Below, piece after piece: positions 1 to 34,121 of a stretch of DNA of 34,121 nt. The notes beneath the pieces were generated by a model. That model ran no database searches. It worked only from the letters and a program-made list of their open reading frames with translations, and was not told the origin of the DNA. Position numbers and translations under genes: made by a program. The first letter of the stretch is position 1. Each line of letters begins with the position of its first letter. Where the stretch lies: positions 1 through 34,121 of the forward strand of contig JAGVZL010000014.1 of NCBI GenBank assembly GCA_018302505.1, read 5' to 3'. The stretch is from Candidatus Woesearchaeota archaeon. Its GTDB lineage: Archaea > Nanobdellota > Nanobdellia > SCGC-AAA011-G17 > ARS1403.

Positions 1-1
1 C

Positions 2-1474
2 AGTAACAGCTCAGCTCTTTCAGTTCCGTGGCTCAATATAACTTCAGGAGGCACAGATGCTAAGTTCATCATAGACACAGCAGGCAACGTCGGCATCGGG
101 ACAACGGCACCTGTTGAAAAATTGATGATAACAATTGCAGATAGCGGAACTACATGGGCAAATTATGACGGTATTAGGATTTATAATACTGACACCACAA
201 CTAATGCAGGAGGTAGACTAGTTTTTAACTTAGGAGACTCTGGGACAGCTCAAGCTGGAATAGCTGGTGTAATCGTAGCTTCGTCAGATTCGGCTTTGGC
301 GTTTATTACAGAGGACTCAGATACAATTACAGAAAAAATGAGGATTACAGAAACAGGCAACGTCGGCATCGGCACGACGGATCCAGCAGATTTGTTAGTA
401 GTTCAAAACTCAAACAAGGCAAATATCTCGCTCGCCCCATCAGGCAATAATGCAATAATCCGTATGGATTATATTACTGGCAATGATGCAATTATTATGT
501 TCAGAGAAAATAGTATAGAAAAAGGGCGTATTGCATATGTTGGAGACACAAAAGAACTTCGATTGATTTCCTCTGAAGCGGAATCAATATTGACTCTCCA
601 TTCCAACAACACCGAAAGAATAAGAATTAATGCAGCGGGCAACGTCGGCATCGGCACGACGAGCCCAGGGGCTTTACTAGAAATTGTGGATGGAGATGTT
701 AATATAACAAATGGCACTGGCGATTGGGGAATGATTTTTGATGAAGCTACTGGATTTGTAGGTATGGGGTATAGTATAAATGATAATTGGGCTCAATTGA
801 ATGGACCTTTAAGCATTTTTGCTTCAGGAGATAATGGTTCTAGTGCTATAAGAATTCAAACTAATGATGCAACTGGTGAACATAGTGGAATTGGATTCTA
901 TACAGCTTCTCTTCCAGGACAATCTTTTCCACTAGGTTTAGTTGGTTTAGAAAAAACATCAGACACAGGCCAACATTCAGGGGATTTAGTATTCTATACA
1001 AGACCCGGCACAACTAATGTAGCTCCTATAGAAAGAATGAGAATAACTTCAGGAGGCGACATCTGCGACCCGGCAACTGACGCAGATTTATCAGACTGCG
1101 CTTCAGATGCAAGATTAAAAACAAACATTCAAGATTATCAATACGGCTTAAATGAAATCTTGCAACTAAGACCGGTAAATTTCAACTGGAACCAGAAAGC
1201 AGTTTCAGAGCTGAGCTACAATCCAAATTTAACAAACACAGGTCTAATAGCCCAGGAAGTAGAACAAATAATCCCGGAGTGGGTAGAAACAAAAGAAGAC
1301 GGCTATAAAAAAATCCCGGGCTCAGGAGATTTGGATTTAGTCTTGGTTAATGCCGTCAAGGAGCTCAACTCAAAAATCTCGGCACTGGAACAGCAGAATA
1401 ATGAACTCAAGGCTGAAATCTCAGCACTAAAAGAGCCTTCTTTAGAAAAGAACCCTCGGGAAAAAAAGAAATAA
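2..1474 (+). CDS. S74-peptidase/intramolecular-chaperone domain protein (tail-fibre/surface-fibre-like), 5' end outside window
   Basis: Reading frame is open from base 2 through the annotated ATG at 122. Repeated GNVGIGTTxP motifs, and a C-terminal S74-like segment DARLKTNIQDYQYGLNEILQLRPVNFNWN...TGLIAQEVEQIIPEWV followed by a coiled coil. Confidence 0.85.
   Translation, partial: SNSSALSVPWLNITSGGTDAKFIIDTAGNVGIGTTAPVEKLMITIADSGTTWANYDGIRIYNTDTTTNAGGRLVFNLGDSGTAQAGIAGVIVASSDSALAFITEDSDTITEKMRITETGNVGIGTTDPADLLVVQNSNKANISLAPSGNNAIIRMDYITGNDAIIMFRENSIEKGRIAYVGDTKELRLISSEAESILTLHSNNTERIRINAAGNVGIGTTSPGALLEIVDGDVNITNGTGDWGMIFDEATGFVGMGYSINDNWAQLNGPLSIFASGDNGSSAIRIQTNDATGEHSGIGFYTASLPGQSFPLGLVGLEKTSDTGQHSGDLVFYTRPGTTNVAPIERMRITSGGDICDPATDADLSDCASDARLKTNIQDYQYGLNEILQLRPVNFNWNQKAVSELSYNPNLTNTGLIAQEVEQIIPEWVETKEDGYKKIPGSGDLDLVLVNAVKELNSKISALEQQNNELKAEISALKEPSLEKNPREKKK
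83..106 (+). repeat. GNVGIG-encoding nucleotide repeat, copy 1
   Basis: ggcaacgtcggcatcgggacaacg; GC-rich against an AT-rich background. Confidence 0.8.
356..379 (+). repeat. GNVGIG-encoding nucleotide repeat, copy 2
   Basis: ggcaacgtcggcatcggcacgacg. Confidence 0.85.
638..661 (+). repeat. GNVGIG-encoding nucleotide repeat, copy 3
   Basis: ggcaacgtcggcatcggcacgacg, identical to copy 2. Confidence 0.85.
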
Positions 1475-1589
1475 CGTCGGTTCGGCACAGCAGCAAGCCC
1501 AAATACAGCAGCTAAGAAAGGAATTAGCAACCCATCTCAAACCCCATCATTCAGCCTCTCAAGTCCTAAACCCATCAAATTCTTAGTAA
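1473..1589 (+). pseudogene. Decayed S74-type C-terminal tail fragment
   Basis: aacgtcggttcggcac resembles the NVGIGT repeat and its first bases form the stop codon of the upstream gene. Open frame reads NVGSAQQQAQIQQLRKELATHLKPHHSASQVLNPSNS*. Confidence 0.5.
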
Positions 1590-1832
1590 CATCCATTACC
1601 TAAATTACTAGTAATCCTAATGACCTTTTTTAGTAGTATTCATGACCTAATTCCCTCACCTAGATCTCTCATTTTACCAAGAATTTTTCTAAAAGCTTAT
1701 TTTTTGAAAATAAATCTCCAACATTTTAACATCTATAAAACTCAACTATCAAATTATAATTTTAATTTAAGAAATTTAAAATTATTTAAGATAGTTTCTC
1801 AACAATGTAGTAATTAAAATGTCTAAAGATTT
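1536..1832 (+). repeat. Dispersed island repeat, copy A
   Basis: ctcaaaccccatcattcagcctctcaagtcctaaacccatcaaattcttag..., plus a distal part aaataaatctccaacatttt...aactatcaaattataattt...tttaagatagtttc...attaaaatgtct shared with copy B. Confidence 0.6.
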
Positions 1833-2172
1833 ATATAATTCAAAAACAAATAATAAAGAAATGATAGGGTATTCAATTTCTAGAAATAAAGTAAAAATCA
1901 GGCTTACAGAGGAAAGATGGTTCCATATAGTAGAATCTCATGATTATATGTCCGGTCTTAGCGAAGTTGTATTAGAGACAATTAATAATCCAGAAGAAAT
2001 TTTAGAAGGAATTAAAGACGAATTTATAGCAGTACAAAAGTTTAAAAGTAAGTATATCATAGTTATTTATAAAGAAGTCTCAAAAGAAGATGGGTTTGTA
2101 ATCACGGCATTTATAACTTCCAAAATAAATAAAGTAAAAAATAACAGGAAATCAATATGGAAAAAGCAATAA
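1819..2172 (+). CDS. Putative BECR-fold (barnase/EndoU/colicin E5-D/RelE-like) small nuclease or toxin-like protein
   Basis: 117 aa; RLTEERWFHIVESHDYM...VVLETINNPEEIL...FKSKYIIVIYKE...GFVITAFITSKINK resembles the phage-type BECR nuclease pattern. Overlaps the next ORF. Confidence 0.5.
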   Translation: MSKDLYNSKTNNKEMIGYSISRNKVKIRLTEERWFHIVESHDYMSGLSEVVLETINNPEEILEGIKDEFIAVQKFKSKYIIVIYKEVSKEDGFVITAFITSKINKVKNNRKSIWKKQ

Positions 2173-2384
2173 TAAAAAAAATAGAGCAATTGGCTCCAGA
2201 CATAATGAATATATCCCCACAAATGTGGATAGATTTTGATAGAGAAGCGGATGTTCTATATGTAAGTTTTGAGAAGCCGCAAAATGCTGATGATAGTGAA
2301 ATGGAAGGGGATGTTATAGTTCATAAGAGAAAAAACAAAATAGTTGGTTTGAGCCTATTACATGCAAGCAAATTTGCCTCTTAA
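2157..2384 (+). CDS. DUF2283 domain protein, likely partner of the upstream gene
   Basis: MWIDFDREADVLYVSFEKPQNADDSE...GDVIVHKRKNKIVGLSLLHASKF matches the DUF2283 pattern. Confidence 0.7.
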   Translation: MEKAIIKKIEQLAPDIMNISPQMWIDFDREADVLYVSFEKPQNADDSEMEGDVIVHKRKNKIVGLSLLHASKFAS

Positions 2385-2463
2385 TTTCTTAGTAATATTC
2401 ATGACCTAAAATACGTATTCTTTTACATAAATTCTTAAAAAATATGTTTCAAAAGATTAATCC

Positions 2464-2829
2464 ATGTAAGAAAAAATAATCTGTCCAGAGTGCAGTTCAA
2501 AATCAACTATCAGGAAAGGAATAAGAAAAAATCAGCAGCAAACTATTCAACAGTATAAATGTAAAAACTGCAGTAATATTTTTACCCAGCAGCCCATCTG
2601 CCCGCAGCACCCCGATGCCGAAATCTGCAATCAAAACTCAAGAATCCAGGCCCTGGAAGCTCAGGGAGCAAACTCCTCTCAAACCCCAAAATCCAGCCTC
2701 CTCAGCCCAAATCCCCACAAATTCTTAGCCAAATCAGGTTGGCAGATGGCTAGCCATTTTTGGTTGCTTTTATTAGCCAAATTCAGTGTTATTCCAAAAC
2801 CAATTTTACTATTAATCTTGGTGAAATAA
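2464..2829 (+). pseudogene. Decayed zinc-ribbon (transposase-type) ORF joined to an S74-like coiled-coil tail
   Basis: ATG followed at once by TAA, then EKIICPECSSKSTIRKGIRKNQQQTIQQYKCKNCSNIFTQQP, homologous to SCPNCSSTKIRKHGIKQQKQSSIQRYLCKNCKKTFT of the 3740 gene, then NSRIQALEAQGANSSQTPKSSLLSPNPHKFL. Confidence 0.65.
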
Positions 2830-2942
2830 ATCCAACATTTTTCAGCAAAGATTCAGCTGTTAAATTATGATTTTCTCTTCCATGACTTTCAGGAAAATCA
2901 TTTAGATAGCTTCATTATAAAATATTGATTAAAATGTCTATA
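2678..2942 (+). repeat. Dispersed island repeat, copy B
   Basis: ctcaaaccccaaaatccagcctcctcagcccaaatccccacaaattcttagccaaatcaggttggcagatggctagcc...aaataaatccaacattttt...ttaaattatgattttc...attaaaatgtct. Confidence 0.6.
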
Positions 2943-3010
2943 ATTCATTTTGAACTTACTTTTCCTAAAAGTAAGAATTTAAATAATTCAAAAAAGACAA
3001 CAAAAATAGA

Positions 3011-3190
3011 ATGAAAGAAACTAAAAAACATCAAACCAAAAAATGGGAAATCTCCATTATGGAAATAGAGGATAAAGAAGGAAGAAAATACAAGGTAACA
3101 CGACGTCTTCCAGAAATGTCAGTGGCAGAAACAAAAATATTCTCTTCAAAAGAAAAAGCAATAATGCAATTTAACGATTGGCTAAAATAG
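3011..3190 (+). CDS. Hypothetical small protein (59 aa)
   Basis: MKETKKHQTKKWEISIMEIEDKEGRKYKVTRRLPEMSVAETKIFSSKEKAIMQFNDWLK*; convergent 20-nt overlap with the next gene. Confidence 0.5.
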   Translation: MKETKKHQTKKWEISIMEIEDKEGRKYKVTRRLPEMSVAETKIFSSKEKAIMQFNDWLK

Positions 3191-3503
3191 GCTCAGCTAT
3201 TTGCATCATTTTCTTATTTAATTCTTCAATAAGCCTAATATCCCCATAAGAATATATATCTCCTATATTCAAGGATAATATTCTCTTCTGCATATATAAT
3301 TTTGGGAATCTTTTGGCTATCTCACTTCTTTGATTATCATCCATAACTATAATTAAATCAGCCCATTCAATCTGCTTTTTGGAAACAGGCCTATTATTAA
3401 ACAAACCAGCTGATTTTGTCTTATATCTATTCCTAAATAACTCTTCAGCGGTCTTGCTCCTATTCTGATTTTGATTGCATATAAATAAAACTTTCATAAT
3501 CAA
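3171..3503 (-). CDS. Low-molecular-weight protein-tyrosine-phosphatase-like protein
   Basis: VLFICNQNQNRSKTAE contains the C-x5-R-S P-loop; ADLIIVMDDNQRSEI is typical of the family. Confidence 0.75.
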   Translation of the reverse strand: MIMKVLFICNQNQNRSKTAEELFRNRYKTKSAGLFNNRPVSKKQIEWADLIIVMDDNQRSEIAKRFPKLYMQKRILSLNIGDIYSYGDIRLIEELNKKMMQIAEPILANR

Positions 3504-3577
3504 TAATAAGAAAGATTTATATTTATACCTTTCGCAAGTTCATTACTAAAAACAATCCAACACATTAACCAAACACA

Positions 3578-3660
3578 TCCAAACCCCTTCATTCAGCCTC
3601 CCCAGCCCAAACCCATCATTTTTCCAGCCAAATCATGTTACAGTATGGCTAGCCAAACAG
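3578..3660 (+). repeat. Dispersed island repeat, copy C
   Basis: tccaaaccccttcattcagcctccccagcccaaacccatcatttttccagccaaatcatgttacagtatggctagcca; closely matches copies A and B. Confidence 0.6.
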
Positions 3661-3739
3661 TGTGTTTCTATCAGCCGTTTTGTGTTGTAATCATTACACT
3701 TCAACAGTATTTTTAAACCAATTTACAGCAAAATATTTC

Positions 3740-4768
3740 ATGTCAATAGAGATAAGCAATATATCTTGTCCAAACTGCTCATCAACTAAAATAAGAAAAC
3801 ATGGAATAAAGCAGCAAAAACAATCCAGCATTCAAAGATATTTATGCAAAAACTGCAAAAAAACATTCACATTAAAACAAGAGCTAAAGGGCAAATCATA
3901 CCCAACAAACATAATACTTAATTCAATCTCCTTATACAATCGACTTTACTCTCAGCCAGAAATAATAAAACTCATCAGTAAACAACATAAAATAAGAATC
4001 CCACAAAAAACAATCTCAAACTGGATCAATGAATTTTCCAAGATTACAACATTCCATAGATTAAGAGGTAAAGCAAAACAGCAATTCAAACCAGAAAACA
4101 TAATAGAACAGTATGAATTCCTGCACAACAACCTTAACTACAAATACCAAATACATAATTTCAAATTAGATTACTTAACAGCTAATGATGAAAAGCTGGA
4201 AAGAATCAAAACTTATCTAAAAAAAATCCTAACCAAAAATTTTCCTCATCATATCTTCAAATCAAATTACAAAATAGAAGAAAAATCAGACAGGGCATCA
4301 CAGACAAATTTTAAAATATTAAACATAAAACCGCTAAACAAGCAAAACTTAGCTAACAAATTAGCAAAACTAGCATTAAATTTGGCAAAAACAAATAAAG
4401 ACAGACATCAATCAATACAAAATTTCTTCATAACAAATGACTCAACAACAATAGCAGCAGAAATACCAATATATCTAACGCATGATGATTTGCTTTACTT
4501 CAGTTCAAGAGGCTTCATGTTAAATCCAAATGGCTTCTCAACACCGATAACCGGACATATAGATATTTTACAGATAAGAAACAACTTAATCCACATCCTA
4601 GATTACAAACCTAATGCTAACAAAGAAAATCCAATTCACCAACTGACAATTTACGCTCTAGCAATAGCCTCCAAAACAAAGCTTCCATTAATAATGTTCA
4701 AATGCTCATGGTTTGATGAAAATAATTATTATGAGTTCTTCCCGCTGCATGTAGTTTACAAAAGATAG
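3740..4768 (+). CDS. Zinc-ribbon/HTH (transposase-type DNA-binding) fused to C-terminal PD-(D/E)XK nuclease
   Basis: ORF track starts at 3662 but the in-frame ATG at 3740 (MSIEISNISCPNCSSTKIRKHG...QRYLCKNCKKTF) fits better. C-terminus AAEIPIYL...TGHIDILQIRNNLIHILDYKPN...HQLTIYALAI has the E...GxxD...DYK...QLxxYA pattern. Confidence 0.7.
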   Translation: MSIEISNISCPNCSSTKIRKHGIKQQKQSSIQRYLCKNCKKTFTLKQELKGKSYPTNIILNSISLYNRLYSQPEIIKLISKQHKIRIPQKTISNWINEFSKITTFHRLRGKAKQQFKPENIIEQYEFLHNNLNYKYQIHNFKLDYLTANDEKLERIKTYLKKILTKNFPHHIFKSNYKIEEKSDRASQTNFKILNIKPLNKQNLANKLAKLALNLAKTNKDRHQSIQNFFITNDSTTIAAEIPIYLTHDDLLYFSSRGFMLNPNGFSTPITGHIDILQIRNNLIHILDYKPNANKENPIHQLTIYALAIASKTKLPLIMFKCSWFDENNYYEFFPLHVVYKR

Positions 4769-4806
4769 AAAGGTTTAAATACTACATATGTCTTACATTA
4801 TATCAC

Positions 4807-5310
4807 ATGATAGCAACAGATAGTTCATCATTAATATTGTTGGCAAAACTTAGTATTTTAGACAAATTCCTGCAGAATCTAAAAACAAAATTGGTTATCA
4901 CCCCTGAAGTAGAAACAGAATGTATATTGAAAGACTCATTTGATGCAAAATTAATCAAAAAAAGAATAGAAGAAAAGATAATAAGTAAGAAAATAATAAA
5001 TAATAGAAATATGTGCAACAAAATAATAGCAGATTTCAATATTGGAAAGGGAGAAGCTGAAACAATTACCTTATGTTTAGAAAATAAATTGGATATTATA
5101 ATAGATGACAAAAAAGCAATCAACGCATGTAAAGTGCTTAAAATAAAATTCACAACAATACCAAATATATTAGTAGAAATGTGCAGAAAAAATATAATAG
5201 CAAAATCACAAACAGAAACATATGCCATAAAACTTGAGGGGATAGGAAGATACAAAAAAGAAATAATGGAAAGAATAAAGGGGGATATTAAAAATGACAA
5301 GAATGAATAA
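4807..5310 (+). CDS. PIN-domain ribonuclease, toxin-like
   Basis: MIATDSSSLILLAKL...VETEC...NIGKGEAETITLCLENKLDIIIDDKKAINACKVL; conserved acidic residues in order. Confidence 0.8.
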   Translation: MIATDSSSLILLAKLSILDKFLQNLKTKLVITPEVETECILKDSFDAKLIKKRIEEKIISKKIINNRNMCNKIIADFNIGKGEAETITLCLENKLDIIIDDKKAINACKVLKIKFTTIPNILVEMCRKNIIAKSQTETYAIKLEGIGRYKKEIMERIKGDIKNDKNE

Positions 5311-5599
5311 TACAATGACAATAAGGCTGCCGAGAAAAGATATTGAAATAGTGAAACAAATATCAATAGAAAACAAAAAAGACAAATCAACAATAGTGAG
5401 AGAATTAATAGAACAGGGAAAAGTGTATTTTGCAATAAAAGAGTACAAAGACGGAAAAATAAGTATAGGAAAGGCATCAGAAATAGCAGGTTTAACAATA
5501 TCTGAAATGATGGATGTACTTGCCAATCTAGGAATAAAAAATAATATAGAACTAGAAGATTATTTTGAAGGCTATGGCTCATTAAAAAATATGTTTTGA
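5294..5599 (+). CDS. UPF0175-like antitoxin with N-terminal ribbon-helix-helix
   Basis: MTIRLPRKDIEIVKQISIENKKDKSTIVRELIEQG...YKDGKISIGKASEIAGLTISEMMDVLANLGI; overlaps the PIN gene. Confidence 0.7.
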   Translation: MTRMNNTMTIRLPRKDIEIVKQISIENKKDKSTIVRELIEQGKVYFAIKEYKDGKISIGKASEIAGLTISEMMDVLANLGIKNNIELEDYFEGYGSLKNMF

Positions 5600-5606
5600 G
5601 AATCGC

Positions 5607-5633
5607 AATGTCGGCATCGGAGATGCTGGAGTA
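5607..5633 (+). pseudogene. Relic of S74-protein NVGIG repeat
   Basis: aatgtcggcatcggagatgctggagta (NVGIGDAGV); 13 of 14 bases match aacgtcggcatcgg of the 5' gene. Confidence 0.5.
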
Positions 5634-5676
5634 ATAAATAAATTTATAAACAAAAATCTGCCCCTAAAAGTAATAC

Positions 5677-5751
5677 GGGGTTGTAGTGTAACTTGGTTTA
5701 TCATTCGAGGTTTGGGACCTCGCGATCTCGGTTCAAATCCGGGCAGCCCCA
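5677..5751 (+). tRNA. tRNA-Pro(TGG)
   Basis: Acceptor GGGGTTG/CAGCCCC, anticodon arm CGAGG-TTTGGGA-CCTCG, T arm CTCGG-TTCAAAT-CCGGG. Confidence 0.9.
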
Positions 5752-5769
5752 ATTTTTCTAAAAAATAAG

Positions 5770-5934
5770 AACAAAAAACCTAAATCTATCTATCATTTAG
5801 CAAAATTAACAGAGAGAAAATATAAAAATGTATATGGCGACGTAGAACTATTGGAAGAACTTGGTTTAATAACAAGAGAAAGCCATAAAATAGAAGTAGA
5901 ATTTAGTAAGTTATCTGCGAAAATCGTAGTTTAA
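5770..5934 (+). pseudogene. Truncated, frameshifted HTH transcriptional regulator (COG4190-like)
   Basis: KPKSIYHLAKLTE in one frame, KYKNVYGDVELLEELGLI...HKIEVEF...IVV* in another; no start codon. Confidence 0.55.
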
Positions 5935-6033
5935 AAACTAATAGAAAACCTTTTAAACGGAAAAACAAAGAATTTTCTTCATAGAAAGGGCGTTCATAAC
6001 ATAAGTTTTGCAAAGCTTTTTCTAAAAGATTCT

Positions 6034-6240
6034 ATGGGAAAAGGACAAGGAACAATAGGAAGATTTGGAGTAAGGTATGGTAGAACTCCAAAAACTAAAT
6101 TAAAAAAAATAGAAGCTAAGCAAAAAGCTACTTATGTGTGCCCATCATGCTCATACAAAAAAGTAAAAAGATTATTCATAGGAGTATGGCAATGCTCAAA
6201 ATGTAATCATAAATTTGCCGGAAAAGCTTACGAGGTTTAA
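6034..6240 (+). CDS. rpl37ae: Ribosomal protein eL43 (L37Ae)
   Basis: GRFGVRYGRTPKTKLKKIEAKQKATYVCPSCSYKKVKRLFIGVWQCSKCNHKFAGKAY. Confidence 0.93.
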   Translation: MGKGQGTIGRFGVRYGRTPKTKLKKIEAKQKATYVCPSCSYKKVKRLFIGVWQCSKCNHKFAGKAYEV

Positions 6241-6241
6241 T

Positions 6242-6379
6242 ATGGCTCAATATAAATGCATAGATTGTGGAAAAATAATAAAACAGGAATATGTCAAAAA
6301 GAATATCAGATGCCCTTACTGTGGAAGTAAAATTCTATTCAAAGCCAATATTGTTTCTTCAACTCATATAGCAAGATGA
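6242..6379 (+). CDS. rpoP: DNA-directed RNA polymerase subunit P (Rpo12)
   Basis: MAQYKCIDCGKIIKQEYVKKNIRCPYCGSKILFKANIVSSTHIAR*; below the ORF-track length cutoff. Confidence 0.88.
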   Translation: MAQYKCIDCGKIIKQEYVKKNIRCPYCGSKILFKANIVSSTHIAR

Positions 6380-6708
6380 ATATCCAAAAAGAACATGAAG
6401 AAAAAATAGAAGAAATTCAGTTATTGGAACAGTCTTTGCAAAGTTTATTGCAGCAAAAACAAAGATTTCAAAATGAACAGATTGAAATTGAAAACGCTTT
6501 AAATGAATTAAATAAAACTAAATCAAAACCTTATAAAATAATAAATGGAATTATGTTCGAAGCAGAACCAGAAGATTTAAAAAAAGAATTATTCTCAAAA
6601 AAAGAAGTAATTGATATAAGAATTAAAAGTATAAACAAACAAGAACAAGAAAAAAGAAAAAAAGCAGAAATATTACAAAAAGAGGTATTAAAGGGAATTA
6701 AATCTTAG
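6376..6708 (+). CDS. pfdB: Prefoldin subunit beta
   Basis: Coiled-coil KQRFQNEQIEIENALNELNKTK...PYKIINGIMFEAEPEDLKKEL; archaeal context after rpoP. Confidence 0.85.
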   Translation: MNIQKEHEEKIEEIQLLEQSLQSLLQQKQRFQNEQIEIENALNELNKTKSKPYKIINGIMFEAEPEDLKKELFSKKEVIDIRIKSINKQEQEKRKKAEILQKEVLKGIKS

Positions 6709-6730
6709 CACCTCTACAGGAGAAAATAAA

Positions 6731-6979
6731 ATGGTCAATGGTATCACGCAAGAGGTACTTGCCGAGTTTGAAAAAATTATTGTTGATGAAAGCGTGCCTA
6801 AAAATATCAAATTAAAAATAAATGAATTAATTTCTATGTTTGATGACAATGAGACAACACCAGAATGCAAGAACAATAGAGCTTTGCAGGAATTAGATGA
6901 GATATCAGAAGAATCAAATGTGCCTGAACATGTTAGGACGCATATATGGAGTATAGTTTCACTATTAGAAAGTGCGTAA
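6731..6979 (+). CDS. UPF0147 family protein
   Basis: IIVDESVPKNIK...ALQELDEISEESNVPEHVRTHIWSIVSLLE. Confidence 0.85.
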   Translation: MVNGITQEVLAEFEKIIVDESVPKNIKLKINELISMFDDNETTPECKNNRALQELDEISEESNVPEHVRTHIWSIVSLLESA

Positions 6980-7001
6980 CAATCATTAAAGAATAGAAAT
7001 C

Positions 7002-7013
7002 TTTATATATAAA
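7002..7013 (+). promoter_or_regulatory. Putative archaeal TATA box upstream of sepF
   Basis: tttatatataaa about 22 nt before the ATG. Confidence 0.5.
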
Positions 7014-7034
7014 CACCTATATTATAGGGGTAAA

Positions 7035-7463
7035 ATGAAAGATGCATTCTCAAGATTAAAGGACAGGATAATGGGTCAAATAAACGAAGATTCAGATAAT
7101 CTTCCAGAAGAACAGTATTTAGAAATAAACCCGTCAGAAGTGATAGATTCTAAGGCAAAAATAATGGTTAGACCATTTATAATAAAAGAATTTCAGGATA
7201 TTAAACCTGCTTTAGATGGTTTAAGAGAAGGTCATACAATAGCTTTAGTTAATATTAAACCTTTAAAAGATAAAGATATTGTTGAATTAAAAAGGGCAGT
7301 TAATAAATTAAAGAAAACTTGTGATGCTATAGAGGGAGATATTGCCGGTTTTGGAGAAGACTGGTTAGTTGCGACTCCATCATTTGCAAAAGTGCACAGG
7401 CAGACATCAGTAAGCACTCAAAGAACATCTGGAATTATTGAAGATGACGATAAGGATTTTTAA
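7035..7463 (+). CDS. sepF: SepF-like cell division protein
   Basis: KIMVRPFIIKEFQDIKPALDGLREGHTIALVNIKPL...LKKTCDAIEGDIAGFGEDWLVATPSF. Confidence 0.9.
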   Translation: MKDAFSRLKDRIMGQINEDSDNLPEEQYLEINPSEVIDSKAKIMVRPFIIKEFQDIKPALDGLREGHTIALVNIKPLKDKDIVELKRAVNKLKKTCDAIEGDIAGFGEDWLVATPSFAKVHRQTSVSTQRTSGIIEDDDKDF

Positions 7464-7506
7464 ACTCACGTAAAGTTTTTAAATCTAATTCTTTTTTTCT
7501 TAAAAT

Positions 7507-8025
7507 ATGTCACCAGAATTAAAAGATCAAAAATGCCCAATATGTGGGAAGGACAAATTAACCTTAACAGAAGAAGATTATGATATCCCTCATTTTGGAA
7601 AATGCTTTTTAATGACAATGCATTGCGATTCCTGCCACTATCATACATCTGATGTTGAAAGTGAAGAAAATAAAGGTCCAATAAAGATAACTTTTGAGGT
7701 TGAAAAAGAAGAGGATATGAGGGTAAGGGTTATAAAATCTTCAGAAGCTGCGGTAAAAATTCCTCAAATGCATATGTCAATGGAACCCGGAACAGCATCA
7801 ACCGGTTTTCTATCTAATATTGAAGGCTTATTAAACAGATTTAAAAAAATAATAGAGTCCGAAAGAGATAATGCTGAAGACCAGTCTATAAGAAAAAAGG
7901 CAAAAAATCTGTTAAAAAAATTATGGAAAGTTGAGTTAGGAGAGGAAAAATTAAAGATAATTATAGAGGATCCATCTGGAAATTCAGCAATAGTCTCAGA
8001 TAGGGCCGAAACCAAAAAATTATAG
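7507..8025 (+). CDS. ZPR1-type zinc-finger protein
   Basis: CPICGKDKLTLTEEDYDIPHFGKCFLMTMHCDSCHYHTSDVE... ZPR1 pattern. Confidence 0.85.
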   Translation: MSPELKDQKCPICGKDKLTLTEEDYDIPHFGKCFLMTMHCDSCHYHTSDVESEENKGPIKITFEVEKEEDMRVRVIKSSEAAVKIPQMHMSMEPGTASTGFLSNIEGLLNRFKKIIESERDNAEDQSIRKKAKNLLKKLWKVELGEEKLKIIIEDPSGNSAIVSDRAETKKL

Positions 8026-8055
8026 GAAAAATTTATAAATAAGGTTATTCTTATT

Positions 8056-8310
8056 ATGAAATTCGAAACATCTAAAATCACGGAAAGAGGACAAATTACA
8101 ATACCTGAAAACTTTAGAAAAAAATATGGGTTTATGAGTGGAGATAAAGTTTTATTTATTGAAGAAAATAAAGGTCTATTTTTAAGACCCGCTAGAAAAA
8201 TTGATTTTAAAGAACTAAACAGGATACTAGAAAAAACAAAAAAAATAAAACCCAGATATAATCTAAGTGCTGGAGAAATGGACAAAATAAATGAGGGACT
8301 ATTTAGATGA
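8056..8310 (+). CDS. AbrB/SpoVT-type antitoxin (VapB-like)
   Basis: SKITERGQITIPENFRKKYGFMSGDKVLFIEENKGLFLRP. Confidence 0.85.
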   Translation: MKFETSKITERGQITIPENFRKKYGFMSGDKVLFIEENKGLFLRPARKIDFKELNRILEKTKKIKPRYNLSAGEMDKINEGLFR

Positions 8311-8684
8311 ATTTTATAGATGCAAATATTCTAGCATATGCTTTTTATGATAATGAAAATAGAGAAAAATGTATAAAGATAGTGAAAGGTGGTGGAATCG
8401 TTGATAGTTTATGTTTAATAGAGGCTTTTAATATTATTGAACTACAAACAAAAAATAGGAAAATTGCTGTTGAATCCATTATGTCTTTAATGAAAATTAA
8501 TTTGGAGATTGTTGATATTAACGTTAATGTTGTCTTTGAAACGTTAAAAAAATCAGAAAGATATAGTAAACTAAAATTCCTAGATTTGATTCATTATGTT
8601 ATTGCCTTGAATTGTGAATGTAGAGAAATAATAAGTTATGACAAAGATTTCAATAATCTAGAGATAAAGAAGATAGAGCCATAA
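8307..8684 (+). CDS. PIN-domain toxin (VapC-like)
   Basis: MNFIDANILAYAFYDNENREKC...FLDLIHYVIALNCECREIISYDKDFNNL; 4-nt overlap with the antitoxin. Confidence 0.85.
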   Translation: MNFIDANILAYAFYDNENREKCIKIVKGGGIVDSLCLIEAFNIIELQTKNRKIAVESIMSLMKINLEIVDINVNVVFETLKKSERYSKLKFLDLIHYVIALNCECREIISYDKDFNNLEIKKIEP

Positions 8685-8724
8685 TACAAAAAAGTTATAA
8701 AGATAAGTTCTATTATTTCTATCA

Positions 8725-10242
8725 ATGATATCCATAGATGATATAGCTGCATTTTGTAGAAGACGTGGTTTTGTCTATCCTAATTCTGAGATTTATGGAG
8801 GTTTAGCAGGTATATTCGATTACGGTCCAGTAGGAGTTGAACTAAAAAATAATATCAAAAAAGAATGGTGGAAATTCCACGTCCAAAGCAGAGAAGATAC
8901 TGTGGGGATTGACGGTTCAATAATATCCCATCCGAAGATATGGAAAGCTTCAGGTCATTCTGATTCCTTTGAAGATATAATGGTTGAAGATTCTAAAACT
9001 AAGGAATTATTTAGGGCAGACCTGTTAGTTGAAGAATTTTTAAAAGAGTCTATGGATGGCAAAACAAGAGAGGAATTATGGAAATTGATTCAGCAGCATA
9101 AAATAAAATCCCATAAAGGTAATGAACTATCAAAACCAAAGGGATTTAACTTAATGTTCTCAACAGATGTCGGTCCAAAGAATCCAATAAAAGCTTACTT
9201 AAGACCTGAAACCGCACAATTAATTTTTACTAATTTTAAACTAATAACAGAGAATTCAAGATTGAAACTGCCTTTTGGAATAGCCCAGATTGGAAAGGCC
9301 TTCAGAAATGAAATTGCTGCTAGGAATTTTTTATTTAGATGTAGAGAATTCGAACAGATGGAGATAGAATACTTCACAAAACCTAAAGAAACAAAGTGCA
9401 AATTCATAAATGAAGTTGAGGATTATAAATTAAAAATCTACTCGGCTGAGATGCAGGAAAAAGGATCGCCAGAAATAGAAATGACAATAAAACAAGCCTT
9501 GAGTAAAAAAATTTTCAAGAATGAATGGCATGCTTATTGGCTAGCAACAGAGCATAAATGGTTTATTTCTCTGGGAATTAATAAAGACAATCTAAGAATA
9601 AGACAGCACAATAGAAAAGAATTAGCGCATTATTCTTCTGATTGTTGGGATTTAGAATATAAATTTCCTTTTGGATTCAAGGAAGTTGAGGGAATAGCAG
9701 ATAGATCCGATTATGATTTAAAACAGCATATTGAACACTCAAAAAAAGATTTAAGTTTATTTGATGATGAATTAAAGCAAAAAATAGTTCCTTATGTAGT
9801 CGCAGAACCATCTCTGGGTGTAGATCGCGCCTTTTTAATATTTTTATTTGAAGCTTATGAATATAATAAAGAAAGGGAAAACGTGGTTTTGAAATTGCAT
9901 CCGAAATTATCGCCAATAAAAGTCGGAATATTTCCATTAGTGAAAAACAAACCTCAAATTGTGAAAAAAGCAAGAGAAGTTTATGATTTTTTAAAAAATG
10001 AATTTGTTTGTGATTACGATGATAGCGGGTCAATAGGAAGAAGATATTCAAGGCAGGATGAAATCGGTACTTTCTTGGGTTGCACAATAGATTTTGAAAC
10101 ATTAAAAGACAAATCAGTTACTCTTCGTGATAGAGACACAACCAAACAAATTAGAGTAAAAATTGATGAATTAAAAGAAATAATTAAAAAATTAATTAAT
10201 GAAGAAATAAAATTTGAAAAAGCTGGGAAATTAATTAAATAG
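8725..10242 (+). CDS. glyS: Glycyl-tRNA synthetase
   Basis: RRRGFVYPNSEIYGGLAGIFDYGPVGVELKNNIKKEWW...YLRPETAQ...GIAQIGKAFRNEI...EPSLGVDRAFL...GRRYSRQDEIGTFLGCTID. Confidence 0.95.
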   Translation: MISIDDIAAFCRRRGFVYPNSEIYGGLAGIFDYGPVGVELKNNIKKEWWKFHVQSREDTVGIDGSIISHPKIWKASGHSDSFEDIMVEDSKTKELFRADLLVEEFLKESMDGKTREELWKLIQQHKIKSHKGNELSKPKGFNLMFSTDVGPKNPIKAYLRPETAQLIFTNFKLITENSRLKLPFGIAQIGKAFRNEIAARNFLFRCREFEQMEIEYFTKPKETKCKFINEVEDYKLKIYSAEMQEKGSPEIEMTIKQALSKKIFKNEWHAYWLATEHKWFISLGINKDNLRIRQHNRKELAHYSSDCWDLEYKFPFGFKEVEGIADRSDYDLKQHIEHSKKDLSLFDDELKQKIVPYVVAEPSLGVDRAFLIFLFEAYEYNKERENVVLKLHPKLSPIKVGIFPLVKNKPQIVKKAREVYDFLKNEFVCDYDDSGSIGRRYSRQDEIGTFLGCTIDFETLKDKSVTLRDRDTTKQIRVKIDELKEIIKKLINEEIKFEKAGKLIK

Positions 10243-10314
10243 CAAAAGATATTTAAATGAAAACATATATTAGAAAAGATATAATAACTTAACAAAAAAA
10301 GAGGTGAAAAACAA

Positions 10315-10467
10315 ATGGTAACTATAAAACAACTTGCAAACAAAATAAGAAGTTTGAAAAAACAAGTTAAAAGAGTTGAGCATCAAAAGAAAAGGCTATC
10401 TTCTATGAAGAAAAAATCGCCTAAGAAGAAATCAACTAAGAGAAGAACTTCAAGAAGGAGGAGATAA
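10315..10467 (+). CDS. Small highly basic protein
   Basis: MVTIKQLANKIRSLKKQVKRVEHQKKRLSSMKKKSPKKKSTKRRTSRRRR* with gaggtga upstream. Confidence 0.6.
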   Translation: MVTIKQLANKIRSLKKQVKRVEHQKKRLSSMKKKSPKKKSTKRRTSRRRR

Positions 10468-10515
10468 AATACTCCTCATAACTTTTTTAAACTCTTAATT
10501 CTACTAATTTTCTAT

Positions 10516-10586
10516 GGGCTGATAGTCTAATGGTAAAATTCGAGGCTGGCAGTCTTGAGTCCTGGGTTCGATTCCCAGTCAGTCCA
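10516..10586 (+). tRNA. tRNA-Ala(GGC)
   Basis: Acceptor GGGCTGA/TCAGTCC with G3:U70, anticodon loop CTGGCAG, T arm CTGGG-TTCGATT-CCCAG. Confidence 0.88.
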
Positions 10587-10591
10587 AGAGG

Positions 10592-11242
10592 GTGATACAA
10601 ATAATAAAAGCAATAATATTAGACATTGATGACACAATAATAGATTATAGTAAGATAGTCTCGCATTGTTATCAGCAAACTGCAATTGAACTTGGGCTAA
10701 AAAAAGTTTCAAGGGAAAGAATTTCAAAATATTTCGGAACGCCACATAGCTTAATGTTAAATGATTTATGGAACTACAAAGATGAAAAAAAATTTGAAAG
10801 AATCTTATTCAAGAAAATAAATTCAAAAATAGTCAAGCCGTTTCCGGGTGCAATAGATGTAATAAAGAAGTTATATAAAAAATATGTCTTAGCCTTATTA
10901 AGTTCTAAAAATAAAAAAATAATGTACCCACAATTAAAGCAGATAAATCTTTCAACAAAATATTTCAAATTCGTTTATTCAAAACAGGATACAAAATACA
11001 ATAAACCGGACCCAAGAGTTTTCTCTAAGCCATTAAAAATATTAAAGCTAAAATCATCGGAGATCCTTTATGTTGGAGACTCAAAGTTTGACTGTATAGC
11101 CGCTAAAAAAGCTAAATTAAATTTTGTAGCAGTTTTAACAGGACATTACTCAAAAAAAGAGTTTAGAAAATACAAAGTAAAAAACGATAATATTTTAAAA
11201 TCATTAAGAGACCTACCTAAATGGTTGGATAAAAATGAATGA
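10592..11242 (+). CDS. HAD-superfamily hydrolase (GTG start)
   Basis: AIILDIDDTIIDYS...LLSSKNKK...KPDPRVFSKPLKIL...LYVGDSKFDCIAAKKA. Confidence 0.88.
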   Translation: MIQIIKAIILDIDDTIIDYSKIVSHCYQQTAIELGLKKVSRERISKYFGTPHSLMLNDLWNYKDEKKFERILFKKINSKIVKPFPGAIDVIKKLYKKYVLALLSSKNKKIMYPQLKQINLSTKYFKFVYSKQDTKYNKPDPRVFSKPLKILKLKSSEILYVGDSKFDCIAAKKAKLNFVAVLTGHYSKKEFRKYKVKNDNILKSLRDLPKWLDKNE

Positions 11243-11693
11243 CTGCATTTTTTGTAAAATAGTAAGGGGAGAAATACCTTCTCATAAAATATGGGAAGAT
11301 AAGAATCATCTAGCCCTCCTTACAATATTCCCAAACACAGAGGGTTTTTCAATAGTTATCCAAAAAAAACATTACCCAAGTTACCTATTTGATTTGCCTG
11401 ACAAAGTAATAACGGATTTAATCTTAGCTGCAAAAAAGGTCGCAAAATTATTAGATTCAAAATTAGAAGATGTTGGAAGAACCGGAATGATATTTGAAGG
11501 ATTTGGAGTTGACCATATTCACGCAAAACTATTTCCAATGCACGGCACTGTAGATATGAAAGAATGGAAACCACTAAAATCAAATGTGGATAAATACTTT
11601 AAAAAATATGAAGGTTATATCTCATCGCATGATTATAAAAGAGAAGATGATAAAAAATTAGCAAAGCTGGCTGAAAAGATTAGGAAAAATTAA
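11235..11693 (+). CDS. HIT-family hydrolase
   Basis: CIFCKIVRGEIPSHKIWED...GVDHIHAKLFPMHGT. Confidence 0.88.
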   Translation: MNDCIFCKIVRGEIPSHKIWEDKNHLALLTIFPNTEGFSIVIQKKHYPSYLFDLPDKVITDLILAAKKVAKLLDSKLEDVGRTGMIFEGFGVDHIHAKLFPMHGTVDMKEWKPLKSNVDKYFKKYEGYISSHDYKREDDKKLAKLAEKIRKN

Positions 11694-12442
11694 GCAGTTA
11701 TTCTTTTATTTTTATATAAAAAATATCCTCCAGCAAGAATCATTATTAAGCTAAAATACTGTCCATCACTTAATCCTAACCACTTAGGATCTTCTCTCAA
11801 AAAGCTAATTAAAAATCTGGTAACTCCCATAAGCAAAACAAATACAAAAAGCAAAACACCTTCTTTTTTCTCAGTTTTTCTAAAGAATAATAAAACTCCA
11901 AAGATTAAAAAGTTTGCTAGAGATTCGTACAACTGAGAAGGATGTCTGCAGCCTAAAATATCCTTAAAATTAACGCACCATGAAACATCTGTGACCGTTC
12001 CATATAACTCACCGTTGATGAAATTAGCAATCCTTCCTATAGCTAAAAATAAAGCAGCGGGAACAACTAAAATATCTCCTAATTTTTTCCATGAAACATT
12101 ATTCTTTCTAACAAAATAAAAAGTGGATAAAATAGCTCCGGTTAAACCGCCATGAAAAGCAACTCCACCTTCCCATAGAGCGAATATCTTAAAGGGATTG
12201 GCAAAATAATAGCCAGGGTCTGAAAACAAAACATGAAACAGTCTAGCACCAATTACAATACTCAAAATCAAATAGACCATATAATTCTCTAATTCTTCTC
12301 TGGAAACATTTAATTTATCCTTAGATTTAATAATAAAATAATAAGTAACTAAAAAACCAAAAGCCCAAGCCAGTCCATAGTATCTTATCTGAAAGTTCCA
12401 TAAATAAAAGAGTACAGGATCTAAATTATGTACAAATGGCAT
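11690..12442 (-). CDS. lgt: Prolipoprotein diacylglyceryl transferase
   Basis: Polytopic; AFHGGLTGA and the Lgt signature GRIANFINGELYGTVTD, then HPSQLYE. Confidence 0.92.
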   Translation of the reverse strand: MPFVHNLDPVLFYLWNFQIRYYGLAWAFGFLVTYYFIIKSKDKLNVSREELENYMVYLILSIVIGARLFHVLFSDPGYYFANPFKIFALWEGGVAFHGGLTGAILSTFYFVRKNNVSWKKLGDILVVPAALFLAIGRIANFINGELYGTVTDVSWCVNFKDILGCRHPSQLYESLANFLIFGVLLFFRKTEKKEGVLLFVFVLLMGVTRFLISFLREDPKWLGLSDGQYFSLIMILAGGYFLYKNKRITA

Positions 12443-12486
12443 ATTTACAATTATTAAAAATTAAATTATATAAATCTTGTTAAAGC

Positions 12487-12903
12487 TTAATTTACAATCA
12501 GTTTTCCATTCATATTACTGTGCCCATCACCGCATTGTACTGAACAAAAGAAAGTATATTCTCCATTTTTATCTGCAATAAATTCCACGACTGTAGTTTC
12601 ACCAGGTATTAAAATTTCATTAACATTAAATTGGGATATGACAAATCCATGGGTAACATCAATGCTTTTTACATTTAGTTTAATCCTATCCCCTTTATTA
12701 ATTTCAATAATATCAGGCTCAAATCTCCATTGTTTTGCTATTATATTAAATTCCTTTAAATCATCTACAACAGTCTCTTCAATATCCTCAAATCCGGGGG
12801 CTGAAAGTTTTGACACAACTCCACTTTCATCATTAACAATATCTGAATTGCTGGAACACCCAATAATAAAAACTAATAACAACAAAATAAAACATCTTTT
12901 CAT
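12487..12903 (-). CDS. Cupredoxin-domain lipoprotein with CuA (COX2-like) motif
   Basis: Lipobox-like FIIGC; DVTHGF...GEYTFFCSVQCGDGHSNMNGKLIV = H...CxxxCxxxHxxM. Confidence 0.85.
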   Translation of the reverse strand: MKRCFILLLLVFIIGCSSNSDIVNDESGVVSKLSAPGFEDIEETVVDDLKEFNIIAKQWRFEPDIIEINKGDRIKLNVKSIDVTHGFVISQFNVNEILIPGETTVVEFIADKNGEYTFFCSVQCGDGHSNMNGKLIVN

Positions 12904-12951
12904 TTTATCACGCCTTCCTAAAATAAAAAATAAAGAAGGTATTAAGCCTTC

Positions 12952-13665
12952 CTATAATTGGGACTCAATTGCTTGTTGGAATGCAGCAAACGGTTGTGCC
13001 CCGCTTAAAGGTTGGTTGCCAACAATAAAATAAGGAGTACCCCTTCCGCCTGCAGCAGAAGCATCACTTAAATCATTCGCAACTTCACCAGCTTGTTTTC
13101 CAGAATCCAAACAATTATTGAATGTAGTTGTATCTAATTCTAGAGTAGCGGCCCATTGTTTTAAGCTTGCTAAACTTAAACTTTCTTGATTTTCAAAGAT
13201 AATATCATGGTATTCCCAAAATTTCCCCTGGTCATCCGCGCATTCAGAAGCTTCAGCAGCTTTTTGAGCCATTGGATGAATGCTACTTAATGGAAAATCC
13301 CTATAAACCAATTTTACTTTTCCAGTCTTTACATACTGTTCTTCTATCTGAACAATAGCATCATCTCTTGCCCTCTTACAAAATGGGCATTGAAAATCAC
13401 TGAACTCCACAATTGTCAAAGGAGCATTTTTGTTGCCCAAAACAGGATCATCATCAACAAAATCGTCTGCTCTTACAGCCACAACCCCTGTTGGTATTGT
13501 AGGTTCTGTTGGATCTACTCTAATAGCATTGCCATTAACACTAGTCCCACTTTCAGTTACATCATGAAAAATTGTAACTAAAAATAATAGTCCAAAAACA
13601 ACAGTCCCTACTTTCCATAAGGTAGATTTCTTTAATTTAAAAGTATCTTCATTACGTTCTTCCAT
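12952..13665 (-). CDS. DsbA-family thiol:disulfide oxidoreductase
   Basis: N-terminal TM; GNKNAPLTIVEFSDFQCPFCKRA...VYRDFPLSSIHPMAQKAAEAS...GGRGTPYFIVG. Confidence 0.9.
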   Translation of the reverse strand: MEERNEDTFKLKKSTLWKVGTVVFGLLFLVTIFHDVTESGTSVNGNAIRVDPTEPTIPTGVVAVRADDFVDDDPVLGNKNAPLTIVEFSDFQCPFCKRARDDAIVQIEEQYVKTGKVKLVYRDFPLSSIHPMAQKAAEASECADDQGKFWEYHDIIFENQESLSLASLKQWAATLELDTTTFNNCLDSGKQAGEVANDLSDASAAGGRGTPYFIVGNQPLSGAQPFAAFQQAIESQL

Positions 13666-13809
13666 TTTAATTTAACCCTCCATTACTTATAATTTTAGTA
13701 AAAGCTTCTATATATATAATTTACGATTATGTGCAAACCTCCTTTGTTTATGTGCAAAGCCATGTTAACCAAAACTGTTAAAAACCAAATGTAGCTTATT
13801 TTTGAATAA

Positions 13810-13883
13810 GGCGCCCTAGCTCAGTTCGGTAGAGTGCTGCTCTCATGAGGCAGATGTCCCGAGTTCAAATCTCGGGGGCGCCA
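13810..13883 (+). tRNA. tRNA-Met(CAT), elongator-type (tRNA-Ile2 not excluded)
   Basis: Acceptor GGCGCCC/GGGCGCC, anticodon arm CTGCT-CTCATGA-GGCAG, T arm CCGAG-TTCAAAT-CTCGG; G1:C72. Confidence 0.87.
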
Positions 13884-15602
13884 CTAATTTTTCTCTATAT
13901 TAGGGTGTCTATGCCCAATTTTTTCTCTATTCCTTAAATGTAAAATATGTTTTCTCTTTTCAATTAAGAATTTATTTTTATTCAACCCATATTTATTTAT
14001 CATCATAGAAGCATATTTTCCGCCTAAAAAATGAGGCAATACAACATAAGTAGCTCCCTTATCATACAAAACATTAGCATCGCCAATTTGATGTGAAATA
14101 ACTATAGTGATAGCATTTGGATTTATCCTTTTAATTGTATTTACTAATAAGACATTAGTATCAAAATCTGGAACTGTAGAGACCGCCATTTTTACCCCCT
14201 CCAATGGCAAACCAACTAAAAATTCCTCATCATCTGCATCGCCATATAAACAATCTATCCCATTATTAGATAAATCCTTGATAACATCCGGATTATAATC
14301 CACAACTAGAAATTTCTTTTTTAATTTTTTAAAGCTTTGTAAAAAATCATAACCAATCCTATTGTAGCCAAATAAAATAATATCATATTTTTTAAAAGAT
14401 TCTTTATTCTTCTTTTTATCTTTTCTTATCTCAAAAATCGTTAGATAATTTTCAATATAAGGATATATCTTATCAGAGTATATTATGAAGTAAGTTGAAC
14501 CAGCTATTGTAATCAACCCTACTACAGTAACAAGGGATAATATATCATTATTCAAATGGCCGATACTAACTCCTAAAGCAACCAAAATTAAAGAGAACTC
14601 ACTAATCTGGGCAACTGTTAATCCGGCTAAGAATCCTGTCTTTTTATTATAGCCCAACGACCCCATTAATAATAAAACTATCAAAGGATTTCCAATTAAA
14701 ATAAGCAAAGAAAAAACTATAGCAGGAACAATATACTGATTAATATTGCTGAAAGATAATTGTGACCCTAATAAGATAAAGAATAATATAATGAAAAAAT
14801 CCCTTAACGGTCTCATCTTAGAGCTTATTTCATAATGGTAAGGAGAAACAGATAATGCAATACCTGCTAGTAAAGCTCCGATTTCAATAGAAAAACCAAT
14901 AAAATTGAATAAAGAAGCCAACCCTAATCCCCAGCCAATAGAGAATAAAAACAAAAATTCCTGAGATCTCGCAAAGAAATTGCTTAATTTTGGAAGAATA
15001 TATTTTCCAGTGAGTAAAAGGATAATAATCAATACTAACCCCTTAAAAATCAGTCCTAATAAAGTAGCAGAAACTGTTAACTCTCTAGACATAGAAGAGA
15101 TTATTATTAAAATAAATATTGCAATTAAATCCTGGACTAATAAAAACCCAATAGATATTTTTCCATATAATTTATCCAAATCATTTTTATCAGATAATAA
15201 TTTCATAATTATGATGGTACTGCTAAAAGCCAGAGCAATTGCTATATACATAGAAACAACATTTGAAAACCCTAATAATTTAGAAATGAAGAATCCTATT
15301 AAAGTTGTAAAAATTACCTGCCCAACTCCAGTAATTAAAGAAATTTTACCAACTTCTCTTATGACATTAGGGCTTAAACTCAAACCTACTATAAATAATA
15401 AAAAAGATACTCCTATTTGAGAAAAAATAGTTATTGTGTCTGTAGATTTTATTAAATTCAAAAAGAATGGGCTTAATAATATTCCTGTTAAAATGTAACC
15501 TATTATCAAAGGTTGTTTCAACAGTCTCATCAACCCAGAAATTAAAGTAGCAATAACAATAATAACACTTAATTCAATAAAAACATTCAATCCATTAATC
15601 AA
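13884..15602 (-). CDS. CPA2/Kef-type cation:proton antiporter with TrkA-N domain
   Basis: About a dozen hydrophobic segments, GYILTGILLSP, then YDIILFGYNRIGYDFLQ...CLYGDADDEEFL. Confidence 0.9.
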   Translation of the reverse strand: MINGLNVFIELSVIIVIATLISGLMRLLKQPLIIGYILTGILLSPFFLNLIKSTDTITIFSQIGVSFLLFIVGLSLSPNVIREVGKISLITGVGQVIFTTLIGFFISKLLGFSNVVSMYIAIALAFSSTIIIMKLLSDKNDLDKLYGKISIGFLLVQDLIAIFILIIISSMSRELTVSATLLGLIFKGLVLIIILLLTGKYILPKLSNFFARSQEFLFLFSIGWGLGLASLFNFIGFSIEIGALLAGIALSVSPYHYEISSKMRPLRDFFIILFFILLGSQLSFSNINQYIVPAIVFSLLILIGNPLIVLLLMGSLGYNKKTGFLAGLTVAQISEFSLILVALGVSIGHLNNDILSLVTVVGLITIAGSTYFIIYSDKIYPYIENYLTIFEIRKDKKKNKESFKKYDIILFGYNRIGYDFLQSFKKLKKKFLVVDYNPDVIKDLSNNGIDCLYGDADDEEFLVGLPLEGVKMAVSTVPDFDTNVLLVNTIKRINPNAITIVISHQIGDANVLYDKGATYVVLPHFLGGKYASMMINKYGLNKNKFLIEKRKHILHLRNREKIGHRHPNIEKN

Positions 15603-15650
15603 AATATCACCTTTTTTTAAGGAAACATCTATTTACTTTCTATTTAAATC

Positions 15651-15968
15651 TTACTTCTTAATTAAAGTAATTTCAATATAAGAAACTCTCACTTGTTTTC
15701 CATCTTTGTTCTCAAAACCTTCACTACCTACTTTAATTCCGTCTTTAGCTATTTCAATTTGTCCTTCTAAGAATCTCTTAGTTGCCACTTCCACAACATC
15801 TACAGCCCTAGAAATAAATCTTCCTCTAGCTTTAACAACAACCTCACTGGCATTTTTAGTAGTAAATTGCATAACAACCCCAGTAACATAGTTCATAAAA
15901 GGTTTAGGCCCAACAAATACAACATGGTTATCTTCCCTAGAATCACTCTGAAAGTCTTCATTGCTCAT
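15651..15968 (-). CDS. albA: DNA/RNA-binding protein Alba
   Basis: NHVVFVGPKPFMNYVTGVVMQF...EVVVKARGRFISRAVDVVEVATKRFL. Confidence 0.92.
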   Translation of the reverse strand: MSNEDFQSDSREDNHVVFVGPKPFMNYVTGVVMQFTTKNASEVVVKARGRFISRAVDVVEVATKRFLEGQIEIAKDGIKVGSEGFENKDGKQVRVSYIEITLIKK

Positions 15969-16014
15969 TTAAGTCACCCTTATAATTATATAATAACAGA
16001 ATTTTTAAAGTTTG

Positions 16015-16899
16015 CTATAACCTTCTGAATACAACTCCCTTATACTCATCATTTATTATTTTCTTAGCTGGTTTAGTCAGCTCCCCTTTAGACAAAAACA
16101 TTAATGGTAATTTCCCAGCTTCATTATAAGCTAAGCTGATATCCCCTTCGGTAATATTTTTCTTATCTCTAAATTTAACAAAATACTTTAAATTTCCTAA
16201 TTTAGTTTCAAAACTGATAACATAATTAACATCTTTATCTTTTCTAATAACTTTCTCTTCCCACACAACAATCCCATTAATTCTGAAGAATTCCTTAATA
16301 ATATCAACATCAGCTTCTTTCCTAATCCTGGATTTTGGTTTTTCAATCTCCACTTCTTTCTTTTCAAAAATTTCTTTTTTAGGCTCTATTTTAACTTCTT
16401 TAATATCTTCAACAATCTTTTGTGTTTCTTTTTTTTCCTTATTATTTACCATATCCAAAATCTTTTGTTTAGCAGCATCCTCATTAACTAGGTAATATCT
16501 CCAAAAGACCTCTTTCTCCCCATTATCTCTCTTCAGAATTAAACTCTTAGCGAAATCTTTTACAATCCTATAAGAAACTCTTTGTAAAGGCGTACAGTCC
16601 CTATCCTTAAGAATTCCTTTTTCTTTTAAGTTTTGTAAAGTTTTTATATCATTTTCATTTAAGAATTTTAGATAATTTTCCAGCTTGCTTTCCTGCCATT
16701 TAATATAATAAACCGGGCTACCTCCAACTCTTAAATGCTCAGAAACTTGTAGTTTTCCCTCATTTACTAATTCAGAAAGAATAGCCCCTGCAAACATAGT
16801 ATCAATACTAAGTTCTTTTCCTATTTGAATAGGAATAACCGGACCTTGTCTACTAATAAAATGAAGTGCTTTATCTCTCTTCCCCAAATTTCCAGCCAT
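16015..16899 (-). CDS. Hypothetical protein with N-terminal winged-helix-like region
   Basis: RDKALHFISRQGPVIPIQIGKELSIDTMFAGAILSELVNEGKLQVSEHLRVGGSPVYYI; Lys/Glu-rich linker; C-terminal globular region. Confidence 0.55.
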   Translation of the reverse strand: MAGNLGKRDKALHFISRQGPVIPIQIGKELSIDTMFAGAILSELVNEGKLQVSEHLRVGGSPVYYIKWQESKLENYLKFLNENDIKTLQNLKEKGILKDRDCTPLQRVSYRIVKDFAKSLILKRDNGEKEVFWRYYLVNEDAAKQKILDMVNNKEKKETQKIVEDIKEVKIEPKKEIFEKKEVEIEKPKSRIRKEADVDIIKEFFRINGIVVWEEKVIRKDKDVNYVISFETKLGNLKYFVKFRDKKNITEGDISLAYNEAGKLPLMFLSKGELTKPAKKIINDEYKGVVFRRL

Positions 16900-16954
16900 A
16901 AATATATTAGAAATCGAACTCTTTTAAAAGAATTATTATAGTGTAGAAGAGAAA

Positions 16955-17509
16955 TTAAGGTCTAATCCACATTATCTCCCAATAGCTAACTTCTGCTTCA
17001 TCATCCACAACTCCAACTAATAGCTTCTTTTTAGTGCTGTGTGCTACCCTGTTTTTAGCCGCAAATTCATACCAAGTTGTAGTATTAGTCTCATGAACAG
17101 GATAAACAATCCATTTAGCATGGTCCTCGCCAGGTTTAACCCCTCTATTATAAACTCTAAATTCAGCTCCGAATTTTAAGGCGGTCTTAACAATATACCC
17201 TCTTGATCTTAAGTCCTTAAAAACACAATACTTGACCCAGAAATTTTTATCTAATCTTCTAACTTTTTTCAAAAAATCATCAAACTTAATTTTTTTTTTC
17301 TTAGTATCTATAATATCCATCCTCTTAGTATCCAATAAAAATAATCCTTCAACCAAAGAATAGTGGTACTTTTCTCCTACCTTCTCTCCGAATCTGCTTC
17401 TATCATACAATAAAGTGCTCTCATCCGAAATCTCGGCAACTACGCTCTCTTTTTCTAAAATTCCTTTTATTTTTTTCTTTAGCTCGGTTACTTCTTCCTT
17501 CTTAATCAT
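16955..17509 (-). CDS. endA: tRNA-splicing endonuclease
   Basis: DLRSRGYIVKTALKFGAEFRVYNRG...EDHAKWIVYPVHE...FAAKNRVAHSTKKKLLVGVVDDEAEVSYWEIMWIRP; Tyr/His/Lys catalytic pattern. Confidence 0.92.
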   Translation of the reverse strand: MIKKEEVTELKKKIKGILEKESVVAEISDESTLLYDRSRFGEKVGEKYHYSLVEGLFLLDTKRMDIIDTKKKKIKFDDFLKKVRRLDKNFWVKYCVFKDLRSRGYIVKTALKFGAEFRVYNRGVKPGEDHAKWIVYPVHETNTTTWYEFAAKNRVAHSTKKKLLVGVVDDEAEVSYWEIMWIRP

Positions 17510-17563
17510 AAATCAAAATCAAAGGGAAAGTATTTAAAAAACCTTTCTTTTTTAATATATATT

Positions 17564-18454
17564 ATGAAAATAACATTTCTAGGTACATCAGCAATGATAC
17601 CGACAAAGGATAGAAACCATTCTTCTTTGTTCATACAATACAAGGATGAAGGCATTTTAGTAGACTGTGGAGAAGGAACCCAAAGACAGTTAAGAAGGGC
17701 AAAAATCTCTCCGTCAAAAATAACTAAGATATTAATCTCCCACTGGCATGGGGATCATACATTAGGAATTCCGGGTTTAATGCAGAATTTAGGAGCGAGC
17801 AATTATACAAAGACATTAGAAATATACGGTCCTAAAGGAACAAAAAAATATTTCAAAAATATGATGTCCGGCTTTTCATATCAATTGAAAATAAAATATA
17901 AATTAAAAGAAGTTTCTTCAGGAGTAATTTACAAAGATAAAAACTTTAGAATAGAATCAATTTTACTTGATCATACAATAACAACACTGGGATATTCAAT
18001 AATAGAAAAAGAAAAATTAAAAATGAACTTAGAATATCTAAAAAGATTTGGATTAACCCAGCATCCATTATTGGGAAAACTGCAGCAGGGAAAAGATATT
18101 GTTTACAAAGGTAAAAAAATAAAAGTAAAAAATGCTACAACCCCAATAAAAGGAAGAAAAATAACAATAATTATGGATACAGCTCCATGCAAAAATGCGG
18201 AATCTTTAGCGAATAATTCTGATTTATTAATTATCGAGTCAACTTGGAATGATAAATTAAAAAATTTAGTTAAAAGAAGAAAACATTTAACATCTAAACT
18301 AGCTGCAGAAATAGGAAAGAAAGCAAAAGTAAAAAGAATAATTTTAACTCATTTCTCCCAAAGATATAAAAATACAAATGAGCTAGAATCAGAAGCGAGA
18401 AAAGTTTTCAAAAATACTAGAGCAGCAAAAGATTTAATGGAAATAGAAATTTAG
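17564..18454 (+). CDS. rnz: Ribonuclease Z
   Basis: MKITFLGTSAMIPTKDRNHSS...CGEGTQRQL...LISHWHGDHTLGIPGL...ILTHFSQRY. Confidence 0.94.
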   Translation: MKITFLGTSAMIPTKDRNHSSLFIQYKDEGILVDCGEGTQRQLRRAKISPSKITKILISHWHGDHTLGIPGLMQNLGASNYTKTLEIYGPKGTKKYFKNMMSGFSYQLKIKYKLKEVSSGVIYKDKNFRIESILLDHTITTLGYSIIEKEKLKMNLEYLKRFGLTQHPLLGKLQQGKDIVYKGKKIKVKNATTPIKGRKITIIMDTAPCKNAESLANNSDLLIIESTWNDKLKNLVKRRKHLTSKLAAEIGKKAKVKRIILTHFSQRYKNTNELESEARKVFKNTRAAKDLMEIEI

Positions 18455-18918
18455 TTATCAAAAAAAATTCTTGAAGGTGAAGATTTATGTTGTCTGGAAT
18501 GTTTTTCTACAGACCTAATCATAAGTTCTAAAAGATAATCTCTATGGGTAAGTTCACATCTTATAATGTCCTCAAAATTATCTACTTCTCTACCCCTAAT
18601 CGCATCATTAACCTCTTTCCTTTTTAGTAGCAATGATTTAGAGATTAAATCCCAATCTTGAACGTTGTATAATTGTAAAATAAAACAAGTGTATCCATTA
18701 TAAGGTACAACCCTCGCCATATTAAAAGCAAATTCTCTTATAGGATCGCTGGTATCATCGGCAACATAATCAAAGATTGCCCTTTCACGCAAATAATCAT
18801 AAGAATCTGTAAGTCTCTCAATATCATTACTCCCCGTAGCGAGCGCATGTGGATGAGCCAAAGCAAGTATTGCATGAGGCATATAAATTTCATCTATAAC
18901 AGGTTTTAAGTAACTCAT
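18451..18918 (-). CDS. Hypothetical protein, overlapping the end of tfb
   Basis: 155 aa ORF; 4-nt overlap with the TFB stop; no family recognised. Confidence 0.55.
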   Translation of the reverse strand: MSYLKPVIDEIYMPHAILALAHPHALATGSNDIERLTDSYDYLRERAIFDYVADDTSDPIREFAFNMARVVPYNGYTCFILQLYNVQDWDLISKSLLLKRKEVNDAIRGREVDNFEDIIRCELTHRDYLLELMIRSVEKHSRQHKSSPSRIFFDN

Positions 18919-21377
18919 TTTCTTTTCTTCTTTACTTTCTCATCTAATTTTAATTTCTTCAAAAGTTCTTTGTATCTATTTCTAATAGTAACTTCAGTCA
19001 CACCAGCAACATCCGCAACTTCCCTTTGGGTTCTTTTCTCATTATTTATTAAAGCAGCTACATATAAAGAAGCAGCAGCAATCCCAGTTGGACCTCTTCC
19101 TGAAGTTAATTCTGAATTCTGAGCTTTCTCTAATATTTCAACAGCCTTAGTTTGAGTATCTGCGCTTAATTTCAAAGAAGTTGCAAATCTGGCAATATAA
19201 TCCACAGGATTGCTAGGTAAAATCCTAATTCCTAATTCTCTTGTAATAAACCTATAGGTTCTTCCAATTTCTTTCTTATCAATACCACTAGCTTCACTTA
19301 ATTCATCCAAAGTTCTTGGAACTTCATGTCTCCTGCATGCGGCATATAATGCTCCAGCTACAACAGATTCCATTGACCTCCCTCTAACTAATCCTCTTTG
19401 AACAGCTAAAGTATAAATTCTAGCGGATTCTTCTTCAACAGCTTTTGTTAATTTTAAATAGCTGGAAACTCTTTTTAATTCAGCTAAAGCTAATTTTAAA
19501 TTTCTCTCAATAGCAGTTGAAATTCTATATTGCCATTTTCTTAATCTGAAGAATCTATTTCTGTCTTTTCCGCCTAATTGATAAATATCAGATTTTCTTC
19601 CAACATCAGTTCCTAATCCTCTATCATATTTAGTGTTGTGCAAAAATATTCCGCCCATTCCTCCGACAAAATTTTCATATCCAGGAACAGTTAAGTCATA
19701 AGCGTATCCAGTGCTTGATTTCATTTTTTTAATGCCTCTAACTCTCAAATATAGAAATGGCGCTTTAGCGATTTTCATTAATTTTTCATCACCATACTTT
19801 TCAGCTATTTTCAAAGCAGATTTCCTATCGATCCTTATCCTATCTCTAAATTTCCATTCTTTCTTATATATCTGCGGAGCAGGTATTAATGTCTCAATAG
19901 CTCCCTTGCCTTTAACCTCGCTTGGTTTATCTTTCAAAAAACCAAGATCATATGCGGTATCGGGATTCTTAATCAAAGCCCTCTTAGAAACAGTATCAGA
20001 AATTCTCTGCCCAGTTTTTTCCATAACTCTTCCCTTAATAAATGCTTCTTGGTAGTTTGCATGCATCCCAAGCTGTGAATATAATAATATGAAATCATTA
20101 GTCAAATCCCCGCTGGCAGAATTAGTTGAAATGCAAACATCAGGTCTAAATCCTTCATGCTCTATAATCACTTTGCCGCCATCTCCATCCAGATAAGCCA
20201 TTAAAAATTCTTTTTTAAATTCCATAGGAACTGAATAAATTATTTCTGGAATTCTCTTTGTTATAGCATTAGAACCTGTTTTTAAAATATCTCTGAATAG
20301 AATACTTAAAAGCTTGCTGTTAAACTGTATCTGTGTAGCTGAAGTGTTTTTTGCATAAACATTGTCGCTAACTTTAAATAAATTTTTGGTTATCCTTCTG
20401 ATTTCATCAATATATTCAACTTCGTGGCTTCCAAAGGAGAATACTAAATGATTATCTCTAGCAGTGCCCTCTGCTATAAACAAACCTAGAAGTCTAATAA
20501 AATCTTTATCAATGTTAATTTTTAGAGGCAACTCAGATTTTCCGCTATAAATGCCTATTTTGCAGTTATTTAAATTGTAATCATATATATTTATTTGTCT
20601 GGAAAACTCATTAAGTACCCATAAAGGAATAGTTTTGTAATGTCTCCAACTTTTGATTCTGCCTTTTAAAATATCATTGCTATTTTCTAGCAATTTCAGT
20701 TTCTCAAAGAGTTTTTCATCTGAAAAATTCCTTAAATATAATAATGGATATTTTTTTCCTAAAATTATAAACTCATCCAATAAATTTAATTCCCTAATAT
20801 CTTCAATTGTGGGTATCTCTTTTGGAGCAACAATAAAATCTCCTTCCTTTAGTTCACTTACTCTAACCGGCTTTATTTCCTTATCGGCGCTAAATACACT
20901 GTGATTTCCGGTAACCTTGACTTTTTTTCCAGTCTCCAGTAAAATTTCAAATACTTCATCAGCAGGATGTCTAGAAACTTCGCTTATTTTTCTAAATTTA
21001 ATTTCATTATTTTTATCAAAGGCAACACATTCAAAATCTTCAACAGGAGCGTATTCAATATCCTCATCAATTCTAATAAAACTATTTCTCTCAGCTAATA
21101 TATCATCAACAAATTTTCCAATTTTAACAATACTAATCTTATTATTCCTCTTAATCACAATAGGCTCTTCTGCATCTACACTATAGGTCATAGGACTTCC
21201 TGTCCTTCTTCTAGAAGCAGCTTGCTCATGGTCAAATTCTCTCCATTCCTGACCGAAGTCTATCATCTTCTCTTCGATAACTAAACCGCAATCCTTACAT
21301 ACTATCTCACCCCTGTCTTTGTTCAGTAAAAGATTGATACTTCCACAATCCGGGCACTTTTTGACGTATGTCGGCAT
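18915..21377 (-). CDS. tfb: Transcription initiation factor B (TFB) precursor with intein
   Basis: N-term CPDCGSINLLLNKDRGEIVCKDCGLVIEEKMIDFGQEWREFDHEQAASRRRTGSPMTY and C-term TFB cyclin repeats flank an intein. Confidence 0.95.
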   Translation of the reverse strand: MPTYVKKCPDCGSINLLLNKDRGEIVCKDCGLVIEEKMIDFGQEWREFDHEQAASRRRTGSPMTYSVDAEEPIVIKRNNKISIVKIGKFVDDILAERNSFIRIDEDIEYAPVEDFECVAFDKNNEIKFRKISEVSRHPADEVFEILLETGKKVKVTGNHSVFSADKEIKPVRVSELKEGDFIVAPKEIPTIEDIRELNLLDEFIILGKKYPLLYLRNFSDEKLFEKLKLLENSNDILKGRIKSWRHYKTIPLWVLNEFSRQINIYDYNLNNCKIGIYSGKSELPLKINIDKDFIRLLGLFIAEGTARDNHLVFSFGSHEVEYIDEIRRITKNLFKVSDNVYAKNTSATQIQFNSKLLSILFRDILKTGSNAITKRIPEIIYSVPMEFKKEFLMAYLDGDGGKVIIEHEGFRPDVCISTNSASGDLTNDFILLYSQLGMHANYQEAFIKGRVMEKTGQRISDTVSKRALIKNPDTAYDLGFLKDKPSEVKGKGAIETLIPAPQIYKKEWKFRDRIRIDRKSALKIAEKYGDEKLMKIAKAPFLYLRVRGIKKMKSSTGYAYDLTVPGYENFVGGMGGIFLHNTKYDRGLGTDVGRKSDIYQLGGKDRNRFFRLRKWQYRISTAIERNLKLALAELKRVSSYLKLTKAVEEESARIYTLAVQRGLVRGRSMESVVAGALYAACRRHEVPRTLDELSEASGIDKKEIGRTYRFITRELGIRILPSNPVDYIARFATSLKLSADTQTKAVEILEKAQNSELTSGRGPTGIAAASLYVAALINNEKRTQREVADVAGVTEVTIRNRYKELLKKLKLDEKVKKKRK
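19635..21182 (-). mobile_element. TFB intein (516 aa) with LAGLIDADG/DOD homing endonuclease
   Basis: Begins SVDAEEPIVI after ...SPMTY; TGNHSVF block B; LLGLFIAEG and LMAYLDGDGG endonuclease motifs; AYDLTVPGYENFVGGMGGIFLHN|T. Confidence 0.93.
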
Positions 21378-21479
21378 ATTTAAAATCCCCCAGCATAAGC
21401 TTTATAAATAAGCCCAATTTATCAGTATATAAATGTTTCTAAAAGTTTAAATTTAAAACCTTGATTTCCTGTAGAATTC

Positions 21480-21854
21480 TTATTTAATCAGAACAGCGTT
21501 AATAGCTCCTTCCTGCCCTGGTCTGGAAGTTACTTTGGCCTTGCCAACTTCAGTATCAATTATGGCCCCTTTTGTTATAATATTTCTCCTAACAAAATGC
21601 CTATTAGCACTATTATCTATTACAGATTTAATCTTGCTTTTACTATATTTTTTGCCATCAAAAACATTTGCTTCATCAATACTCAATAAAACAACCTTGC
21701 TATTCCCGCCTAAAGTTCTAAATATTTTTTTCCTTACTTTATCAACTTTAGTATTCCTAGGTTCATTTCCTAATTCATACTTTTTTTTCTTTCTGTACGG
21801 AACATAAACTCCGCCACTTACTTTTCTTTTTGATCTATACTGTGATATGGCCAT
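21480..21854 (-). CDS. rps8e: Ribosomal protein eS8
   Basis: [31 protein letters not shown]...[33 protein letters not shown]. Confidence 0.94.
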
Positions 21855-21983
21855 TTTAATTTAAAATGAAAATAAAGACTATTTAAAGTTACCTATGTAT
21901 CCCTTTTTGACTGCTATGAAAAATTTCAGAAAGCTTTTTAAATCAAAAACATTTTAGAAAATTATATTTAGGGGGTTAAAACA

Positions 21984-22211
21984 ATGGAAGCATCAAGACC
22001 ATTAGATACATTAAATTCAGCAAGAGACAAAAAAGTAATATTAGAACTGAAAAACGGAAAGCAGATTGTAGGAACATTAAAAGCATTCGACGTACATATT
22101 AACACAGTTTTAGAAAATGCAGAAGAGCATCAAGATGGGGAAATGATAAGAAAGCTAGGAAAATTATTTGTTCGTGGGGACACTATAATTCTAATCTCAC
22201 CTTCAGAATAA
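21984..22211 (+). CDS. Sm-like (LSm) protein
   Basis: [44 protein letters not shown]...[13 protein letters not shown]. Confidence 0.94.
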
Positions 22212-22212
22212 A

Positions 22213-22395
22213 ATGGTAAAGGGAACTCCATCAATGGGGAAGAAGTCTGGTAAGGTAACCCACATACGTTGCAGAAGATGTGGGAAGCCGACTTATCATA
22301 GAACCAAGAAAAAATGTTCTAGTTGCGGTTTCGGAAAATCTTCAAGATTAAGAAAATACAGCTGGAATAAAAAACAAGGTTCTAAGAGAAAATAA
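22213..22395 (+). CDS. rpl37e: Ribosomal protein eL37
   Basis: [51 protein letters not shown]. Confidence 0.93.
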
Positions 22396-22470
22396 TTCTA
22401 CAAAACGTTTTTAAAGCATTCAAGGCATTCTTTATTTAGCGTGGGAGTGCCGGAGCGGAAAACGGGCTAG

Positions 22471-22489
22471 AATCTCTAAAGATGGCCAA
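22471..22489 (+). other. tRNA intron 1 (19 nt, position 30/31)
   Basis: BHB: GGCT/GGCC central helix, bulges AGA and AAG, inner hairpin ATCT-CTAA-AGAT. Confidence 0.78.
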
Positions 22490-22496
22490 GCTTAGG

Positions 22497-22513
22497 TTTT
22501 CCTAAAATAAGAC
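22497..22513 (+). other. tRNA intron 2 (17 nt, position 37/38)
   Basis: BHB: CTTA/TAAG central helix, bulges GGT and ACA, inner hairpin TTT-CCTA-AAA. Confidence 0.8.
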
Positions 22514-22595
22514 ACCTAGTGACTTAGTGTCTACGCAGGTTCAAATCCTGTCTCCCACAAATTTTCTAAAATCAAAACATTACCAAGAAAAGAGA

Positions 22596-22913
22596 TTAAG
22601 CGGTTAACATTTCTTTTTCTAAATCTTTTTCAACTTCAGAACTAACAACAGACCAATAATAATCTATGAATTTTTCTACTTGAGGATTGTCTCTATTTAA
22701 TGTAAACATCTTGGCTTTTCCAACATCTCTAGTATATTTTACTATTTCTCTTTTGACAAATTCTTTCCAGATTTCTTTTAAGGAGGTATAACTAACTTCT
22801 GAAAACTTAGCAATGTCTTTCATAGAATAATCAAATTCAGAATGAACTATTAAAAAATTCCATAATCTATTCCTAACAGTATTCCCTTCCAACATTAAAA
22901 AAACTGATGTCAT
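22596..22913 (-). CDS. Winged-helix transcriptional regulator
   Basis: RNRLWNFLIVHSEFDYSMKDIAKFSEVSYTSLKEIWKEFVKREIVKYTRDVGKAKMFTLNRDNP. Confidence 0.7.
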   Translation of the reverse strand: MTSVFLMLEGNTVRNRLWNFLIVHSEFDYSMKDIAKFSEVSYTSLKEIWKEFVKREIVKYTRDVGKAKMFTLNRDNPQVEKFIDYYWSVVSSEVEKDLEKEMLTA

Positions 22914-23019
22914 GCAAGAATATAAGGATAATACTTGTTTATAAATCTTTCTTTTTTATGTCCCTTAAGGGTCAAAAAATTGACTAAATATTTATATTGT
23001 TTTAGATAATTAAAAATTT

Positions 23020-23325
23020 ATGGCTAAAATAAAAAAGAGTGATTATATTAAATTAAGTAGAATATTAATAAGAAAATTATTTGATGAAAATTGTTTTGGA
23101 AAAGGTTCTATTTATATTGACAATCTTAAAAGAGGGATTCCTCAAGAGTATTTAGACAAAGTTGAAACTGTTTTAGATGCTCTATTTAAACAGGGAATTT
23201 GTGGAAAGAAAAAGAAAGAGCACGGCTGGAAATATTTCTTGAAGATAGAAAGATTAGATAAAATAAAAGAAATATTAAAAGAAAAAGGTGGAAGTTCAAT
23301 AATCACACTACTATTAATGTTATAA
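23020..23325 (+). CDS. Hypothetical small protein, possibly winged-helix
   Basis: 101 aa ORF with TATA-like tatttatattg upstream; no family recognised. Confidence 0.5.
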   Translation: MAKIKKSDYIKLSRILIRKLFDENCFGKGSIYIDNLKRGIPQEYLDKVETVLDALFKQGICGKKKKEHGWKYFLKIERLDKIKEILKEKGGSSIITLLLML

Positions 23326-23415
23326 TTTTTCTTAACCATTTAGAAATTTTAATAAATAACCTTTACTTTCTAACTAAAAAAGGAGATAAAAAATTCACCG
23401 CATATACTTTCTCTG

Positions 23416-24183
23416 TTAAAGCATATCTCCCACATATTTCTCAACTAAGATTAATAAATAAACTCTAAACCAAGTTAAAAATAATAAAAATACAAAACCA
23501 TTTACTAATTTCAAACCAACTAAACTAAGTAAACTCCCTATAAAAAATAAAATCAATAAAAAAATAAGAAAGGGAAATAGTAATTGAGGGTTTTTGATTC
23601 CTAAAAGAAAACATTCTTTAAAAGATTTCAAAGATTTATTGGATAAGCTAAATAAAGCAAAAGATATAACTCCAAAATAAACAAATAATAACAAAGGTAT
23701 GTTCAAAATAAAGATACTAAAAGTCTGTAACAATGAAGAATTATTATAAAATATATAAATACTCAATCCTAAAATTAAAGTCCAAATTAAGCTAAATAAA
23801 GCAAAATCCAATAAATAATCCAAATCAAATTTTTTAGATCTTTTAACTATATTTCTGCTTATCAGCCAGCTAACACTTTGAAATAAGCTCCATAATAAAA
23901 AGGCAACAAGGAAGAATTCTAATACAATAAATAGCATATTAATTAAAGTATCAGAAACACCTGATAACCTTGAAAATAAATCTCCAGATATTTGACCATC
24001 TTGAACAAGAATATTTTCTAGAGTGTTACCGATATAATCATAATCTCTCATGAATAAATTATAAAAAAAAGAAGCAGAAATTATAAGCAAAACTAAAAAC
24101 AAAAAATCAAAAAGAGAACAAATTAGCCATTTCTTCTTATTCTCACTTAACAGCAAAAAACTTTTTTTTAATTCTCTTAACAT
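23416..24183 (-). CDS. Polytopic membrane protein of unknown function
   Basis: Several long hydrophobic segments; sits directly after the surface-protein cluster on the same strand. Confidence 0.65.
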   Translation of the reverse strand: MLRELKKSFLLLSENKKKWLICSLFDFLFLVLLIISASFFYNLFMRDYDYIGNTLENILVQDGQISGDLFSRLSGVSDTLINMLFIVLEFFLVAFLLWSLFQSVSWLISRNIVKRSKKFDLDYLLDFALFSLIWTLILGLSIYIFYNNSSLLQTFSIFILNIPLLLFVYFGVISFALFSLSNKSLKSFKECFLLGIKNPQLLFPFLIFLLILFFIGSLLSLVGLKLVNGFVFLLFLTWFRVYLLILVEKYVGDML

Positions 24184-24192
24184 CTTTCAAAA

Positions 24193-27100
24193 TTATCCTG
24201 AAACACATGCTCCAGACAAACATGTCCTTCCATCTAATTGACAATTTAATGTAGAACTTACACATGACCCATCCCTGCATTCAAAATCGCTAGCTACATT
24301 CTCGTTACAAGAATCCTTATGAACTCCAGCAACTCCAGCAGCATCTATACATATCCCCCCAATTCTAAAATCATCCCTGTCATCACTATCGATGCATCTT
24401 TCTTTAACTTCATTGTAAATTACAATCTTTTTAGTAACTTCAGATAATACTCCTTCTTCATCTCTGCAAATATCATAGCCAATCAATCCCTCAGGTACAA
24501 CCAATTGAACAGTTAAATCATAAACTCCACTAATCGGGGCATCGTTAGCTTCTGGAATTTCCCAAACTCCAAATGTTACTCCGCTAACTGCTTGAGAATA
24601 TGGTATTTCAAATGGACCTTCATATGTAGATCTAGGTCCACCAGTTATTTCAACAAGGACTAATAAATCCTCAGTGTTGACATTCACAGTTCCGCTTAAA
24701 ACATTTAATGAATCCACGCCTACACTAATTGTTTCTCCAGGAATATAGATTCTATCAAGCCCTTGAACGCCTTCTAAAATATCTCCTCCTACGAGTCTAA
24801 TTCCACCAAAAGAAGCATAACAACTGCTTCTGGTATCTAAAACACTTCCATCAAGTTTTCCATTTGCGATATTAGGATGTGTATTCTCTAAATATTCTTG
24901 ATAATTATTAAACTTATCCCCATCAGGATCTTCACTGCCATCATTAACTCTCCCCCCATCAGTATTGGAATTAAGAGGGTCTAAAACATTGGATTTTCCG
25001 GCTTGTAGTAAATCCTTGCATGCTTTTTCATCCTGAGCATTGGAAAATTCTCCTCTATTTTGATAACAACTAAATCTAATCTCCCAATCATCTGGCAACC
25101 TATCATTATCTGAATCTTTCACCCCTTCTTTAAATAATTCGAGATCCTCATTTATCCCACCAGTACTTCCTTTTCCAGGTGGATAACATCTAATTCTGCT
25201 AACCCCTTCTTTTAAATCAAAGCATAATTTTGTATATTCTAATTCATCAGTTACCTGAATAAAATCAGAATTAAAGTCGCCTATATTCCTCAAAACATCA
25301 CTATGGATAGGTCTTCTTGAACCTTGGTCGCTTTCTAAATAAACATCATATCTTAAACTCTCTCTGCCAGAAACTACCATCCAGCTTATGTCATATCCAT
25401 AAACAGGAACTCCGCCTTCACCAAAGAAAGCAACTTTATAATTAAAATTAGAAGAAGTCGTTGTTTTTATAGGAGCATTAGCTAGTTCAGAAGATTGTAA
25501 CGAATTGAAATTAGGAAAATCACGATATAACGCTAAAGAACAAAGAGTGCTTGCCAATAAATGACTTTGATAACCTAAGTTTCCCTTAATATCTGCAGAG
25601 CCTAAAACTGCAACTTCATTCTTTGCAAACTCTCTGGCATTTCTTGTTCCGCTATTTAATCCCTTAATAATAAAATTATTTCTCAAAATTCCGCCGGCCT
25701 CTACAGCTTCCTCTCCAGAAGACTTTTTAGGTTCATTAGTATTGCTATTAAAACCGAAGAAAGACCCAAAATCAAACTTACCGACATACTGCAGTTCATC
25801 TATAATAAAGGTACATACTCCATTACTTAAAACTCGATCACATTCTCCAACATATTGCCCTGTTGTTTTAGCCTCCAATAAACAAGTTTTCCATTGTAAA
25901 GCAATAGCCTCAATTTGATAAAGCTTGGCTAACATCCCGCTAACACAACCACAGGTCGTACTCAAAAATAAACTATCTTGTATAGGTTTAGGGCTAGGTT
26001 GTCCAGTAATAAGATCTTTGCCTATTGTTAACTCAGCCAGACTTTTACTTCCTTCTTTTGGATGCCAGTTTAAAGGTCTACACCAATCTCTGGGGCATGC
26101 CACAGCACTACACATAGACCTTCCGCTTATAATAAAACTTTCCTTATACAAACCAAAATTTCTTAGTTCCTCAGGACCAAACCAGATAAAATTAACAGCA
26201 TCATCAACTCCAGGAATAAAACTAAATATTTTCCCTCCAAGTACGATTGAAATTGCACCTAAACAATTGCCTCTCAAAAATTCATACAAATTCCTCAATT
26301 TTGGTTCTAAAGCTTCTGTAAAATCAAGAACCTTATCTGCACTTTCCATTCCCGCAATTAAAAATGCCTCTGGTGGTTTATATGCCAAACTATCTAATGA
26401 AATTATCAATGGAAATTCTTCCTCTTCCGGAGGATAGATTGGAATACAATTATTGCTTCTAACTCTTACCCCGTTCTCATCTTTTATCAATCTCCTACAT
26501 TGATTAATTCTTGCTGTGCATTCAAATTCAATTTCATCAATTCCATATTCTCCTTTATAATTTCTAATATCTTTAGGCCTAACCAAAGATTCATCACTCT
26601 GATAATTTAATCTTATTTCTAAAGTCCTATTCATATCAGTATTTCCGACTCCGGATAAACTAACACTGCCATAACTCCCTTCAATATAGGTAACGCCGTT
26701 CCTTGATTGAACATTTAACTCTCCACCATTTTGACCGCTATCAAAAACTAAATCTCCAACTCCTATTTCTTTAGTTCTAATAACTCCTCTGTCATTAGTA
26801 CAATAAACAGTAGCCCCTCTAAATTCAATATCCTCATTTTCAAGAACATTAAACGTATTTCTAAAGAAACTGATAGGCTGATAAACTTTAACACCCTGTC
26901 TTTGATCAGTAAGCCAATTAGGTTCTACAACTCTTGGTCTAGCATCGTTAGTATCAATTCTAATCCCCCAATAATTGCTAAATCCTGCAGTTTGACTTGG
27001 ACTACATCCAGAATCATCGCCTCTGCGGCTAGCAACTTCTCCACTAGGAGTTCCAGCACATAAATCTCCTAAAATAGTCGCCGTACATCCAAGATCTATA

Positions 27101-27291
27101 CTTCTTACATCCCCATCTCTATAAATATTACTTGGTTCATCACAAATACCGTCTCCATCAGAATCATATCGTGAGCTTGTAAACACCCTATCAGTTCCGC
27201 CAGCAGTGTCGCCTTCAATAACCGTGCTCTGAGCATAAGAGATACTAATAAACATTAAAAATATAATCCCTAATAATATCACCCTTTTCAT
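24193..27291 (-). CDS. Large secreted surface protein with Cys-rich and Ca-binding-like Asp repeats
   Basis: Signal peptide MKRVILLGIIFLMFISISYAQS; DSDNDRLPDDWEI, DPDGDKFNNYQEYLENTHPN; many Cys. Confidence 0.75.
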   Translation of the reverse strand: MKRVILLGIIFLMFISISYAQSTVIEGDTAGGTDRVFTSSRYDSDGDGICDEPSNIYRDGDVRSIDLGCTATILGDLCAGTPSGEVASRRGDDSGCSPSQTAGFSNYWGIRIDTNDARPRVVEPNWLTDQRQGVKVYQPISFFRNTFNVLENEDIEFRGATVYCTNDRGVIRTKEIGVGDLVFDSGQNGGELNVQSRNGVTYIEGSYGSVSLSGVGNTDMNRTLEIRLNYQSDESLVRPKDIRNYKGEYGIDEIEFECTARINQCRRLIKDENGVRVRSNNCIPIYPPEEEEFPLIISLDSLAYKPPEAFLIAGMESADKVLDFTEALEPKLRNLYEFLRGNCLGAISIVLGGKIFSFIPGVDDAVNFIWFGPEELRNFGLYKESFIISGRSMCSAVACPRDWCRPLNWHPKEGSKSLAELTIGKDLITGQPSPKPIQDSLFLSTTCGCVSGMLAKLYQIEAIALQWKTCLLEAKTTGQYVGECDRVLSNGVCTFIIDELQYVGKFDFGSFFGFNSNTNEPKKSSGEEAVEAGGILRNNFIIKGLNSGTRNAREFAKNEVAVLGSADIKGNLGYQSHLLASTLCSLALYRDFPNFNSLQSSELANAPIKTTTSSNFNYKVAFFGEGGVPVYGYDISWMVVSGRESLRYDVYLESDQGSRRPIHSDVLRNIGDFNSDFIQVTDELEYTKLCFDLKEGVSRIRCYPPGKGSTGGINEDLELFKEGVKDSDNDRLPDDWEIRFSCYQNRGEFSNAQDEKACKDLLQAGKSNVLDPLNSNTDGGRVNDGSEDPDGDKFNNYQEYLENTHPNIANGKLDGSVLDTRSSCYASFGGIRLVGGDILEGVQGLDRIYIPGETISVGVDSLNVLSGTVNVNTEDLLVLVEITGGPRSTYEGPFEIPYSQAVSGVTFGVWEIPEANDAPISGVYDLTVQLVVPEGLIGYDICRDEEGVLSEVTKKIVIYNEVKERCIDSDDRDDFRIGGICIDAAGVAGVHKDSCNENVASDFECRDGSCVSSTLNCQLDGRTCLSGACVSG

Positions 27292-27293
27292 TT

Positions 27294-29240
27294 TTAGCTA
27301 AACCTCGGTTCAAGCAAATCTCTATTTCTGTTTACAGCGTCTCCCATCTCATAAGCCCTCAACACATCACTTACAACTCTTGGATTAACCGCAAAAGCTG
27401 TAAATTCTATGTTATCATTTTCTAATTGCTCAGGGCTTATATATACATCATCTAATTCAATATGACCTAAAACTATTGTATCGGCTGATTTAGATTCAAA
27501 TCCATTGACATTTTGACCAGCTAGAGTTAATTGTTCGTTTAAAACCAAGTCCAAATTAAGATTATACCTTCCAGGAGCTAACCTTAAAACAACTTCTTCA
27601 CCACTATTATAATTAACAGCAATCTCATCATCCACACCGCCAAATATTTCATTTATTTTTATTAGCTGTAAAAATACTTCTTCATTTATATTAAGACTCC
27701 TTCCAAGTTCGCTTACGACATTATCATTTTGATCTAAATCAATCACTTTAACATTTAAAGTTAAATTACGATAAGGTTCAATATCCGCAATAACGCTTTG
27801 TACACCTGTGTCTAAAGTATCTAAAGATTGTCTATAAACGCCATATCCATCTCCATCAACCCTTAATTCTCCGCCAACACATAACGGGAAGCTCCCTCTA
27901 TATTCTATGGCCCCATATTCATTTTCAGTAGTTTCTCCAACGATACATTCATTAAGTCCACAAATATAAGAAACTTTAAGCCCATCAACAAATTCTCCAT
28001 TAGATGTATCAATAGCACTAACGCTGACTTCTTCACTTAATCTTTGATCTTCATCACAAAATAAATTTCCTGGTCCGCTTCTGAAATCAGTTGTTCCAAA
28101 AGCATTTCTCCTTCCATAATTATTATCAACAAATACCTCAATAACAAAATTAAAAGATTCCATTCCGGATTCTAGACTAACAAGAACAGGATAAATTAAA
28201 TCATATCTGAAGTTATGTCTATTAAAACAAATATCAGGCCTCAAAGGGATAGGTATCTTCAAAACGTCAGAAGTTAAAACAGGTCCTCTTCTTGGAGTAA
28301 CATCCATAACAAAAGGCCACCCAGCATAATAATTAAAATTAACGTTTACATCATTATGACTTCTTGAGAAAGTATTATCAATTACCATATGGTTATTATA
28401 ATAAACTTCATCATAAGTTTGGATATTGCTCCCTTCAACCTGTAGATAGGGAGTCATAACCTCTATATTTCTTATAAGGGTTTCTCCAACCTCCACTAAA
28501 TTATACCTGGATTTGCTGCAATCGAAATCAATTCCTGCAATTTGAGGAATCCCACTATTATCATCTTTACTCCAAAGAGAAACAAGTTCTATTGTATTAT
28601 CTTCCAAAGGAGAATTAAGTCTTTCTCTGTTAATTATTTCATTAGCCATTTCATAAAATTCATTTAATCTGCTTGGAATTGAAACTTTTACATATCTACT
28701 CAAATCAAAATTATCTTCTTTAATCCCAACTTGTAGATTAGTATTTAAATTAACTTCAACATCTTTATCTAGAATATTAACATTAATGTCAATAGTATCT
28801 TCAGGAATATTATAACCTATGTCTCTGTAAGAATCAAACCCACAATCAGATACAAATCTTGATTCGATATAAGCTCCCAACTCATTTTCCATTTCCTCAA
28901 TCGTGGGAATATTCTCTAAGTTATCTTCTCCATAAAGCCAATAAGGAACTTTTCTATTTTCTGTAACTTCTAAATAAGTTCTTGGACTTATATCCGGGAA
29001 CACAACATACCCACCTTGTTCCCCTATTAGTTTTAAACCATCTGAAGCGATATTCTCAACACACCCTTCCACATAATTTACAACACCTTGAGCTTGTTCA
29101 GGAACAACAACGCTTCTAAAAGCAATATTTTGAACTCTCTCTCTAAAATTCTCACTTTGTAAATAGCTAATAGAAATTGCTAAAATAACTACAATAATTC
29201 CTAAAATAATGAATACTGTTACTTGACCCTTTTTTTTCAT
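27294..29240 (-). CDS. Large membrane-anchored surface protein with class III/pilin-like N-terminus
   Basis: MKKKGQVTVFIILGIIVVILAISISYLQ followed by a long extracellular-type domain. Confidence 0.75.
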   Translation of the reverse strand: MKKKGQVTVFIILGIIVVILAISISYLQSENFRERVQNIAFRSVVVPEQAQGVVNYVEGCVENIASDGLKLIGEQGGYVVFPDISPRTYLEVTENRKVPYWLYGEDNLENIPTIEEMENELGAYIESRFVSDCGFDSYRDIGYNIPEDTIDINVNILDKDVEVNLNTNLQVGIKEDNFDLSRYVKVSIPSRLNEFYEMANEIINRERLNSPLEDNTIELVSLWSKDDNSGIPQIAGIDFDCSKSRYNLVEVGETLIRNIEVMTPYLQVEGSNIQTYDEVYYNNHMVIDNTFSRSHNDVNVNFNYYAGWPFVMDVTPRRGPVLTSDVLKIPIPLRPDICFNRHNFRYDLIYPVLVSLESGMESFNFVIEVFVDNNYGRRNAFGTTDFRSGPGNLFCDEDQRLSEEVSVSAIDTSNGEFVDGLKVSYICGLNECIVGETTENEYGAIEYRGSFPLCVGGELRVDGDGYGVYRQSLDTLDTGVQSVIADIEPYRNLTLNVKVIDLDQNDNVVSELGRSLNINEEVFLQLIKINEIFGGVDDEIAVNYNSGEEVVLRLAPGRYNLNLDLVLNEQLTLAGQNVNGFESKSADTIVLGHIELDDVYISPEQLENDNIEFTAFAVNPRVVSDVLRAYEMGDAVNRNRDLLEPRFS

Positions 29241-29241
29241 T

Positions 29242-29361
29242 TTAACCTTTCACCTTCTTTCTAATAAGTTCTATAATCTCAGTATTCAAATCTTTATTAA
29301 TCTTGGACTTGAAATTCTCCCATAATCTCTCATCTTCGATAAGAAGAAGGTATTTTTTCAT
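29242..29361 (-). CDS. Small protein (39 aa), function unknown
   Basis: MKKYLLLIEDERLWENFKSKINKDLNTEIIELIRKKVKG*; lies 1 nt upstream of the 27294-29240 gene. Confidence 0.5.
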   Translation of the reverse strand: MKKYLLLIEDERLWENFKSKINKDLNTEIIELIRKKVKG

Positions 29362-29421
29362 ATACCATCAAACAGTAGTTTTAATATATAAATGTTTCTT
29401 ACTAACTTACTTAGTTACTTA

Positions 29422-29889
29422 CTAAGAACATAATTTAAGTTCAAAATTATAATTTCTCGGCAGTCTGACTGGGCTTGCAGTAATTCCTTCATCACAAACA
29501 CCATTAAACAGTTCAATATAAGTAATCGTATCTAAAGAACCTTTGAATTGATAGATTTCTATTTCTGATAAAGTTGCTTTAAATATATCAGTTAGATCCT
29601 TTTCGACAGCTACGCAAATATCAGATTTAATTTTTTGAGGTGGGGGGTTTGGATTTAATTTAGTAGGATTATCCAAACAGTCTTTCATTAATTCTTTTAA
29701 ACTGGTTTTATCAAGATAGTCTAAATTAACATCCATTATAGCATTCATTAAATTATTAGCTCTAAAACTACTTCTCAATGTAACACTGGAATCATCACTT
29801 TGTTTGATTCTAACAAAGAAAATTAATGCGAATATTAACAAAATAACTATAAATATTAATCCAAAAATTTCTGCCTGTCCTTTTTTCAT
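29422..29889 (-). CDS. Pilin-like protein
   Basis: MKKGQAEIFGLIFIVILLIFALIFFVRI. Confidence 0.7.
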   Translation of the reverse strand: MKKGQAEIFGLIFIVILLIFALIFFVRIKQSDDSSVTLRSSFRANNLMNAIMDVNLDYLDKTSLKELMKDCLDNPTKLNPNPPPQKIKSDICVAVEKDLTDIFKATLSEIEIYQFKGSLDTITYIELFNGVCDEGITASPVRLPRNYNFELKLCS

Positions 29890-30407
29890 TATTCAACCTC
29901 TCCAATTATTATTAGCTTTCCTATCCTGTATATATTATCTGAAGGGTAATAAATTGAAACAGGAGTTGCATATCTCAACCCGTCACCAGTATATCCCATT
30001 AAAGTAAATTTATTACAATCAATACTTGTAACATCGCATTCTCTAGGAGTTACGGTAGGATAAACAACTTCAACTTCCAATCCTAAAATCCCAAATTCAT
30101 CTAAATACTTATCTTTTATATTCCCATTATTAGTTAATACTTCTCTAAAAGCTATTAATTTTTTGGCATCCAAACATTCTCTTTCAATTCCTCTTACGCT
30201 ACATTTAATTTCTGGAGCACTAGTTAAAGAATTAACTAAAGTAGAAAATTTCTCATCTAAAATTTCTTGTCTACTTTCTTTAATGGTAGTATAAGTAAAT
30301 TGGAAATAAACAACCAAAGCAACAATCAATAAAATAAAAAACACTAATAAAACCATCATGGTTATCCCAATTTCTAATTGTCCTTTCTTTAATAAATTCC
30401 TTCGCAT
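29889..30407 (-). CDS. Pilin-like protein
   Basis: MRRNLLKKGQLEIGITMMVLLVFFILLIVALVVYF. Confidence 0.7.
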   Translation of the reverse strand: MRRNLLKKGQLEIGITMMVLLVFFILLIVALVVYFQFTYTTIKESRQEILDEKFSTLVNSLTSAPEIKCSVRGIERECLDAKKLIAFREVLTNNGNIKDKYLDEFGILGLEVEVVYPTVTPRECDVTSIDCNKFTLMGYTGDGLRYATPVSIYYPSDNIYRIGKLIIIGEVE

Positions 30408-31267
30408 CCTTCCCTCAAAAGTCCTTCATTGGCAGTAATTAATTCATTTACTTGTTCAGGTAAATTCTTTATAGCATCTATCGCTGCCTGTCTAAAACTG
30501 CATCCATATCCAATTCCATCAGCTTTCTTAAGGTACACTTTCCTAATGTTTTCATATTTTTTTAAAGCAACATGATTAGTTAAACAAAAGAAATTACTTG
30601 TATCAGAAAAAATATAAGCATAAATCATTGCATTACCATAAAAATCTCTATCAGTTCCGCCATCGCATAATTTTCCATAATACTCTCCATTAATCTGTCC
30701 TTCATAAAAAACTTTTTTCTTATTACCATTCACATTATCAGAACAATCAACAAGATTCACAGAATCTAAATCTATAAATTGAATGGTTTCATCGCTACCT
30801 ATAAACATTTCAGGAATCTTATTTATTTCGTCAGGAGCATCCTCAAGATAAAAAAATTTATCATTCCCTGTTATAAAGATAAAATTAGTAATCCTAAATG
30901 GAGCATTCCAGCCATATGTAAAAAATTTAAATTCATTATCCTTCATACCTTCAGGAGCAAAAACTATATTACCTTTTAGTTTTTTACCTGCCACCCCATT
31001 AACAAACATCCTTTCTTCATTTAAAGTACTAGGATCGCATTTAAACTCTAATTTTATCTCTTTGCCAAATTCTAACTTGCTTCCAACTAAATTGCTTTTA
31101 AATCCAGTAAATGCAATATCTAATTCCTCCACAGCAACTTTTGCAGTTAAATTTCCAAATAAATCAGTTTGTTGAACAGCGAACCAAACTAAAAATAAAA
31201 ATATAGATATACCGGCAATTATCGAAAACAACCAGCTAAAAGATATTTCAAAACCTTTTTTATTCAT
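30389..31267 (-). CDS. Pilin-like/surface protein
   Basis: MNKKGFEISFSWLFSIIAGISIFLFLVWFAV. Confidence 0.7.
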   Translation of the reverse strand: MNKKGFEISFSWLFSIIAGISIFLFLVWFAVQQTDLFGNLTAKVAVEELDIAFTGFKSNLVGSKLEFGKEIKLEFKCDPSTLNEERMFVNGVAGKKLKGNIVFAPEGMKDNEFKFFTYGWNAPFRITNFIFITGNDKFFYLEDAPDEINKIPEMFIGSDETIQFIDLDSVNLVDCSDNVNGNKKKVFYEGQINGEYYGKLCDGGTDRDFYGNAMIYAYIFSDTSNFFCLTNHVALKKYENIRKVYLKKADGIGYGCSFRQAAIDAIKNLPEQVNELITANEGLLREGCEGIY

Positions 31268-31268
31268 T

Positions 31269-31730
31269 TTATTGACTAATCAAAACTCCTTCATTTCCTC
31301 TATTTTCAAATCTTATTTCAACTCTATCATTTCTAACAGTAGCACAAGTAGGATTATTATTTTCTACAAAAAATCTAGTAGCATTAAATCTATTTTCCCT
31401 GAATTCGGTTACAGGAAAAACAAAAACATTGCTAAATTCTTTCAAAGATTCCATATAATCATCCGGGTCAACATTATAAGTTGGATTTATAAAACAAACT
31501 CGAGTAACTTCGCTAGGTAGAATAAAATCTTCTCTGCCGCTGCTCCCAATATCTAAAAAATAAAAATCATTTATTTTCTTTTCTAAATTTTTATAAAAAT
31601 CAATTAATAGGACTTCATCTTTAAAATCTTCGCCTTGTCTAACAGTTTTAATTCCAAAAAATAAAACGGTTACCGCTAAGATTAATATAAATATCCATGT
31701 AAAAATCTGCTGCATCTGTCCGTTTTTCAT
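31269..31730 (-). CDS. Pilin-like protein
   Basis: MKNGQMQQIFTWIFILILAVTVLFFGI. Confidence 0.7.
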   Translation of the reverse strand: MKNGQMQQIFTWIFILILAVTVLFFGIKTVRQGEDFKDEVLLIDFYKNLEKKINDFYFLDIGSSGREDFILPSEVTRVCFINPTYNVDPDDYMESLKEFSNVFVFPVTEFRENRFNATRFFVENNNPTCATVRNDRVEIRFENRGNEGVLISQ

Positions 31731-31735
31731 TTTTT

Positions 31736-34121
31736 TTAGACATTAATCTTCACTATATTAGGCATAACATTGCCCCAATTATCTCTACACTGAGTATAGT
31801 AGCTTGAACTTGTAACAACTAAATGTTTTCTATTATTTTCTGTCCTGCTTAAATCATTACCAAGATTAATATTATTAGTTGTAGATAATTTGCATATTGC
31901 CTCTTCATTTGTTCTAATATATTTAGTCCCGCCTGTTGTAATTATCTGGACTATTTGAGGAGGAGTAATATCTCTTGAAACAGCGAAGTTAATAGTATTA
32001 GTAAGTGTTTCAGCTCCATCACCGCAGCTTATAGTTATTGTCTTAGCGCCATTGCTAATTCCGCTAACAGTGGCTGTATGGATGTAAATGTTTGTATTAT
32101 CAAATGCCCTTGTTAAACTTCCGCTCAAGCTTCCTGAATAAGTACATTGCACATTCGCTCCATTATTAGCTCCTCCGGCAGTCTTAGCGCTAATTGTAAA
32201 GCTATCGCTTCCTTGTGTTTCACTAGGCTTAGTTTCAACAATTCTTAACCTATTTGATTGAGGAACATTAATTCTAAAGTTAATCTCTTGTAAAGCAATA
32301 CTATTTCCAGCCTCATCTCCGCATCTTACATAAAATGTATAATCATCATTGCCTCTAACTAAATTCTCTTTTGTATATCTAATGCTTGGAACTCCACTAA
32401 CCCTGACTTCCTGATGTGTATCCATAATTTGGTTGTTAAATGCGCCCGCTACTACATCATCTGTTTCCATTAAATTATCATAATTCTCGCTCCAATAGCA
32501 GGTAGCAGCACCATTTCCTGTTTGTCCGCCTGTTAATGTAATCTCTAAATCAAAAGCATAATCAGTTAGTGTCCCACTTGGACCTTTGCTTTGCACAACT
32601 AAATTTCCTGCAGTTATGCCTTCAGGTCCTTCTCCAGGTTCTTCTTCAAGTCCGCTTATTAATAAAGTGTTCAACAAACCACTTTCTATATTTTGTGCTT
32701 TAACATAGTAAGCGTTATTAGGACTAAACCCGTCATTCAATCTTACAGCAGTCCATCTGATAATTGTAACATTCTCTATACTAAATGTAATTCCAGTTGA
32801 AGGCACGACAACATCATCTGGTTGAGCTAAATCAATTCCTGCAATTGCATCTTTTTCTAATATTTCATAGCTTATAGCATTTCCAACCTCGCAGCTTTCT
32901 CCTCTTATAACTGCGATTGCTTCGCTTCCTTGTCTTATGCTCTGTAATGATGCTCCGCTTTGTTCATCTTTCCATTCAATAGAAGTTATTCTGCATTCTT
33001 GAGGATCAGGTTCAGTAATGCCTGCTCCACCATCACCTCCAGCTCCGGTTACAGTTGTGCTTCCTGCAGATACAGCAAAGTAAAACGGTTTTTGTGCAAA
33101 TGCTCCTTGTCTATCCTCAACTCTAGCCACTAAAACATAATCCCCATTTCTAGCATCATCAGGAACTCTCCAGCTAAATTCATTTTGTAAATTTCCGACT
33201 CTTAAGAATTGGGCAGAAACATCTTCATTCTCATTTCTTATTGTATAAACTAAATTAGCATTATCTCCAGCATCTTCATCGTTAGCAACAATTCTTACAT
33301 TAATTACTTCCCCTTTATTATATACATATTTATCAAGTTGTATATTTGATATAGTTGGATTCCTATTAGTAACTCCTTCTTGTAAAACTATTAATCTCAA
33401 TTCCTTGCAGGCTCTATTGCTGCTCAAATCAGTAAAGCAGAAAGCAATAGTATAATCCCTCGGTGTCATTGACGCACTGTTTAACACAAATCTATAAGAA
33501 TTATCGCTAATTTTAGAAACAGAAGCGAATCTTCCTATTCTTGGTGTTTCGCTAAACGTATTCATACCAATACCTACTGGGCTTGTTGCAATAACGGTAA
33601 ATTCATATAAGTCTCCTCTATTCAAAGTTCTTTCACTATCTGGTTCAATAACTATTATAGGGGATTCATCCTGGCAAACTTTATTATTATCACTATCTCT
33701 TAATCCACTTAGACAATTATCTCTGCAAACATGAGTTGTAGTATCTTCTGCATCAACTAAATTCCATTCACAATTCAAACTTGGGTTTACACATAAATCT
33801 CTTGTTGTTAAAGTATTACAAGCGGTTGTAGTTCCAACTGCTTCACAAACCCCATCTCCATTATTATCTACAGTATTTGCTGGACAGTCAGCAACACATT
33901 GTGTTCCAAACCATTTACAATTTAAGTCCGAAGCAATACAATTACCTTGCCCTTGGTCAGTTAGGCTTGAACATGTTTGAGTAACAACTCCAGGCTCGCA
34001 AGTCTGTATTAAACTCGGAGAAGAAGTACTACAACTATTTGGATTAATACAAGTTCTAGTTATTTCACCATTAGTAGGACATTCTGCAGGGCTAAAACCA
34101 GTACATACCCATTCACAAACT
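31736..34121 (-). CDS. Giant secreted repeat protein, N-terminus outside window
   Basis: The annotated start at 33778 is TTG. The frame stays open upstream (VCEAVGTTTACNTLTTRDLCVNPSLNCEWN...) toward the window edge. Cys-rich repeats then Ig-like/cadherin-like beta repeats. Confidence 0.75.
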   Translation of the reverse strand, partial: VCEWVCTGFSPAECPTNGEITRTCINPNSCSTSSPSLIQTCEPGVVTQTCSSLTDQGQGNCIASDLNCKWFGTQCVADCPANTVDNNGDGVCEAVGTTTACNTLTTRDLCVNPSLNCEWNLVDAEDTTTHVCRDNCLSGLRDSDNNKVCQDESPIIVIEPDSERTLNRGDLYEFTVIATSPVGIGMNTFSETPRIGRFASVSKISDNSYRFVLNSASMTPRDYTIAFCFTDLSSNRACKELRLIVLQEGVTNRNPTISNIQLDKYVYNKGEVINVRIVANDEDAGDNANLVYTIRNENEDVSAQFLRVGNLQNEFSWRVPDDARNGDYVLVARVEDRQGAFAQKPFYFAVSAGSTTVTGAGGDGGAGITEPDPQECRITSIEWKDEQSGASLQSIRQGSEAIAVIRGESCEVGNAISYEILEKDAIAGIDLAQPDDVVVPSTGITFSIENVTIIRWTAVRLNDGFSPNNAYYVKAQNIESGLLNTLLISGLEEEPGEGPEGITAGNLVVQSKGPSGTLTDYAFDLEITLTGGQTGNGAATCYWSENYDNLMETDDVVAGAFNNQIMDTHQEVRVSGVPSIRYTKENLVRGNDDYTFYVRCGDEAGNSIALQEINFRINVPQSNRLRIVETKPSETQGSDSFTISAKTAGGANNGANVQCTYSGSLSGSLTRAFDNTNIYIHTATVSGISNGAKTITISCGDGAETLTNTINFAVSRDITPPQIVQIITTGGTKYIRTNEEAICKLSTTNNINLGNDLSRTENNRKHLVVTSSSYYTQCRDNWGNVMPNIVKINV

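What the first reader, a model, noticed from the sequence alone, without database searches (positions are those of the whole stretch)
3740..4768. Zinc-ribbon/HTH DNA-binding module fused to a PD-(D/E)XK nuclease: candidate new selfish or defence nuclease
Seen: N-terminal CPNC...CKNCKKTF ribbon plus helix-turn-helix-like segment (SQPEIIKLISKQHKIRIPQKTISNWINEF), as in the DNA-binding part of IS1-type and related transposases, but no DDE/DEDD core follows. The C-terminus instead has the PD-(D/E)XK pattern (AAEIPIYL...GHIDIL...LDYKPN...QLTIYALAI) typical of RecB/Cas4-like nucleases. Inference: a sequence-specific nuclease made from a transposase DNA-binding head. Possible roles include a homing-type enzyme, a TnsA-like strand-cleaving component or a defence nuclease.
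Basis: partly seen in the sequence, partly recalled or inferred. Interest (0 to 1): 0.72.

Follow-up and report, generated by a model that had tools for sequence, protein, structure and literature searches.

The report
Homing-type nuclease in surface-fibre genes
This gene makes a predicted DNA-cutting enzyme with a transposon-type DNA-reading head; it belongs to a family shared by tiny bacteria and archaea that usually sits in or beside one kind of surface-fibre gene, sometimes between the two halves of a self-splicing protein and often with toxin-antitoxin genes, so it is most likely a mobile 'homing' enzyme of a kind not described before.

Summary
Observation confirmed: window 3740-4768 encodes 342 aa with an IS1/IS1595 zinc ribbon, an HTH-like segment and a RecB/Cas4-like PD-(D/E)XK core (AF2 pLDDT 90; Cys and catalytic residues invariant in 37 homologues). 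The architecture is not unique: at least 130 relatives occur in CPR bacteria, DPANN archaea and a few other phyla, with a tree that rejects vertical descent. Relatives gave the decisive context. The gene sits in or beside VGIG-repeat/peptidase-S74 surface-fibre genes (45-57 of 81 loci). In 11 CPR loci it lies between the N- and C-halves of a split intein in that gene; nuclease-less relatives carry the same intein unbroken. In DPANN, this window included, it follows the S74 gene inside a toxin-antitoxin cassette array delimited by copies of the S74 3' end on the left and, in relatives, of the nuclease's own 3' end on the right. Best reading: a free-standing homing-type endonuclease of a mobile, TA-carrying island that parasitises one surface gene. 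Cleavage and target were not shown. A 17-nt DNA motif in the surface repeats is conserved across both domains (173 of 229 exact; 0.3% expected), but is too frequent in nuclease genomes to be the cut site alone.

The parts
3740..4768 (+). nuclease gene, 342 aa: zinc ribbon - HTH - RecB/Cas4-like PD-(D/E)XK
3758..3874 (+). IS1/IS1595-type zinc ribbon (aa 7-45)
   Evidence: NF050000, PF03811 above cut-offs
3905..4033 (+). helical HTH-like segment (aa 56-98)
   Evidence: AF2 helices 56-67, 72-83, 89-98; weak IS6 match
4349..4756 (+). PD-(D/E)XK catalytic core (aa 204-339; E241, D275, D288-x-K290, Q301, Y305)
122..1474 (+). VGIG-repeat surface-fibre gene ending in peptidase-S74 chaperone domain and coiled coil (left part cut by the contig end)
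   Evidence: PF13884 58.0 bits; GNVGIGTT repeats
86..99 (+). conserved DNA motif AACGTCGGCATCGG, exact (further exact copies at 359-372 and 641-654)
1529..1615 (+). left repeat 1: S74 3'-end copy followed by iteron-like repeats to about 1650
1819..2172 (+). cargo: toxin-like protein (weak PBECR2, below cut-off)
   Evidence: PF18810 22.0 bits, cut-off 27.1
2157..2384 (+). cargo: DUF2283 protein, possible antitoxin partner
   Evidence: PF10049 41.2 bits
2390..2594 (+). remnant of another nuclease copy: upstream iteron plus zinc-ribbon 5' end, followed by an S74 3'-end copy
   Evidence: 78% identical over 207 nt to the 5' end of the G022 nuclease; 45% aa match
2671..2756 (+). left repeat 2 (S74 3'-end copy plus iterons)
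3570..3655 (+). left repeat 3, directly upstream of the nuclease
4807..5310 (+). cargo: PIN-like toxin candidate
   Evidence: PADLOC PDC-S70 54 bits; no Pfam match
5294..5599 (+). cargo: UPF0175-like antitoxin candidate; overlaps the toxin gene by 17 nt
   Evidence: the protein at the same position in G022 matches PF03683 above cut-off
5607..5620 (+). one-mismatch copy of the VGIG DNA motif, outside any S74 gene, just after the last cargo stop codon: proposed right border of the island
5677..5751 (+). tRNA-Pro(tgg), right flank; the tRNA-Pro/L37Ae region carries no such island in four relatives

Best explanation
The protein belongs to a new family of free-standing homing-type endonucleases. 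The zinc ribbon and HTH read a DNA site in VGIG/S74 surface-fibre genes, the PD-(D/E)XK domain cuts it, and repair of the cut by recombination with an island-bearing copy inserts the island (nuclease plus toxin-antitoxin cargo). The surface gene survives in one of two ways. In part of the CPR bacteria the island lies between the halves of a split intein, so the surface protein is rebuilt by trans-splicing (a 'fractured gene'). In DPANN archaea such as this one the island lies behind the S74 domain and carries a replacement 3' end of the gene. Repeated invasions leave fossils: S74 3' ends to the left, nuclease 3' ends to the right, each marking a TA cassette. Shown: domains, recurrent target gene, split-intein placement in relatives, cassette repeats, transfer across domains, patchy occupancy. 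Inferred: DNA cleavage, the target site, homing by repair, trans-splicing, and the layered growth of the array.
For: Split intein: 11 of 81 loci have intein N-half, nuclease, intein C-half in order on one strand, five more have one half; halves confirmed by TIGR01445 (27.6 bits, cut-off 24.5), TIGR01443 (37.5 and 35.3, cut-off 15.6) and PF14890 (38.1 and 39.5, cut-off 35.8). Nuclease-less surface genes L135, L139, L142 hold the same two halves 262-685 nt apart. The insertion site in several loci is the repeat GNVGIGTTxPxxKLHVEG|, with another VGIG unit just after HN|TY; uninterrupted repeats of that form occur elsewhere. Constant address: VGIG/S74 gene near the nuclease in 57 of 81 loci by clustering, 45 by a stricter count. 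Mobility: at least 130 relatives in two domains; AU test rejects one clade for four nucleases of one archaeal family (p 7e-30) and for the archaeal ones (p 1.5e-38); only 21 of 286 genomes of one CPR class hold it; pseudogene with stops in G005. DPANN arrays: nuclease 3'-end copies behind TA genes, stop codons within about 16 nt of the copy in most cases; one R-AbiE-R cassette is 86% identical over 1690 nt between genomes whose nuclease bodies are 67% identical.
Against: No cleavage was or could be tested. Sixty-five of 81 loci, this window among them, show no intein half beside the nuclease, so the intein is not essential and the DPANN model rests on repeats. No clean same-species empty/occupied pair was found; at one site the contig of the nearest relative ends where the island would be. 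If the conserved DNA motif were the cut site the host would cut itself: nuclease genomes hold up to 34 intact copies. Motif and nuclease are associated (15 of 21 versus 80 of 265 genomes, p 2.3e-4), but 80 genomes have the motif without it.
Confidence: 0.58

Rival explanations
1. Repeat-shuffling enzyme: the nuclease cuts the conserved DNA motif in VGIG repeats to stir recombination between repeats, varying the surface fibre (antigenic-type variation) and letting TA cassettes hop between motif or end repeats.
For: The motif GGCAACGTCGGCATCGG codes 173 of 229 GN[VIL]GIGT peptides at nuclease loci, 20 of 28 in DPANN, against 0.27% expected from codon use in the same genes; same strand as the nuclease in nearly all loci; motif at island and cassette borders outside S74 genes; association p 2.3e-4 and 1.2e-4.
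Against: The motif is kept in many CPR genomes without the nuclease; many intact copies would be cut at once; the split-intein placement is not explained.
Confidence: 0.17
2. Passenger: the nuclease is one more selfish or toxic gene in TA-rich surface-gene islands that move by ordinary homologous recombination; it has no role in the movement.
For: Islands full of TA genes; R-delimited cassettes move without the nuclease body.
Against: It is the constant member while cargo varies; it occupies the place of the homing endonuclease inside inteins; its own end delimits the cassettes.
Confidence: 0.15
3. Defence nuclease: a restriction-like enzyme that reads fibre-gene DNA of phages or competitors, in a defence and TA island.
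For: TA neighbours; a CPR member has a weak PADLOC match to a Cas4-like nuclease (20.1 bits).
Against: No PADLOC match for P0001; linkage to the host's own S74 gene; split intein unexplained.
Confidence: 0.06
4. TnsA-like strand-cleaving part of a transposon, or a derived IS1-type transposase.
For: IS1/IS1595 zinc ribbon; PD-(D/E)XK fold as in TnsA (established knowledge).
Against: No DDE partner among recurrent neighbours; no terminal inverted repeats evident around the gene; left and right repeats are gene 3' ends, not transposon ends.
Confidence: 0.04

Closest known systems
[quoted passage not shown] 2009, NAR 37:2560; cited via the reference list of PMC10448857, text not held, content from own knowledge)
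   Same: Host gene split into two ORFs ending and starting with intein halves, free-standing endonuclease gene between them (11 CPR loci here)
   Different: Other nuclease family (IS1-type zinc ribbon + HTH + RecB/Cas4-like core), other host gene (surface fibre), cellular CPR genomes, extra TA and four-helix-bundle genes; no intein in DPANN islands
PD-(D/E)XK homing endonucleases such as I-Ssp6803I (own knowledge)
   Same: PD-(D/E)XK catalytic fold used for homing
   Different: No sequence relationship was tested here; fused DNA-binding head and RecB-like Q-x3-Y motif
Free-standing phage homing endonucleases and HEG islands (PMC10448857)
   Same: Nuclease gene sits beside its presumed target gene; patchy and mobile; several selfish genes crowd the site
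   Different: Cellular hosts, one recurrent surface gene, TA cargo and repeat-delimited cassettes
Single-domain RecB/Cas4-like nuclease of the host archaea (G000:C27:23528-24142)
   Same: 37% identical over the catalytic half
   Different: No zinc ribbon or HTH; one copy in most genomes of the order
Integron cassette arrays
   Same: Arrays of mostly toxin-antitoxin cassettes separated by repeats next to a DNA enzyme
   Different: No tyrosine integrase seen; repeats are 3' ends of the S74 and nuclease genes

Membership tests
RecB/Cas4-like PD-(D/E)XK nuclease | Conserved E...D...D/E-x-K...Q-x3-Y residues and restriction-type fold | tested here: met
   E241, D275, D288, K290, Q301, Y305 invariant in 37; AF2 fold resembles AddAB and Cas4
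Homing endonuclease (free-standing) | Gene lies in or next to one target gene | tested here: met
   VGIG/S74 gene beside it in 45-57 of 81 loci; inside its intein in 11
Homing endonuclease (free-standing) | Horizontal spread and patchy, decaying distribution | tested here: met
Homing endonuclease (free-standing) | Empty and occupied alleles of the same site | tested here: inconclusive
   Contiguous inteins without nuclease and uninterrupted repeats found; no same-species pair
Homing endonuclease (free-standing) | Cuts the empty allele site-specifically | not testable with these tools
   Needs biochemistry
Fractured gene (split intein plus endonuclease) | Intein halves on separate ORFs flanking the nuclease, in relatives | tested here: met
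   11 CPR relatives
Fractured gene (split intein plus endonuclease) | The same at this window | tested here: not met
   No intein half beside 3740-4768
IS1/IS1595 transposase | N-terminal zinc ribbon | tested here: met
IS1/IS1595 transposase | DDE-type catalytic core | tested here: not met
   NF033558 matches only positions 1-109 of 199; C-half is PD-(D/E)XK
Tn7 TnsA | Adjacent TnsB-type DDE transposase | tested here: not met
   No such recurrent neighbour in 81 loci
Integron | Tyrosine integrase and attC sites | tested here: inconclusive
   No integrase among recurrent neighbours; repeats are gene 3' ends; attC folding not tested
Known anti-phage defence system | Match to a PADLOC model | tested here: not met
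   P0001 none at E 0.01
Diversity-generating retroelement | Reverse transcriptase next to the four-helix-bundle (Avd-like) protein | tested here: inconclusive
   No RT recognised among recurrent neighbours; no dedicated RT or TR/VR search

The most novel reading that the evidence does not exclude
A recombination platform without an integrase, shared by two domains of life: a site-reading PD-(D/E)XK nuclease, a DNA motif kept almost letter for letter inside surface-fibre repeats of CPR bacteria and DPANN archaea, and cassettes (fibre modules, split inteins, toxin-antitoxin pairs) bounded by that motif or by nuclease and S74 gene ends, which together let genes and surface modules pass between very distant microbes.
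Probability: 0.2. Interest if true: 0.92.

Novelty: new variant of a known kind. Interest (0 to 1): 0.76.

Why it matters
If right, it adds a homing-endonuclease family with a borrowed transposase head, shows split-intein 'fractured genes' in the surface proteins of CPR bacteria, and shows homing islands carrying toxin-antitoxin modules. The target is a surface fibre of microbes thought to live on other cells, so it bears on how CPR and DPANN exchange genes and vary their surfaces. The cross-domain DNA motif gives a directly testable candidate signal for that exchange.

Tried and rejected
Iteron-like repeats (TAGCCA-N5-GGTTG or TAGTAAT-N3-CATGACC, up to three per spacer) as universal ends of the element: found in G000 and once in G022, not in the other loci. 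The motif as a genome-wide DNA-uptake signal: rejected, it clusters in S74 genes and islands. The motif as dependent on the nuclease: rejected, 80 of 265 nuclease-less CPR genomes have it. The four-helix-bundle protein as specific to the nuclease: rejected, it also follows VGIG genes without it. A viral origin: one weak partial hit in viral contigs. A solved relative by sequence: mostly zinc-ribbon or zinc-finger proteins came up. The fractured-gene paper itself is not held.

Full report
Observation. The ORF at 3740-4768 is real and has the composition described: an IS1/IS1595-type zinc ribbon (NF050000 37.4 bits, cut-off 28), an HTH-like helical segment, and a PD-(D/E)XK core. The nuclease assignment is weak in the window protein alone (PF12705 20.6 bits, cut-off 22) but firm with relatives: E241, D275, D288, K290, Q301 and Y305 are invariant in 37 sequences, and the AF2 model (pLDDT 90.3, pTM 0.81) resembles the AddAB nuclease domain and a Cas4 protein (probabilities 0.91-0.94, modest E-values). 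No DDE core follows the ribbon.

A family, not a one-off. Among 99 genomes of the window's order, full-length fusions occur in about nine, while most genomes hold a separate single-domain homologue of the catalytic half. A scan of GTDB genomes found 130 relatives; the best 80 (L052-L131) come from Woesearchaeota, Nanoarchaeota, Aenigmatarchaeota, Omnitrophota, many CPR phyla, and single Chloroflexota and Planctomycetota genomes. The tree mixes phyla; holding four nucleases of one archaeal family together, or the archaeal ones together, is rejected (p 7e-30 and 1.5e-38). In one CPR class 21 of 286 genomes have it. This is a horizontally moving, patchy gene.

A recurrent address. Clustering the neighbours of 81 loci gives one dominant partner, a VGIG-repeat/peptidase-S74 surface-fibre gene (57 loci in the cluster; 45 by a stricter count, several contigs ending too early). 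The second is a small four-helix-bundle-type protein, usually directly downstream in CPR (52 loci). This main subfamily matched no Pfam or NCBIfam model; a second, related subfamily matches PF05635 and TIGR02436, a domain also known from insertion sequences in CPR rRNA genes (PMC11270868). The window shows the same address: an S74 gene (PF13884, 58.0 bits) lies upstream.

Inside a split intein. In L097 the surface ORF ends with an intein N-half, and the ORF after nuclease and four-helix-bundle gene starts with the C-half, ending HN|T. NCBIfam and Pfam confirm both. With profiles built from four loci, 11 of 81 loci show N-half, nuclease, C-half in order, and five more one half. Three nuclease-less surface genes have the two halves 262-685 nt apart: the nuclease block sits where an intein would carry its endonuclease. 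The insertion points lie in the repeat GNVGIGTTxPxxKLHVEG or at the end of the coiled coil after the S74 domain. A similar coiled coil is the part that recurs in the archaeal left repeats. PemK and NYN toxins share the gap in some loci. The fractured state needs eight changes on the nuclease tree, so it is gained or lost repeatedly.

Cassette arrays in DPANN. In the window, copies of the S74 3' end with iteron-like repeats lie at 1529-1615, 2671-2756 and 3570-3655, separating a DUF2283-containing pair and a remnant of a second nuclease; a PIN-like toxin/antitoxin pair follows the nuclease. A second array in the same genome (L039) has five such spacers with a PIN-like gene, HEPN/MNT pairs and other small genes, then a nuclease 3' fragment. 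In G001, G004, G019 and G022 copies of the last 60-250 nt of the nuclease gene follow TA genes, with the cargo stop codon within about 16 nt of the copy in most cases. One R-AbiEii/AbiEi-R unit is 86% identical over 1690 nt between G001 and G004, whose nuclease bodies are 67% identical, so cassettes move apart from the nuclease. The site beside tRNA-Pro and L37Ae is occupied in G000, G003 and G004 and shows no nuclease in G001, G002, G005 and G006, where ribosomal and other housekeeping genes lie upstream.

A conserved DNA motif. The repeat peptide GN[VIL]GIGT is coded by exactly GGCAACGTCGGCATCGG in 173 of 229 cases at nuclease loci and 20 of 28 in DPANN, against 0.27% expected from codon use of the same genes. 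The motif also stands outside S74 genes just after cargo stop codons (L056, L065, L087, window 5607). It is absent from most archaeal relatives and its presence goes with the nuclease or its remnant (5 of 11 versus 2 of 88; CPR 15 of 21 versus 80 of 265; the archaeal grouping was drawn up after seeing both lists). Many CPR genomes have motif and surface gene without nuclease, and nuclease genomes keep many intact copies, so the motif alone is unlikely to be the cut site. Why it is conserved at the DNA level is open.

Mechanism. The recurrent surface gene, the intein placement, the pseudogene and the transfer across domains fit a homing endonuclease that spreads by cutting an unoccupied surface gene. 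TA genes would ride along and penalise loss (inference). Layered growth by repeated invasion, leaving gene ends as fossils, explains why left spacers are S74 ends and right spacers nuclease ends (inference). Cleavage, target and trans-splicing were not shown. Novelty: homing and fractured genes are known; the nuclease family, the host gene, the TA cargo and the cross-domain motif were not found described in the searches made here, which cover open-licence papers only.

Noticed in passing
window 18915-21377 (-): Transcription factor B gene interrupted by an intein with LAGLIDADG-like motifs (LLGLFIAEGTA, FLMAYLDGDG); an ordinary kind of archaeal intein.
   Followed up: partly
L124:1760-1834 and 1991-2065; L115:1789-1838 and 4158-4207; L111:6931-6970: GC-rich palindromic repeats lie inside reading frames of the four-helix-bundle and nuclease genes in CPR, reminiscent of Rickettsia palindromic elements.
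   Followed up: no
G000:C27:23528-24142 (L004) and L018-L038: A single-domain RecB/Cas4-like nuclease of about 220 aa, 31-39% identical to the catalytic half, is present in most genomes of the archaeal order; function not known.
   Followed up: partly
window 1579-1655, 2725-2780, 3625-3700; L039 spacers: Two variants of a three-fold iteron-like repeat (TAGCCA-N5-GGTTG, TAGTAAT-N3-CATGACC) follow the S74 3'-end copies and precede the nuclease; possible binding sites of its zinc ribbon/HTH.
   Followed up: partly
L132, L133, L135, L140, L146: Four-helix-bundle genes also sit next to giant VGIG genes that have no nuclease, so the pair VGIG plus four-helix bundle is wider than the nuclease.
   Followed up: partly
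L101:508-846, L108:68-454: Intein N-halves whose profile match is split in two by an insert.
   Followed up: no
window 3171-3503 (-): Small ORF on the opposite strand inside the cassette array that looks like a low-molecular-weight phosphatase-type protein (MKVLFICNQNQNRSKTAEELF).
   Followed up: no
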